In this document: positions 1-64,000 of the stretch, in pieces
Layout of the letters: each line of letters opens with the position of its first letter
Position numbering within the stretch: the stretch's first letter is position 1
From: Paracoccus gahaiensis
Lineage (GTDB): Bacteria > Pseudomonadota > Alphaproteobacteria > Rhodobacterales > Rhodobacteraceae
Direction: 5' to 3'
NCBI RefSeq assembly: GCF_005048225.1
Contig: NZ_SUNI01000001.1
Span: forward strand, 186,001-250,000
Length of the DNA stretch: 64,000 nucleotides
Translations under genes and position numbers: made by a program
The notes under the pieces: generated by a model
Told to the model about the DNA's origin: nothing
The model's input: the letters and a program-made list of their open reading frames with translations, nothing else
Database searches by the model: none

Positions 1-1244
1 GTCTGGGCGTCACCGGCCTTGCCGACGCGCTGCTGATGCTGGGCCTGCGCTATGGCGCGGATGATGCGGTCGAGCAGACCCGCGTCTGGATGAAGGCCAT
101 CGCGCGCTCGGCCTATCTGGCCTCGGTCGATCTGGCCAAGGAAAAGGGCGCCTTCCCGCTGTTCGATGCCGAGAAGTACCTGGCATCCGGTTTCATGTCG
201 AAGATGGACGAGGACGTGCGCGACGCGATCCGCGAGCATGGCATCCGCAACGCGCTGCTGACCTCGATCGCGCCCACCGGGACGATCAGCCTCTATGCGG
301 GCAACGTGTCCTCGGGGATCGAGCCGGTCTTCGCCTATGCCTATACCCGCAAGGTCCTGCAGAAGGACGGAAGCCGCACCGAGGAAGAGGTCGTCGATTA
401 TGCCGTGCAGATGTGGCGCGACCTGAAGGGCGATGCTGAGCTGCCCGCCTATTTCGTGAACGCGCAGACCCTGGCGCCGCGCGACCACGTGGCCATGCAG
501 GCGGCGGCGCAGGAATGGGTGGACAGCTCGATCTCCAAGACCATCAACTGCCCCGAGGATATCGGCTTCGAGGAATTCAAGGACGTCTACCTGGCCGCGT
601 GGGATCTGGGCTGCAAGGGCTGCACCACCTATCGTCCGAACGCGGTCACCGGGTCCGTCCTGTCCGTCAGCGAGACGACCGAGAAGGCCCCCGAGGCCGA
701 CAAGGGCGCCGACGTGGTCTATCTGACCGAGCCGCTGGACCGTCCGGCGGCCCTGGAAGGTGCGACCTACAAGCTGAAATGGCCGGGCAGCGAGCACGCC
801 ATCTACATCACCATCAACGACATCGTGCAGGGCAACCACCGCCGCCCCTTCGAGATCTTCATCAACTCGAAGAACATGGAGCATTACGCCTGGACGGTGG
901 CGCTGACGCGCATGGTCTCGGCCGTGTTCCGCCGCGGCGGCGACGTGTCCTTCGTGGTCGAGGAGCTGAAGGCGGTCTTCGATCCGCGCGGCGGGGCCTG
1001 GATGTCGGGGCGCTACGTGCCCTCGATCCTGGCGGCCATCGGCGGCGTCATCGAGCGCCATCTGGTCGAGACGGGCTTCATGGCGGGCGAGGGGCTGGGC
1101 CTGAAATCCGACCCCAAGGCCGAGGTCGTGGCGGTGGGCGAGGCCCCGCGCGGGCCCGCCTGCTCGGCCTGCGGTCAATACGGGATGCGCATGGTCGAGG
1201 GCTGCATGACCTGCCCCAGCTGCGGCCATTCCAAATGCGGATGA
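1..1244 (+). CDS. nrdJ: Vitamin B12-dependent ribonucleoside-diphosphate reductase, C-terminal part (5' end outside window)
   Basis: The reading frame is open from the first base, so only the last 413 or so residues are present. Class II ribonucleotide reductases make deoxynucleotides with adenosylcobalamin and work with or without oxygen. The APTGTIS loop of the active site lies near base 270. SISKTINCPED follows near base 525 and GCKGCTTYRPN near base 610. A TSCPD-type domain covers roughly bases 760-1050. The protein ends in a Cys-rich knuckle (CSACG...CPSCG...SKCG), which in this family carries the redox thiols that re-reduce the active site. A strong hairpin follows the stop. The cobalamin genes at 18.2-19.6 kb fit the need for B12. 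Identification is firm; only the N-terminus is unseen. Confidence 0.95.
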   Translation, partial: LGVTGLADALLMLGLRYGADDAVEQTRVWMKAIARSAYLASVDLAKEKGAFPLFDAEKYLASGFMSKMDEDVRDAIREHGIRNALLTSIAPTGTISLYAGNVSSGIEPVFAYAYTRKVLQKDGSRTEEEVVDYAVQMWRDLKGDAELPAYFVNAQTLAPRDHVAMQAAAQEWVDSSISKTINCPEDIGFEEFKDVYLAAWDLGCKGCTTYRPNAVTGSVLSVSETTEKAPEADKGADVVYLTEPLDRPAALEGATYKLKWPGSEHAIYITINDIVQGNHRRPFEIFINSKNMEHYAWTVALTRMVSAVFRRGGDVSFVVEELKAVFDPRGGAWMSGRYVPSILAAIGGVIERHLVETGFMAGEGLGLKSDPKAEVVAVGEAPRGPACSACGQYGMRMVEGCMTCPSCGHSKCG

Positions 1245-1275
1245 CCGGCTGACAGGACGCACGGCGCGGCATCGG

Positions 1276-1303
1276 ACGGGCGGGATCTTCGGGTCCCGCC
1301 CGT
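1276..1303 (+). terminator. Hairpin after nrdJ
   Basis: A perfect 10-bp stem (ACGGGCGGGA / TCCCGCCCGT) with an 8-base loop lies 31 bases past the nrdJ stop. It has no T-tract, so it may act as an mRNA 3' stabiliser or a Rho-assisted terminator. Confidence 0.6.
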
Positions 1304-1439
1304 TCGCATGACACCTTCCCGACGCCGTCCCGCGCCGATGATTCGCGCGATCTTCGCCGCGCGGCGCGAAACCTCTCGTCAGGTTTCGTGGTTAGAGTGT
1401 ATCATCGACAAAAGTGTCTCAGGTGAGGGGGTCTTGGAC

Positions 1440-2285
1440 ATGCAGCCGCCCCAGAGGGAGTCCGGATCGGGCAATGGCACGGAGTGGCTGTCGGTGCTGA
1501 TCGCCGCGCAGCCCTCGCTGATCGCGGGGATGACGCTTGATGCCATGGCCGCAATGCTGGACGAGGCGCAGATCCTGCATCTGCGCCGCCCCCGGCAGGT
1601 CCTGCGCCAGGGAGAGACCGCCCGAAAGGGCTATCTGATCCTTCGCGGGCGGATCGAGGTCAGCTTCATCGACACCGACGGAAACCGGGTGCTGGCGCAT
1701 CTGGCCGGGCCCGGCGAGGCCTTGGGCGAGGTCGAGCAGTTCTCGGGCCGGACCTGCGCGGCCAGTTGCACGACCCTGCCGGAGACGACCGTGATGGTCT
1801 TCGATGCCAATCTGATCCTGCGCCATCTGCCCGCGCCCCTGCTGCTGCGCAATCTGGCGGGCATCTTTCACGACCGGCTGGTCCGCGACACCCGGCAGCG
1901 CTCGGTGGCCCTGTTCTATGCCGCTGAGGACCGGGTCCGTATCCATCTTCTGTCCCTGACCTCGGTCGCGGCGCCCGAGGTCCGCCTCAGCCAGACCGAG
2001 CTTGCCGGGTTTGCCGGATGCTCGCGCCAGACGGTGAACAAGACGCTGTCGGCCCTGCGGGCCGAGGGGATCGTGCAGATGGGCCGGGGCGCCATCCGGG
2101 TGCTGGACCGCGCCCGGCTGGAGGGGACCCGTCCGCAGACCGTGAAGGGACTGCCCGACGAGGATCTCCGGTCGGTCCCGCCCGGGTCCGGTAGGCCCTC
2201 CGCACCCGGTCCGGTTCCCTCCGATCCGGTCATGGCCGATCCGGGCCGGCCGCACGGGGCCGGCCCCGGCATGCCGAAAGCGTGA
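1440..2285 (+). CDS. Crp/Fnr family transcriptional regulator
   Basis: This 281-aa protein has an effector (cNMP-binding) domain at about residues 20-135 and a Crp-type winged helix-turn-helix at about 150-225. The probable recognition helix is around CSRQTVNKTLSAL. The ATG at 1440 is preferred over the in-frame start at 1308 because it has a purine-rich stretch (gtgaggggg) just upstream and gives the usual family length. In the phosphate-binding region, Arg104-Thr105 sit where Crp has its Arg-Ser pair, so a nucleotide ligand is possible. FNR's four-Cys iron-sulfur cluster is absent. The last 50 or so residues are a Pro/Gly-rich tail not found in classical Crp. The gene stands alone, and its targets cannot be read from this window. 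Confidence 0.85.
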   Translation: MQPPQRESGSGNGTEWLSVLIAAQPSLIAGMTLDAMAAMLDEAQILHLRRPRQVLRQGETARKGYLILRGRIEVSFIDTDGNRVLAHLAGPGEALGEVEQFSGRTCAASCTTLPETTVMVFDANLILRHLPAPLLLRNLAGIFHDRLVRDTRQRSVALFYAAEDRVRIHLLSLTSVAAPEVRLSQTELAGFAGCSRQTVNKTLSALRAEGIVQMGRGAIRVLDRARLEGTRPQTVKGLPDEDLRSVPPGSGRPSAPGPVPSDPVMADPGRPHGAGPGMPKA

Positions 2286-2366
2286 CCGCCGGCCCCGGTC
2301 CGGGGGGCTGAGATCGGTCGCGCTTTCGGCTTATCTGATGCCAGCATTTCAGCGACCGGAGACCGC

Positions 2367-3722
2367 ATGGCCAATCCCGACCGACCCCAGCCCCCCCTGG
2401 CCGACGCCCCTCCCGCCTCCCCCGATCCGCGCGTTCCGGACCCGCGCGCCGGCCGCGCCGGCGACCGCTATGCCCGCGAGCTGGAGCGGCATCTGGACTG
2501 GCTGGACAGCTTCACCTCGACCGCGCTCGGCGTGCTGTCTGCGGCCTCGGGGATCTATACCTATCTGGGCGTGTGCACGCTGCTGGACGATCCCGGGCTG
2601 TGGACGACCTTCGCGGCGCTGGCCTATGCGATCGCCGTGTCGGTGGGCATCTTCGTCTTCTGGTCCTATCTGCTGCGGCTGCTGCCGGCGGTGCGCAGCG
2701 CGGCCTCGCGCGTGGGGCTGATGCTGACCATGGCGCTCGGCTCGGTGGCGATCATCGCGATGTCCTCCTGGCTGAACGCGGCGGCGCTGGCCGGGGGGGC
2801 GGCGGTGGAAACGCACATGGCCACCACGGTGCAGAACTATCAGACCTCGCTGGAACGGGCCCATGCCAATGCGGTGGCCGGGCAGGCCCTGTCGCGCGAC
2901 GTGGCCCGGGTGCGGCAAAGTTTCCAGGACCTGTCCGAGCAGGAGGCGGGTGGCACCCTGTCGGGATTCTCCGGGCGCGGCGCGGTCTTTCGCGTCCTGA
3001 CCCAGAAAAGCGCCGAATTGCAAGCGCTGGAGGAACAACTGGTCTCGACCCTGGGGCCTGTCGAGCAGACCTTTGCCCAAGGCAACACGATCCTGTCGCG
3101 GATGCGCGGCACCTCGGTCATGCCGGGACCGCTGGAGGATCGCACGGTCAGCTTCTCCGAGGATGCGGTCGAGCTGGCCGGGCTGATCACCCAGCTGCGC
3201 CAGCTGAACCCCGCGCCGCTGGTCAGCCGCGCGGCGCAGGATCTGGCCGATGCGGTGATCCTGCCGGAACTGGACGGCGCCACGGCGGCGACGCGGGCGG
3301 GGCAGTCCAGCACCATCGAGGCGGTGCTGACGCTGGTGGCGCAGCGGGCCCAGACCCTGACCACCGCCAGCGCCGAGGTGATGGCCCTGCCGCCGCCCGA
3401 CGACGCGCTCTACACGCCGATGTCCGCGGCGGATGCGGTCATCGCCTATGCGGGGAATTTCGTGCCGGCCTGGGCGGGGGCGATCTCGATCGACCTTCTG
3501 CCGGCGGTGCTGGTCTTCATCATCATGGTCGTGCAGGCGGCGATCCGGTCGGGACGGGGCGAGGAGCACAGCGACGACCGCATGACCGTGGGCGAATTGC
3601 GCGCGGCGCTGGCCGCCTCCGAGATGCTGCGCCAGCACGAGGCGGTGTTCAGCCCGGCGCCCGGTGCGGTCGCGCCGGGTGGACCGCCCGTCCCGGGTGG
3701 GGATAGCGGGCGCGGGGTCTGA
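2367..3722 (+). CDS. Uncharacterised multi-pass membrane protein with a long central helical region
   Basis: This 451-aa protein matches no family I can name. After a Pro-rich N-terminus come three probable membrane segments (about residues 53-73, 79-105 and 115-141). A hydrophilic Gln/Ala/Leu-rich helical stretch of about 220 residues (150-370) follows, then a fourth membrane segment (about 375-393) and a Pro/Gly-rich tail. The stretch from 205 to 245 looks coiled-coil-like. ATG 2367 follows a GGAGA-like ribosome site. The next gene begins two bases after the stop, so the two are almost certainly one operon and probably work together at the inner membrane. The topology and architecture resemble scaffold or sensor proteins more than transporters, but no function can be assigned. 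Confidence 0.8.
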   Translation: MANPDRPQPPLADAPPASPDPRVPDPRAGRAGDRYARELERHLDWLDSFTSTALGVLSAASGIYTYLGVCTLLDDPGLWTTFAALAYAIAVSVGIFVFWSYLLRLLPAVRSAASRVGLMLTMALGSVAIIAMSSWLNAAALAGGAAVETHMATTVQNYQTSLERAHANAVAGQALSRDVARVRQSFQDLSEQEAGGTLSGFSGRGAVFRVLTQKSAELQALEEQLVSTLGPVEQTFAQGNTILSRMRGTSVMPGPLEDRTVSFSEDAVELAGLITQLRQLNPAPLVSRAAQDLADAVILPELDGATAATRAGQSSTIEAVLTLVAQRAQTLTTASAEVMALPPPDDALYTPMSAADAVIAYAGNFVPAWAGAISIDLLPAVLVFIIMVVQAAIRSGRGEEHSDDRMTVGELRAALAASEMLRQHEAVFSPAPGAVAPGGPPVPGGDSGRGV

Positions 3723-3724
3723 GG

Positions 3725-4456
3725 ATGGGGCTCTTCTCCACGCCGGGCAAGGCGATCCGGGCGGTGCTGCTGTCCCAGGTGGCGATGGCCGCGGCCATCG
3801 TCGGGCTGGACGTGATGGGCGCCCCGGGCCGCGAGGCGCCGGGCCTCTATGCGCCACCCGCCGAGGGGCCGAACGTGCGGCCCTATCGCCCCGACCTGCG
3901 CGCCCCCGATCCCGCGCGTCCCGGCGCCCCCGCGATGCGCCCCATGCCCGAGGCGCTGGAGTTCGACGAGACCGAGGGCGCCATCCGCCTGAGCGGCCAG
4001 ATCGCGCCCGGCGATGCCGACCGCTTCGCCGACTGGTTGGAGCGCACCCGCCCCGAAAGCCTGCGCGTGGCGCTGGACAGTTCGGGCGGCTCGGTCTCGG
4101 ACGCGCTGGCGCTTGGACGGACGATCCGGACGGCGGGCTATGACACGGTGGTCGAGGACGGAGCGGTGTGCCTGTCGGCCTGTCCCTACATCCTGGCGGG
4201 CGGGGTCGCGCGGCAGGTGGCCGGGCAGGGCGTGGTGGGCGTGCACCAGCATTATTTCGGCCAGAGCACGATCCTGCCCGCCTTCATGGCCGTCAGCGAC
4301 CTGCAGCGCGCCCAGGCCGGGGTGATGGACTATCTGGTGCAGATGGGGGTGGACCTGCGCCTGATGACCCATGCCCTGCGCACCCCGCCGGCCGAGATCA
4401 ACGTGCTGGATGCGGATCTGATGGCCGAGCTGGGGCTGACGACCGGGGAGGGGTGA
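3725..4456 (+). CDS. Periplasmic ClpP-like (COG3904-type) protein, predicted serine hydrolase fold
   Basis: This 243-aa protein has an N-terminal hydrophobic anchor or signal segment at about residues 11-32 and a Pro-rich linker to about residue 75. A ClpP/crotonase-fold domain follows. Visible motifs are LDSSGGSVSDALALG (about 117-131), which matches the oxyanion strand-turn of ClpP/SppA-like enzymes. CLSACPYILAGG (149-160) places Ser151 at the nucleophile position, and VHQHYF (173-178) resembles the HQ motif that carries the ClpP catalytic His. Secreted alphaproteobacterial proteins of this group are usually labelled COG3904, and their substrates are unknown to me. It starts two bases after the membrane protein, which is its likely partner. 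Protease activity is inferred from motifs only. Confidence 0.75.
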   Translation: MGLFSTPGKAIRAVLLSQVAMAAAIVGLDVMGAPGREAPGLYAPPAEGPNVRPYRPDLRAPDPARPGAPAMRPMPEALEFDETEGAIRLSGQIAPGDADRFADWLERTRPESLRVALDSSGGSVSDALALGRTIRTAGYDTVVEDGAVCLSACPYILAGGVARQVAGQGVVGVHQHYFGQSTILPAFMAVSDLQRAQAGVMDYLVQMGVDLRLMTHALRTPPAEINVLDADLMAELGLTTGEG

Positions 4457-4481
4457 GGGATGCGCCTGTGGCTGGCGCCGC

Positions 4482-4545
4482 AGGGGGCGCTGCCCCCGTC
4501 GCGCAGGGCGCGACTCCCCCGGGATATTTGGGCCAAGATGAAAGG
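4482..4545 (-). repeat. Dispersed intergenic repeat, copy 1 (inverted relative to copies 2-4)
   Basis: The minus strand reads CTTTCATCTTGGCCCAAATA, then a CCCGGGGGAGT block, then a GGGGGCAGCGCCCCC hairpin. The same pattern recurs near 24009, 27681, 42242 and 57727. It lies between the 3' ends of the ClpP-like gene and the tRNA, so it may also end transcripts. Confidence 0.75.
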
Positions 4546-4583
4546 GCGGGGATCTTGAGAGGGCCTGCAGGCCTATCGGGAGG

Positions 4584-4668
4584 TGGTGCGGGTGGAGGGA
4601 CTTGAACCCCCACGCCTTGCGGCGCCAGAACCTAAATCTGGTGCGTCTGCCAATTTCGCCACACCCGC
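4584..4668 (-). tRNA. tRNA-Leu (anticodon UAG)
   Basis: On the minus strand an 85-base cloverleaf can be folded. The acceptor stem is GCGGGTG / CACCCGC with discriminator A, and CCA is encoded. The D-arm contains AAATTGGCAGAC. The anticodon stem CCAGA/TCTGG holds loop TTTAGGT, so the anticodon is TAG. A long variable arm (GCGCCGCAAGGCGT) marks a class II tRNA, and the T-loop is GTTCAAGTC. The anticodon reads CUA and, by wobble, other CUN leucine codons. No integrase or attachment-site duplication is seen beside it. Confidence 0.97.
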
Positions 4669-4715
4669 ATCGGCGCGTCTTCTAGCAAAGCCCGGGGGGC
4701 GGGGCGAGGGGAAAA

Positions 4716-6772
<2,057 letters not shown>

Positions 6773-6848
6773 ACGCCTCCGGCACGTGAAACTCTCCGCA
6801 CCCGGTCGGCCACGGCCACCGGGTCGCAACTGTGAAGAAAGGGAAGAG

Positions 6849-8255
<1,407 letters not shown>

Positions 8256-8279
8256 TCGGCCTTTCGGCGATCGGACAGG

Positions 8280-8305
8280 GGGGCGGCCGCAGGGCCGCCC
8301 CTTTT
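8280..8305 (+). terminator. Rho-independent terminator after glnA
   Basis: A 9-bp GC stem (GGGGCGGCC / GGCCGCCCC) with a 4-base loop is followed by TTTT, 25 bases past the glnA stop. Confidence 0.85.
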
Positions 8306-8327
8306 GCGTTTCCGGACCCGCGCCATG

Positions 8328-8354
8328 AAAAAGGCCGGGCAGATGCCCGGCCTT
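8328..8354 (-). terminator. Terminator of the old yellow enzyme gene
   Basis: An 11-bp stem (AAGGCCGGGCA / TGCCCGGCCTT) is followed on the minus strand by a run of T, just past the stop at 8379. Confidence 0.8.
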
Positions 8355-8378
8355 CGTCGTCCTGTCACATGGTCGGGA

Positions 8379-9446
8379 TTACTCGGCCGCGACCTGTTCG
8401 GCGGTCGGATAGTCGACATAGCCCTCGGCGCCACCCGCGTAGAAGGTCGAGGGGTCCTGATCGTTCAGGGGCAGGCCCTTGCGGAACCGCTCGGGCAAGT
8501 CGGGCGTGGCGATGAAGTCGCGCCCGAAGGCCACGGCATCGGCCTTGTCGCCGGCCAGCAGCTCGGTCGCGCTGTCGAAGGTCAGGCCCTCGTTGGCGAT
8601 GACCGGGCCGCCGAAGGCGTCGCGGATCTCGCCCATCAGGCTGTCGGGGCCGGGATGTTCGCGCAGGCACAGGAAGGCCACGCCGCGGTCGCGCATCTGG
8701 CGCGCGACATGGGTGAACAGCGCCTTCGGATCGCTGTCGCCGATGTCATGGCTGTCGCCCCGCGGCGCCAGATGGACGCCGACGCGGTCCGCGCCCCAGA
8801 CCCCGATGACCGCATCCGCGATCTCGTTCAGGAACCGCACCCGGTTCTCGATGCCGCCGCCATACTGGTCGGTACGGGTGTTGCTGCGGTCCTGCAGGAA
8901 CTGGTCGATCAGATAGCCGTTCGCGGCATGGATCTCGACCCCGTCGAAGCCGGCGCGGCGGGCATTCTCGGCGCCCTTGCGGAAGGCCTCGACGACGCCG
9001 GGGATCTCGTCGGTGGTCAGGGCGCGCGGGGTGACGTAGTCGCGCATCGGGCGCAGCAGGCTGACATGGCCGGCCGGCTGGATGGACGAGGGCGCCACGG
9101 GCAGCTGACCGCCCAGCAATTGCGGATCCGAGATGCGGCCCACATGCCACAATTGCAGGAAGATCAGGCCGCCGCGCTCGTGCACGGCCTGGGTGACCTT
9201 GGACCATCCGGCGACCTGTTCGTCGCTCCAGATGCCGGGCGTTGCCTCGTAGCCCACGCCCATCGGGGTGACGCTGGTCGCCTCGGACAGGATCATCCCG
9301 GCGCCGGCGCGCTGGCGGTAATAGTCGACCATCAGGTCGTTGGGAATCCGGGCCTCGCCGGAACGGCTGCGGGTCAGGGGTGCCATGACGATGCGGTTGC
9401 GCAGGGTCACGGCGCCCAGGGTCACGGGGTCGAACATCGAGGACAT
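8379..9446 (-). CDS. Old yellow enzyme family alkene reductase (NemA-like)
   Basis: This 355-aa FMN-dependent TIM-barrel oxidoreductase reduces activated C=C bonds (enones, maleimides, nitro compounds) with NAD(P)H. Visible are the N-terminal RNRIVMAPLTRSRS, LQLWHVGRIS, the substrate-activating HAANGYLIDQFLQD (His and Asn of the HxxN pair) and RTDQYGGGIENR. A phosphate-binding end FGRDFIATPDLPER is also present. AAAGGAGG precedes ATG 9446 at ideal spacing. It is single-gene and convergent with glnA. The physiological substrate is not predictable; stress-linked electrophile detoxification is the usual guess. Confidence 0.92.
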   Translation of the reverse strand: MSSMFDPVTLGAVTLRNRIVMAPLTRSRSGEARIPNDLMVDYYRQRAGAGMILSEATSVTPMGVGYEATPGIWSDEQVAGWSKVTQAVHERGGLIFLQLWHVGRISDPQLLGGQLPVAPSSIQPAGHVSLLRPMRDYVTPRALTTDEIPGVVEAFRKGAENARRAGFDGVEIHAANGYLIDQFLQDRSNTRTDQYGGGIENRVRFLNEIADAVIGVWGADRVGVHLAPRGDSHDIGDSDPKALFTHVARQMRDRGVAFLCLREHPGPDSLMGEIRDAFGGPVIANEGLTFDSATELLAGDKADAVAFGRDFIATPDLPERFRKGLPLNDQDPSTFYAGGAEGYVDYPTAEQVAAE

Positions 9447-9633
9447 GCTGCCCTCCTTTCAATGAGGTTGTCGTCGGGCCCGTCGGGGCCTCAGGGGCTG
9501 ACCTGTGTGCCCCGCCGCCGCTTTTCAAGCCCGCAGGCCGCGCACCGTCACATCGGCGTCAGCGCACCAAAAACCTTCCAGATGTGGCGGGGTCGCGCTT
9601 CCCAACGACGACATCTGCCCTTATTCCAAAAGC

Positions 9634-12477
9634 ATGGACATCCTGCTGCTGACCACCTTCACCGCCATCCTGTTCCTGCTGATCGCGGCGGCCGAGCCGC
9701 TGGCGGCACGGCTGTCGATCCCCTTCAGCGTGATGCTGGCGGCGGTGGGCATCCTGATCGGCGGCGGGGCGATCTTCCTGCTGCGGACCGAGCTGACGGA
9801 CACGCTGAACCCCGTGGCCGAGGGGATCCTGTCGCTGCCGATCCGGTCCAGCGTCTTCATGTATGTCTTCCTGCCGACCCTGATCTTCCAGGCCACGCTG
9901 GAGATGAACATCCGCCGGATGCTGGATGACTGGGTGCCGATCCTGACGCTGGCCGTGGTGGCCGTGGTCGCGGCGACGCTGACCATTGGTTTTGCATTGT
10001 CCTGGATCGGCGGGCTACCCTTGATGGTGGGCCTGCTGATCGGGGCGATCGTGTCGACGACCGATCCCTCGGCCGTGGTCAGCATCTTCCGCAGCCTGTC
10101 GGCGCCCAAGCGCCTGGCCCGCATCGTCGAGGGCGAGAGCCTGCTGAACGACGCCGCCGCCATCGCGCTGTTTGGCTTGTTCATGAGCTATGTGATGCTG
10201 GGCGTGCCGAATCCCAGCCTGGCCGAGGCCTTGGGCCAGTTCCCCGCCCTGATCCTGGGCGGGGTGGTGGCGGGCTGGCTGGTGGCGCGGATCGCGCTGG
10301 TGCTGATGGGCATGTTCGCGCGCTTCGAGACGGCGCAGATCTCGGTCTCGGTCGCGGTGCCCTATCTGGCCTATATCGGGGCGGAACAGCTGCTGGGCGC
10401 GTCCGGCGTGATCGCCGTGGTCGCGGCGGGGCTGGTCCTGAACTTCATGGGACCGGGGCGGCTGGCGCCGGCCTTCTGGGTGAACCTGCGCGAGGTCTGG
10501 GGCCTGCTGGCGCATTGGGCCGGGGCGCTGATCTTCATCCTGGCCGCGCTGCTGATCCCGCGCCTTCTGGGCGAGGTGCGCTTGAACGACCTGTTCCTGA
10601 TCGGCGTCGTGGTGGTCGCGGCCTTCGTCGCCCGGGCGCTGATCCTGTTCGTGCTGCTGCCGGTGCTGACGGGCCTGCGCCTGTCGCCCAAGATCAAGCG
10701 CCCCTACCGCATCGCCATCATGTGGGGGGGCCTGCGCGGGGCCGTCACGCTGGCGCTGGCGCTGGCGGTGACCGAAAGCCTGCGCGTGCCGGTCGAGACC
10801 AAGCGCGTGGTAGGCATCCTGGCGACCGGCTTCACGCTCTTCACGCTGATCGTGCAGGGCACGACGTTGCGCAGCGTGATCGGCCTTCTGGGGCTGGACA
10901 AGCTGTCGCCGCTGGACCGGGCGCTGTCCAACCAGGTCGTTGCCGTCGCCCTGCAGACTGTGCGCGAGGGCGTGGCCTCGGCCACCGAGAATTACGACCT
11001 GACGCGCGAGACGGTCCGGTCCGAGGCCAAGCGCTTTGGCGTGCGGCTGGACGAGGCCGTCGAACGCGCCGAGGCCGAGGACAATGCCGAGATCCTCGAC
11101 CGCGACCGCATCACGCTTGGCCTGATCGCGCTGGCGGGCCATGAACGCGAGGTGATCCTGCTGCGGTTCCGCGAACGCGCCATCTCGGCCCGGCTGTCGG
11201 AACAGGCGCTGTTCGACGCCGACCGGCTGATCGAGGGCGCACGCTCGGGCGGGCGCACCGGCTATCAGCGCGGCGCGCGGTCCAGTTTGCGCTATGGCCC
11301 GGCCTTCCGCTTCGCGGCCTTCCTGCGCAACCGGCTTGGCCTGTCGGGCACCCTGGGGCGCATGACCGCCGACCGGTTCGAGATGCTGCTGGCCAAGCGC
11401 TTCATTTTGCGCGACCTGCACGGCTTCATCGACCGCCGCATCCGCCGGATCCATGGCCGCCGCGTGGCCGAGCTGCTGCACGAATTGCTCAACCGCCGGA
11501 TCGAGGCGGTCGAGACCGCGCTGGAGGGTCTGCGCCTGCAATATCCCGGCTATGCCGAGGAACTGGAACGCCGCTTCATCCGCCGCACCGCCCTGCGGCT
11601 GGAGGAACGCGAATACACCGCCATGCGCGAGGACGGGCTGATCGGCTCCGAGGTCTATACCCAGCTGATGGAGGACGTGACGCGGCGGCGGCAGCAGACC
11701 GAGGGGCGCCCCCGGCTGGATCTGGCGCTGCGCAAGAACGAGCTGGTGCGCCAGTTCAAGCTGTTCGCCGATCTGGACGATGCCGAGCTGAAGCGCCTCA
11801 GCCGCGAGGTCCGCACCCGCTATGTCAATGCCGACCATGTGATCACCCGCAAGGACACGCCCGCGCGGTCGGTCTTCTTCGTGGCATCGGGCGCGGTGGA
11901 ACAGGAGGTCGCGGGCCAGACGACCCGCCTCGGGCGCGGCGAGATGTTCGGGCAGATGGGCGTGCTGACCACCCGCCTGCGCCGGACCGAGGTGCGCGCC
12001 ATCACGCCGACCAGCCTTCTGGTGCTGGACGAGCCCGGGTTCCGGCGGCTTCTGAAACGCTCGGCCGCGCTGCGGCAGGCGGTGCGGGACAGCGTGGCGG
12101 GCAAGGCGCTGGCGGGTGACGTGATGGACATGCCCGAATTGCAGGTCGACGATTCCGACCGCGTGAAGCAGGCCAAGGCCGGCAAGCCGGGCAAGGCCGC
12201 GCCCAAGGAAGACCCTCCCGCGTCCGGGGCCCCGCCCTCCGACACCCCATCCCCGGAGGCACCGCCCTCCGAGGTCCCATCCCCCAACGCACCCGCGCCC
12301 GAAAAGGCCGCCCCGAAGGCCGAACCCGCAGCGCCGGCCCCGGCCAATGCCGCCGCACCCGCGCCAGAACTGGCCACCGCCGATGGCGGCCCGGGCCAAG
12401 ACCGATCCGACGCGCCTGCGGGCGGATCGCCGGCCCGGCGACCGACCGATCCACCCAAGACAGGGGCCCACACATGA
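9634..12477 (+). CDS. Na+/H+ antiporter (CPA1/NhaP type) with C-terminal cyclic-nucleotide-binding-like domain
   Basis: This 947-aa protein has about 12 membrane segments in residues 1-430, including the CPA1 hallmarks STTDPSAVVSIFRSL and EGESLLNDAAAIALFGLF (the ND ion-binding motif). An Arg/Glu-rich cytosolic helical region follows (about 430-700). Next is a cNMP-binding-like beta-roll (about 705-820), then a Pro/Ala/Glu low-complexity tail. In the phosphate cassette the usual FGE is FGQ (GEMFGQMG), so nucleotide binding is uncertain. ATG 9634 is chosen because it starts directly at the first membrane helix; no strong ribosome site is seen. The stop overlaps the tex start (ATGA), implying coupling. 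The likely role is cytoplasmic pH or Na+ control with regulated gating. Confidence 0.88.
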   Translation: MDILLLTTFTAILFLLIAAAEPLAARLSIPFSVMLAAVGILIGGGAIFLLRTELTDTLNPVAEGILSLPIRSSVFMYVFLPTLIFQATLEMNIRRMLDDWVPILTLAVVAVVAATLTIGFALSWIGGLPLMVGLLIGAIVSTTDPSAVVSIFRSLSAPKRLARIVEGESLLNDAAAIALFGLFMSYVMLGVPNPSLAEALGQFPALILGGVVAGWLVARIALVLMGMFARFETAQISVSVAVPYLAYIGAEQLLGASGVIAVVAAGLVLNFMGPGRLAPAFWVNLREVWGLLAHWAGALIFILAALLIPRLLGEVRLNDLFLIGVVVVAAFVARALILFVLLPVLTGLRLSPKIKRPYRIAIMWGGLRGAVTLALALAVTESLRVPVETKRVVGILATGFTLFTLIVQGTTLRSVIGLLGLDKLSPLDRALSNQVVAVALQTVREGVASATENYDLTRETVRSEAKRFGVRLDEAVERAEAEDNAEILDRDRITLGLIALAGHEREVILLRFRERAISARLSEQALFDADRLIEGARSGGRTGYQRGARSSLRYGPAFRFAAFLRNRLGLSGTLGRMTADRFEMLLAKRFILRDLHGFIDRRIRRIHGRRVAELLHELLNRRIEAVETALEGLRLQYPGYAEELERRFIRRTALRLEEREYTAMREDGLIGSEVYTQLMEDVTRRRQQTEGRPRLDLALRKNELVRQFKLFADLDDAELKRLSREVRTRYVNADHVITRKDTPARSVFFVASGAVEQEVAGQTTRLGRGEMFGQMGVLTTRLRRTEVRAITPTSLLVLDEPGFRRLLKRSAALRQAVRDSVAGKALAGDVMDMPELQVDDSDRVKQAKAGKPGKAAPKEDPPASGAPPSDTPSPEAPPSEVPSPNAPAPEKAAPKAEPAAPAPANAAAPAPELATADGGPGQDRSDAPAGGSPARRPTDPPKTGAHT

Positions 12478-14810
12478 CCACCGACACCCGCACGCCCGCA
12501 CGCATCGCCCGCCGCATCGCCACCGAGATCGGCGCCGCCCCCGCGCAGGTCGATGCCGCCGCGGCCCTCCTGGACGGGGGCGCGACCGTCCCCTTCGTCG
12601 CGCGCTATCGCAAGGAGGCGACGGGCGGTCTGGACGACACCCAGCTGCGCACCCTCGCCGAGCGTCTGGCCTATCTGCGCGAGATGGAGGCGCGGCGCGC
12701 GGCGATCCTGGCCTCGGTCCGCGATCAGGACAAGCTGACCGACGATCTGGCCCGCCGCATCGACCAGGCCGACACCAAGGCCGCGCTGGAGGACATCTAC
12801 CTGCCCTTCCGCCCCAAGCGCCGCACCAAGGCGATGATCGCGCGCGAGAACGGGCTGGAGCCGCTGCTGCGCGCCATCCAAGCCGATCCGTCGCGCGACC
12901 CGGGTGCGCTGGCCCCGGCCTATGTGGCCGGCGCAGTCGAGACGCCCAAGGCCGCGCTGGAGGGCGCCCGCGACATCCTGGTCGAGGAGCTGGCCGAGAC
13001 CGCCGAGGTGCTGGGCGGACTGCGCGAGATGATGCGGCGCGAGGCGGTGATCGCCGCCCGCGTGGGTGCGGGCAAGGAAGAGGCGGGCGCCAAGTTCAGC
13101 GACTATTTCGCCCATTCGGAAAGCTGGGCCTCGATCCCCGGCCACCGGGCGCTGGCCATCCTGCGCGCCGCCAACGAGGGCGTGGTCACCATCGACATCT
13201 CGCCCGAACCCGAGACCGGCACCGCGCGGGCCGAGGGGATCGTCGCCCGCGCTCTGGGCCCCTTGGGGCAGGGACCGGGGGCCGACTGGCTGCGCGGCGT
13301 GGCGGGCTGGGCATGGCGGGTGCGGCTGTCCAACACGATCTATGTCGATCTGCTGTCCGAACTGCGCGCCCGCGCCCATGCCGAGGCGATCGGCGTCTTC
13401 GCCCGCAACCTGCGCGATCTGCTGCTGGCGGCGCCGGCGGGCGCTCGGGTGACGCTTGGGCTGGATCCGGGCATCCGCACGGGCTGCAAGATCGCCGTGG
13501 TGGACGGCACCGGCAAGCTTCTGGACACCGCCACCATCTATCCCTTCCAGCCGAAGAACGACCTGCGCGGGGCCGAGGCCACGCTGCTGGCCCTGATTGC
13601 CAAGCATGGCGTCGACCTGATCGCCATCGGCAATGGCACCGCCAGCCGGGAATCGGAACGCCTGGTCGCCGGGCTGATCGGGCGCCTGCCCAAGGGCACC
13701 AAGCCCCCCACCCGGGTGATCGTGTCCGAGGCCGGGGCCTCGGTCTATTCCGCGTCGGAACTGGCGGCGAAGGAGTTTCCGGGGCTGGACGTGTCCCTGC
13801 GCGGCGCCGTGTCCATCGCGCGCCGCCTGCAGGATCCGCTGGCCGAACTGGTCAAGGTGCCGCCGCAATCCATCGGCGTGGGCCAGTACCAGCATGACGT
13901 GGACCAGCGGCAGCTGGCGAAATCGCTGGAGGCGGTGGTCGAGGATGCGGTGAACGCCGTGGGCGTCGACCTGAACACCGCCTCGGCGCCGCTTCTGGCC
14001 CATGTCGCGGGGCTGGGGCCGTCGCTGGCGCAGGCCGTCGTGGCGCATCGCGATGCCCAGGGCGCCTTCGCGTCCCGCGCGGCGCTGAAGAAGGTGGCGG
14101 GGCTGGGGCCCAAGGCCTTCCAGCAATGCGCGGGCTTCCTGCGCGTGCAGGGGAAGGAGCCGCTGGACGCCTCGGCCGTCCACCCCGAGGCCTATGGCAT
14201 CGCGCGCAGGATCGTGGCCGCCTGCGGACGCGATCTGCGCACGCTGATGGGCGACGGGGCCAGGCTGCAGGCGCTGGACGCCCGCGATTTCGTGACCGAC
14301 GAGTTCGGCCTGCCCACCGTGCGCGACATCCTGTCCGAGCTGGAAAAGCCCGGCCGCGACCCGCGCCCCGGCTTCGTGACCGCCAGCTTTGCCGAGGGGG
14401 TCGAGGACATCAAGGACCTGCGCCCCGGCATGTCGCTGGAGGGCACGGTGACCAATGTCGCGGCCTTCGGCGCCTTCGTCGATATCGGCGTGCATCAGGA
14501 CGGGCTGGTTCATGTCAGCCAGCTGGCCGACCGCTTCGTGAAGGACCCCCACGAGGTCGTCAAGGCGGGCGACGTGGTCCGCGTCCGCGTGACCGAGGTC
14601 GACGTGCCCCGCAAGCGCATCGGCCTGACCATGCGCAAGGACAATGCCGACAGCGCCCGCGACGCAGGCCCCCGCAAGGAGGCCCCGAAGGGCGCCCCGC
14701 GCTCGGCCCAGGCCGGTCCGAAGGGGGCGTCGGGGCAGGCCGCGCCCAAGGGGGCATCGGGGCAGGGCGCCTTCGGCTCGGCCTTGGCCGACGCGCTGAG
14801 GAAGCGGTGA
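12474..14810 (+). CDS. tex: Tex family RNA-binding transcription accessory protein
   Basis: This 778-aa protein matches Tex/YhgF proteins, which bind nucleic acid and influence transcription. Domains in order are an N-terminal helical region opening with ATVPFVARYRKEATGGLDD, a YqgF/RuvX-like domain starting at VTLGLDPGIRTGCKIAVVD (about 325), helix-hairpin-helix repeats (VAGLGPKAFQQCAGFLR, about 540), and a C-terminal S1 domain (GMSLEGTVTNVAAFGAFVDI to IGLTMRKD, about 645-720). A short Gly/Ala/Lys tail carries a repeated KGASGQ motif. It overlaps the antiporter stop by four bases and the epimerase start by one base, so the three are probably co-transcribed despite having unrelated functions. 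Confidence 0.95.
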   Translation: MTTDTRTPARIARRIATEIGAAPAQVDAAAALLDGGATVPFVARYRKEATGGLDDTQLRTLAERLAYLREMEARRAAILASVRDQDKLTDDLARRIDQADTKAALEDIYLPFRPKRRTKAMIARENGLEPLLRAIQADPSRDPGALAPAYVAGAVETPKAALEGARDILVEELAETAEVLGGLREMMRREAVIAARVGAGKEEAGAKFSDYFAHSESWASIPGHRALAILRAANEGVVTIDISPEPETGTARAEGIVARALGPLGQGPGADWLRGVAGWAWRVRLSNTIYVDLLSELRARAHAEAIGVFARNLRDLLLAAPAGARVTLGLDPGIRTGCKIAVVDGTGKLLDTATIYPFQPKNDLRGAEATLLALIAKHGVDLIAIGNGTASRESERLVAGLIGRLPKGTKPPTRVIVSEAGASVYSASELAAKEFPGLDVSLRGAVSIARRLQDPLAELVKVPPQSIGVGQYQHDVDQRQLAKSLEAVVEDAVNAVGVDLNTASAPLLAHVAGLGPSLAQAVVAHRDAQGAFASRAALKKVAGLGPKAFQQCAGFLRVQGKEPLDASAVHPEAYGIARRIVAACGRDLRTLMGDGARLQALDARDFVTDEFGLPTVRDILSELEKPGRDPRPGFVTASFAEGVEDIKDLRPGMSLEGTVTNVAAFGAFVDIGVHQDGLVHVSQLADRFVKDPHEVVKAGDVVRVRVTEVDVPRKRIGLTMRKDNADSARDAGPRKEAPKGAPRSAQAGPKGASGQAAPKGASGQGAFGSALADALRKR

Positions 14811-16063
14811 TGATCCCCGGCCCCGAGGATCTGTCCGGCCCCTGGATCGCGGACGACGCCCACCGCGCCTTCCTGATCGAGGATGCGCATCGCGCGTTGG
14901 ACCTGTTCGATGCCAGCCTGCGCCCCGGCGGCGGGCTGCAGGTGCTGGACCTGGCGGGCGCCCCCCTGCCGGGCAGCCTGCAGGAACTGCACACGACCAC
15001 GCGGCTGGTCCATTCCTACGCGCTGGCGCAGATGGCCGGGCGGCACGACCGGGCGGGACTGATCGACCGGGGCATGGACGAGCTGTGGACGCGGCACCGC
15101 GACACCCGCCACGGCGGCTATCTATGGTCGCTGGACGAGGCCGGGGTCGTGGACGGCACCAAGCTGGCCTATGGCCATGTCTTCGTGCTGCTGGCCGCCT
15201 CCAGCGCGAAACTTGCGGGGCATCCCGATGCCGACCGCCTGATGGCCGACATCTGCGAGATCCTTGAGACGCGCTTCTGGGACGAATCCTCGGGCCTCTT
15301 CCGCGACGAGTTCACCCGCGACTGGCAGGTCTTCTCGACCTATCGCGGCATGAACGCCAACATGCATGGGGTCGAGGCGCTGCTGGCCGCGCATGAGGCC
15401 ACGGGCGAGGCGCTGTTCCTGCAGCGCGCGGGCCGCATCCTTGATTTCTTCATCGCCGGGCAGGCCGCCCGGCACGGCTGGCGCATCCCCGAGCATTACG
15501 ACGCGTGCTGGCAGCCCGATCCCGACTACCGGGGGAACCCGGTCTTTCGCCCGCCGGGCACCACGCCGGGCCACAGCTTCGAGATGGCGCGCCTGCTGTT
15601 GCAGTGGTGGGATCTGGCGGGCCGCCCCGGCCTTGAGGCGCCCGCCCAGGCCCGCGCGCTGGTCCGCACGGCGCTGGACGATGCCTGGGACACGGAACGC
15701 GGGGGGCTGGCCTATACGCTGCGGGACGGTGTCATGGACGATGCCACCCGCTACTGGTGGCCGGTCACCGAGGCGATCGGCGCGCTGGCGGCCCTGATCA
15801 AGCTGGACCCGCAGCCCGGGGACGAGGACGATTATCGTCGCCTGTGGCGATTTGCCGCCCTGCGGCTGATCGATCCGGCAAGCGGCGGCTGGTTCCCCGA
15901 ACTGGGCCCCGACGACCGCCCCGACGCCAGGCAATTCGCGGGCAAGCCCGATCTCTATCACGCGCTGCAGGCTGATCTTTTGCCGCTGCTGCCCGGCCTG
16001 TCGCATGCGGCGCGCGATCTGGCCCACCTGCGTCCCCTGCAGGGCGATCCCGCCGCACAGTAA
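14810..16063 (+). CDS. AGE family epimerase/isomerase (N-acylglucosamine 2-epimerase or mannose isomerase type)
   Basis: This 417-aa (alpha/alpha)6-barrel protein belongs to the family that includes N-acyl-D-glucosamine 2-epimerase, mannose isomerase and Yih/YihS-like aldose-ketose isomerases. Family stretches seen are TTTRLVHSYALAQMAG, HGGYLWSLDE, LAYGHVFVLLAAS, NANMHGVEALLAAHEATG, TPGHSFEMARLLLQW and YWWPVTEAIGAL. These carry the conserved Arg, His and Trp residues around the sugar pocket. The start ATG overlaps the tex stop by one base (TGATG). The substrate cannot be told from sequence, and no sugar transporter or kinase lies next to it. Confidence 0.85.
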   Translation: MIPGPEDLSGPWIADDAHRAFLIEDAHRALDLFDASLRPGGGLQVLDLAGAPLPGSLQELHTTTRLVHSYALAQMAGRHDRAGLIDRGMDELWTRHRDTRHGGYLWSLDEAGVVDGTKLAYGHVFVLLAASSAKLAGHPDADRLMADICEILETRFWDESSGLFRDEFTRDWQVFSTYRGMNANMHGVEALLAAHEATGEALFLQRAGRILDFFIAGQAARHGWRIPEHYDACWQPDPDYRGNPVFRPPGTTPGHSFEMARLLLQWWDLAGRPGLEAPAQARALVRTALDDAWDTERGGLAYTLRDGVMDDATRYWWPVTEAIGALAALIKLDPQPGDEDDYRRLWRFAALRLIDPASGGWFPELGPDDRPDARQFAGKPDLYHALQADLLPLLPGLSHAARDLAHLRPLQGDPAAQ

Positions 16064-16144
16064 CGCTCGGTTCACATGCCCCGGATCTTGACAGGATACG
16101 GGCTTTGGCTCCATCCGGGCAGACGACCCTGCTTTGCCCCGTAG

Positions 16145-17278
16145 ATGTCAATCGTTCACTCTGGTCCAAGGTCCGAACCCTCCATGCTGTCGCAAGATCC
16201 CAACCTGCCCGTGCTGGACCTGCTGGACGGGGCCGAGGCGGGCTTTGCCCTGTCGATCCTCGATGCCTCGCCCGATTGCATCAAGCTGCTGGATCTGGAG
16301 GGGCGGCTGCGCTTCATGAACGGAAACGGCCTCTGCGCGATGGAGATCGACGATTTCCGCGTGGTCGACCGGCAGGCCTGGCCCAGCCTCTGGCCGTCCG
16401 AGGCCAATGAGCGTCTGGACGCGGCGATGGCGGCGGCGCGGCGCGGCGAGGTGACCCGGTTCGAGGCCTTCTGCCCCACCGCAAAGGGCACGCCCCGCTG
16501 GTGGCATGTCACCGTCTCGCCGGTGCGGGCCGGCACCGGAGAGGTGCATCGCATCCTGGCCTCGTCGCGCGACATCACCGAGACGGTCGAGGCCCGGCAG
16601 CGGCTGGAGGATCAGGCCGAGCGTCTGGCCTCGGAGGTCGCGCAGAAGGATGACGCCATCGCCCGCCAGGCGGTGCTGATGGGCGAGATCGACCACCGGG
16701 TGAAGAACAGCTTCGCCGCCGTGATCGCGCTGCTGCGGATGCAGGCGCGGGTCCATGCGGGGCAGGCGGCGGGCGGTCTGCTGGGCGATGCGGCCAGCCG
16801 CATCTCGACCCTGGCGCGGGTGCATGAACAGCTGCATCTGGACCCCGGGCGGCGCGACGTGTCACTGTCGGATTACCTGACGCTGCTGGCCACCGACCTG
16901 ACGCAGGCGCTGGATGCGCGTCTGAGCATCGGCGATGCGCTGCCGTCCGAGGTCCGCATCCCGCCCTCGCAGGCCGCCGCCATCGGCCAGGTGCTGGCCG
17001 AGTTGATCGGCAATGCGGTCAAGCATGCGGGCGGCGGAGGCCAGCCGCAATTGGCCCTGTCGCTGTCGCAGCGCGGCGACCGGCTGGTGATGACCCTGAC
17101 CGACGACGGCCCCGGCCTGCCCGACGGGTTCGACCCGCAGGCGCGGTCCGGACTTGGGATGCAGATCTGCCTGATCTATGCCCAGCAGATGGACGGCCAT
17201 CTGCATCACGGTGCCTCCGAGACGGGCGGTGCGGCCTTCACGGTCGAGATGCGGCTGGATCCTCCTGCGGCATCCTGA
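16145..17278 (+). CDS. PAS domain sensor histidine kinase (HWE/HisKA_2 type)
   Basis: This 377-aa soluble kinase has a PAS domain at about residues 35-150 (DASPDCIKLLDLEGRLRFMN, then a PAC-like end VHRILASSRDITE), a short coiled linker, and an HWE/HisKA_2 phosphoacceptor motif MGEIDHRVKNSFAAV with His184. The ATPase domain shows the N-box ELIGNAVKHA, DDGPGLPDGF and SGLGMQIC. There is no transmembrane segment, so the signal is likely cytoplasmic. No response regulator or anti-sigma gene is adjacent. In Alphaproteobacteria such kinases often feed the general stress (PhyR-type) pathway, but nothing here proves that. ATG 16145 and ATG 16184 are both possible starts; neither has a strong ribosome site. 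Confidence 0.88.
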   Translation: MSIVHSGPRSEPSMLSQDPNLPVLDLLDGAEAGFALSILDASPDCIKLLDLEGRLRFMNGNGLCAMEIDDFRVVDRQAWPSLWPSEANERLDAAMAAARRGEVTRFEAFCPTAKGTPRWWHVTVSPVRAGTGEVHRILASSRDITETVEARQRLEDQAERLASEVAQKDDAIARQAVLMGEIDHRVKNSFAAVIALLRMQARVHAGQAAGGLLGDAASRISTLARVHEQLHLDPGRRDVSLSDYLTLLATDLTQALDARLSIGDALPSEVRIPPSQAAAIGQVLAELIGNAVKHAGGGGQPQLALSLSQRGDRLVMTLTDDGPGLPDGFDPQARSGLGMQICLIYAQQMDGHLHHGASETGGAAFTVEMRLDPPAAS

Positions 17279-17388
17279 CATCGCGGGAACTTCCCGGCTG
17301 TCCGGCAATTGACATTGCAATCGATCGCAGGCATCGACCGCGATCCGAACACCCCCGTTTTGCTTTATTGACCGACAGGAGCCCGCCG

Positions 17389-18165
17389 ATGCGGATGAAG
17401 ATCGACGTGACGCTGGACTATGGTCTGGACAGCCCCGGACCGGCCCTGCTGCTGGTCGAAGCCGCCGGCGTGGAGGGTCAGATCCTGAACAATGTATCCA
17501 TCGATCTGGGCCAGCCGTTGAAATCGGCGCGCGTGCCGGGAGAGGAAGGCATCGGCGAGCGCCTGATCCTGCGCCTGCAAGACCGCCTGACCTGCCGCTA
17601 TTCGGCCGAGGTCGAGGTGACCCGCCCGCGGCCCGACCTGCAGCACCTGTCGGCCGTCGAGGTCGAGGACATGCCCGGCGACGCGCTGCGCTACATGCTG
17701 CCCTCGCGCTATTGCCCGGCAGAGCGGTTCGGCTATTTCGTGTCCTCGCGCTTCGAGGGGCTCAGCGGCGGGCCGCTGGTCGCCGCCCTGCGGGACTGGG
17801 TCGAGCGCAACCTGGACTATGTGGCGGGCGCCAGCGACGGCGACACCACCGCCGCCGACACCTTCCTGGACCGGCGCGGGGTCTGCCGGGATTACGCGCA
17901 TCTCATGATCGCGCTGTGCCGCGCCGCGCAGATCCCGGCGCGCATCGCCAGTGTCTATGCCCCCCCGGTCGATCCGCAGGATTTCCACGCCGTGGTGCAG
18001 GTCTATCTGGACCACGACTGGCATCTGGTCGATCCGACCGGCATGGCGCAGGCCGATCAGATGGCGCTGGTCGCGGTCGGGCGCGATGCGACGGACGTGG
18101 CCTTCCTGACCACCACCTCGGTGGCCGAGCTGAAGACCCAGCTGGTCGAGGTCTCCGAGGTCTGA
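17389..18165 (+). CDS. Transglutaminase-like cysteine hydrolase family protein
   Basis: This 258-aa protein has an N-terminal beta domain (1-115) and a transglutaminase-like core. The catalytic triad is visible: Cys166 in RRGVCRDYAHL, His200 in DFHAVVQVYL and Asp215 in HLVDPTG. No signal peptide is seen, so it is likely cytoplasmic. Bacterial members of this group are thought to be proteases or amidases rather than cross-linking enzymes. ACAGGAG lies eight bases before ATG 17389. Its 3' end faces cbiB with a four-base gap. The substrate is unknown. Confidence 0.88.
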   Translation: MRMKIDVTLDYGLDSPGPALLLVEAAGVEGQILNNVSIDLGQPLKSARVPGEEGIGERLILRLQDRLTCRYSAEVEVTRPRPDLQHLSAVEVEDMPGDALRYMLPSRYCPAERFGYFVSSRFEGLSGGPLVAALRDWVERNLDYVAGASDGDTTAADTFLDRRGVCRDYAHLMIALCRAAQIPARIASVYAPPVDPQDFHAVVQVYLDHDWHLVDPTGMAQADQMALVAVGRDATDVAFLTTTSVAELKTQLVEVSEV

Positions 18166-18169
18166 TTGT

Positions 18170-19081
18170 TCAGATCAGCGCGAAGGCCAGCAACGCCGCC
18201 CCCGCCAGCGCCACGGCGCGGCGGGTCAGCGCGATGCCGCGCGCCAGATCCGCCGCCTGCGGATCGGGTGCGCCAGCGTTCAGCCAAGGCTCCTCCGCGA
18301 CCCGGTCGGCATAGACGCGCGGTCCCGACAGGCGGCAGCCCAAGGCGCCCGCCATCGCGCCCTCGGGCCAGCCCGCATTGGGCGAGCGATGCGCTGGCGC
18401 ATCGCGCCATGCGACCCGCAGCGCCCCCCGCGCGCGCCGCCCCGAGGCCAGGGCGATCAGCACCGCCGTCAGCCGGGCGGGGATCAGGTTCACCAGATCG
18501 TCCAGCCGCGCCGCGATCATGCCGAACTGTTCGTGCCGGGGGGTGCGGTGGCCGATCATCGAATCCATCGTGTTGATCGCCTTGTAGGCGGCGATCCCAG
18601 GCAGCCCGCCGATCGCCGCCCAGACCAGCGGCGCGATGACCCCGTCGCTGGCATTCTCGGCCAGGCTCTCCAGGCTGGCGCGGGCCAAGGCGGGGGCATC
18701 GGCGCGCGTCACGTCGCGCCCCACGATCATCGCCGTCGCGGCGCGGGCGGCGGGCAGGTCGCCGGCCGCCAGGGGCCGCGCCACCGCCCGCAGATGCTGG
18801 TCCAGCGACCGCGCCGCGACCAGCGGCCAAGCCAGCACCGCCGCGACCCAAGGCCCCAGCCAGACCTGCACCAGCGCCGCCGGGATCGCCGCCGCCGCCA
18901 CGACCAGCGCCACGGTCAGCGCCCCCTTGGCCTGCCGCAGCGCGCCCTTGTTCAACGCCCTGTCCAGTGCCGAGATCAGCCGCCCCAGCCATGTCACCGG
19001 ATGCCCGATGCGCCGGTAGACCGCGTCGGGCCAGCCGATCAGCGCATCCAGGAGCAGCGCCAGCACCGCGATCATCGCCAT
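18170..19081 (-). CDS. cbiB: Adenosylcobinamide-phosphate synthase
   Basis: This 303-aa integral membrane enzyme (CbiB; CobD in the aerobic nomenclature) attaches the aminopropanol linker to adenosylcobyric acid in cobalamin synthesis. Family hallmarks are IGHPVTWLGRLIS near the N-terminus, ARASLESLAENASDGVIAPL (about 133-152), AYKAINTMDSMIGHR (about 165-180) and the SPNAGWPEGAMAGAL stretch. There are about five hydrophobic segments. The phosphatase-like gene ends four bases upstream on the same strand, which makes a two-gene cobalamin operon likely. Confidence 0.95.
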   Translation of the reverse strand: MAMIAVLALLLDALIGWPDAVYRRIGHPVTWLGRLISALDRALNKGALRQAKGALTVALVVAAAAIPAALVQVWLGPWVAAVLAWPLVAARSLDQHLRAVARPLAAGDLPAARAATAMIVGRDVTRADAPALARASLESLAENASDGVIAPLVWAAIGGLPGIAAYKAINTMDSMIGHRTPRHEQFGMIAARLDDLVNLIPARLTAVLIALASGRRARGALRVAWRDAPAHRSPNAGWPEGAMAGALGCRLSGPRVYADRVAEEPWLNAGAPDPQAADLARGIALTRRAVALAGAALLAFALI

Positions 19082-19085
19082 GCCC

Positions 19086-19628
19086 TCAGTCCCCGGCGCG
19101 CAGGTTGACGGTCTCGACCGCCCAGACCTCGCCCGCCCGGCGCAGCACGGTCAGCGACAGGGGCGCCACTGCGAAGGACAGCGCCGCCGGACCCACGACC
19201 ATCGACAGGGCCGCGCGCACGGTGCCCGCATGGGCGATCAGCACCGAATCGCGCTCCAGCGCCTGCAGGACGGGGATCACCCGGGCGGCCATGTCGTCGA
19301 AGCTTTCGCCGCCCTCGGGCCGGTGCCGGGCCAGCGCCGACATCGACAGGGGCCCCAGATCGGGCAGCGCCTCGGCGGCCAGATCCTCCCATGCGCCCAG
19401 ATCCTGTTCCCACAAAGCGGGCTCCAGACGGTCGGGGATCAGGCCTAGGGCGGCGGCGGTCTGGCGGCAGCGCAAGGCGGGGCTGGCGATGATCCGGCCA
19501 CCGCCGCCGATCCGCGCGGCCTGACGCGCCAGCCCGGCGAGGTCGCTGCAATCGGCCGCCACGTCGCGCCGCCCGGCCATCCGGCCCCCGGCCAGACTGG
19601 GCGCATGCCGCAGGATCGTCAGCCTCAT
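19086..19628 (-). CDS. cobC: Histidine phosphatase family protein, probably alpha-ribazole phosphatase
   Basis: This 180-aa protein has the phosphoglycerate-mutase-like fold. The N-terminal LTILRHAPS carries the phospho-accepting His (RHA instead of the common RHG). ASPALRCRQTAAAL holds the second Arg, and VLIAHAGTVRAAL the second His. ATG 19628 is chosen because ACGGAG lies eight bases upstream and the start fits directly before the RH motif. Alone it would be a generic histidine phosphatase. Its position four bases before cbiB suggests CobC-type alpha-ribazole-phosphate dephosphorylation in cobalamin assembly, which is an inference from context. Confidence 0.75.
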   Translation of the reverse strand: MRLTILRHAPSLAGGRMAGRRDVAADCSDLAGLARQAARIGGGGRIIASPALRCRQTAAALGLIPDRLEPALWEQDLGAWEDLAAEALPDLGPLSMSALARHRPEGGESFDDMAARVIPVLQALERDSVLIAHAGTVRAALSMVVGPAALSFAVAPLSLTVLRRAGEVWAVETVNLRAGD

Positions 19629-19721
19629 CCCGTGCTCCGTCACATCTCGACCCTCCATCGCCTGACAGGCCACGCGCGGCAAGCCCCGGCTTGACGGATC
19701 GCCACGGACCGCTCAGCCTGC

Positions 19722-19750
19722 TTGACGTGGCGGGGCACCTCGCGCTAAGG
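19722..19750 (+). promoter_or_regulatory. Candidate promoter of ivd
   Basis: TTGACG (19722-19727), a 17-base spacer and CTAAGG (19745-19750) lie 42 bases before ivd. The inverted repeat at 19754-19767 sits just past the -10. Confidence 0.45.
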
Positions 19751-19753
19751 AAA

Positions 19754-19767
19754 TGAACAAGCGTTCA
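19754..19767 (+). promoter_or_regulatory. Candidate repressor operator upstream of ivd
   Basis: TGAAC-N4-GTTCA is a perfect 5+5 inverted repeat placed at about +1 of the predicted promoter, where a repressor would block transcription. The shape resembles TetR-family sites used in fatty-acid and branched-chain catabolism. The actual regulator gene is not in the window. Confidence 0.5.
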
Positions 19768-19791
19768 ATAACCGGGGAGGGGGAGATCGCG

Positions 19792-20952
19792 ATGTTCACC
19801 AAGGGCATGAACTTCGATCTGGGCGAGGATGTGAACGCGCTGCGCGACATGGTGCATCGGTGGGCGCAGGAGCGTGTCGCCCCGATGGCCGCCGAGATCG
19901 ACCGCAGCAACGCCTTCCCCAACGCGCTCTGGACCGAGATGGGCGATCTGGGCCTGCTGGGCATCACCGTGGCCGAGGAATGGGGCGGGGCTGGCATGGG
20001 CTATCTGGCCCATGTCATCGCCGTCGAGGAGATCGCCCGCGCCAGTGCCAGCGTCAGCCTGTCCTATGGCGCGCATTCGAACCTCTGCGTGAACCAGATC
20101 AAGCTGAACGGCACCGATGCGCAGCGCGCGAAATACCTGCCGGACCTGTGCAGCGGCAAGGCCGTGGGCGCGCTGGCCATGTCCGAGGAAAGCGCGGGCA
20201 GCGATGTCGTCGGCATGAAGCTGCGCGCCGAGAAACGCGGCGATGTCTATGTGCTGAACGGCAGCAAGTACTGGATCACCAACGCGCCCGATGCGCATGT
20301 GCTGGTGGTCTATGCCAAGACCGATCCTCAGGCGGGGTCGAAGGGCATCACCGCCTTCATCGTCGAACGCGGCATGGCGGGGTTCACCACCGGCCCGCAT
20401 TTCGACAAGCTGGGGATGCGCGGATCGAACACGGGCGAGCTGATCTTCGACAATGTCGAGATCCCGTCCGCGAATGTCCTGGGCGAGGAGGGCCGGGGCG
20501 TTCGGGTGCTGATGTCGGGCCTGGATTACGAGAGGGTGGTCCTGGCCGGCATCGGCACCGGCATCATGGCGGCCTGCCTGGACGCGGTCCTGCCCTATGT
20601 GGCGGAACGCAAGCAGTTCGGCCAGCCGGTGGGGTCCTTCCAGCTGATGCAGGGCAAGATCGCCGACATGTATGTCGCGCTGAACACCGCGCGGGCCTAT
20701 GTCTACGAGGTCGCCCGCGCCTGCGACGCGGCCAAGGTGACGCGGCAGGATGCGGCGGGCGCCGTCCTTTATGCCAGCGAGCAGGCGATGGTGCAGGCCC
20801 ATCAGGCCGTGCAGGCGCTTGGCGGGGCGGGGTTCCTCAATGACAGCGTCGTCAGCCGCCTCTTCCGCGACGCCAAGCTGATGGAGATCGGCGCCGGCAC
20901 CAGCGAGATCCGCCGGATGCTAATCGGGCGCGAGCTGATGGGCCTCGTGTGA
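19792..20952 (+). CDS. ivd: Isovaleryl-CoA dehydrogenase
   Basis: This 386-aa acyl-CoA dehydrogenase oxidises isovaleryl-CoA to 3-methylcrotonyl-CoA with FAD, passing electrons to ETF. The catalytic base is Glu247 in [10 protein letters not shown]. That is the helix-G position typical of isovaleryl-CoA dehydrogenases, where most acyl-CoA dehydrogenases have the Glu elsewhere. Other motifs are [34 protein letters not shown] and [19 protein letters not shown] 19792 is preferred over in-frame ATG 19753, which lies inside the putative operator; GGGGAGGGGGAG precedes it. It opens the leucine-degradation cluster. Confidence 0.96.
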
Positions 20953-21443
20953 TGCGCGCCGTCGCGCTGGCGCTGCTGCTGGCGGGCCCGGCGGCTGCTC
21001 AGGACGGGCCGCCGCCCTTCGACGCGGGCCCGCTGACCGCCTGCCTTGAGGGCGACGCCCCGGCGGACAGCTGCATCGGTCTGGCCGCGACCGCCTGCAT
21101 GGAGGGTGCGGATGGCCAGACCACCGTCGGCATGGGCTTCTGCCTCGGCGCCGAGCGGGATCTGTGGGACGACCGCCTGAACACCGCCTATGGCGCGCTG
21201 ATGGAGCGGGCCCAAGCCACGGATGCCGAGATGACCGGCCTGGGGTCCTCCGCCGCCCCGCAGGCGCCCGCGCTGCGCGAGATGCAGCGGGACTGGATCG
21301 CCTATCGCGACGCGGCCTGCGAATACGAGGCGGTGCGATGGGGCGGCGGCACCGGCGCGGGCCCGGCCGCGGCCCAATGCGCGCTGACCCTGACCGCCCG
21401 GCAGGCCCTGTGGCTGGGCGGTTATCTGGTCGAGGGGCGCTGA
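20952..21443 (+). CDS. Secreted LprI-like (DUF1311) protein
   Basis: This 163-aa protein has a clear signal peptide ([17 protein letters not shown]). The mature part is typical of the LprI/DUF1311 group, with several conserved Cys (CLEGD, CIGLAATAC, FCLGAE, ACEYE, QCALTL) and the helix DDRLNTAYGAL...MQRDWIAYRDAACEYE. Members are periplasmic, and one mycobacterial relative inhibits lysozyme. It overlaps the ivd stop by one base and so is probably co-transcribed with it, although no link to leucine metabolism is known. Confidence 0.85.
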   Translation: MRAVALALLLAGPAAAQDGPPPFDAGPLTACLEGDAPADSCIGLAATACMEGADGQTTVGMGFCLGAERDLWDDRLNTAYGALMERAQATDAEMTGLGSSAAPQAPALREMQRDWIAYRDAACEYEAVRWGGGTGAGPAAAQCALTLTARQALWLGGYLVEGR

Positions 21444-21534
21444 TCCGGTGCTTGGCCAGATGCACTCCGTCGCGCCGACGCCTGTTCCGGCTTGGGGCAA
21501 TCGGCCCCCATCGGTCGCACGCGTGACGCGACAA

Positions 21535-21558
21535 GCCCGGACCCTTGCGGATCCGGGC
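21535..21558. terminator. Hairpin between convergent lprI-like and ompW genes
   Basis: GCCCGGA / TCCGGGC forms a 7-bp stem with a 10-base loop, between two converging 3' ends. It has no long T-tract, so it is a weak call. Confidence 0.45.
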
Positions 21559-21585
21559 CTGCGCCGTCAGCTTGCGCCCATTCGT

Positions 21586-22203
21586 TCAGAAGGTCATCAC
21601 ATAGGCGACGCCGACCACCACCGGGTCGATCTCGACCTCTCCGATGACCTCACCGTTCAGCTTGACCTCGCTGTCGATGTCGATCCAGCGGATGTCGGTG
21701 CGCAGGGCCGCCCTGTCGCTGATCTTGTAGTCCAGCCCGGCATGCAGGGCGAGGCCGAAGGAATCCTCCAGCTCCAGCTCGTTGCCGGCCAGCGCGCCCG
21801 TGGTCTTCTCCTTGAAGAACACGGTATAGTTCAGGCCCGCCCCGATGAAGGGCGACACCTGCCCACCGCCGTTGAAGTGGTACTGCAGCGAGACGACCGG
21901 CGGCAGATGCTGGACCTCTCCGACGCGGCCAAGCCCCTGCAGGTTGACGGAATGCTTGAAGGGCAGGGCGGCCAGCACCTCGATGCCCAGGTTGTCGCGG
22001 ATGAAATACTCGCCGGTGATGGTCGGGCGCGCATTGCTGCCCACATCCGACCGAAGGTCCGCCAACTGGCCGTTGTCGCTCTTGGGCATGACGCTGTGAA
22101 CGCCAAGGCCCACCGTCCAGTCGCCCGCCGACTGCGCCAGCGCGGGCAGGGTCGCGCTGCCCAAGGCGGCTGCGACCGACAGCACAAGGATGTTCGTTTT
22201 CAT
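21586..22203 (-). CDS. ompW: OmpW family outer membrane protein
   Basis: This 205-aa protein has a signal peptide (MKTNILVLSVAAALGSATLP, cleaved after ALAQ) and an eight-strand beta-barrel pattern. It ends in Phe (VAYVMTF), the signature recognised by the BAM machinery. Family stretches include PTITGEYFIRDNLGIEVLAA, PPVVSLQYHF and PFIGAGLNYTVFF. OmpW proteins form small hydrophobic channels. ATG 22203 is the only start that opens directly on the signal peptide. It lies on the opposite strand inside the liu cluster, and its promoter carries an FNR box, so expression under low oxygen is expected. Confidence 0.92.
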   Translation of the reverse strand: MKTNILVLSVAAALGSATLPALAQSAGDWTVGLGVHSVMPKSDNGQLADLRSDVGSNARPTITGEYFIRDNLGIEVLAALPFKHSVNLQGLGRVGEVQHLPPVVSLQYHFNGGGQVSPFIGAGLNYTVFFKEKTTGALAGNELELEDSFGLALHAGLDYKISDRAALRTDIRWIDIDSEVKLNGEVIGEVEIDPVVVGVAYVMTF

Positions 22204-22234
22204 GGCTTTGCCCCGTTCGTGTTGACTGGACACA

Positions 22235-22275
22235 GCCTTACGCCCCCCGCCGGGCCCGGCCTTGACGTGGATCAA
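22235..22275 (-). promoter_or_regulatory. FNR-type box and promoter of ompW
   Basis: On the minus strand TTGAT-CCAC-GTCAA (22262-22275) matches the FNR consensus TTGAT-N4-ATCAA in 9 of 10 positions. A TAAGGC -10 candidate lies at 22235-22240. This puts the box centre about 41 bases before the likely start site, the classical class II activating position. Confidence 0.7.
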
Positions 22276-22346
22276 ATCCAGGGCCTGGCCGCACCGGATC
22301 TGCCGGGGCGCATTGACGCAGGCCGCGCGCCGCAACAGGAGCTTGC

Positions 22347-23951
22347 ATGAAGCTGCAATCCCGCGCCCTTCCCGGGTCCGACGCCTTCCGCGCCAACCGC
22401 GCGGCCCATCTCGACATGATCGCGGCCGTGGCCGAGGTGGCCCGCACCGCCGCCGAGGGGGGCGGCGCCAAGGCGCTGGCCCGTCATACCGGGCGCGGCA
22501 AGATGCCCCCGCGCGAGCGTGTGGCGAACCTGCTCGATCCCGGCAGCCCCTTCCTCGAGGTCGGTGCGACGGCGGCCCATGGCCTCTATGACGGCGCCGC
22601 GCCGGCGGCGGGGGTGATCGCGGGCGTGGGCCGGGTGCAGGGGCAGGACGTGATGGTCGTGGCCAATGACGCGACGGTCAAGGGCGGCACCTATTACCCG
22701 ATGACCGTCAAGAAGCACCTGCGCGCGCAGGAGATCGCCGAGGAGTGCCATCTGCCCTGCCTCTATCTGGTCGACAGCGGCGGCGCGAACCTGCCCAACC
22801 AGGACGAGGTCTTTCCCGACCGCGACCATTTCGGGCGCATCTTCTACAATCAGGCCCGGATGAGCGCCAAGGGCATCCCGCAGATCGCCGTGGTGATGGG
22901 GTCCTGCACGGCGGGCGGCGCCTATGTGCCGGCCATGTCGGACGTGACGATCATCGTGCGCGATCAGGGCACCATCTTTCTGGCCGGCCCGCCGCTGGTC
23001 CGGGCCGCCACCGGCGAGATCGTGACCTCCGAGGATCTGGGCGGCGGCGACGTGCATACCCGACTGTCGGGCGTGGCCGATTACCTGGCCGAGGATGACG
23101 CCCATGCCCTGGCCATGGCGCGGCGCGCCGTCCTGAACCTGAACCGCCGCCGCCCTGAAACGGTGCTCTGGCAACCCTCCGAACCCCCGGCCTATGACCC
23201 CGACGAGATCCTGGGCGTAGTGCCGCCCGACCTGCGCACCCCCTATGACATCCGCGAGGTCATCGCCCGCATCGTCGACGGCAGTCGCTTCGACGAGTTC
23301 AAGGCCCGCTTCGGCGAGACGCTGGTCACGGGCTTCGCCCATGTCGAGGGCTGCCCCGTGGGCATCGTCGCCAACAACGGCGTCCTCTTCAGCGAGGCCG
23401 CGCAGAAGGGCGCGCATTTCATCGAACTCTGCAGCGCCCGCGACATCCCGCTGGTCTTCCTGCAGAACATCACCGGCTTCATGGTGGGGCGCAAATATGA
23501 GAACGAGGGCATCGCCCGGCATGGCGCCAAGATGGTGACGGCCGTGGCGACCACCAATGTCCCCAAGATCACCATGCTGGTCGGCGGCAGCTTCGGCGCC
23601 GGAAATTACGGCATGGCGGGCCGCGCCTACAGCCCCCGCTTCCTGTGGACCTGGCCCAACAGCCGCATCGGCGTCATGGGCGGCGAACAGGCGGCGGGCG
23701 TGCTGGCCACCGTCCGCCGCGACGGGATCGAGCGCCAGGGCGGCAGCTGGTTGCCCGAGGAAGAGGCCGAATTCAAGCGCCCCACCGTCGAGATGTTCGA
23801 ACGCCAGTCCCACCCGCTCTATGCCTCGGCGCGGATGTGGGATGACGGGATCATCGACCCGCGCCGCTCGCGCGAGGTGCTGGCCCTGTCGCTGCGCGCC
23901 AGCCTGAACGCCCCCATCGCGCCGACCCGCTTCGGCCTCTTCCGGATGTGA
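22347..23951 (+). CDS. mccB: Methylcrotonoyl-CoA carboxylase, carboxyltransferase (beta) subunit
   Basis: This 534-aa protein transfers the carboxyl group from biotin to 3-methylcrotonyl-CoA. The order and motifs fit MccB/Liu[24 protein letters not shown] at the N-terminus, [36 protein letters not shown] (specific for methylcrotonyl-CoA carboxylase), and [16 protein letters not shown] for the N-terminal transferase half. The C-terminal half shows [13 protein letters not shown] and the oxyanion stretch [27 protein letters not shown] precedes ATG 22347. The biotin subunit follows after a 157-base gap that holds a dispersed repeat. Confidence 0.96.
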
Positions 23952-24008
23952 GGGATCGCCCATGCCACCGTCCGGACACCCGCGATGACCGCGTGCGCCG
24001 CCCGCGCC

Positions 24009-24063
24009 CTTTCATCTTGGCGCAAATATCCTGCGGGGGTCCGGGGGCGCAAAGCCCCCGGCG
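24009..24063 (+). repeat. Dispersed intergenic repeat, copy 2 (inside the liu cluster)
   Basis: CTTTCATCTTGGCGCAAATA, then TCCTGCGGGGGT, then a GGGGGC-GCAAA-GCCCCC hairpin. It fills the gap between mccB and mccA, both on the plus strand, so it may lower expression of the distal genes or process the mRNA. Confidence 0.7.
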
Positions 24064-24108
24064 TTCTCCCCCCGTCCCCTGTTCCTGCCTCCCGCGGAAG
24101 GTGCTGAC

Positions 24109-26037
24109 ATGTTCGACAAGATCCTGATCGCCAACCGGGGCGAGATCGCCTGCCGCGTCATCGACAGCTGCCGCCGCATGGGGGTCGCCACCGTCGCCGT
24201 CTATTCCGACGCCGACCGCGCCGCCCGCCATGTCGAGATGGCCGACGAGGCGGTCCATCTGGGCGGGCCGGCCCCCGCCGACAGCTATCTGCGCGCCGAC
24301 CGGGTCATCGCCGCCGCACGGGCCACGGGCGCGCAGGCGATCCATCCGGGCTACGGCTTTCTCTCGGAAAACCCCGATTTCGTCGATGCGATCGTGGCGG
24401 CGGGGCTGGTCTTCATCGGCCCCTCGGCAGCCGCGATCCGGGCGATGGGCCTCAAGGACGCGGCCAAGGCGCTGATGGAACAGGCCGGCGTGCCGGTCGT
24501 GCCCGGCTATCACGGCGCCGATCAGGACCCCGACCATCTGGCGCGGATGGCCGGACAGATCGGCTATCCGGTCCTCATCAAGGCGGTGGCGGGGGGCGGC
24601 GGCAAGGGAATGCGGCGCGTCGACGATCCCGCGCAGTTCCGCGACGCGCTGGACAGCGCGCGGTCCGAGGCGCAGGGCGCCTTCGGCAACCCCGCCGTGC
24701 TGATCGAGAAATACATCCTGCAGCCCCGCCATATCGAGATGCAGGTCTTTGGCGACGGCACCCGCGCCGTGCATCTCTACGAACGCGACTGCTCCCTTCA
24801 GCGCCGCCACCAGAAGGTCATCGAGGAGGCCCCGGCCCCCGGCATGACCCCCGAGGTCCGCCGCGCCATGGGCGACGCCGCCGTCCGCGCCGCCGAGGCC
24901 ATCGGCTATGCCGGCGCGGGCACGATCGAGTTCATCGTCGATGGCGCCGACGGCCTGCGCCCCGACGGCTTCTGGTTCATGGAGATGAACACCCGCCTGC
25001 AGGTCGAGCACCCCGTGACCGAGGCGATCACCGGCATCGATCTGGTCGAATGGCAGCTGCGCGTCGCCTCGGGCGAGCCGCTGCCGGCCCGGCAGGAGGA
25101 TCTGTCCATCACCGGCCATGCCTTCGAGGCGCGCCTCTATGCCGAGGACGTGCCGGCGGGCTTCCTGCCCGCGACCGGGCGCCTGTCGCATCTGCGCTTT
25201 CCCGATCAGGCCCGGATCGAGACCGGCGTGCGCCCCGGCGACGCGATCAGCCCCTGGTACGATCCGATGATCGCCAAGCTCGTGACCCATGCGCCGACCC
25301 GCGCCATCGCCCTGCGCGCGCTGGAACAGGCACTGGTCGACACCGAGGTGGCCGGATCGGTCACCAACCTTGCCTTCCTGACCGCCCTCACCCGGCATGC
25401 GGGCTTTCGCCAGGGCGAGGTCGATACCGGCCTGATCGCCCGCGATCTGGACGCGCTGATCGACGCGGGCCCGCCCGACGACCGCGCGCTGGTCCTGGGC
25501 GTGATCGGGCTGGCGGGGCTGGCCGATCCCGCCCGGCAGGGCGGCACGACCCTGTGGCAGCCCCTGCGCCGCACCATCGCATGGGAGGGGGGCTCGGCGC
25601 TTCTCGAGGTGCATGGCCCCGGCGCCGCCCGGGTGACCTTGGTGCAGCCCCACGAGGTCCTCTGGCAGGGCGGGCGCTGGTGGGTCGATGGCGATCTCTG
25701 TCGCGCGCGCATCGTGACCCATGCGGCGGGGGTCAGCGTCTTCGGCGGGCGGGTCGTGCATCTGACCCCGCTCGATCCGCTGGCCCGGACGGGCGCGGCC
25801 GAGGGCGGCGACGGGCTGACGCGCGCGCCCATGCCGGGGCTGGTCAAGGCGGTTCATGTCACCCTGGGCCAGCAGGTCGCGGCCGGCGACCGCCTTGCCG
25901 TGCTGGAGGCGATGAAGATGGAACACAGCCTGACCGCCGCCCGCGACGGGGTGGTGGCCGAGGTGCTGGTGGGCGCCGGCGATCAGGTCGAGGCCGGGGC
26001 CGCCCTCATCCGCCTGGAGGACCAGCCCGATGGCTGA
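24109..26037 (+). CDS. mccA: Methylcrotonoyl-CoA carboxylase, biotin-carrying (alpha) subunit
   Basis: This 642-aa protein has a biotin carboxylase domain (about 1-450) with ILIANRGEIACRVI, the ATP-grasp Gly loop KAVAGGGGKGMR, ERDCSLQRRHQKVIEE and EMNTRLQVEHPVTE. A linker follows, and then a C-terminal biotinyl domain whose EAMKMEHSL carries the biotinylated Lys603. The length fits MccA/LiuD rather than acetyl-CoA carboxylase AccC (about 450 aa), and its partner lies immediately upstream. GGAAGG precedes ATG 24109. The stop overlaps the next gene by eight bases. Confidence 0.95.
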   Translation: MFDKILIANRGEIACRVIDSCRRMGVATVAVYSDADRAARHVEMADEAVHLGGPAPADSYLRADRVIAAARATGAQAIHPGYGFLSENPDFVDAIVAAGLVFIGPSAAAIRAMGLKDAAKALMEQAGVPVVPGYHGADQDPDHLARMAGQIGYPVLIKAVAGGGGKGMRRVDDPAQFRDALDSARSEAQGAFGNPAVLIEKYILQPRHIEMQVFGDGTRAVHLYERDCSLQRRHQKVIEEAPAPGMTPEVRRAMGDAAVRAAEAIGYAGAGTIEFIVDGADGLRPDGFWFMEMNTRLQVEHPVTEAITGIDLVEWQLRVASGEPLPARQEDLSITGHAFEARLYAEDVPAGFLPATGRLSHLRFPDQARIETGVRPGDAISPWYDPMIAKLVTHAPTRAIALRALEQALVDTEVAGSVTNLAFLTALTRHAGFRQGEVDTGLIARDLDALIDAGPPDDRALVLGVIGLAGLADPARQGGTTLWQPLRRTIAWEGGSALLEVHGPGAARVTLVQPHEVLWQGGRWWVDGDLCRARIVTHAAGVSVFGGRVVHLTPLDPLARTGAAEGGDGLTRAPMPGLVKAVHVTLGQQVAAGDRLAVLEAMKMEHSLTAARDGVVAEVLVGAGDQVEAGAALIRLEDQPDG

Positions 26038-27667
26038 GCGGGTCGAGATCTTCGAGATGGGCCCCCGCGACGGGCTGCAGAACGAACCCCGCCTGATCCC
26101 CGCGGCGGACAAGATCGCGCTGGTCGACCTGCTCAGCCGTGCGGGCTTCGCGCGGATCGAGGTGACCAGCTTCGTGCCCCCCGCATGGGTGCCGCAGATG
26201 GCCGATGCGGCCGAGGTCATGGCCGGCATCACCCGCCGCCCCGGCACGCGCTACGCGGTCCTCACCCCCAACCTGCGCGGCTATCAGGCGGCGCGGGCGG
26301 CGGGGGCTGACATCGTGGCTATCTTCGCCAGCGCCTCCGAGGGCTTCAGCCGGGCCAACCTGAATGCCTCAATCTCTGACAGCCTGGCGCGTCTGGCCCC
26401 GGTGGCCGAGGCCGCGCGGGCCGACGGGATCACGCTGCGCGGCTATGTCAGCATGGTCACCGACTGCCCCTTCGACGGACCGACCCCGCCCCATGCCGTG
26501 GCCCGCGTCGCCGCCGCGCTGCGCGACATGGGCTGCAGCGAGATCAGCCTGGGCGACACGATCGGGCAGGGCCGCCCCGAGACCGTCGACGCCATGCTGG
26601 CCGCCGTGCTGGACGACCTGCCGCCCGACCGGCTGGCGGGGCATTACCACGACACCGCAGGCCGGGCGCTGGCGAATGTCGATGTCAGCCTCGCGCGCGG
26701 GTTGCGGGTCTTCGACGCCGCCGTGGGGGGCTTGGGCGGTTGCCCCTATGCGCCCGGTGCCGCAGGCAATGTCGCGACCGAGGCTTTGGCCGCCCATCTG
26801 ACCGCGCGGGGCTTCGATCACGGGCTGGACATGACCATCCTTCACCGCGCCGCCGCCTTGGCCCGCAGCCTCAGGGAGGCCCCCATGCCTGACACCATCC
26901 GCATTGACACCGACCCGCGCGGCGTGGCGACCCTCTGGCTCGCCCGGCCCGACAAGCACAACGCCCTGTCGCGGCAGATGATGGACGAGCTGACCCAGGC
27001 CGCAGCCCGCCTCGGTGCCGACCCGCAGGTCCGCGTGGTGGTGCTGGCGGCCCAAGGCGCCAGCTTCTGCGCGGGTGGCGATCTGGGCTGGATGCGCCAG
27101 CAGATGCAGGCCGACGAGGCGACCCGGCGCGAGGGCGCCCGCGCTTTGGCCGGGATGCTCTCGGCGCTGAACACCCTGCCCAAGCCCCTGATCGCCCGGG
27201 TGCACGGAAATGCCTTCGGCGGCGGCATCGGCATGATGGCGGTCAGCGACATCGCCATCGCCGCCAGCCCCGCGAAATTCGGCCTGACCGAGGTGCGCCT
27301 CGGCCTGATCCCCGCCACCATCGGCCCCTATGTTCTGGCCCGCATGGGCGAGCCCGCCGCGCGGCGGGTCTTCTTCTCGGCCAGGATCTTCGACGCGGCC
27401 GAGGCCGTCACGCTGAACCTCGCCGCCCGCGCCGTCGCCCCCGAGGACCTGGACGCCGCCATCGAGGCCGAGATCGCCCCCTTCCTGCAGGCCGCCCCGC
27501 AGGCGGTGGCCGCCGCCAAGGCGCAATGCCGCGCGCTCGGCCCGCGCATCGACGCCGCCGCCATCGAGGACAGCATCGACCGTCTGGTCGCCACCTGGCA
27601 GGGCCCCGAGGCCGCCGAGGGGATCGGCGCCTTCTTCGACAGACGCAAGCCCGCCTGGCAAAGCTGA
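26030..27667 (+). CDS. Fused HMG-CoA lyase (liuE/mvaB) and methylglutaconyl-CoA hydratase (liuC)
   Basis: A single 545-codon frame encodes two complete enzymes. Residues 1-285 are hydroxymethylglutaryl-CoA lyase, with MGPRDGLQNE (catalytic Arg-Asp), HYHDTAGRAL (metal His pair) and the lyase signature GGLGGCPYAPGAAGNV with the loop Cys. From residue 286 (ATG 26885) a full crotonase follows, with FCAGGDLGWM and HGNAFGGGIGMMAVSD. A strong ribosome site (agggagg) lies six bases before this internal ATG, so the hydratase may also be made separately. There is no linker. The two enzymes catalyse consecutive last steps of leucine degradation. A one-base error in the C5 run before the ATG would split the frame, so the fusion needs checking. 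Confidence 0.88.
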   Translation: MAERVEIFEMGPRDGLQNEPRLIPAADKIALVDLLSRAGFARIEVTSFVPPAWVPQMADAAEVMAGITRRPGTRYAVLTPNLRGYQAARAAGADIVAIFASASEGFSRANLNASISDSLARLAPVAEAARADGITLRGYVSMVTDCPFDGPTPPHAVARVAAALRDMGCSEISLGDTIGQGRPETVDAMLAAVLDDLPPDRLAGHYHDTAGRALANVDVSLARGLRVFDAAVGGLGGCPYAPGAAGNVATEALAAHLTARGFDHGLDMTILHRAAALARSLREAPMPDTIRIDTDPRGVATLWLARPDKHNALSRQMMDELTQAAARLGADPQVRVVVLAAQGASFCAGGDLGWMRQQMQADEATRREGARALAGMLSALNTLPKPLIARVHGNAFGGGIGMMAVSDIAIAASPAKFGLTEVRLGLIPATIGPYVLARMGEPAARRVFFSARIFDAAEAVTLNLAARAVAPEDLDAAIEAEIAPFLQAAPQAVAAAKAQCRALGPRIDAAAIEDSIDRLVATWQGPEAAEGIGAFFDRRKPAWQS

Positions 27668-27680
27668 CCATCCAGCCAGT

Positions 27681-27738
27681 TCTTCTTTGCCCAAATACCC
27701 CGGGGGGGCGCCGCAAGGCGCGGGGGGCTGGCCCCCCT
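27681..27738 (+). repeat. Dispersed intergenic repeat, copy 3
   Basis: TCTTCTTTGCCCAAATACCC, then CGGGGGGGC, a short GCC-GCAA-GGC hairpin and a GGGGGG-CTGG-CCCCCC hairpin. It lies between the converging 3' ends of the liu fusion gene and glyA. Confidence 0.75.
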
Positions 27739-27775
27739 CCGCCCTCACCGGCCCGCGTCCCACCGCCGGCCCATG

Positions 27776-27808
27776 AAAAAGCCCGCCGCACAAGCACGCG
27801 CGGCGGGC
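27776..27808 (-). terminator. Rho-independent terminator of glyA
   Basis: On the minus strand GCCCGCCGC / GCGGCGGGC forms a 9-bp stem followed by TTTTT, 20 bases past the stop. Confidence 0.88.
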
Positions 27809-27828
27809 CGGACGGGCTCAGACGAGGA

Positions 27829-29124
27829 TCACATGCCCTGATACAGCGGGAAGCGGGCGCAAAGCTCGGCCACTTCCGCGCGAACCTTGGCCTCGACCTC
27901 GGCATTTCCGTCCTCGCCATGGGCGGCCAGGCCATCGACGACCTCGACGATCCAGCGGGCGATCTGGCGGAACTCGGGCTCGGCAAAGCCGCGCGTGGTG
28001 CCGGCGGGGGCGCCAAGACGGATGCCCGAGGTCACGAAGGGCTTCTCGGGATCGAAGGGCACGCCGTTCTTGTTGCAGGTGACATGCGCGCGGCCAAGCG
28101 CCGCCTCGGTGGCCTTGCCGGTCACGCCCTTGGGACGCAGATCGGCCAGGCAGAGGTGGTTGTCGGTCCCGCCCGAGACGATGTCGATGCCGCCCTTCAT
28201 CAGCTCGTCCGCCATGGCGGCAGCATTCTTGACGACCTGATGGGCATAGGTCTTGAATTCGGGACGCAGCGCCTCGCCGAAGGCCACGGCCTTCGCGGCG
28301 ATCACATGCATCAGCGGCCCGCCCTGCAGGCCCGGGAAGACGGCCGAGTTCACCTTCTTGGCGATATCGGCATCATTGGTCAGGATCATCCCGCCACGCG
28401 GTCCGCGCAGGGACTTGTGCGTCGTGGTCGTCACCACATGGGCATGGGGGATGGGCGAGGCATGGGCGCCGCCCGCGACCAGACCCGCGATATGGGCCAT
28501 GTCGACCATCAGATAGGCGCCGACCTCGTCCGCGATGGCGCGGAAGGCGGCCCAGTCCCAGCTGCGGCTATAGGCGGTGCCGCCGGCGATGATCAGCTTG
28601 GGCTTGTTGGCGCGTGCGCTCTCCGCGATCGCCTCCATGTCCAGCATCTGGTCCTGCGGACGCACGCCATAGCTGACCACGTTGAACCACTTGCCCGACA
28701 TGTTGACCGGACTGCCATGCGTCAGGTGCCCGCCCGAGTTCAGGTCGAGGCCCATGAAGGTGTCGCCGGGCTGCAGCAGCGCCAGGAACACGGCCTGGTT
28801 CATCTGGCTGCCGCTGTTGGGCTGGACGTTGGCGTATTCGCAGCCGAACAGCTCCTTCGCGCGCTCGATCGCCAGGGTCTCGGCGATGTCGACATACTGG
28901 CAGCCGCCGTAATAGCGCTTGCCGGGATAGCCCTCGGCATATTTGTTCGTCAGGACGGATCCCTGCGCCTCCATCACGGCGCGGCTGACGATGTTCTCGG
29001 AGGCGATCAGCTCGATCTCGTCGCGCTGGCGGCCCAGTTCCTGGGTGATGGCCTTGGCGATGTCGGGGTCACGGCTGGCCAGGGTTTCGGTGAAGAAGCC
29101 GTTGTCGCGGTGGGGTGCGTTCAT
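27829..29124 (-). CDS. glyA: Serine hydroxymethyltransferase
   Basis: This 431-aa PLP enzyme interconverts serine and glycine with tetrahydrofolate and supplies one-carbon units. Motifs are [65 protein letters not shown] and the PLP lysine Lys237 in [15 protein letters not shown]. Full family length is present. ATG 29124 is preceded by AAAGGAC. It is convergent with the liu cluster and divergent from nadK. Confidence 0.98.
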
Positions 29125-29292
29125 CGGTCTTGCGTCCTTTGTGACTGAAAGGCGGGGTTGGCGCGTTCTACCGCAACGACGCCCCTGCGGAAAGTGACAA
29201 AACGACCCGCCCGGGCGCCGATGCGACCTGCGGGCGGGGTTGCCTTCGCCGGCGCGGGGCGTGATGGTGCGGGTCCATCACCGGACAGGACC

Positions 29293-30054
29293 ATGACCCT
29301 CAGGATCCATTTCACCGCCAGCCAGGCCGAGGCCGCCCAGGCCGCGCTGACGGCCCTGACCGCGCGCTATGGCAGCGTGACCCCGGACCGGGCCGAGGTC
29401 GTCGTGGCGCTTGGCGGCGACGGGTTCATGCTGCAGACGCTGCATGCGACGCGCCGGTGGGACGTGCCGGTCTATGGCATGAACCGGGGCACGGTGGGCT
29501 TCCTGATGAACATCTATGCCGAGGACGACCTGCCCGAGCGCATCGCCGCCGCCGAGGAAACCGTCATCAACCCGCTGCGCATGCGCGCCACCTGCGCCGA
29601 CGGCACCTGCCACGAGGCGCTGGCCATCAACGAGGTCAGCCTGCTGCGCGAGGGCCCGCAGGCCGCGAAGCTGCGCATTCATGTCGATGGCCGCCTGCGG
29701 ATGGAGGAACTGGTCTGCGACGGCGTGCTGGTCGCGACCCCGGCGGGCTCGACCGCCTACAACTATTCCGCCCATGGTCCGATCCTGCCCATCGGCTCCG
29801 AGGTGCTGGCCCTGACCGCCATCGCGCCCTTCCGCCCGCGCCGCTGGCGGGGGGCGCTTCTGCCCAAATCCGCCGAGGTGGTGGTCGAGGTCCTCAATCC
29901 CGAACGCCGCCCCGTCATGGCCGATGCCGACAGCCGCTCGGTCCGCCATGTCACCCGGGTCGAGATCCGCAGCGCCGGCGAGATCCGCCACCGGCTTCTC
30001 TTCGATGCCGGCCACGGGCTGGACGAGCGCCTGCTGCGCGAGCAATTCGTCTAG
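29293..30054 (+). CDS. nadK: NAD kinase
   Basis: This 253-aa short-form NAD kinase phosphorylates NAD to NADP. The diagnostic GGDG motif appears in [15 protein letters not shown], followed by [13 protein letters not shown], the NE box (AINEVSLLR) and the Gly-rich [18 protein letters not shown] stretch. ATG 29293 is used because it starts immediately before the first beta strand; AGGA lies just upstream. The in-frame start at 29158 would add a basic, low-quality extension. Confidence 0.96.
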
Positions 30055-30084
30055 CGCCCGCTGCGCGCGCGGGTCGTCCGAGGA

Positions 30085-31116
30085 TCAGCCCGCGCAGATC
30101 TGCTGCAGGGCCAGCCATTGCGCATCGGTCAGCAGATCGGCAGGCGCCGCGCCGGCGCGGATCGGGTCGGCCTCGATCAGCGGCAGGACGGCGGCGCCGG
30201 TCGGATCGATGCTGCGGGCATAGGGCTCGGTCGACAGGCCCAGGGGCGCAAAGGCCGGGGGCAGGGCGGCCAGATCAGGCCGGGGCACGGCCTCGGACAG
30301 CATCGCCTCGCCCAGACCCTCCATCGCGCCCTGCGGCAGCGTGCCAAGCGTCATCAGCCGCAGCGAGGCCATCAGCCCGGCATGGCGCAGCGCCTGCAGG
30401 GTCACCGTCTTGTCCTCGACAGCCATCCGCGCGGCGATCAGATGGCCGGCGGCGGCCTCGGGTCCCGGTGCGGCGGTCAGCAGGTCGCTGCCCAGCACAT
30501 AGAGATCGCCGGGCAGGCGCCGCGCGCCGTTCAAGGGGCCGGGCACGACCTGAACCAGAGCATCTGCGCCGATCAGGTCGGGCGACATCCAGTCCAGCAC
30601 CTGCTGGCCCGAGGTCCGCCGGCAGACCGCGCCCGCGCTGCGTTCCAGATCGGCCAGCACCGCCAGCCCGACATCGCGGGCCTGCGCGGGGGGGGCGATC
30701 CGGGCGGCATGGCGGATCAGCGCATCGGGCAGCCAGAAGATCAGCGCGCCCAGCATCGCCAGCACGGCCAGCCCGGTCACCACGCCGCGCAACCGCCCCG
30801 GCACCGCGCGATGCGAGGCGATGGCGCGCTGCACCCGCTCGATCGCCTCGATCATCACCGGGTCCTCGATCTCGACCGTCTCGTCGGGCAGATCCCTGCT
30901 GGGGGTGTAGAGCGCGGGCAGGCGCCCGGGATTGAGCCGGGTGACCGCCGGCAGCGACCAATGCGACAGGGGCTGGTCGGATTTGGGGTCCATCATGGTC
31001 AGCGTTGCCTCGCCGACCGAGACGATCACCTCGCGCAACCGCGCATCGGGACGCTCGCGCCACGATCCTTGCGCTTCCAGGCGCTGGAACTCGGTCAGGG
31101 CGGTGGAGGAGGTCAT
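30085..31116 (-). CDS. Uncharacterised single-pass membrane protein, possibly a degenerate M48-like metalloprotease
   Basis: This protein of about 343 aa has a cytosolic N-terminus (1-108), one membrane segment (about 109-131, VVTGLAVLAMLGALIFWLP) and a periplasmic C-terminal half. The stretch LPGDLYVLGSDLL followed by EAAAGHLIAARMAVED resembles the part of M48 peptidases that precedes and contains HExxH, but the zinc motif is missing. If related, it would be a pseudo-enzyme. I recognise it only as a type of protein kept in Rhodobacterales genomes. Starts at 31116 and 31140 are both possible. It sits between nadK and rpoH. No function is assigned. Confidence 0.7.
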   Translation of the reverse strand: MTSSTALTEFQRLEAQGSWRERPDARLREVIVSVGEATLTMMDPKSDQPLSHWSLPAVTRLNPGRLPALYTPSRDLPDETVEIEDPVMIEAIERVQRAIASHRAVPGRLRGVVTGLAVLAMLGALIFWLPDALIRHAARIAPPAQARDVGLAVLADLERSAGAVCRRTSGQQVLDWMSPDLIGADALVQVVPGPLNGARRLPGDLYVLGSDLLTAAPGPEAAAGHLIAARMAVEDKTVTLQALRHAGLMASLRLMTLGTLPQGAMEGLGEAMLSEAVPRPDLAALPPAFAPLGLSTEPYARSIDPTGAAVLPLIEADPIRAGAAPADLLTDAQWLALQQICAG

Positions 31117-31209
31117 CGGGGCAGCATGATCGGGGCGCATCCTGTGGCGTGACCAGACCATAGCGTCGCGTCGCATCGGGTCAATGCGGCGCGACCTATC
31201 CTTCAGGGA

Positions 31210-32118
31210 TCATTCCGCCTCGGCGGCGATCTGCATGCCCTTTTCCCGGGCCAGCACGCGCATGCGTTCCTGCAGCTTCTCGAAGGCGCGGACCTCGATC
31301 TGGCGGATGCGCTCGCGCGACACGCTGTAGCGGGTGGACAGATCCTCCAGCGTCATCGGATCGTCGCGCAGGCGCCGCTCCATCAGGATGTCCTTTTCGC
31401 GGTCGTTCAGCACGTCCATCGCGGCGACCAGCATGCGCCGGCGGGTGTCCAGTTCCTCGGTCTCGGCATAGGCCTCGGCCTGGTTGGCGTCGGTATCCTC
31501 CAGCCAGTCCTGCCACTGCGCCGCCGATTCCCCGTCGCCCGAACCGACCTGCGCGTTCAGCGAGGCATCGCCGCCCGACAGGCGCCGGTTCATGTCGACG
31601 ACCTCTTTTTCGGTCACGTTCAGCTCTGTCGCGATCTGGGCGACGTTCTCGGGACGCAGATCGCCCTCCTCCAGCGCGCCGATCTTGGACTTGGCCTTGC
31701 GCAGGTTGAAGAACAGCTTCTTCTGCGCGCTGGTGGTGCCCATCTTGACCAAGGACCAGGACCGCAGGATGTATTCCTGGATCGAGGCGCGGATCCACCA
31801 CATCGCATAGGTCGCCAGTCGGAAGCCGCGCTCGGGATCGAAGCGCTTGACCGCCTGCATCAGGCCGACATTGGCCTCGCTGATGACCTCGGCCTGCGGC
31901 AGGCCATAGCCGCGATAGCCCATGGCGATCTTGGCGGCCAGCCGCAGGTGGCTGGTGACCAGCTGATGTGCCGCCTCGCTGTCCTCATGGTCGGCCCAGG
32001 CCTTGGCCAGCATGTATTCCTGCTCGGGCTCCAGCAGGGGAAACTTGCGGATCTCCTGCAGATACCGGTTCATCCCCTGTTCGGGGCTGGGGGCGGGCAG
32101 ATTGGTATAGGTGGCCAT
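31210..32118 (-). CDS. rpoH: RNA polymerase sigma-32 (heat shock) factor
   Basis: This 302-aa sigma-70 family factor directs heat-shock gene transcription. Region 2 shows the core-binding stretch VGLMQAVKRFDPERGFRLAT YAMWWIRASIQEY. The RpoH box QKKLFFNLRKAK, unique to heat-shock sigma factors, is present. Region 4.2 ends in SRERIRQIEVRAFEKLQ. AAAGG precedes ATG 32118. Some Rhodobacterales carry two RpoH paralogues, and which one this is cannot be decided here. A GC hairpin lies in the probable 5' leader. Confidence 0.95.
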   Translation of the reverse strand: MATYTNLPAPSPEQGMNRYLQEIRKFPLLEPEQEYMLAKAWADHEDSEAAHQLVTSHLRLAAKIAMGYRGYGLPQAEVISEANVGLMQAVKRFDPERGFRLATYAMWWIRASIQEYILRSWSLVKMGTTSAQKKLFFNLRKAKSKIGALEEGDLRPENVAQIATELNVTEKEVVDMNRRLSGGDASLNAQVGSGDGESAAQWQDWLEDTDANQAEAYAETEELDTRRRMLVAAMDVLNDREKDILMERRLRDDPMTLEDLSTRYSVSRERIRQIEVRAFEKLQERMRVLAREKGMQIAAEAE

Positions 32119-32151
32119 GAGGAATGCCTTTCACAGAGCCCTCGTAACGCA

Positions 32152-32179
32152 CCCGGACCGCAGATGTTCCGGGTCCGGG
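32152..32179 (-). other. Hairpin in the probable rpoH 5' leader
   Basis: CCCGGACC / GGTCCGGG forms a perfect 8-bp stem with a 12-base loop, 34 bases upstream of the rpoH ATG. It could affect translation or mRNA stability, but no function is shown. Confidence 0.45.
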
Positions 32180-32226
32180 TCTTGCATCAGGGGAACCGAT
32201 CACTATGGGGGCGGTCCGGCGACCCG

Positions 32227-33261
32227 TCAAGAGGCGCTGCCGCCGACCCCCCGCAACCGGTCCAGAAGCTCCTGCATGTCCGGGGGCAGGGGGCTGTCGA
32301 AGGCCATCTCCGCGCCGCTGACAGGATGGACGAAGCCCAGATGCGCCGCGTGCAGCGCCTGTCGGGAAAAGGCCTGCACCGCCCCGGCCACCGAGCCCAG
32401 CACCTTGGTCGAGGCCTTCCGGGCGCCGCCATAGACCGGATCGCCGATCAGCCCCAGCCCGGCATGGGCCATGTGCACGCGGATCTGATGGGTGCGCCCC
32501 GTCTCCAGCCGGCATTCGACCAGCATGGCGACCGGGGGTTTCCCAAACCGCTCCAGCAGGCGGGCGCGGGTGACGGCGTGGCGGCCCTTGTCGACATGGA
32601 CGGCCTGCTTCTGACGATCGGTCGGGTGCCGTGCCAGATGGGTGGCGATCCGCAGCACGCCGCCCTCCTCGAAACTGACGCCGGGCGTCGCCCGCAGGCG
32701 CGGATCTGCGGCGTCGATCGCCCCATGGGCCAGCGCCAGATAGCGGCGGGTGGCGCTATGCGCCTCGAACTGGGCGGCCAGACCGTGATGGGCGCGGTCG
32801 GATTTCGCCACGACCAGCAGGCCCGAGGTGTCCTTGTCGATCCGGTGCACGATGCCCGGACGCTTCTCGCCGCCGATCCCCGATAATGTCGCGCCGCAAT
32901 GGGCCAGAAGCGCATTGACCAGCGTTCCCGAAGGACTGCCCGGCGCGGGATGGACGACCATGCCCGCCGGCTTGTCGATCACGATCAGGTCATCGTCCTC
33001 ATGCGCGACGACCAGCGGGATGGCCTCGGGCCGGGTCTCGACATCCTCGGGCGGGGCCAGCGCGATGTGGTATTCCTGCCCCTCGGTCACGCGGGCCTTG
33101 CCGTCGAGCGCCGGGCCGTCGGGGCCGGTGACCGACCCCTCGGCGATCAGGCGCATCAGGCGCGAACGCGACAGGGCCGCCTGCTCTGGCACCGCCAGCG
33201 CAAGCGCCTTATCAAGCCGGTCGGGCGGGTTGGCCGGGATGGTCACGGAAAGGATCGACAT
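32227..33261 (-). CDS. rluD: RluA/RluD family 23S rRNA pseudouridine synthase
   Basis: This 344-aa protein has an N-terminal S4 RNA-binding domain (about 10-75, DRLDKALALAVPEQAALSRS) and a pseudouridine synthase domain. The catalytic Asp lies in GIVHRIDKDTSGLLVVAKSD, with RTHQIRVHMAHAGLGLIGDP near the C-terminus. The HRID variant of the HRLD motif is conservative. The family and overall shape fit RluD, which modifies 23S rRNA helix 69, but RluC/RluD assignment from sequence alone is not certain. Its start codon overlaps by two bases the start of the divergent DUF6476-like gene. No strong ribosome site is seen before ATG 33261. Confidence 0.88.
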   Translation of the reverse strand: MSILSVTIPANPPDRLDKALALAVPEQAALSRSRLMRLIAEGSVTGPDGPALDGKARVTEGQEYHIALAPPEDVETRPEAIPLVVAHEDDDLIVIDKPAGMVVHPAPGSPSGTLVNALLAHCGATLSGIGGEKRPGIVHRIDKDTSGLLVVAKSDRAHHGLAAQFEAHSATRRYLALAHGAIDAADPRLRATPGVSFEEGGVLRIATHLARHPTDRQKQAVHVDKGRHAVTRARLLERFGKPPVAMLVECRLETGRTHQIRVHMAHAGLGLIGDPVYGGARKASTKVLGSVAGAVQAFSRQALHAAHLGFVHPVSGAEMAFDSPLPPDMQELLDRLRGVGGSAS

Positions 33262-33571
33262 GGGGCAGGATGATACCGACTGGAAGCGCGCCGCGAAAGA
33301 GGTCCCGGAGCTGCGCTTTCTGAAAATGCTGGTCACCGGGCTGACGATCGTCATGGGCCTTGGCATGGTGACCGTCGTGGCGCTGCTGTGGATCCGGCTG
33401 AACCAGCCGGTCCTGCCGGATCTGCCGGGCAGCATCGCCTTGCCCGAGGGCGCCCGGCCCGCCGCGATCACCTTCGCCGCCGACCGCATCGTGGTGGTCA
33501 CGGAAGCCGACGAGGTGCTGGTCTATGACCGCGCGGGCGGGCTGATCGGGCAGCTGCAGCTTCAGCCCTAA
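33260..33571 (+). CDS. Small DUF6476-like inner membrane protein
   Basis: This 103-aa protein has one membrane segment at about residues 22-46 (LVTGLTIVMGLGMVTVVALLW) and a short C-terminal beta-rich tail (ITFAADRIVVVTEADEVLVYD) that looks like one blade or hairpin. GGAAAGGA lies just before ATG 33260. The C-terminus overlaps the UbiK-like gene by four bases on the opposite strand. It resembles a family described only from Rhodobacterales; the DUF label is from memory. Confidence 0.75.
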   Translation: MGQDDTDWKRAAKEVPELRFLKMLVTGLTIVMGLGMVTVVALLWIRLNQPVLPDLPGSIALPEGARPAAITFAADRIVVVTEADEVLVYDRAGGLIGQLQLQP

Positions 33572-33819
33572 GGCGTGGTCCGCCCGGCTTCCAGCGTGTC
33601 CAGCCGCGCCTTCAGTTCGGCATTCTCGGTGCGGGCCTTGATCGCCATCTCGCGCACGGCCTCGAATTCCTCGCGCGTCACGAAATCGCGGTCGGCCAGC
33701 CAGCGGTCGATCCAGCCCTTCATGGCGGTCTCGGCCTCGGTGCGGGCCCCCTGGGCCACGCCCATGGCATTGGTCATCAGCTTGGACATGTCGTCGAAGA
33801 AACGGTTCTGCGTGGTCAT
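33568..33819 (-). CDS. UbiK/BMFP-type accessory protein
   Basis: This 83-aa protein has an N-terminal amphipathic region (FFDDMSKLMTNAMGVAQGAR) and a C-terminal coiled coil (EEFEAVREMAIKARTENAEL and on to KARLDTLEA), the arrangement of UbiK/YqiC/BMFP proteins. Those assist ubiquinone biosynthesis by linking the Ubi complex to membranes. No ubi gene is nearby, so the role rests on family resemblance only. The stop region overlaps the convergent DUF6476-like gene by four bases. Confidence 0.85.
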   Translation of the reverse strand: MTTQNRFFDDMSKLMTNAMGVAQGARTEAETAMKGWIDRWLADRDFVTREEFEAVREMAIKARTENAELKARLDTLEAGRTTP

Positions 33820-33882
33820 GTAAAAGGCCCTCTGGCTTGCGTTGCGTCCTATATGGTCCGCCGTGCGCCCGGGTTCAATGTG

Positions 33883-33910
33883 TTGACACCGCGGCTTTCG
33901 CGACTAGCGT
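33883..33910 (+). promoter_or_regulatory. Candidate promoter of lgt-midA-pgeF
   Basis: A perfect TTGACA (33883-33888) is followed after 16 bases by a weak TAGCGT, about 25 bases before the lgt ATG. Confidence 0.45.
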
Positions 33911-33935
33911 GCGCCCGAATTGACCCCGAGGCCCC

Positions 33936-34817
33936 ATGATCCCCTTTCCCGATATCGCCCCCGAGATCTTCACGATCAATCTTGCGGGTTTCTCGCTGTC
34001 GCTGCGCTGGTATGCGCTGGCCTATCTGGCAGGGCTGATCATCGGCTGGCGGGTGATCGCGGCGATGATGCGCCGCCCGGCGATCTGGGGCGGCACGCCC
34101 CCCACCGAAGCCGACCGGGTCGACGACCTGCTGACCTGGGTGATCCTGGGGGTGATCCTGGGCGGGCGCTTGGGATTCGTGCTGTTCTATGAGCCCGCCT
34201 ATTATCTGGCCAATCCGTCGCAGATCCTGATGGTCTGGCAGGGCGGGATGAGCTTTCACGGCGGTTTCGCGGGGGTGATCGTGGCGACCTGGCTCTGGTC
34301 GCGGGCGCAGGGCGTGCCGGTCCTGCGGCTGGCCGATGCGATGGCCGTGGTGGCGCCGATCGGCATCCTCTTCGGGCGCCTCGCCAACTTCATCAATGCC
34401 GAGCTGTGGGGCCGCCCCACCGACCTGCCTTGGGGCGTCGTCTTTCCGGGCGAGGCCGCGCAGGCCTGCCCCGGCGTGGTCGGCCCCTGCGCCCGCCATC
34501 CCAGCCAGCTCTACGAGGCCGGGCTGGAGGGGCTGGCTTTGGGCCTGATCCTGTGGGCTGTCGTGCGCGCGGGCGGGCTGCGGCGCCTGGGGCTGGCCTT
34601 CGGGATCTTCCTGGCGGGCTATGGCCTTGCCCGCATCTTCGTCGAGCTGTTCCGGGTCGCGGATGCGCAGTTCATCACGCCCGACAACCCGCTTGGGCAT
34701 GTGCTGGGCGGGCCAGTGATCGGGCTGACCATGGGGCAGGTGCTGTCGCTGCCGATGGTGCTGATCGGGCTGGCGCTGATCTGGCGGGCCCGCGCCCGGC
34801 CGCCGCGCACGGCATGA
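33936..34817 (+). CDS. lgt: Prolipoprotein diacylglyceryl transferase
   Basis: This 293-aa membrane enzyme transfers diacylglycerol to the lipobox Cys of prolipoproteins, the first step of lipoprotein maturation. About seven membrane segments are visible. The Lgt signature is present as GRLANFINAELWGRPTDLPW, together with HPSQLYEAGLEG and YGLARIFVELFR. GAGGCCCC precedes ATG 33936. The stop overlaps the methyltransferase start (ATGA). A likely substrate in this window is the lipoprotein at 39499. Confidence 0.97.
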   Translation: MIPFPDIAPEIFTINLAGFSLSLRWYALAYLAGLIIGWRVIAAMMRRPAIWGGTPPTEADRVDDLLTWVILGVILGGRLGFVLFYEPAYYLANPSQILMVWQGGMSFHGGFAGVIVATWLWSRAQGVPVLRLADAMAVVAPIGILFGRLANFINAELWGRPTDLPWGVVFPGEAAQACPGVVGPCARHPSQLYEAGLEGLALGLILWAVVRAGGLRRLGLAFGIFLAGYGLARIFVELFRVADAQFITPDNPLGHVLGGPVIGLTMGQVLSLPMVLIGLALIWRARARPPRTA

Positions 34818-35872
34818 CGCCGCTGGCGGGGATCATCGCGGCGCGCATCCGGGCCACCGGGCCGATGAGCCTGGCCGAGTACATGCGCCTCTGCCTGATG
34901 GACAGCCGCCACGGATACTATGCCACCCGCGATCCCTTCGGGGCTGCGGGCGATTTCACCACCGCCCCCGAGATCCATCAGCTTTTCGGAGAGATGTGCG
35001 GGCTGGCCCTGGCGCAGGCCTGGCTGGATCAGGGACGGCCCGCGCCCTTCACCCTGGCCGAGCCGGGGCCGGGGCGCGGCACGCTGATGGCCGACATGCT
35101 GCGCGCGATCCGGGTCGTGCCGGGCATGGCGGAGGCGGCCCAGATGGCGCTGATCGAGGCCTCGCCCCATCTGCGGCAGGTCCAGAGGGAGCGTTTGGGC
35201 GATGTCCGGCATCTCGACGGAATCGAGGATCTGCCGGACAACCCCCTGTTCCTGATCGGAAACGAGTTCATCGACGCCCTGCCGATCCGGCAGTTCCAGA
35301 TGACCCCCGAGGGCTGGCGCGAGCGCATGGTCGGCCTGTCCGATACCGGCCTGCGCATGGGCCTGGGGCCCGTCGTCCCCCTGAACCGCCCCGGCCAGCC
35401 CGGCGACATCGTCGAGGATTGCCCCGAGGGCGCCGCCTTCGCCGAGGCGCTGGCGCGGCGCATCGCCGCTCAGGGCGGGGCGGCGATCCTGATCGATTAC
35501 GGCGGCTGGAACGGCTATGGCGACAGCTTCCAGGCGCTGCGCAACCACGCCCCCGAGGACCCCCTGGCCCGGCCCGGAGAGGCCGACCTGACCGCCCATG
35601 TCGATTTCGCCGCGCTGGCGGCGGCGGGGCTGCGGGGCGGGGCGGTCGTCTCGCGTCCGGTGCGGCAGGGCGACTGGCTGGCGGCGCTTGGCGCACCCGC
35701 CCGGGCGGCACGGCTGGCGCAGGCGGGGGACGCGGGCGCGCTGCAGGCGCTTCGACGCTTGACCGACCCGTCCGAAATGGGTCACCTGTTCAAGGCCATC
35801 GCGTTCTGGCCCGCGGGCGCCCCGCCCGTGCCCGGTTTCGAGGCGCTGGAGGCCCATGCAGACGACGCTTGA
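34814..35872 (+). CDS. Class I SAM-dependent methyltransferase, MidA/NDUFAF7 family
   Basis: This 352-aa protein belongs to the DUF185 family, whose mitochondrial member NDUFAF7/MidA methylates an Arg of a complex I subunit. Family features are the N-terminal GPMSLAEYMRLCLMDSRHGY, DFTTAPEIHQLFGE, the SAM loop AEPGPGRGTLMADML, NEFIDALPIRQF and ILIDYGGWNGYGDSFQAL. It is translationally coupled to lgt by ATGA and overlaps pgeF by 17 bases, making a three-gene unit. A role in complex I assembly is known only from the family. Confidence 0.92.
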   Translation: MTPLAGIIAARIRATGPMSLAEYMRLCLMDSRHGYYATRDPFGAAGDFTTAPEIHQLFGEMCGLALAQAWLDQGRPAPFTLAEPGPGRGTLMADMLRAIRVVPGMAEAAQMALIEASPHLRQVQRERLGDVRHLDGIEDLPDNPLFLIGNEFIDALPIRQFQMTPEGWRERMVGLSDTGLRMGLGPVVPLNRPGQPGDIVEDCPEGAAFAEALARRIAAQGGAAILIDYGGWNGYGDSFQALRNHAPEDPLARPGEADLTAHVDFAALAAAGLRGGAVVSRPVRQGDWLAALGAPARAARLAQAGDAGALQALRRLTDPSEMGHLFKAIAFWPAGAPPVPGFEALEAHADDA

Positions 35873-36620
35873 AATACTGACCCATCCGCTGCTGTCAGGC
35901 ACGACGCATGGCTTCTTCACCCGCAAGGGCGGCGCCTCGTCGGGGCTGTTCGCGGGGCTGAATTGTGGGCGCCGCTCCACCGATCAAAGCGACATGGTGC
36001 AGGTCAACCGCGCGCGCGTGGCCGATGCGATGGGTGTGGGCGCGGGGCATCTGGCGACGGTGCGGCAGGTCCATTCCGCCGATGTGGTGACGATCGGCGC
36101 GGACGCCGATCTGGACGCCATCCGCGACACCGATGCCGACGGGCTGGTGACGGCGCGGCGCGACGTGGCGCTGGCGGTGCTGACCGCCGATTGCCAGCCG
36201 ATCCTGCTGGCCGATGCGGGCGCGGGCGTCGTGGGGGCCTGCCATGCGGGCTGGCGCGGGGCCCTGAACGGGGTGATCGAGGAAACGGTGGCCGCCATGC
36301 AGGCCTTGGGCGCGACGCAGATCCGGGCGGTGATCGGCCCCTCGATCAGCCAGCGCGCCTATGAGGTGGGCCCCGACTTCATGGACGACTTCCTGACCGA
36401 GGATCCCGGGTCCGACCGCTTCTTCAGCGGCGGGCAGCAGGGGCGGCCGATGTTCGACCTGCCCGCCTTTGGCCTGTCGCGCCTGCGCGCGGTGGGGGTC
36501 GAGGCGGAATGGTCGCGCCATTGCACCTATTCCGACCCGGACCGCTTCTTCAGCTACAGGCGTGCCACGCATGAGGGGCAGGTCGATTACGGCCGGCTGA
36601 TCAGCGCGATCTCGCTCTAG
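35856..36620 (+). CDS. pgeF: Peptidoglycan editing factor / YfiH family (multicopper-laccase-like fold)
   Basis: This 254-aa protein shows the YfiH zinc ligands: VRQVHSADV, LTADCQPILL and ACHAGWRGALNGVIEE. Other family stretches are GFFTRKGGASSGLFAGLN, RAVIGPSISQRAYEVG and CTYSDPDRFFSYRR. Enterobacterial PgeF removes wrongly incorporated serine from muropeptides, while other relatives deaminate purine nucleosides. It begins inside the methyltransferase gene (17-base overlap), with CTGGAGG as the ribosome site. Its end overlaps the convergent lrp-like gene by four bases. Confidence 0.92.
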   Translation: MQTTLEILTHPLLSGTTHGFFTRKGGASSGLFAGLNCGRRSTDQSDMVQVNRARVADAMGVGAGHLATVRQVHSADVVTIGADADLDAIRDTDADGLVTARRDVALAVLTADCQPILLADAGAGVVGACHAGWRGALNGVIEETVAAMQALGATQIRAVIGPSISQRAYEVGPDFMDDFLTEDPGSDRFFSGGQQGRPMFDLPAFGLSRLRAVGVEAEWSRHCTYSDPDRFFSYRRATHEGQVDYGRLISAISL

Positions 36621-37117
36621 CCGGCCTCGCGGACGCGCTCCTCGACGATCTCGAAGGGGACGGCGGGCTCGTCCTTGGCGCCCCGGATCACCAGCGAGGT
36701 CTTGACCGAGGCCACGTTCGGCGCCGCCGTCAGGCTGTTGGTCAGGAAGCGCTGGAAGGTCGAGAGGTCGGGCGAGACGCATTTCAGGATGAAGTCGATC
36801 TCGCCGTTCAGCATGTGGCATTCGCGGACCAGCGGCCAGGACATGACCCGCGCCTCGAAGGCCGAGAGGTCGCGTTCGGACTGCGAGGCCAGCCGCACCA
36901 TCGCAAAGACCTGCACCTCGAATCCCAGTTCGCGGGCGTCGATATCGGCGTGATAGCCCCGGATATAGCCCAGCTCTTCCAGCGTGCGGACCCGGCGCAG
37001 GCAGGGCGGGGCGGAAATGCCCACGCGGCGGGCCAGTTCGACATTGGTCATCCGGCCATCGGCCTGCAGTTCGGCCAGGATCTTGCGGTCGATGTCGTCA
37101 AGTTTGGCGCCAGCCAT
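36617..37117 (-). CDS. Lrp/AsnC family transcriptional regulator
   Basis: This 166-aa protein has an N-terminal helix-turn-helix (LDDIDRKILAELQADGRMTN, then VELARRVGISAPPCLRRVRTLE) and a C-terminal RAM ligand-binding domain (about 70-150). The family responds to amino acids, especially leucine. The gene is divergent from trxB across 156 bases containing the inverted repeat GCAACA-N7-TGTTGC, a possible operator. Whether it controls the liu or glyA genes cannot be read from sequence. Confidence 0.93.
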   Translation of the reverse strand: MAGAKLDDIDRKILAELQADGRMTNVELARRVGISAPPCLRRVRTLEELGYIRGYHADIDARELGFEVQVFAMVRLASQSERDLSAFEARVMSWPLVRECHMLNGEIDFILKCVSPDLSTFQRFLTNSLTAAPNVASVKTSLVIRGAKDEPAVPFEIVEERVREAG

Positions 37118-37165
37118 GAGGATCTTTCTTCTGTTCGATCGCGGCGTTTGCGGAAACTACAATGA

Positions 37166-38257
<1,092 letters not shown>

Positions 38258-38264
38258 CCGGGCT

Positions 38265-38293
38265 CGGGCGGCGCCTATGAACCGCCGCCCGGT
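38265..38293. terminator. Hairpin between convergent trxB and moaA
   Basis: CGGGCGGCG / CGCCGCCCG, a 9-bp stem with a loop of about 9-11 bases just past the trxB stop. There is no T-tract. Confidence 0.5.
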
Positions 38294-38361
38294 CTAGACC
38301 ACTCGCAGTGGTGCTTTACGGGATCTCGATGGGCGCGCCTCGGGCACCGCTCTGACGCGCC

Positions 38362-39378
38362 TCAGCCCCCGGTATGGCTCATATGCCGGGTCATCTGGCC
38401 GTCGACCTTCTGACGCGAATAGTCGAAGTCGTGGCCCTTGGGCTTGCGCGCGATGGCGGCGCGGATCGTCTGCTCCAACGCGGCATCGTCCGGGCTGGCG
38501 CGCAGGGGCGCGCGCAGGTCGGCATTGTCCTCTTGCCCCAGGCACATGAACAGCTCTCCGGTGCAGGTGACGCGGACACGGTTGCAGCTTTCGCAGAAAT
38601 TATGGGTCAGCGGCGTGATGAAGCCGATCTTCTGGCCCGTCTCGGCCAGCTTGACATAGCGGGCGGGGCCGCCCGTGCGCTCGGCCAGGTCGATCAGGGT
38701 GAAGCGTTCGGCCAGTTGCGCGCGCAGGTCGGACAGGGGCCAGTATTGGTCCAGACGATTCTCCTCGCCCATCTCGCCCATCGGCATGACCTCGATGAAG
38801 GTCAGATCGTGCCCCTCGTCGCCGCACCAGCGGACCAGATCGAACAGCTCGGCATCGTTGACGCCCTTCAGCGCGACGGCATTGATCTTGACCCGCAGGC
38901 CAGCGGCGGTGGCGGCACGGACGCCGTCGAGCACCTGCGGCAGGCGGCCCCACCGGGTGATCGCCGCGAACTTGTCCGGGTCCAGCGTGTCCAGCGAGAC
39001 GTTCACCCGGCGCACGCCGATCTCGGCCAGCTCCGCCGCGTGGCGGGCCAGCTGGCTGCCATTGGTGGTCAACGTCAGCTCGTCCAGGCCTTGGCCCAGA
39101 TGGCGCGCGACATTGCGGAAGAATCCCATGATGCCGCGCCGGACCAGAGGCTCGCCCCCGGTGATGCGCAGCTTGCGCACGCCCAGGCCGATGAAGGCGG
39201 TGCAGAGCCGGTCCAGTTCCTCCAGCGTCAGCAGGTCGGCCTTGGGCAGGAATTGCATGTGCTCGGCCATGCAATAGACGCAGCGGAAGTCGCAGCGATC
39301 CGTGACCGAGACCCGAAGATAGGTGATGGGCCGGGCGAAGGGATCGATCAGCGCGGGCAGGGGAGGGTGCATGTCCAT
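38362..39378 (-). CDS. moaA: GTP 3',8-cyclase (molybdenum cofactor biosynthesis protein A)
   Basis: This radical-SAM enzyme starts molybdopterin synthesis by converting GTP to 3',8-cyclo-H2GTP. The N-terminal iron-sulfur motif [19 protein letters not shown] and LTTNGSQL are present. So is the second cluster motif [18 protein letters not shown], and the conserved C-terminal Gly-Gly ends the protein (SHTGG). ATG 39378 is used; ATG 39372 is also possible, and the frame upstream opens only with TTG. moaC and moeA are 17 kb away, so the Moco genes are split. Confidence 0.95.
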
Positions 39379-39498
39379 GCCGTCCAATCTAGGGGCGCGA
39401 GGGGCCGCTCACAAGCCGGGCATTCGTCTGCGATGCGGTGGACCTTGGGCCGCGCCCGCGTCTAAGGTTGCGCCAAGACCGGAATGAAGGAGATTTCG

Positions 39499-39990
39499 AT
39501 GCGTCCGACCCCCCTTGCCGCCGCCCTGGGGCTTGCCCTGGTGCTGGCGGGCTGCGCCCAGGTGACGGCCCTGACCGACCGCCCCACCGCCCCGCAGGCG
39601 ACCGAGGCGCAGGTCTCGGCCGCCACCGCCGTGACCCGCGCCCCCAGCCCGCGCCCCGTCGCGCGCGCCACGCCCGCGCAGTTAGACACGACCACGCCCG
39701 AACAGCGCGCCGCCGCCGCCCAGGCCCCGGCCGCCAGCGCCGAGACGCGGCTTGGCACCACGGTCGGATCGCTTGGCAATCCGTCCGAGGGCGGGTTCTG
39801 GATCAAGACGCCCCTGGTGCAGGAACGCGCGCAGGGCCGCATCGTGAACCCCGCCACCGGGAAATCGGCCCAGGTCGAGCTGATCCCCCTGACCGGCGGC
39901 GGCAGCGGCAGCCAGGTCTCGCTGCCCGCGCTGCAGCTTCTGGGCGTCTCGCTGACCGACCTGCCGACGCTGGAGGTCTACCGCTCCTGA
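39499..39990 (+). CDS. Small lipoprotein of unknown function
   Basis: This 163-aa protein has a lipoprotein signal: MRPTPLAAALGLALVLAGC, with lipobox Cys19 and no Asp at +2. An Ala/Pro/Thr-rich linker (about 25-80) follows, then a compact C-terminal domain (TRLGTTVGSLGNPSEGGFWI, ending PTLEVYRS). GAAGGAGA lies five bases before ATG 39499. Related Rhodobacterales proteins have, as I recall, been labelled D-galactarate dehydratase, which the size and lipobox do not support. The last 13 bases overlap the convergent AlkD-like gene. Confidence 0.8.
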   Translation: MRPTPLAAALGLALVLAGCAQVTALTDRPTAPQATEAQVSAATAVTRAPSPRPVARATPAQLDTTTPEQRAAAAQAPAASAETRLGTTVGSLGNPSEGGFWIKTPLVQERAQGRIVNPATGKSAQVELIPLTGGGSGSQVSLPALQLLGVSLTDLPTLEVYRS

Positions 39991-40793
39991 TCGGGGGCGG
40001 GGGTGTCGTCCTCGTCCTCGGGGGCGGCATCCATGTCCGGGGCGGGGTCTGGCTCCGGGGCGATGCCGGCCCCAAGGTCGGCGTCCGCCAGCCGGTCGTC
40101 CTCGTCGGGGTCGTCGATCTCGTCGGGCTCCACCACACCCGCCGCCCGGGCCTCGGCCCGCGCCGCGACACGCTCCTCCTGCGCCTGCTGCCACAGGGCG
40201 ACCCGCGCAGGGTCGTGCTTGGACAGATCGCGCACCCAAGCCATCGCCGCCTGACGCACTGCGCCGTTGCGGTCGGTCGACAGCGTCAGCGCCCAGGCCA
40301 GCACGTCCTCGCGGATCTCCAGATCCTGCGGCTTCGGCGCATTCATCTTGGCCCAGGGGGCGGTCGCGACCAGCAGGCCCCGCCGCAGCCAGGGGTTGCG
40401 GCTGGTGGCCCAGGGGGCGATGCGGTCCAGCCGGTCGGGCTGGGCCACCAGCCGGCGCGACGCCGCCGACATCACGCCGTCGCCGATCTCCTGCCCGTCG
40501 ATCTGCGGCGCCCAGTCCAGCATCGCAGCCCAGGCCCCGTCATCGGGGCGCATCCGCGCCTGCACCAGCAGCCGCGCCGCCGCCAACCGCGCCTCGTGGA
40601 TGTCGCTGTCCCACAGCGCGCGGGCCAGCGCCACGCGCGGCTCGATGTCCAGGCCCGCGCGCCATTCGGCGGCCAGCGCCTCGATCTGCGCGGGGGGCAC
40701 GCCCAGGGTCTCGCGGCCGCTCTTGTGGCGGGCGCTGGCGCGGGCGGCACGGTCGGGGTCGCCCAGGGCGCGCAGCCGGTCCAGGTCCTGCAT
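39978..40793 (-). CDS. AlkD-like DNA alkylation repair / HEAT-like repeat protein
   Basis: This 271-aa alpha-helical protein resembles AlkD-type DNA glycosylases that excise bulky alkylated bases using HEAT-like repeats. Helical repeats run from about residue 10 to 205 (for example VALARALWDSDIHEARLAAA and DVLAWALTLSTDRNGAVRQA). A strongly acidic tail (about 220-271, many Asp/Glu/Pro) follows. AlkD-family enzymes have conserved Trp, Asp and Arg residues. The Trp and Asp residues in the WDSDIHEAR and DWAPQIDG stretches are candidates. The function is likely but not proven. The 3' end overlaps the lipoprotein gene. Confidence 0.72.
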   Translation of the reverse strand: MQDLDRLRALGDPDRAARASARHKSGRETLGVPPAQIEALAAEWRAGLDIEPRVALARALWDSDIHEARLAAARLLVQARMRPDDGAWAAMLDWAPQIDGQEIGDGVMSAASRRLVAQPDRLDRIAPWATSRNPWLRRGLLVATAPWAKMNAPKPQDLEIREDVLAWALTLSTDRNGAVRQAAMAWVRDLSKHDPARVALWQQAQEERVAARAEARAAGVVEPDEIDDPDEDDRLADADLGAGIAPEPDPAPDMDAAPEDEDDTPAPDQER

Positions 40794-40910
40794 CGGGATC
40801 TCCTTTGATGATCGCCCCTTCTAGGGCGGGCGGGGCCCGGCCTCAAGATCATGGTGGCAGGACCGGGGCCGCCGGGCTAGAAGACCCCGCACAACCTGGA
40901 AGGTCCGCCC

Positions 40911-42242
40911 ATGTCGCATTCCGCAGATCCCCGTCCCATGACCGCGCGCCGCACCGGCCCCCTGACCGGCGAAGCCCTGGTGCCGGGCGACAAGTCCATC
41001 AGCCACCGCGCGCTGATCCTGGGCGCCCTGGCCGTCGGAGAGACGCGGATCACCGGCCTGCTGGAAGGCCAGGACGTGCTGGACACGGCGCGCGCCATGC
41101 AGGCCTTCGGCGCGCAGGTGGTCCAGCACGGCCCCGGCGACTGGTCGGTGCATGGCGTGGGCGTAGGCGGCTTCTCCAGCCCCGAGGGCGTCATCGATTG
41201 CGGGAATTCCGGCACCGGCGTGCGGCTGATCATGGGGGCGATGGCCACCACGCCCGTCACCGCGACCTTCACGGGCGATGCCAGCCTGTCGCGCCGCCCG
41301 ATGGCGCGGGTGACCGACCCGCTGGCACAGTTCGGCGCCCGGATCACCGCGCGCGAGGGGGGCCGGCTGCCGATCACGGTTCAAGGCGCGACGAACCCGG
41401 TCCCGGTGACCTACCACACCCCCGTCGCCAGCGCGCAGATCAAGTCCGCGATCCTGCTGGCGGGCCTCAACGTCCCCGGCGACACGGTGGTGATCGAACC
41501 CGAGCCCACGCGCGACCATTCCGAACGGATGCTGGCGGGCTTCGGCGCGCAGATCCGCACCGAGACAGTGCCCGAGGGGCACAAGGTCACCCTGACCGGC
41601 CGCCCCGAACTGCGCCCGCAGCCGGTGGCGGTGCCGCGCGATCCCTCCAGCGCGGCCTTCCCGGTGGCGGCGGCGCTGATCGTGCCGGGATCCGAAATTC
41701 GCGTGCCCGGCGTCAGCCGCAATCCGACGCGCGACGGGCTCTACGTGACCCTGCGCGAGATGGGCGCCGACATCACCTATGAGAACCCCCGCGACGAGGG
41801 CGGAGAGCCGGTGGCCGATCTGCTCGTCCGCCACGGCCCGCTGATGGGCGTGACCGTCCCCGCCGCCCGCGCCGCCAGCATGATCGACGAATTCCCGATC
41901 CTGTCGGTGATCGCGGCCTTTGCCAAAGGCCCCACGGTGATGAACGGCGTGGCCGAGCTGCGCGTGAAGGAAAGCGACCGCATCGACGCCATGGCCGTGG
42001 GCCTGCGCGCCAATGGCGTGCGGGTCGAGGACACCCCCGACAGCATGACCGTCCACGGCCTGGCCCATGTCCCGGGCGGAGGCCATGCGGTCACCCATCT
42101 GGACCACCGCATCGCCATGTCCTTCCTGATCCTCGGGCTGGCGACCGAAAGCCCGGTCGGCATCGACGATGCCGGCCCGATCACCACGTCCTTTCCCGAT
42201 TTCGTGCCCCTGATGACCCGCCTCGGCGCCGATCTGTCCTGA
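40911..42242 (+). CDS. aroA: 3-phosphoshikimate 1-carboxyvinyltransferase (EPSP synthase), class II
   Basis: This 443-aa shikimate-pathway enzyme joins shikimate-3-phosphate and phosphoenolpyruvate. The class II hallmarks are all present: GDKSISHR near the N-terminus, SAQIKSA, RDHSERM and NPTR. The phosphoenolpyruvate loop reads [10 protein letters not shown], so the position homologous to E. coli Gly96 keeps Gly, unlike the Ala of the well-known tolerant Agrobacterium class II enzyme. The gene stands alone, and a dispersed repeat follows its stop. Confidence 0.96.
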
Positions 42243-42305
42243 TCTTCTTCTTTGACGGAAATACCCCGGGGGGACTCCCGGAACGGGAGGGGGGCAGCGC
42301 CCCCC
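42242..42305 (+). repeat. Dispersed intergenic repeat, copy 4
   Basis: ATCTTCTTCTTTGACGGAAA, then TACCCCGGGGGGACTCCC-GGAA-CGGGAG and GGGGGCAGCGCCCCC. It lies between converging aroA and prpE. Confidence 0.75.
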
Positions 42306-42309
42306 TCTG

Positions 42310-44220
42310 TCAGTCCGCGCCCGCCGGGACCTGCGCCACCGGATAGCCCACGCGCTTCAGCGCCAGGCGGATCTCGTCCAAGATCGCCGGATCGTCGATC
42401 GTCGCGGGCGTCACCACCTCGCAGCCATCGGCGATCCTGGCCATGGTCGCGCGCAGGATCTTGCCGGACCGGGTCTTGGGCAGGCGGTCCACCACGCAGG
42501 CGGTCTTGAAGGCCGCGACCGGCCCGATGCGGTCGCGCACCATGCGCACCACCTCGGCGGTGATCTGCGCCGGGTCCGTCTCGACCCCCTTCTTGAGGCA
42601 TAACAGCCCCAGAGGCGCCTGACCCTTCAGCGCGTCCGCCACCCCGATCACCGCGCATTCCGCGACGGCGGGATGCGCGGCCAGCACCTCCTCCATGCCG
42701 CCGGTGGACAAGCGGTGGCCCGCGACGTTGATCACGTCATCGGTGCGCGACATGATCCAGACATAGCCGTCCTCGTCGATGATGCCTGCATCGCCGGTCT
42801 CGTAGAAGCCCGGGAAATGGTCCAGATAGGCGCGGCGGAACCGGTCCTCGGCCTTCCACAGCGTCGGCAGCGTGCCCGGCGGCAAAGGCAGCCTGATGGC
42901 GATCGCGCCAAGCGTGCCGGGGGGCACCGGATGGCCGCCCTCGTCCAGCACCTGCACGTCATATCCGGGCATGGGCAGGGTCGGGCTGCCCTTGCGGATG
43001 GGCATCAGGCCCACGCCCAGGGGGTTGGCGGCGATGGCCCAGCCCGTCTCGGTCTGCCACCAGTGGTCGATCACCGGGACCTTCAGCCGCTCCTCGGCCC
43101 AGGTGACGGTATCGGGATCGGCGCGCTCGCCCGCCAGGAACATCGCCTTGAGGCTGGACAGGTCATACTGGCCCACCAGCCTGCCCTCGGGGTCGTCGCG
43201 CTTGACGGCACGGATGGCGGTGGGGGCGGTGAAGAAGCTCTTCACCTTGTGATCCGCGACCACCCGCCAGAAGGTCCCGGCATCGGGCGTGCCCACGGGC
43301 TTGCCCTCGAAGACCACGGTCGTCGCCCCGGCGATCAGCGGGCCATAGACGATATAGCTGTGCCCCACGACCCAGCCCACGTCCGAGGCCACCCAGAAGA
43401 CCTCGCCCGGGCCGATGTCGTAGATATGCGGCACGCTCCAGGCCAGCGCGACCAGATGGCCCGCCGTGTGGCGCACCACGCCCTTGGGCTGGCCCGTCGT
43501 GCCCGAGGTATAGAGGATATAGGCCGGGTGGTTGCCCTCGACCGGGACGCAGTCCACCGGATCGGCGGCGGCCACGGCCTCGGCCCAGTCCAGATCGCGG
43601 CCCGCCACCATCTCGGCCGCGCATTCGGGGCGCTGGAAGACGACGGTGAAGTCGGGCTTGTGGACGGCCTCGGCGATGGCGCGGTCCATCAGGGGCTTGT
43701 AGGGAACGACGCGGCCCGGCTCCAGCCCGCAGCTGGCGGCGATGATCGCGCGGGGCTGGGCATCGTCGATGCGCACGGCCAGCTCATGGGCGGCGAAGCC
43801 CCCGAAGACGACCGAATGGATCGCCCCGATCCGGGCGCAGGCCAGCATCGCTTCCAGCGCCTCCGGGATCATCGGCATGTAGATGAGGACGCGGTCGCCC
43901 TTGACGATCCCGCGCGCCGTCAGCACCCCGGCCAGCCGCGCCACCCGGTCCTGCAATTCGGCATAGGTCAGCCGCGAGACGCTGTGGGTCATCGGGCTGT
44001 CATGGATCACCGCCAGCCGGTCGCCATGGCCCGCGGCGACATGGCGGTCGATGGCGTTCCAACAGGTGTTGACCATGGCATCGGAGAACCATTCGCCCGC
44101 CGGCCCCTGATCGAAGAAGGCGCGGCTTGGCGGCGCGGTCCAGTCGATCGCATCGGCGGCCTGCATCCAGAACGCTTCCGGATCGGCTTTCCAGCGCGCG
44201 TAAAGCTGCTGATAAGGCAT
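42310..44220 (-). CDS. prpE: Propionyl-CoA synthetase (propionate-CoA ligase)
   Basis: This 636-aa AMP-forming acyl-CoA synthetase is of the acetyl/propionyl type. Motifs are the P-loop ILYTSGTTGQPKGVVRH, WWQTETGWAIA, YETGDAGIIDEDGYVWIMSR, DDVINVAGHRLSTGGMEEVL and the acetylatable Lys motif PKTRSGKILR. PrpE specificity is suggested by the overall form (N-terminal MPYQQLYARWKADPEAFWMQ and AHELAVRIDD), which differs from Acs. GGGAGGGG precedes ATG 44220. Activated propionate can then enter the ethylmalonyl/methylmalonyl routes common in this order. An inverted repeat upstream may carry its control. Confidence 0.9.
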   Translation of the reverse strand: MPYQQLYARWKADPEAFWMQAADAIDWTAPPSRAFFDQGPAGEWFSDAMVNTCWNAIDRHVAAGHGDRLAVIHDSPMTHSVSRLTYAELQDRVARLAGVLTARGIVKGDRVLIYMPMIPEALEAMLACARIGAIHSVVFGGFAAHELAVRIDDAQPRAIIAASCGLEPGRVVPYKPLMDRAIAEAVHKPDFTVVFQRPECAAEMVAGRDLDWAEAVAAADPVDCVPVEGNHPAYILYTSGTTGQPKGVVRHTAGHLVALAWSVPHIYDIGPGEVFWVASDVGWVVGHSYIVYGPLIAGATTVVFEGKPVGTPDAGTFWRVVADHKVKSFFTAPTAIRAVKRDDPEGRLVGQYDLSSLKAMFLAGERADPDTVTWAEERLKVPVIDHWWQTETGWAIAANPLGVGLMPIRKGSPTLPMPGYDVQVLDEGGHPVPPGTLGAIAIRLPLPPGTLPTLWKAEDRFRRAYLDHFPGFYETGDAGIIDEDGYVWIMSRTDDVINVAGHRLSTGGMEEVLAAHPAVAECAVIGVADALKGQAPLGLLCLKKGVETDPAQITAEVVRMVRDRIGPVAAFKTACVVDRLPKTRSGKILRATMARIADGCEVVTPATIDDPAILDEIRLALKRVGYPVAQVPAGAD

Positions 44221-44333
44221 GGTTTCCCCTCCCTGAGACTGACAGATCCTGTCGCAGGAAGGGGGCGGTCGCGCAACAGTGTTAGCGGCAGCAGAGGGTC
44301 GCACGCGGTGGATTGTCACCAGAACCGCCGCAA

Positions 44334-44364
44334 GGGTTTGCAAAGCCGCCCTCGCTGCAAACCC
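44334..44364 (-). promoter_or_regulatory. TTTGCAAA-type inverted repeat upstream of prpE
   Basis: GGGTTTGCA (44334-44342) and TGCAAACCC (44356-44364) are perfect 9+9 inverted arms 13 bases apart, and the first includes the full palindrome TTTGCAAA. This element is the type recognised by short-chain fatty acyl-CoA regulators (PccR/RamB family) in relatives. It lies 114-144 bases before the prpE ATG. Confidence 0.6.
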
Positions 44365-44370
44365 CTGCCC

Positions 44371-44406
44371 GCAGCGCCCCTGATTCTGCAGAACCCGGGG
44401 CGCTGC
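44371..44406 (-). terminator. Hairpin after maeB
   Basis: GCAGCGCCCC / GGGGCGCTGC is a perfect 10-bp stem with a 16-base loop just past the maeB stop. There is no T-tract. Confidence 0.55.
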
Positions 44407-44414
44407 GATGCGAA

Positions 44415-46694
44415 TCAGCCGTAATGCGTGACCGGGGTGCCGGCCAGGACGCTCATGTTCAGCAAGCCGCGGGTGGTGATGGACGGCGTGACGATATGCG
44501 CGCGGTTGCCCATGCCCATCAGGATCGGCCCGACCTCCAGCCCGCCCGCCCGCATCTTCAGCGCGTTCCGCACGCCCGAGGCCGCGTCGGTGCCCGCGAA
44601 GACCAGCACATTGGCCACGCCCTCCAGCCGCGATCCGGGAAATATCCGCTCGCGCAGCTCGGGGTCCAGCGCCGCGTCGACATGCATCTCGCCATCATAC
44701 GTGAAATCGGGGGCGCGGGCGTCCAGCATGGCCAGCGCGTCGCGCATCTTGCGGCCCGAATAGCTGTCGGTATTGCCGAATTGCGAATGGCTGCACAGCG
44801 CGATCTTGGGCGGCAGGCCGAAGCGGCGCACATGGCGCGCGGCCCCCATCACCGTCTCCATCACCTGCTGGGGGGTGGGGTCGTTGTGGCATTGGGTGTC
44901 CGCGATGAACAGCGGGCCGTCCTCGAGGATGATCATCGACAGGGCGGCCACCGGCTCCAGCCCGTCGCGGGCCAGGATCTGACGCACATATTGCAGATGC
45001 CAGCTGTATTGCCCGAAGGTGCCGCAGATCAGGCTGTCGGCCTCGCCGCGATGGACCATGACCGCACCGATGGCGGTGGTGTTCGTGCGCATGATCGCCC
45101 GGGCGATGTCGGGCGTCACGCCGCGCCGCGCCATCAGCCCGTGATAGGTCTCCCAATAGTCGCGATAGCGGGGGTCGTTCTCGGGGTTCACGATCTGGAA
45201 GTCGCGCTCGGGCCGGATCGGCAGGCCCGCGCGTTCGGCGCGCATGGCGATGACGTCCGGGCGGCCGATCAGGATCGGCACGTCGGTGGTCTCCTCCAGC
45301 ATGGCGTTGGCGGCGCGCAGCACGCGCTCGTCCTCGCCCTCGGCAAAGACGATGCGGCGGGTGACGGTCGCGGCGGCCTCGAAGACCGGGCGCATGATCA
45401 GCCCCGAGCGGAAGACCGAATCGTCCAGCTTCTGCTTGTAGGCGGTCAGGTCGGGCAGGGGGCGCGTGGCCACGCCCGTCTCCATCGCCGCCCGCGCCAC
45501 GGCGCTGCTGACCACGCCCATCAGGCGCGGATCGAAGGGCTTGGGGATCAGGTAGTCGGCGCCGAAGGTCAGCGTCTCGCCGCGATAGGCGGTGGCGGCC
45601 TCGGCGGCGGTGGTGGCGCGGGCCAGCGCCGCGATGCCCTCGATGCAGGCAATCTTCATCTCGTCATTGATGGTCGTGGCGCCCACGTCCAGCGCGCCGC
45701 GGAAGATGAAGGGAAAGCACAGGACGTTGTTGACTTGGTTGGGAAAATCGCTGCGCCCGGTGGCGATGATCGCATCGGGGGCGACGGCGCGCGCGGCCTC
45801 GGGGTCGATCTCGGGATTGGGGTTGGCCAGGGCGAAGATGATCGGGCGCGGTGCCATGCGGCCCACCATCTCGGGCGTCAGCACGCCGGGACCGGACAGG
45901 CCCAGGAACAGGTCGGCGCCGTCGATCACCTCGGCCAGCACGCGCTTGTCGGAGGCTTGGGCGTAGGCGGCCTTCTGCGGGTTCATGTCGACCTCGCGGC
46001 CCTCGTGGACCAGCCCGTGGATGTCACACAGCCAGACGTTCTCGCGCTTCACGCCCAGCTTCAGCAGCATGTCGAGGCAGGCGATCCCCGCCGCCCCGCC
46101 GCCGGTCGAGACGATCTTGATGTCCTCGAACGCCTTACCCGCGATGCGCAGCGCGTTGGTCGCGGCGGCGCCCACGACGATGGCGGTGCCATGCTGGTCG
46201 TCGTGAAAGACCGGGATGTTCATGCGCTCGCGGCAGATGCGCTCGACGATGAAGCAGTCGGGCGCCTTGATGTCTTCCAGGTTGATGGCGCCGAAGGTCG
46301 GTTCCAGCGCGCAGACGATCTCGGCCAGCTTCACAGGGTCGGGCTCGTCCAGCTCGATGTCGAAGCAGTCGATATTGGCGAATTTCTTGAACAGGACCGC
46401 CTTGCCCTCCATCACCGGCTTGGAGGCCAGAGCGCCGATATTGCCCAGGCCCAGTACGGCGGTGCCGTTGGTGACCACGCCCACCAGATTGCCTTTGGTG
46501 GTATAGCGCGCGGCGGTCTGGGGATCGGCCTTGATCTCGAGGCAGGCTTCGGCGACGCCCGGCGAATAGGCGCGCGCCAGATCGCGGCCGTTGGCCATGG
46601 GCTTGGTGGCCCGGATCTCCAGTTTGCCCGGATGCGGGAACTCGTGATAATCGAGCGCCGCCTGTCGCGCGCTGTCCTGCCTGCGGTCTTCCAT
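44415..46694 (-). CDS. maeB: NADP-dependent malic enzyme with C-terminal phosphotransacetylase-like domain
   Basis: This 759-aa protein has a malic enzyme domain (about 1-430) that decarboxylates malate to pyruvate, and a C-terminal phosphotransacetylase-like domain (about 435-759). The latter is usually inactive and regulatory (acetyl-CoA sensing). Motifs are [56 protein letters not shown] and [20 protein letters not shown]. In the second domain [38 protein letters not shown] and [16 protein letters not shown] are seen. GGAG lies eight bases before ATG 46694. A perfect palindrome sits in the leader or promoter. Confidence 0.95.
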
Positions 46695-46717
46695 CTCTGC
46701 GACTCCGGTTTTCAGAA

Positions 46718-46737
46718 TTGGTTTACCGTTAAACCAA
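46718..46737. promoter_or_regulatory. Perfect 8+8 palindrome between maeB and cdd
   Basis: TTGGTTTA-N4-TAAACCAA lies 24 bases before maeB and 108 bases before cdd, in the AT-richest part of the gap. The arms suggest a dimeric repressor site (GntR- or LacI-like), but the regulator is unidentified. Confidence 0.55.
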
Positions 46738-46844
46738 ATTCTCCATGACGAACAGCGCGCTTGTGCCAAGCCATGCGCGGCCTTGCGCCTTGCGCGGCGC
46801 GGGCGCAGATTGGCCGCCGGGATCACGGGTCAAGGGGACGGACC

Positions 46845-47237
46845 ATGTCACTTCTGCAGGCGGCGCGCGAGGTGCGCGAACGGGCCTATGTGCCCTATTC
46901 CCGCTTCAAGGTCGGCGCGGCGATCCGCGGCGCCTCGGGCACCATCTATCGCGGCTGCAATGTCGAGAACGTCGCCTATCCCGAAGGCACGTGTGCCGAG
47001 GCAGGCGCCATCGCCGCGATGGTCGCCGCCGGCGAGACGCGCCTGACCGAGGTGGTGGTCATCGCCGACAGCCCCGGCCCGGTGCCCCCCTGCGGCGGCT
47101 GCCGCCAGAAGCTGGCCGAATTCGCCGATGCCGACGTGCCGGTGCTGCTGGCCACGACCGACGGGGCCGAGATGCGCACCACCGTGGGTGAGTTGCTGCC
47201 GGGGCGCTTCGACGCGGGCCACATGGCGCGCACATGA
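46845..47237 (+). CDS. cdd: Cytidine deaminase
   Basis: This 130-aa homotetrameric-type cytidine deaminase converts cytidine and deoxycytidine to uridine and deoxyuridine. Substrate and zinc motifs are YSRFKVGAAI, GCNVENVAYPEGTCAEAGAI and PPCGGCRQKLAEF (Cys-Glu and Cys-x-x-Cys ligands). ATG 46845 opens directly on the family start. The stop overlaps the deoA start (ATGA). It is the first gene of a five-gene salvage operon. Confidence 0.96.
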   Translation: MSLLQAAREVRERAYVPYSRFKVGAAIRGASGTIYRGCNVENVAYPEGTCAEAGAIAAMVAAGETRLTEVVVIADSPGPVPPCGGCRQKLAEFADADVPVLLATTDGAEMRTTVGELLPGRFDAGHMART

Positions 47238-48514
47238 CCGATCCGCGCCCCGTGATCTCGGCCATCCGCGACGGGCGCGGGCTTGACGGGCCGGGGGCGG
47301 CGCTGATCGCGCAGGGGCTGGCCGATGGATCAGTCAGCGACGCGCAGGCCGGCGCCTTCGCCATGGCCGTGCTGACCCGGGGCGTGGGGCCGGCGGGCCG
47401 CGTCGCCCTGACGCGCGCCATGCGCGATTCGGGCCATGTGCTGCAATGGGACCTGTCGGGCCCGGTGGTGGACAAGCATTCGACCGGGGGCATCGGGGAC
47501 ACTGTCAGCCTGGTGCTGGCGCCGCTGCTGGCCGCGCGGGGGGTCTTCGTGCCGATGATCTCGGGCCGGGGTCTGGGCCATACCGGCGGCACGCTGGACA
47601 AGCTGGAGGCGATCCCCGGCTATCTCTGCGACCAGCCCGAGGACGCGTTCCGCCGCATCGTGCGGCAGGTCGGTTGCGCCATCGTCTCGGCCACCGGCGA
47701 CGTGGCGCCCGCGGACCGGCGCCTCTACGCGATCCGCGACGAATCGGGCACGGTCGAATCGATCGACCTGATCACGGCCTCGATCCTGTCCAAGAAGCTG
47801 GCGGCGGGGCTGGATGCGCTGGTGCTGGACGTCAAGGCGGGCTCGGGCGCGATCCTGAAGAAGCCCGACAGCGCCGGGCGGCTGGCGCAGGCGCTGGTCG
47901 AGACGGCGAATGGCGCGGGCTGCCCGACGACCGCGCTGATCACCGACATGGACCAGCCGCTGGCCCGCAGTGCCGGCAACGCGCTGGAGGTGAGGGAGGC
48001 GATCCGCACCCTGCAGGGCGCCCCCGGGGCGCTGCGCGATCTGACCCTGGCGCTGGCCGCCGAATGCCTGGCGCTGGCCGGACAGTCCATCGAGGGGCTG
48101 GAGGCGGTGCTGGACGGGGGCGCCGCCGCCGAGGTCTTCGGCCGCATGGTCGCCGCGATGGGCGGGCCGCGCGACCTGATGGAGCGTCCCGAGGCGCACC
48201 TGCCCCGCGCGCCCGTCATCCGCCCCGTGCCCACCCGCGAGGGCCGAGTGGGACGCATCGACGTGACCGCGCTCGGCCATGCGGTGCTGGCGCTTGGCGG
48301 CGGGCGGGTGCGCGCGGGCGAGGCGATCGACCATAGCGTGGGGCTGGACGGTCTGGTCAAGCTGGGCGAGCCGGTGGGCCCCGACCAGCCGCTGGCCATG
48401 GTCCATGCCGCCGACGAGCTGGGGGCCGAGGTCGCCATCGCCGCCGTGCAGGCCGCCTACACGATGGGCGAGGGCGCCCCCGGCCCGCTGATCCGCGCGC
48501 GGATCACCCGGTGA
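47234..48514 (+). CDS. deoA: Thymidine phosphorylase
   Basis: This 426-aa enzyme cleaves thymidine and deoxyuridine to the base and deoxyribose-1-phosphate. The phosphate-binding motif DKHSTGGIGDTVSL and SGRGLGHTGGTLDKLEAIPG are standard, and DVKAGSGAILK is also present. The start overlaps cdd by four bases and the stop overlaps the GTG start of deoB by four bases. Confidence 0.97.
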   Translation: MTDPRPVISAIRDGRGLDGPGAALIAQGLADGSVSDAQAGAFAMAVLTRGVGPAGRVALTRAMRDSGHVLQWDLSGPVVDKHSTGGIGDTVSLVLAPLLAARGVFVPMISGRGLGHTGGTLDKLEAIPGYLCDQPEDAFRRIVRQVGCAIVSATGDVAPADRRLYAIRDESGTVESIDLITASILSKKLAAGLDALVLDVKAGSGAILKKPDSAGRLAQALVETANGAGCPTTALITDMDQPLARSAGNALEVREAIRTLQGAPGALRDLTLALAAECLALAGQSIEGLEAVLDGGAAAEVFGRMVAAMGGPRDLMERPEAHLPRAPVIRPVPTREGRVGRIDVTALGHAVLALGGGRVRAGEAIDHSVGLDGLVKLGEPVGPDQPLAMVHAADELGAEVAIAAVQAAYTMGEGAPGPLIRARITR

Positions 48515-49689
48515 GCCGGGCCTTCCTGATCGTGCTGGACAGCCTCGGGATCGGCGGGGCGCCCGATGCGGGCGAGTATTTCAACGACGGCCGTCCCGAT
48601 ACCGGCGCCAACACGCTGGCCCATATCGCGGCGGCCCACCCGCTGCACCTGCCGGTGCTGGACGGGCTGGGCCTCGGCGCGGCGCTGCGCCTCGCCTCGG
48701 GCGCCGACGCGCCGGGACTGGGGGCCGAGCCGCAGGGCCTCTGGGGCGCGGCGACCGAGGTCTCGCGCGGCAAGGACACCCCCTCGGGCCATTGGGAGAT
48801 GGCGGGCGTGCCGGTGCCGTGGGACTGGACCTATTTCCCCGACACCCGGCCCGCCTTTCCGCCCCATGTGACCGCCCGGATCTGCGAACTGGCCGGGACC
48901 GGGGGGATCTTTGGGGATTGTCACGCCTCGGGCACCGAGGTGATCGAGACCTTCGGGGCCGAGCATCTGCGGACCGGCTGGCCCATCTGCTACACCTCGG
49001 CCGACAGCGTGCTGCAGATCGCCGCGCATGAGGACGCCTTCGGCCGGGACCGGCTGATCGCCCTCTGCCGCGATCTGGCGCCGATGCTGCACCAGATGCG
49101 CGTGGGCCGGGTCATCGCGCGGCCCTTCACCGGGACGCCGGGAAACTTTCGCCGCACCGCGCATCGCCGCGATTTCGCCATCGCCCCGCCGGGCGACACG
49201 ATCCTGGACATCGCGCAGGGGGCCGGACGGGTCACCCATGGGATCGGCAAGATCGGCGACATCTTCAGCCATCGCGGCATCACCCATCTGCACAAGGGCG
49301 GATCGGACGCCGATCTGGCCGATCATCTGATCCGCCTCGGCGGGACAGCCGAGCCCGGCAGCCTGACCTTCGCCAATTTCGTCGAGTTCGACGCGCTCTA
49401 CGGCCACCGCCGCGATATCGCGGGCTATGCCCGGCATCTGGACTGGTTCGACACGGTCGCGGGGCGCTTTCTGGCGACGCTGGCCCCCGGCGATCTGGCG
49501 ATCTTCACCGCCGATCACGGCAACGACCCCGGCTGGCACGGCACCGACCACACCCGCGAACGGGTGCCGGTGCTGGGGCATGGCGCGGGCTGCCGCAGTA
49601 TCGGGCTTGTGGGCTTCAGCGATATCGGGGCATCGGTGCTGTCCCATCTGGGCCTTCCCGCCCTCCGACACGGAGCCAGCTTCCTGTGA
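48511..49689 (+). CDS. deoB: Phosphopentomutase
   Basis: This 392-aa alkaline-phosphatase-superfamily enzyme moves phosphate from C1 to C5 of ribose and deoxyribose. The nucleophile Thr is in GKDTPSGHWEM, and metal ligands appear in VLDSLGIGGAPDA, KIGDIFSHRGITHLHKGGSD and FTADHGNDPGWHGTDHTRE. Translation starts with GTG overlapping the deoA stop (GTGA). The end overlaps the GTG start of add. Confidence 0.96.
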   Translation: MSRAFLIVLDSLGIGGAPDAGEYFNDGRPDTGANTLAHIAAAHPLHLPVLDGLGLGAALRLASGADAPGLGAEPQGLWGAATEVSRGKDTPSGHWEMAGVPVPWDWTYFPDTRPAFPPHVTARICELAGTGGIFGDCHASGTEVIETFGAEHLRTGWPICYTSADSVLQIAAHEDAFGRDRLIALCRDLAPMLHQMRVGRVIARPFTGTPGNFRRTAHRRDFAIAPPGDTILDIAQGAGRVTHGIGKIGDIFSHRGITHLHKGGSDADLADHLIRLGGTAEPGSLTFANFVEFDALYGHRRDIAGYARHLDWFDTVAGRFLATLAPGDLAIFTADHGNDPGWHGTDHTRERVPVLGHGAGCRSIGLVGFSDIGASVLSHLGLPALRHGASFL

Positions 49690-50645
49690 AGAAGATCGAA
49701 CTGCACCTGCATCTGGAGGGCGCCGCGCCCCCCGATTTCATCCGCAGCCTGGCGGGCGAGAAGCGCCTGACGCTGGACGGCGTCTTCGACGATCGCGGTG
49801 CCTATGCCTATGACGATTTCGCGGGCTTCCTGCGCTGCTACGAAGGCGCCACCCGCGTGCTGCAGGGCCCCCGCGACTATGCCCGCCTGCTGGCCGAGGT
49901 CCTGGACCGCTGCGCCGAGGAAGGCGTGATCTATGTCGAGCTGTTCGTCTCGCCCGAGTTCTGCGGTGGCGGCGACCTGTCCGCCTGGCGCGACCACCTG
50001 GCCGCGATGACCGAGGTCGCGGATGCCGCGCGCCGGGACGGCATCGACAGCCGTGGCATTGTCACCGCCATCCGCCATTTCGACCCCGACCGCGCCCGGC
50101 GCAGTGCCATCTGCGCGGCCGAGACCGCCGGCGGCTGGATCACCGGCTTCGGCATGGGCGGCGCCGAGCAGGTCCACAAACCCACCGATTTCGCCTGGAG
50201 CTTCGACTGCGCGGCCGAGGCCGGGCTGGGCCTCACCTGCCACGCGGGCGAATGGGGCGGCCCCGACAGCGTCCGGCAGGCGCTGGATCTGGGCTGCACC
50301 CGCATCGGCCACGGCGTCCGCGCCATCGAGGATCCGGCCCTGGTCCGCGATCTGGTCGAGCGCAACATCACGCTGGAGGTCTGCCCCGGCTCGAACATCG
50401 CGCTTGGCGTCTACCCAAGCTGGGACGCCCATCCCATCGCGCGGCTGGCCGATGCGGGGGTGCGGGTCACGGTGTCGACCGACGATCCGCCCTTCTTCCA
50501 CACCACGCTGCGGGCCGAATACGACCGGCTTGCCTCGACCTTTGACTGGGGCGATACCGAGTTCCGGCAGATCAATCTGTGGGCAGCCGAGGCCGCCTTC
50601 TGCGACGCCGCCACCCGTGACCGCCTGAAAAAGGAATTCGCCTGA
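49686..50645 (+). CDS. add: Adenosine deaminase family protein
   Basis: This 319-aa TIM-barrel deaminase has the zinc motif [54 protein letters not shown] and [13 protein letters not shown]. These fit adenosine deaminase; the closely related adenine deaminases cannot be fully excluded from sequence. It starts with GTG overlapping deoB by four bases and ends one base into upp. Position in a nucleoside operon supports adenosine or deoxyadenosine as substrate. Confidence 0.88.
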
Positions 50646-51274
50646 TGCCCCATCTGACCGTCGTCGATCACCCTCTGGTCAGCCACAAGCTGTCGATCAT
50701 GCGCCAGAAGGACGTGTCCACCGCCGGCTTCCGCCGCCTCTTGCGCGAGATCAGCCTGCTGCTGGCCTATGAGGTCACGCGCGAGCTGGAATTGACCACC
50801 ATGCGCATCGAGACCCCGATGTGCGAGATGGACGCCCCCACGCTGGAGGGCAAGAAGCTGGCCCTGATCTCGATCCTGCGGGCCGGAAACGGGCTGCTGG
50901 ACGGCATTCTGGAGCTGATCCCGGGCGCGCGGGTGGGCTTCGTGGGCCTTTACCGCGACCCCGAGACGCTGAAGCCCGTCGAATACTACTGCAAGGTGCC
51001 GCGCGAACTGGATGCGCGCATGACCATCGTCGTCGATCCGATGCTGGCCACCGGCAATTCCTCGGTCGCGGCCATCGACATGCTGAAGGAGCGCGGCGCC
51101 AAGAACATGCGCTTCCTGTGCCTGCTGGCCGCCCCCGAAGGGGTCGAGCGCATGCGGCAGGCCCATCCCGACGTGCCGATCTTCACCGCCGCCCTGGACG
51201 AGCGGCTGGACGATCACGGCTATATCGTGCCGGGCCTGGGCGATGCCGGCGACCGGATGTTCGGCACGAAATAA
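50645..51274 (+). CDS. upp: Uracil phosphoribosyltransferase
   Basis: This 209-aa enzyme salvages uracil to UMP with PRPP. The PRPP loop [51 protein letters not shown] and the C-terminal [18 protein letters not shown] are diagnostic. It overlaps the add stop by one base (TGATG). It closes the salvage operon, collecting uracil released after cdd and deoA action. Confidence 0.97.
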
Positions 51275-51340
51275 GCCCGCGCCCGTTAACCGCCCCTTCA
51301 GGCTTCTGCGCTAGCTCTGGGCGCAGGACAGGGGGTGCGG

Positions 51341-52354
51341 ATGGACGGGCGCTGGCGGATCGTGGCGGTGATGATGACCTTGGGCGCGGTGGCGCAGGCG
51401 GCCCCCCGCCCGCCGCCGCCGGACGGCTTTTCCGGGGCGCAATATATCGACGCGCAGGGCTGCGTCTTCACCCGCGACGAGGTCGGCTGGACGCCCCGGA
51501 TGGACGGGCAGGGGCGGGCGATCTGCGGCTTTCCCCCCAGCATGACCGCGCGCCGCACCGATCCCGGTGCCGACCGCGTGCTGCCCCTGACCGAGGACGC
51601 CCCCCCCGATGTCGAGACGCTGCTGATGGAGCAGCTGTCGCGCGATCTGCGCCCCGGCGAATGGACCGCCGATCCGCGCCCGGCCGAGACCCGGTCCGAA
51701 CCCGCGCCCTCGCGCCGCCTCGACCCGGTCCAGACCGCCCTCGAGGATGCCATGGCCGTGGCGCCTGCACTGCGCGAGGCCTCGGGGTTGGGGGGCTCCT
51801 CCGATCTCTGCGCGCGCCTTGGCTATCGCCCGGACCCGGAGGGGACGCGGCAGGGCCTGTCCCTGGGCCTCTGCCCCGGCATGCGCGTGGCCCCGCTGAC
51901 GATCGGAACGGTGCAGGTGGTGGCGCCGGACGGGCCGCCTGTCCCGCTGCCGCCCGCCACTGTCGCCGCAGCCCCCGCCATCCCGGCCCCCCCGAAGGCG
52001 GCCCCCGGCCCGGTGGTCCGGGCGCGTCCCATCCCGGTGGCGGCGCCGGCGCGATCTACAGCCGTCGCCAAGGCTTCAGCACCCCGTCCCGCCGCGACGT
52101 CGACCGAGGGTCCGGAAATGATCCCGGCCTCGGCCCGCTACGTGCAGATCGGCGCCTATGGGGACGAGGCGGCGGCCAAGGCCGCGATGCAGGATCTGTC
52201 CGGGCGCGGCTATGCGGTGGGTCAGGGCCGGGTCAAGGGCGATGCCTCGTCCCTGCGGCTGGTCATGGCCGGGCCCTTCGCGGACCGGCGTGCGCTGATC
52301 GTCGCGCTGAACGACCTGCGCCGCAGCGGCTATCCTGCTGCCGTGGCGCGCTAG
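51341..52354 (+). CDS. SPOR domain-containing secreted protein
   Basis: This protein of about 337 aa has a signal peptide (residues 1-20, [14 protein letters not shown]), a middle part with paired Cys ([37 protein letters not shown]), and a Pro/Ala-rich linker. The C-terminal SPOR domain (about 265-337, [20 protein letters not shown] to [12 protein letters not shown]) suggests binding to denuded peptidoglycan at division sites. AGGGGGT precedes ATG 51341. It is convergent with hemE, overlapping by four bases. The partner is unknown. Confidence 0.85.
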
Positions 52355-53379
52355 GCGCTGCGCACCGCCTCGATCATCCGCGCGACATTGTCGGGATCGG
52401 CGTCGGGGGTGATGCCGTGGCCCAGGTTGAAGACATGCGGCCCGCCGCGCAGGCTGCGGGTGATCCGCTGCGCCTCGGCGACAAGCTCGGGCCCGCCCGT
52501 GACCATGTGACGCGGGTCCAGATTCCCCTGCACGCAGCCGTCGACCTGCAGCTCGGCTGCCGCCCATTCGGCCGAGACCGAATTGTCCAGCGCCAGGCAA
52601 TCCGCCCCGGTGGCCTTGGCAAAGCCCACATAGCGCGGCCCTGCCTCGCGCGGGAAGGCGATGACCGGCACGCCGGGATGGCGGGCCTTCAGCGCCGCGA
52701 TGATGCGCGCGATCGGGGCCAGCGAGAACTCGTCGAAATCGCGGCCCTTCAGGCTGCCGGCCCAGCTGTCGAACAGCTTGACGACCTCGGCCCCGGCCTC
52801 GATCTGGCGCGACAGGTAATGGATGGTCGCCTCGGTGATCAGGTCGATCAGCGCCGCGAAAGTCGCGCGGTCCTGGTCTTTCAGCAGATGCGCCGGGCCC
52901 TGATCCTTGGTGCCCCGGCCCGCGACCATGTAGGTCGCGACCGTCCAGGGCGCACCGGCAAAGCCGATCAGCGCGGTCTCGCGCGGCAGTTCCGAGGACA
53001 AAATCTTCACGGTTTCGTAGATCGGCGACAGGGTCGCGTCGATCTGGTCCGCCGGGCGCAGCTGTGCCAGATCGGCGGCCGAGGTGACGGTGGACAGGCG
53101 TGGGCCTTCCCCGGTCACGAACCACAGATCCGCCCCCAGGGCCTGAGGAATCAGCAGGATGTCGGCGAATAGGATCGCCGCGTCGAAGCCGAAACGCCGC
53201 AGCGGCTGCAGCGTGACCTCGGCGGCCAGTTCGGGATTGTAGCACAACGACAGGAAATCGCCCGCCTGCGCGCGCGTCGCCCGGTATTCCGGCAGATAGC
53301 GCCCGGCCTGGCGCATCATCCAGATCGGCGGGGTGGGCAGGGTCTCGCCGGCCAGGGCGCGCAGCAGAAGTTTGGTCAT
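52351..53379 (-). CDS. hemE: Uroporphyrinogen decarboxylase
   Basis: This 342-aa enzyme decarboxylates uroporphyrinogen III to coproporphyrinogen III in tetrapyrrole synthesis. Motifs are [19 protein letters not shown] near the N-terminus, [44 protein letters not shown] and [16 protein letters not shown] at the C-terminus. It is divergent from hemC (75-base gap), so the two tetrapyrrole genes probably share a control region. Confidence 0.97.
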
Positions 53380-53454
53380 GGGGCCTCCTGCCGCCCCTTG
53401 AAGGCGAGGCGACAGGCGTTGTCAAGCGCGGCCCCCCCGGCTATGCGAGGGCGC

Positions 53455-54393
53455 ATGACACAGATGCCCACCTCCTCCCGCCCCCTCCGGATCGGCACGC
53501 GCGGCTCGATCCTGGCCCTCGCGCAGGCGCATGAGACGCGCGACCGGCTGATGGCCGCGCATGATCTGCCCGCTGACGCCTTCGAGATCGTCGTGATCCG
53601 CACGACCGGCGACCGCATCACCGACCGACCCTTGAAGGAGATCGGCGGCAAGGGCCTGTTCACCCGCGAGATCGAGGAGGCGCTGAGCACCGGTGCCCTC
53701 GATCTGGCCGTCCATTCGATGAAGGACATGCCGACGCTGCAGCCCGACGGGCTGGTCATCGACTGCTATCTGCCGCGCGAGGATGTCCGCGATGCCTTCG
53801 TGAGCCTTGCGGTCGCCTCCATCGCGGATCTTCCCCAGGGCGCGGTGGTCGGATCCTCCAGCCTGCGACGCCGCGCGCAGCTGGCCCATCGCCGCCCCGA
53901 TCTGCAGCTGGTCGAGTTTCGCGGCAACGTGCAGACGCGGCTGAAGAAGCTGGAGGATGGCGTGGCGCTGGCCACCTTCCTGGCACAGGCCGGGCTGAAC
54001 CGCCTGGACATGGCCCATGTCGCCCGAGGGCCTATCGACCCCGACGAGATGCTGCCCGCCGTGGCGCAGGGCGCGATCGGTGTCGAACGGCGCCGGGATG
54101 ACGACATGGCGGCCCGGCTGCTGGCGCCCATCCATCATGCCGAGACCGGCCTGCGCATCGACGCCGAGCGGGCCTTCCTTGCGCGGCTGGACGGGTCCTG
54201 CCAGACGCCCATCGCGGGTCTGGCAGAGCTGTCCGGCGATCGGCTGATCCTGCGCGGCGAGATCCTGCGCCCCGATGGCAGCGAGGTCGTGGCCGGGCGT
54301 CGCGACGGACTTGCCACCGAGGGCAGCGCGATGGGCGACGATCTGGCCCGCGAATTGCTGCAGCGCGCCGGGCCGGGCTTCCTGCAGGTCTGA
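53455..54393 (+). CDS. hemC: Porphobilinogen deaminase (hydroxymethylbilane synthase)
   Basis: This 312-aa enzyme polymerises porphobilinogen on a dipyrromethane cofactor. The opening LRIGTRGSILALAQA, IGGKGLFTREIEEAL, AVHSMKDMP, VVGSSSLRRRAQL and the cofactor Cys in LDGSCQTPIAG are standard. ATG 53455 is preferred; ATG 53464 in the same frame is also possible. It diverges from hemE and is followed by a bidirectional hairpin before lexA. Confidence 0.97.
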   Translation: MTQMPTSSRPLRIGTRGSILALAQAHETRDRLMAAHDLPADAFEIVVIRTTGDRITDRPLKEIGGKGLFTREIEEALSTGALDLAVHSMKDMPTLQPDGLVIDCYLPREDVRDAFVSLAVASIADLPQGAVVGSSSLRRRAQLAHRRPDLQLVEFRGNVQTRLKKLEDGVALATFLAQAGLNRLDMAHVARGPIDPDEMLPAVAQGAIGVERRRDDDMAARLLAPIHHAETGLRIDAERAFLARLDGSCQTPIAGLAELSGDRLILRGEILRPDGSEVVAGRRDGLATEGSAMGDDLARELLQRAGPGFLQV

Positions 54394-54401
54394 CGGCCCT
54401 T

Positions 54402-54432
54402 GTCGGGCACGGCCAGGACCGCCGTGCCCGAC
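54402..54432. terminator. Bidirectional hairpin between hemC and lexA
   Basis: GTCGGGCACGG / CCGTGCCCGAC is a perfect 11-bp stem with a 9-base loop, placed between two converging genes. Confidence 0.7.
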
Positions 54433-54438
54433 GAGGTT

Positions 54439-55158
54439 TCAATAGGTCCGGATCAGCCCGACCAGACGGCCCTGGATGCGCACGCGGTCGCCCGGCAGGA
54501 CGCGCGTCTCGTAGGAGGGATTGGCGGCCTCCAGCGCGATCATCGCGCCCTTGCGGCGATAGCGCTTCAGCGTGGCCTCCTGGTTGTCGACCAGCGCCAC
54601 GATGATGTCGCCGGTCTCGGCCGTGTCCTGCTCGCGAATCACCACCACATCGCCGTCATTGATCCCGGCCTCGATCATCGAATCACCGGTCACCTCCAGC
54701 GCATAGTGATGTTCGCGGCCGGTCAGCATCGTTCCGGGCACCGAGATGTGATGGGCCACTTCCGAGATCGCCTCGATCGGCACGCCGGCGGCGATCCGTC
54801 CCATCAGCGGCAGTTGCACCGAGGGGCTGTCGGCCACGGTCAGGGCACCGCGCGGACGGGCGGGCCGCGTGTTGGCGATCACGCGAGGGGTAAAGGGCAC
54901 GCGCCCCTCTTCCTGGGGTGCGGGACTGCCCAGATGGGCCAGCGCGTCAGGCAGGCGCACCACCTCCAGCGCGCGGGCGCGGTGGGGCAGGCGGCGGATG
55001 AAGCCCCGCTCCTCCAGCGCGGTCACCAGACGGTGGATGCCGGATTTCGAGCGCAGGTCCAGCGCATCCTTCATCTCATCGAACGAGGGCGGCACACCGT
55101 CGCGCATCATGCGCTTCTGAATGAACTCCAGCAGTTGGATCTGCTTTTTTGTCAACAT
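54439..55158 (-). CDS. lexA: LexA repressor (SOS regulator)
   Basis: This 239-aa protein has a winged helix-turn-helix (1-70: [20 protein letters not shown], then [20 protein letters not shown]) and a C-terminal S24 self-cleavage domain. The cleavage site is Ala124-Gly125 (RIAAGVPIE), with catalytic Ser160 in GDSMIEAGI and Lys198 in [10 protein letters not shown] linker of about 30 residues carries the usual alphaproteobacterial Pro/Arg-rich insertion. ATG 55158 is used; in-frame ATG 55176 lies near the operator. A perfect SOS box overlaps its promoter, so it is self-repressed. Confidence 0.97.
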
Positions 55159-55178
55159 GGCCCTCGCCTCTTTCATCT

Positions 55179-55193
55179 GTTCCGCCTATGTTC
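55179..55193 (-). promoter_or_regulatory. SOS box of lexA
   Basis: GTTC-N7-GTTC (plus strand; GAAC-N7-GAAC on the minus strand) is the exact alphaproteobacterial LexA site. It lies 21-35 bases before the lexA ATG and covers part of the -10. Confidence 0.92.
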
Positions 55194-55218
55194 TAACCGA
55201 TGCACCGAATCCCGTCAA
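55190..55218 (-). promoter_or_regulatory. lexA promoter
   Basis: On the minus strand TTGACG (55213-55218), a 17-base spacer and TAGAAC (55190-55195). The -10 is shared with the SOS box. Confidence 0.7.
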
Positions 55219-55255
55219 TCATCTGACGGGGCCAAGGTAAAAATCCGGTTAATTC

Positions 55256-56434
55256 TCAGTGCGAAAGCGGAATGAAGGCGACCTGATCGCCGACATTGCG
55301 GACGGGATCGAGGGGCGGGCGGACCAGCAGCGCATCGGCTCGGGCCATCAGCGCCAGCCGGGCGCTATCCTGATCCGAGAAGGGGGTGATGCCGGGCAGG
55401 TCCTCGCCGGGCGTCAGGCAGGCGCGCAGATAGTGCTGGCGCGGGCCTTCGGCGGGCAGATCGCAGGTCAGGCGCGCGTGCTGCAGCGGCGGAACCGGCG
55501 GCAGACCCAGCATCGCGCGGATGATAGGTTGCATGAAGAGAACGCCGCAAGTCATTGCCGAGACAGGGTTTCCCGGCAGGCCCAACATCGCGGCATGGCC
55601 CATCCGGCCGGCCATCAGCGGCTTGCCCGGGCGCAGCGCGACCTTGTAGAAGGCCTGGTCGACGCCGTGTTCGGCGGACAGCCTGCCGATCAGGTCGTGA
55701 TCGCCGACCGAGGCGCCGCCGATGGTCACCAGCAGTTCCGCCCCTTCGGCGGCGGCGAAGCCCTCGCGCAGGCTGGCCTCGGTGTCGCGGGCCAGCGGCA
55801 GGATTAGCGGCTCGCCCCCCGCGTCGCGGACCAGCGCGGCGATGGCCAGATCGTTGGAGCTGACGATCTGGCCCGGGGCGGGGTCGGTGCCCGGCGGTAC
55901 CAGTTCATCCCCGCCGGCCAGAATCGCCACGCGGGGGCGGCGGGCGACGCCGACATGGGCCACGTTCATCGCCGCCAGCAGGCCGATCCGAGCCGCGGTC
56001 AGGCGGCAGCCGGGCTCCATCCGGTCGCCTTCGGCAAAATCATTGCCGCGCGGGCGGATGTTGCTGCCGCGCGAGCGGGTGGTGACGGTGATGCGGTCGC
56101 CGTCGCGGTCGATATTCTCTTGCAGTTCCACATGGTCGTAGCCGGCAGGGACCGGGGCGCCGGTGAAGATGCGGATGGCGGTGCCGGGACGGGGGCTGCC
56201 GTCCCAGGGATGGCCGGCGGCGCTGGTGCCGATCACCTCAAGCCGGTCCCACAGGTCGGCCGCCCGCATCGCATAGCCGTCCATGGCCGAGGCGTCGAAG
56301 GGCGGCTGCGTCAGGCGCGAGACGGCGGGCTGCAGCAGCGCGCGGCCCTGCGCCTCGGCCAGCGGCACGGTTTCCGGGCGCGGCGCCGAGGCCAGTGCCA
56401 GGACGCGGGCCAGCGCCTCCTCGACGGTGATCAT
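55256..56434 (-). CDS. moeA: Molybdopterin molybdotransferase
   Basis: This 392-aa MoeA-type enzyme inserts molybdate into adenylylated molybdopterin. Motifs are [64 protein letters not shown] and the [10 protein letters not shown] substrate loop. The start overlaps moaC by four bases (ATGA). Its 3' end is 97 bases before the lexA start, with the SOS box in between. Confidence 0.97.
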
Positions 56435-56904
56435 GGCGCCGCCTCGTAGAGGCCGGACTTGCCGCCCTCCTTGCGGAGCAGGTGGACGCCCTCGATCCGC
56501 ATGGATTTCTCGGCGGCCTTGAGCATGTCGTAGATGGTCAGGCAGGCCACGGTGACGGCGGTCAGCGCTTCCATCTCGACCCCGGTGCGGCCGGTGGTGC
56601 GGACCGTGGCGGTGACGCGGATGCCGGGCAGGGCGGGGTCGGGGACCAGTTCCAGCGCGACCTTGGCGAGGGGCAGCGGATGGCAGAGCGGGATCAGATC
56701 GGCGGTGCGCTTGGCGCCCATGATGCCCGCCAGCCGCGCGACGCCCAGCACATCGCCCTTGGCGGCACCGCCCTCTGCCAGCGCCAAGGTGGCGGGCGAC
56801 ATGATCACCACGCCGGTCGCCACCGCCTCGCGCATGGTTTCGGACTTGGCCGAGACATCGACCATATGCGCCTGCCCGGCGGCGTCGAAATGGGTCAGCG
56901 TCAT
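56431..56904 (-). CDS. moaC: Cyclic pyranopterin monophosphate synthase
   Basis: This 157-aa enzyme acts after MoaA in molybdopterin synthesis, converting cyclo-H2GTP to cPMP. Motifs are [20 protein letters not shown], the [19 protein letters not shown] stretch with the catalytic Lys, [13 protein letters not shown] and [21 protein letters not shown]. It overlaps trpC upstream and moeA downstream by four bases each, so the three are translationally coupled. Confidence 0.97.
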
Positions 56905-57692
56905 GGGGTCACGTCCAGGATCGCGCGGGTGGCCGCCGCCACGTCGTCCTGCCGCATCAGGCTTTCGCCGATCAGGAAGCGCCGGGCGCCGACCTGCATC
57001 ATCGCCCCCAGATCGGCGGGGGTGAAGAGGCCGCTTTCGCAGACCAGCTGCCGGTCGGCGGGGATGCGCGGGGCCAGGTCGCGGGTGACATCCAGCGTCA
57101 CCTCGAAGGTCCGCAGGTTGCGGTTGTTGATGCCGATCAGCGGGGATCTGAGGCGCAGGGCGCGGTCCAATTCGGGGGCGTCATGCACCTCGATCAGCAC
57201 GTCCATGCCCCAGTGGATCGCGGCGTCTTCCAGATCGCGGGCCAGCGCGTCCTCGACCGAGGCCATGATGATCAGGATGCAGTCGGCGCCCCAGGCCCGC
57301 GCCTCGGCCACCTGATAGGTGTCATGCAGGAAATCCTTGCGCAAAGCCGGCAGGTCGCAGGCCGCGCGGGCCGAGGTCAGGAATTCGGGCGCGCCCTGGA
57401 AGCTGGGACCGTCGGTCAGCACCGAGAGGCAGGCGGCGCCGCCCTGCTGATAGGCGCGGGCCAAAGCGGGCGGGTCGAAATCGGGGCGTATGAGGCCCTT
57501 GGAGGGGCTGGCCTTCTTGATCTCGGCGATCAGGGCCGGGCCGGTCGCGGCGGCGCGGTCCAGCGCCCGGGCAAAGCCGCGCGGCGCCGGGGCCTGACGG
57601 GCCTCGGCCTCCAGCGCGGACAGGGGACGGGCGGCCTTGGCGGCGGCGATCTCGTCCAGCTTGTAGGTCTTGATAGTCTCGAGAATGTCCAT
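56901..57692 (-). CDS. trpC: Indole-3-glycerol phosphate synthase
   Basis: This 263-aa TIM-barrel enzyme of tryptophan synthesis has [17 protein letters not shown] (catalytic Lys), [41 protein letters not shown] and [13 protein letters not shown] 57692 starts directly before the first helix. Unlike E. coli TrpC there is no fused TrpF domain. Separated from ung by a 94-base gap that holds a dispersed repeat; coupled to moaC downstream. Confidence 0.97.
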
Positions 57693-57726
57693 GGCGTCGT
57701 TGTAGCGCCCCGTGTCCGGCGGGGAA

Positions 57727-57773
57727 AGGGGGCGCTGCCCCCGTCCTGACGGACTCCCCCGGGATATTTTCGG
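57727..57773 (-). repeat. Dispersed intergenic repeat, copy 5
   Basis: GGGGGCGCTGCCCCC, then a GTCC-TGA-CGGAC hairpin and CCCCCGGGATATTTTCGG. It is inverted relative to copies 2-4, matches copy 1 and lies between ung and trpC. Confidence 0.7.
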
Positions 57774-57786
57774 ACCGCTGCAGGGG

Positions 57787-58419
57787 TCAGGCGGTCCAGT
57801 CGATGGGCGCGCGGCCCTGATCCTGCAGCCAGGCATTGATGCGGCTGAAGGGGCGCGACCCGAAGAAGCCGCGCCGGGCCGAGAGGGGCGAGGGATGGGC
57901 GGTGGCGATCACCAGATCCTGCGGGCGCGGCAGGCCCTTGAGCGTCTTTTGGGCATGGGCGCCCCAGAGGAGGAAGGCCAGCGGCTGATGGCGCTGCGCC
58001 TCGGCCACGGCCTCGCGGGCAAGGCGGTCCCAGCCCCATCGGGCATGGGCGCCCGCCTGGCCCGGCAGGACGCTGAGGGCGCTGTTCAGGAGCAGGACCC
58101 CCTGCGCCGCCCAGCCCGAGAGATCGCCGGTGGCGGGGGTGGCGCCGATATCGTCGCGCAGTTCGGTATAGATGTTTTTCAGCGAACGCGGCAGCGGGGT
58201 CTCGGGCGTGACTGAGAAGGCCAGGCCATTGGCATGGCCCGGGGTGGGATAGGGGTCCTGGCCCAGGATCACCACACGCGTGTCCTGCGGCGGGGTGGCT
58301 GTGAGCGCCGCGAAGAGGTGCTCGGGTCCGGGCAGGAAGTCCCGGGGCAGGCGGTCGCGCAGATCGGGCCAGGTGTCGGTGAAGAAGGGCAGATGCGCCC
58401 AACATTCGGGCGGGGTCAT
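57787..58419 (-). CDS. ung: Uracil-DNA glycosylase (family 1)
   Basis: This 210-aa enzyme removes uracil from DNA. Motifs are the catalytic [20 protein letters not shown] (Asp water activator), [17 protein letters not shown] and [19 protein letters not shown] (the leucine-loop motif with catalytic His). ATG 58419 overlaps the trpD stop by four bases (ATGA), so a repair gene is translated from within the trp operon. It starts with [13 protein letters not shown], typical for the family. Confidence 0.96.
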
Positions 58420-59435
58420 GCCGCAGGCACGCCGGTGATCCGGGCGAGGGCCTCCAGCCGGGCCTTGGCGGCACCGCTGTCGATCGAGGTGGCGGCCAGC
58501 ACGGCGCCCGCGCGCAGGTCGGGGACATGGCCGGCGATCAGCAGGGCCGCTGCCGCGTTCAGCAGCACCGCGTCGCGATAGGCGCCGGGAGCGCCGTCGA
58601 GCAGCGCCCGGAAGGCGGCGGCGTTCTGCGCGGGCTCGCCGCCGATGATCTCCTCGAACGGGTGGCGGGGCAGGCCGGCATCCTCGGGGGTGATGGTGAA
58701 TTCGGTGATCCGACCGTCCTTCAGCTGGGCCACCTGGCTGGGGGCGGCGATCGACAGCTCGTCGGTGCCGTCGCCGCCATGGACCAGCCAGGCGGCGTCC
58801 GAGCCCAGATCGCGCAGCACCTCGGCCATGGGACGGATCCACTGGGCGCTGAAGGCGCCGGTCAGCTGGCGGCGGACCGAGGCCGGGTTGGTCAGCGGGC
58901 CCAGCAGGTTGAAGACCGTGCGCGTACCCAGTTCGGCGCGGGGCGGGCCCACATGGCGCATCGCCGGATGGTGCATCGGCGCCATCATGAAGCAGATGCC
59001 CGCGCCGTCCAGCGCGGCTTGCGCCACGGCGGGCCCGCCCATCACGTTGATGCCCATCTGCGTCAGCGCATCCGCCGCACCCGATTTCGACGACAGGTTG
59101 CGGTTGCCGTGCTTGGCCACCGGAACGCCGGCGCCCGCCACCACGAAGGCCGTCGCGGTCGAGATGTTCAGCGTGCCCTTGCCGTCGCCGCCGGTGCCCA
59201 CGATGTCCATCGCGCCCTGCGGCGCGGTCACGCGGGTCATCCGGGCGCGCATGGCACGGGCGGCGGCGGCGATCTCGGCCACCGTCTCGCCGCGGACGCG
59301 GAGCGCCATCAGCAGGCCGCCGATCTGCGCCGGAGTCGCGGCGCCATCGAAAAGGGCCGAAAAGGCGGCCTCGGCCTCGGGGCCGGTCAGGGGGCGGGTG
59401 GCACTGATGCCGATCAGGGGGCGGATGTCGGTCAT
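58416..59435 (-). CDS. trpD: Anthranilate phosphoribosyltransferase
   Basis: This 339-aa enzyme attaches PRPP to anthranilate. Motifs are the PRPP loop [68 protein letters not shown] and [11 protein letters not shown]. The start overlaps the trpG stop (ATGA). It follows trpG and precedes ung in the same transcript. Confidence 0.97.
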
Positions 59436-60022
59436 GCGGCGTCCTTGCGGGGCGTGCAGCGAGTCAGGAAGTTGCGGATCATCTCGTGCCCATGTTCCGA
59501 GGCGATGGATTCGGGATGGAACTGCACGCCCTCGATGGGCAGGTCGGCATGGACCAGCCCCATGATCGTGCCGTCATCCGAGGTCGCGGTGACGCGCAGG
59601 CAATTGGGCAGGGTCTCGGGCTGGACCGTCAGCGAATGATAGCGCGTGGCGTTCAGCGGCGAGGGCAGGTCGGCGAAGACGCCGGTGCCGTCATGGGTGA
59701 TCGCATCGACCTTGCCATGCAGGATGCGGGTCGCGCGCACCACATGGCCGCCGAAGGCCTGCCCGATCGCCTGATGGCCCAGGCACACGCCGAAGAGCGG
59801 CACGGCCCGCTCGGCCGCCGCCCGGATCAGGTCAAGGCAGATCCCCGCCTGCGCCGGATCGCAGGGGCCCGGCGAGATCACGATGCCCTCGGGCGCCATG
59901 GCCAGTGCCTCGTCGACGGTCAGCTGGTCGTTGCGGCGCACGGTCACCTCGGCCCCGGCCTCGCCCAGGTAATGGACCAGGTTCCAGGTGAAGCTGTCGT
60001 AATTGTCGATCAGAAGGATCAT
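59432..60022 (-). CDS. trpG: Anthranilate synthase, glutamine amidotransferase component
   Basis: This 196-aa class I glutamine amidotransferase supplies ammonia to TrpE. Motifs are [32 protein letters not shown], the nucleophile Cys in [16 protein letters not shown], and the His-Glu pair in [15 protein letters not shown]. It opens the trpG-trpD-ung-trpC-moaC-moeA set. The probable trpE start lies 4 kb away on the opposite strand. Confidence 0.96.
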
Positions 60023-60163
60023 GGCGCGCACCTTGGGGCAGGATGGGGAGGCAGGGGGACGGCGGCGGTTTCCCCCCGCCGAAGCGTTCGCTATAGATGG
60101 GGCATAGCGCGACCGGGGGTCAAGACCGGGCCGGATCATTCGCGCAGAGGACAAGGCAGGCGG

Positions 60164-60805
60164 ATGGCACGGGGATTTCTGACGGGGCTGGTTCATGGCG
60201 GGATCCTGGGCGCCGTGGCGCTGGCCGGGCTGTCGCTGCTGGCGCCGCTGCCGGTGGCCAATCCCGCCCTTGGGGTGGCCTCCGAGGCGGTCGAGGCGCG
60301 CGATCCGCTGTCGATGGGCCTGCCGGCGGGGTCGGAATTCGGGCGCGGGGGCGACATCGCGCCGCGCCTGCCCGCGCCGAGATCCGCCGCTCCCCGCGAG
60401 GCGCGCGATCCGGTCGCCGTGCCCGCGCCCCGGATCGAACCGGCGCCCCTGACCATCCGCGACGCCAATCTTCGCCCCGAGATCGCGGCGGAAGGCCAGG
60501 GGCCGGCTCCGACGCCGCCGGGCGAAGCCGAGGGCGCGGCGGGCCTGACCCTGCCGGGCCTTGCCTCCGCCACCCGGCGCGAGGAGGTCCAGGCCGCACC
60601 GCTGCCCGATCCCGGACCGGGCCGGGACGCGCTGCCCCGCATCGCCGTCGACAGCGCCACCCCCGAACACGCCCCGGAGCGCCGCAACGATCCGCAGCCC
60701 ACGACCCCCGCGCCACAGACCTCCACGCCCGGGCTGCCGGCCCCGGCGTTGGATTTGTCGCTGCCGCCCGACCTGACCGACCTTCGCCGACTGGAACGGA
60801 ACTGA
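60164..60805 (+). CDS. Uncharacterised membrane-anchored Pro/Ala-rich protein
   Basis: This 213-aa protein has one N-terminal membrane segment ([20 protein letters not shown], then [10 protein letters not shown]). A long Pro/Ala/Arg low-complexity region (to about residue 205) follows, ending [15 protein letters not shown]. The N-terminus resembles that of Rhodobacterales divergent polysaccharide deacetylases (YibQ type), whose catalytic domain is absent here. It could be a remnant or an independent periplasmic linker protein. It ends one base before the aminotransferase ATG. No function is assigned. Confidence 0.7.
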
Positions 60806-60806
60806 C

Positions 60807-61982
60807 ATGCACCCCCTGAACCCCGCCTTCACCACCACCTTCGCGCCCCCGGTCATGGAGGCCCGCCGCTGGCTGGAGGGCGTCACCTTCCCGCCCGATC
60901 AACCCCTGATCAATGTCAGCCAGGCCGCGCCCGTCGATCCTCCGCCCGAGGGGCTGCGCCGCGCCATCGCGGATGCCGCGCTGCACAGGCCCGAGGCGCA
61001 TCTCTATGGTCCGGTGCTGGGCAATGGCGATCTGCGGGCGGCGGTGGCGGCGCAGTTCTCGGGCGCCTATGGCGGCGCGGTCGATGCGGGGCGCGTGGCG
61101 ATCACGCAGGGGTGCAACCAGGCCTTCTGCGCGGCGATGGCGACGCTGGCCGGGCCGGGCGATCAGGTGATCCTGCCGACGCCCTGGTACTTCAACCACA
61201 AGATGTGGCTGGACATGGCGGGGGTCGAGGCCGTGCCTCTGCCCTGCGGGCCGGACCTTTTGCCCGATCCCGATCAGGCCCGTGCGCTGATCACGCCCGC
61301 GACCAAGGCCATCGTGCTGGTCACGCCCAACAACCCCTCGGGGGCGGAATATCCGGCGGGGCTGCTGGGGCGGTTCTTCGATCTGGCGCAGGCGCAGGGG
61401 CTGGCGCTGGTCGTGGACGAGACCTATCGCGATTTCGACAGCCGCGAGGGCGCCCCCCATGACCTGCTGGCCCGCCCCGATTGGGACCGCACGCTGCTCC
61501 AGCTCTACAGCTTTTCGAAGGCCTACCGGCTGACCGGGCACCGGGTGGGGGCGATGGTCGCGGGCACGGGGCGGCTGGCGCAGGTCGAGAAGTTCCTCGA
61601 CACGGTCGCCATCTCTCCTTCGCAACTGGGCCAGATCGGCGCGCTTTGGGGGATGGAGAACCTGCAGGACTGGCTGGCGGGTGAGCGGGCCGAGATCCTG
61701 TGCCGCCGCGCCGCGACCCGGGCGGCGCTGATCGCCCTGCCGGGCTGGCGGCTGAAAAGCACGGGCGCCTATTTTGCCTGGGTCGAGCATCCCTTCGCCG
61801 AGGGCTCGGCCGAGCTGGCGCGGCGCATGGTGCGCGACATCGGCGTGCTGGCCCTGCCGGGCACGATGTTCACCCCGCAGGGCGATCCGGTGGGCGCGCG
61901 CCACTTGCGGCTGGCCTTCGCCAATGTGGACGGGCCCGGCATCACCGAGCTGGCGGCCCGGCTGGCGCGGCTGGCGCCCTGA
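60807..61982 (+). CDS. Class I/II pyridoxal-phosphate aminotransferase
   Basis: This 391-aa fold-type I enzyme has the PLP lysine in [61 protein letters not shown] and the C-terminal carboxylate-binding [10 protein letters not shown]. It belongs to the large aspartate/aromatic aminotransferase group, and the exact amino acid cannot be told. It lies directly after the Pro/Ala-rich gene. Possible links to the trp genes are only positional. Confidence 0.88.
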
Positions 61983-62049
61983 TCCACTTGTGGCGCGCCC
62001 CCGGGCGTTCTAGAGACGGCAGCGACACGACCACGAGGAAGGCCGCGCC

Positions 62050-63981
62050 ATGTCACAGCTGCGAACCAAGGGCAAATCGACCGTCGTCTGGATCCTGATG
62101 GGTCTGATGGTGCTGGGGCTGGGGGGCTTCGGCGTCACCAGTTTCTCGGGCGGCACCTCCGAGGTGGGCTCGGTCGGAGAGACCCGGATCACCGCCGACG
62201 ACTATGCCCGCGCCCTGCAGGCGCAGATGCGCGAGCTGTCCCAGCAGATGGGCGAGCCGGTCAGCCTGCAGCAGGCCCAGCAGATGGGCGTGCCGCAATC
62301 CGTGCAGGCGCAGCTGGTCGCCGGTGCCGCCCTGGGCGAGCAGGCGCGCCGCATCGGCGTGTCGGTGGGCGATGCGCAGGTCGCGCAGACCATCCTGCAG
62401 GCGGGCGCCTTCCAGGGCCCCAACGGCAGCTTCGACCGCACCGCCTATGCCGAGATCCTGCGCCGCGAGAACCTGACCGAGGCCGAGTTTGAGGCCAGCG
62501 TGCGCGAGGATTCCGCGCGCCTGATCCTGCAGCGCGCCGTGGCCGGGGGCGTCGTCCCGCCCGCGCCGATGGTCGATCAGACTGCCGCCTGGCTGCTGGA
62601 GACCCGCGATTTCAGCTGGCGCGAACTGACCGAGGCCGACCTGCCCAGCCCCGTGGCCGAGCCCGACGAGGCCACCCTGCAGGCCTGGCACGAGGCCAAT
62701 GGCGACCGCTTCACCGCGCCCGAGACCCGCGCGATCACCTATGCCTGGGTGACGCCGGACATGCTGTCCTCCGAGGTCGCACTGGACGAGGCAGCGCTGC
62801 GCGCCGTCTATGACGAGAATATCGACCAGTTCCAGCGCCCCGCGCGGCGCATGGTCAGCCGCCTCGTCTTTCCCGACGAGGCCGAGGCTCAGGCCGCCCG
62901 CGAGGCGATCGATGCCGGCACGCTGCCCTTCGAGGGGTTCGTGCTGCAGCGCGGCCTGACGCTGGACGATGTGGATCTGGGCGAGGTGACCGAGGCCCAG
63001 CTGGGCGCCGCCGCCGAGCCGGTCTTCGCGCTGGAGCAGCCCGGCGTGGTGGGTCCGCTGCCGACCGATCTGGGTCCGGCGCTGTTCTCGGTGAACGCGA
63101 TCCTCGATCCCGTCGACGTTCCCTTCGAGGAGGCGCGCGAGGGGCTGCGCGGCGAGGCGGCCCTGTCCGCGGCCGCCCGCCTGATCCGCGACCGGGGCGC
63201 CGATTACGAGGATCTTCTGGCCGGCGGCGCCACGCTGGAGGACTTGGTCGAGCAGACCGAGCTGGAACTGGGCCAGATCGACTGGTCCGCCGAATCCGTT
63301 CCCGAAGAGGGCAGCATCGCGGGCTATGAAAGCTTCGTCGAACGTGCCGCCTCGGTCTCGACCACCGATTTCCCGCAGCTGGTCGAACTGGCCGATGGCG
63401 GCGTCTTCGCTCTGCGGCTGGACGAGCTGGTGCCGCCGACGCTGCGCCCCTTCGACGAGGTGCGCGACGAGGTGCTGGCCGACTGGCGCGCCGCCGAACG
63501 CCAGCGCCAGCTGCTGGCCTTGGCCGCCGAGCAGCGCCTGACCGCGATCTCGGAAACCGCGCCCGACACCGAAACGCCCGAGACGGCAGCCCCCGAGACG
63601 GCAGCCCCCGAGGCCGGCACGCCCGCGCCGGTGCCCGCACCCGCGCCGCTGGACTGGACCGCCGAGGAAGGTCTGTCGCGCAACGACTGGATGGACGGGT
63701 TGCCGCCCGAACTGCTGTCGCAGGCCTTCGCCCTGAGCGAACCGGACGAGGCCGAGGTGGTCGATGCCGGCGACCGGGTGTTCCTGGTCCGGCTGGACGG
63801 AATCAACGAGGCCGACCTGACCGGTGAGGACGCCGCCCAGATCCTCGAGGGCGTGCGCGCCCGGCTGGTCCAGTCGCTGCAGGCCGACCTGTTCGACTAT
63901 TACGCCCGCCACGCGCAGCGCGAGGCGCAGGTGCAGCTGAACATGCAGGCGATCGACGCCATCAACGCCCAGGTCCAGTGA
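62050..63981 (+). CDS. PpiD-like SurA_N / parvulin-family periplasmic folding factor
   Basis: This 643-aa protein has an N-terminal membrane anchor (about 12-33), a SurA_N-like chaperone region (about 45-180), and a parvulin-like stretch (about 245-360). The latter ends in the typical pattern EPVFALEQPGVVGPLPTDLG. A second helical region and an acidic Thr/Pro-rich insertion (about 500-535) with a PETAA duplication follow. The parvulin catalytic His and Cys are not obvious, so it may be chaperone-only, as in PpiD. GAGGAAGG precedes ATG 62050. The stop shares one base with the next start (probable trpE). Confidence 0.88.
   Translation: MSQLRTKGKSTVVWILMGLMVLGLGGFGVTSFSGGTSEVGSVGETRITADDYARALQAQMRELSQQMGEPVSLQQAQQMGVPQSVQAQLVAGAALGEQARRIGVSVGDAQVAQTILQAGAFQGPNGSFDRTAYAEILRRENLTEAEFEASVREDSARLILQRAVAGGVVPPAPMVDQTAAWLLETRDFSWRELTEADLPSPVAEPDEATLQAWHEANGDRFTAPETRAITYAWVTPDMLSSEVALDEAALRAVYDENIDQFQRPARRMVSRLVFPDEAEAQAAREAIDAGTLPFEGFVLQRGLTLDDVDLGEVTEAQLGAAAEPVFALEQPGVVGPLPTDLGPALFSVNAILDPVDVPFEEAREGLRGEAALSAAARLIRDRGADYEDLLAGGATLEDLVEQTELELGQIDWSAESVPEEGSIAGYESFVERAASVSTTDFPQLVELADGGVFALRLDELVPPTLRPFDEVRDEVLADWRAAERQRQLLALAAEQRLTAISETAPDTETPETAAPETAAPEAGTPAPVPAPAPLDWTAEEGLSRNDWMDGLPPELLSQAFALSEPDEAEVVDAGDRVFLVRLDGINEADLTGEDAAQILEGVRARLVQSLQADLFDYYARHAQREAQVQLNMQAIDAINAQVQ
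63577..63606 (+). repeat. Exact 15-bp tandem duplication in the PpiD-like gene
   Basis: CCCGAGACGGCAGCC occurs twice in a row and keeps the reading frame (PETAA twice) in a low-complexity segment. Confidence 0.85.
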
Positions 63982-64000
63982 TGCAGCTGACCCCCGACTT
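63981..64000 (+). CDS. trpE: Start of a further gene, probably anthranilate synthase component I (partial)
   Basis: ATG 63981 shares its A with the PpiD stop (TGATG), and the first visible codons read MQLTPD. That short start resembles TrpE N-termini in Rhodobacterales, where ppiD is commonly followed by trpE. Only six full codons are present, so this is an inference from synteny. Confidence 0.5.

Follow-up and report, generated by a model that had tools for sequence, protein, structure and literature searches.

In the stretch of Paracoccus gahaiensis DNA analysed here (64,000 bases, referred to below as the window), an HMG-CoA lyase and a crotonase-family hydratase are read in one continuous frame. 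HMG-CoA lyase and methylglutaconyl-CoA hydratase act in consecutive steps of leucine degradation, and genes that adjoin in an operon are known to become fused. The locus raises the question of whether this frame encodes an established two-in-one enzyme, a protein newly joined by mutation, or an ordinary pair of genes joined only in the assembly.

One frame through two enzymes

The frame at 26030-27667 on the forward strand is a single open frame of 545 codons terminating at TGA 27665-27667; at genome level it is G000:C12:212030-213664, and internal stops are absent. Pfam domains HMGL-like and ECH_1 were found at residues 4-276 and 297-544, respectively. The lyase part (26030-26884, 285 codons) passed the NCBIfam model for HMG-CoA lyase, NF004283, with 432 bits for the whole frame and 432.9 bits for 26030-26881 alone against a cut-off of 246, and its best solved relative by sequence was 1ydn. 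It contains PRDGLQN, HxHDT and GLGGCP...GN, which we take to be the catalytic motifs of HMG-CoA lyase, and residues R13, D14, H205, H207, C238 and N247 were invariant across 17 aligned sequences. In its full length, its score far above the cut-off and its shared motif residues, this part resembles the known HMG-CoA lyases (NF004283/PRK05692; solved structures 1ydn, 2ftp and 2cw6).

The hydratase part (26885-27667, forward strand, 260 codons plus TGA) passed the enoyl-CoA hydratase family model NF005675 with 405.2 bits for the whole frame and 407.7 bits for the hydratase part alone (cut-off 350); the corresponding scores with the gamma-carboxygeranoyl-CoA hydratase model, 219.4 and 222.9, were below its cut-off of 426. 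Like the crotonases of NF005675 (PRK07468) found in leucine catabolism clusters, it is full length with a native start and ribosome site, but it differs from them in having a lyase in frame ahead of it, and its substrate is assigned from the cluster. From its neighbours it is probably a methylglutaconyl-CoA hydratase. These matches bear out an earlier sequence-only reading, which had described a stop-free frame through both complete enzymes. Paralogues of either half in the same genome were distant, with 38% and 28% identity on the lyase side and 28-37% on the hydratase side (13 matches in total, the gene itself included).

An AlphaFold2 model of the fused protein, made with a 17-sequence alignment, had a mean pLDDT of 91.1 and a pTM of 0.55. 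The last helix of the lyase ends at residue 283, and the hydratase begins its first strand at 290. A pLDDT below 50 was found for four residues, with 284-286 the only run of three or more. As modelled, the fused protein consists of two confidently predicted domains connected by a short, loose segment, and their relative placement is not fixed by the model.

The genes upstream on the same strand fit the same pathway. They encode an acyl-CoA dehydrogenase (19753-20952), a carboxyltransferase subunit (22347-23951) and a biotin carboxylase (24109-26037). From context the first is probably an isovaleryl-CoA dehydrogenase and the other two are probably subunits of methylcrotonyl-CoA carboxylase; the models for the dehydrogenase and the NCBIfam models for the biotin carboxylase scored below cut-offs, as did TIGR01117 for the carboxyltransferase (306.7 bits), and an EAMKM carrier motif was seen by eye in the biotin carboxylase. 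Together with the lyase and hydratase they form what we take to be a set of leucine degradation genes. The acyl-CoA dehydrogenase and carboxyltransferase genes are separated by a gene for an OmpW-like outer membrane protein (21586-22335, reverse strand; 137 bits against an OmpW cut-off of 287), which lies inside this cluster.

The junction between lyase and hydratase

Reading the junction directly, we found a Shine-Dalgarno-like site of the hydratase, AGGGAGG, at 26873-26879, five bases 5' of the ATG at 26885, followed by a run of five C at 26880-26884 and by ATGCCTGA at 26885-26892. The ribosome site and separate ATG pointed out previously are thus both present. The C run is the site of the frame change and ATGCCTGA is the remnant of an 8-base overlap, with its TGA (26890-26892) outside the lyase frame. 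When nine close sequences were aligned, the window was one base short directly 5' of ATGCCTGA, and because of this the lyase misses the old stop. The junction reads GGCCCCCGATGCCTGA in G040, the nearest relative found, GGCCCCCCATGCCTGA in P. hibiscisoli and GGCCCCCATGCCTGA in the window. Before the start codon there are five C in the window, CCCCCG in G040 (whose lyase is 92% identical) and six C in P. hibiscisoli; the last base of this stretch is G rather than C in G040, so the base lost may have been a C or this last base.

Other measures of the junction agreed. The distance from the lyase ATG to the hydratase ATG was 855 bases in the window and 856 in close relatives, G040 and P. hibiscisoli among them (loci such as L020 and L095), and the spacing from the Shine-Dalgarno site to the hydratase start was 5 bases in the window and 6 in G040. 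A 211-base DNA query spanning the junction matched all 8 of 8 genus genomes, with full-query alignment in 5; the stretch measured 212 bases in four of these and 227 in the fifth. The lyase ends in REAP in the window, against REAPHA and a stop in P. hibiscisoli, and the hydratase begins at its native Met. Compared with the HMG-CoA lyase of P. hibiscisoli, the window lyase therefore lacks its last two residues and the stop and has a second enzyme directly behind it, confirming that no linker joins the two.

In an ordinary 8-base overlap the downstream gene has the stop of the upstream one within its first 8 bases; the window has no in-frame lyase stop there. Its likeness to the overlapping operon pairs of Paracoccus and relatives, mostly ATGNNTGA, extends to the same genes, the same order and the same kind of overlap, whereas one base fewer gives read-through instead of overlap. 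As far as the aligned sequences go, a single base sets the frame apart from an ordinary overlapping pair. The proposal that a one-base indel in the C run hides a ATGNNTGA overlap is thus strongly supported as a difference from relatives, but not as proof of an error. The TGA in ATGCCTGA would be met in the lyase frame only if the run were one base longer; a run of four C gives no stop there. An internal comparator is provided by the preceding junction of the same cluster, where the biotin carboxylase and the lyase share an intact 8-base overlap, ATGGCTGA (26030-26037, forward strand); this counts for the loss of a base at the hydratase junction.

The same gene pair in relatives

The first comparison set consisted of the best 80 of 179 relatives from one scan of genome contigs, two of them strains of P. 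onubensis. No lyase-hydratase fusion was found in these 80 loci, and in every one the lyase stop lay before or just inside the hydratase. The junctions comprised 33 overlaps of 8 bases, 10 overlaps of 4 bases, 4 other overlaps and 33 abutting or gapped arrangements. Among the 8-base overlaps, 32 had ATGNNTGA and one had ATGTATAA, with the lyase TGA within the hydratase start. The genes were also separate in G040 (92% lyase and 93% hydratase identity).

Of 125 genus genomes searched, the window's own included, 122 matched, and among the matches listed there were loci for its own genome and 29 others. The genes were separate in 28 of these 29; the exception, G023, was joined via a frameshift inside the lyase. 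The genus and first sets share several contigs, so the two counts are not additive. The family search covered 394 genomes at E 1e-170, a threshold favouring joined matches. It passed 26 including the window's own, and all 25 others carried at least one internal stop; the remaining 368 gave no match at E 1e-170, which does not in itself prove separate genes in each. An insensitive search of 385 genomes of the class at E 1e-115 passed three: the window's own genome, one with an internal stop and one with a match on the lyase side only. A search of plasmids gave 5 records, each covering less than 80% of the query, and in searches of one literature library on the fusion and on the pathway no title or abstract opening named this lyase-hydratase fusion. 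The comparison of closest relatives had been suggested with a conserved stop in mind; that stop was found in the relatives, against the fusion as a conserved trait.

Two groups of loci resembling the window were rejected as further fusions. G023 (locus L094) has an open frame of 553 codons, but the reading frame shifts within the lyase itself, ahead of the junction, and the usual TGA of ATGTCTGA then comes in the other frame, which is the correct one. A frame change also affects the upstream carboxylase of G023, and this genome is 79% complete with 6% contamination. The matches at L009-L012 were 1635 bases long, as in the window, but the lyase stop is present and the hydratase follows in the same frame behind it.

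Two repeat features were seen at these loci. L094 (G023:C1:1526877-1531514) carries a tandem array of a 7-base unit at L094:951-1187, with 33.9 copies and 100% matches, adjoining the hydratase gene. In L015, L019, L046, L052 and L059 (Gemmobacter and Frigidibacter), AT-rich palindromes such as tttgcaaatttctttgcaagaaatttgcgg lie in the lyase-hydratase gap just 5' of the hydratase start, and their similarity suggests a dispersed intergenic element.

Frameshift background of the assembly

About 292 kb of contig C12 were compared with G040 in 12 blocks. All 12 came from G000:C12 against G040:C1:1200001-1800000; no block came from another 200 kb of G040 or from 160 kb on the G000 contigs C46 and C57. 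The ORFs tested were those with codon periodicity, 223 of them from the window genome (243.6 kb) and 228 from G040 (239.7 kb). The final filter required periodic codons on either side of a break and a distance of 100 bases or more from both ends, so it misses breaks near gene ends; with an earlier filter, ORFs that had been extended upstream produced many false positives. The first survey had yielded 13 candidate ORFs (8 from G040 queries and 5 from G000 queries). Judged by eye from codon-position counts and, for some, translations, all but the junction looked like antisense or shadow frames, indels between genes or stretches of poor conservation.

The final filter returned 10 candidate rows in 6 ORFs, one of them the lyase-hydratase junction. 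With the other candidates judged by eye, the junction was the only clear window-side frame break relative to G040 among the 223 ORFs. C12:344939 lies upstream of a conserved start, C12:404371-404475 spans a palindromic stretch, and C12:190936-191956 and positions 312694-312772 of the fetched G040 stretch are poorly conserved or shadow frames; none was kept as a frame break. At C12:408819 the window frame is continuous and the G040 copy ends early, so that in this comparison of two genomes it is apparently G040 that carries the break. The gene presumably encodes an aldehyde dehydrogenase; G040:C1:1338866-1340002 is shortened by a one-base difference, and its counterpart G000:C12:407743-409203 is open for about 486 codons. 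The window genome is 99.98% complete. With a single clear window-side break, the assembly is not generally frameshift-rich in this region, and a real mutation is therefore somewhat favoured.

Origin of the joined frame

By a slight preference, we explain the long frame as an ordinary operon pair whose C run, which separates the Shine-Dalgarno site from the hydratase ATG, would have lost one base. The ancestral state would be that of the closest Paracoccus relatives, in which the lyase ends at the TGA in ATGNNTGA, 8 bases into the hydratase. In the deposited sequence the old TGA (26890-26892) is out of frame for ribosomes reading the lyase, and the frame they follow leads straight into that of the hydratase. 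From the comparisons above, the balance tips gently towards a base loss that is real in the strain.

A sequencing or assembly error must be taken seriously, and we consider it fairly plausible, if short of an even chance: the strain would have the ordinary overlapping pair, one homopolymer base would have been lost in assembly, and there would be no fusion. The stop is present in 80 of 80 compared loci and in 28 of 29 genus loci among the matches listed, internal stops occur in all 25 other passing family matches, and the change is one base in a C run. A single event in a single assembly, in an error-prone C run, is also how one error would be expected to look, which speaks against a real loss. 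In a study of prokaryotic reading-frame transitions (PMC3711429), adjacent-gene transitions, gene fusion and fission, indel mutations and sequencing errors are discussed as causes. The study expects singleton transitions validated by BLASTp to reflect errors of sequencing and not real indels; this class concerns a break within one protein, unlike the joined pair here. Against an error stand the 99.98% completeness of the genome and the absence of any further clear window-side break in the 223 aligned codon-periodic ORFs.

Recoding is very improbable. Some ribosomes would slip back one base, from CCC 26882-26884 to 26881-26883, and stop at TGA 26890-26892, giving lyase, fusion and hydratase from one message. 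The run of five C would permit re-pairing, and the Shine-Dalgarno-like site ends two bases 5' of CCC 26882-26884. Five C is short, however, and the slippery site is not conserved, the composition of the run varying among the eight aligned relatives; the inverted repeats found around the junction came to just three pairs, whose arms lie 62 to 103 bases from each other, and they establish no stimulatory structure.

Least probable of all, and barely credible, is an established bifunctional enzyme whose fusion serves to channel HMG-CoA from the hydratase to the lyase and is maintained by selection: the enzymes act in consecutive steps, both domains are intact and confidently modelled and the frame runs through them continuously, but all 80 relatives lack the fusion, each of the 25 other passing joined matches among 394 family genomes carries a stop, a linker is absent and the hydratase ribosome site and ATG are kept. 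The sequence-only reading had raised an unusual bifunctional enzyme, or two products from one frame; as an established feature this finds no support in the comparisons, given the 80 unfused relatives and the stops in 25 of 25 other passing family matches. On this evidence the joined frame reflects either a recent mutation particular to the strain or a slip in sequencing, and not a two-in-one enzyme that has become established.

Consequences of the putative base loss

If the base loss is real, lyase would be made only as a two-domain protein of 545 residues, and hydratase would be made both as the C-terminal half of that protein and as a free protein from ATG 26885. The free hydratase should persist because its start and ribosome site are unchanged apart from the spacing. 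With each domain complete and the two joined at their native ends, neither activity is likely to have been lost. Such a fusion would be private to the strain, recent and probably near-neutral, and not an evolved bifunctional enzyme. We give an even chance to a newborn two-enzyme protein, in which base loss fused consecutive enzymes with the free hydratase kept; some free lyase might be regained if ribosomes slip on the C run.

If the missing base is an error, the locus would be an example of a homopolymer artefact creating a false bifunctional protein in databases. 'Bifunctional' annotations that come from a single genome need to be checked against relatives. If the base loss is true, the locus would be a small, clean case of overlapping operon genes fusing by one indel with neither enzyme lost, and a natural snapshot of the first step of a gene fusion.
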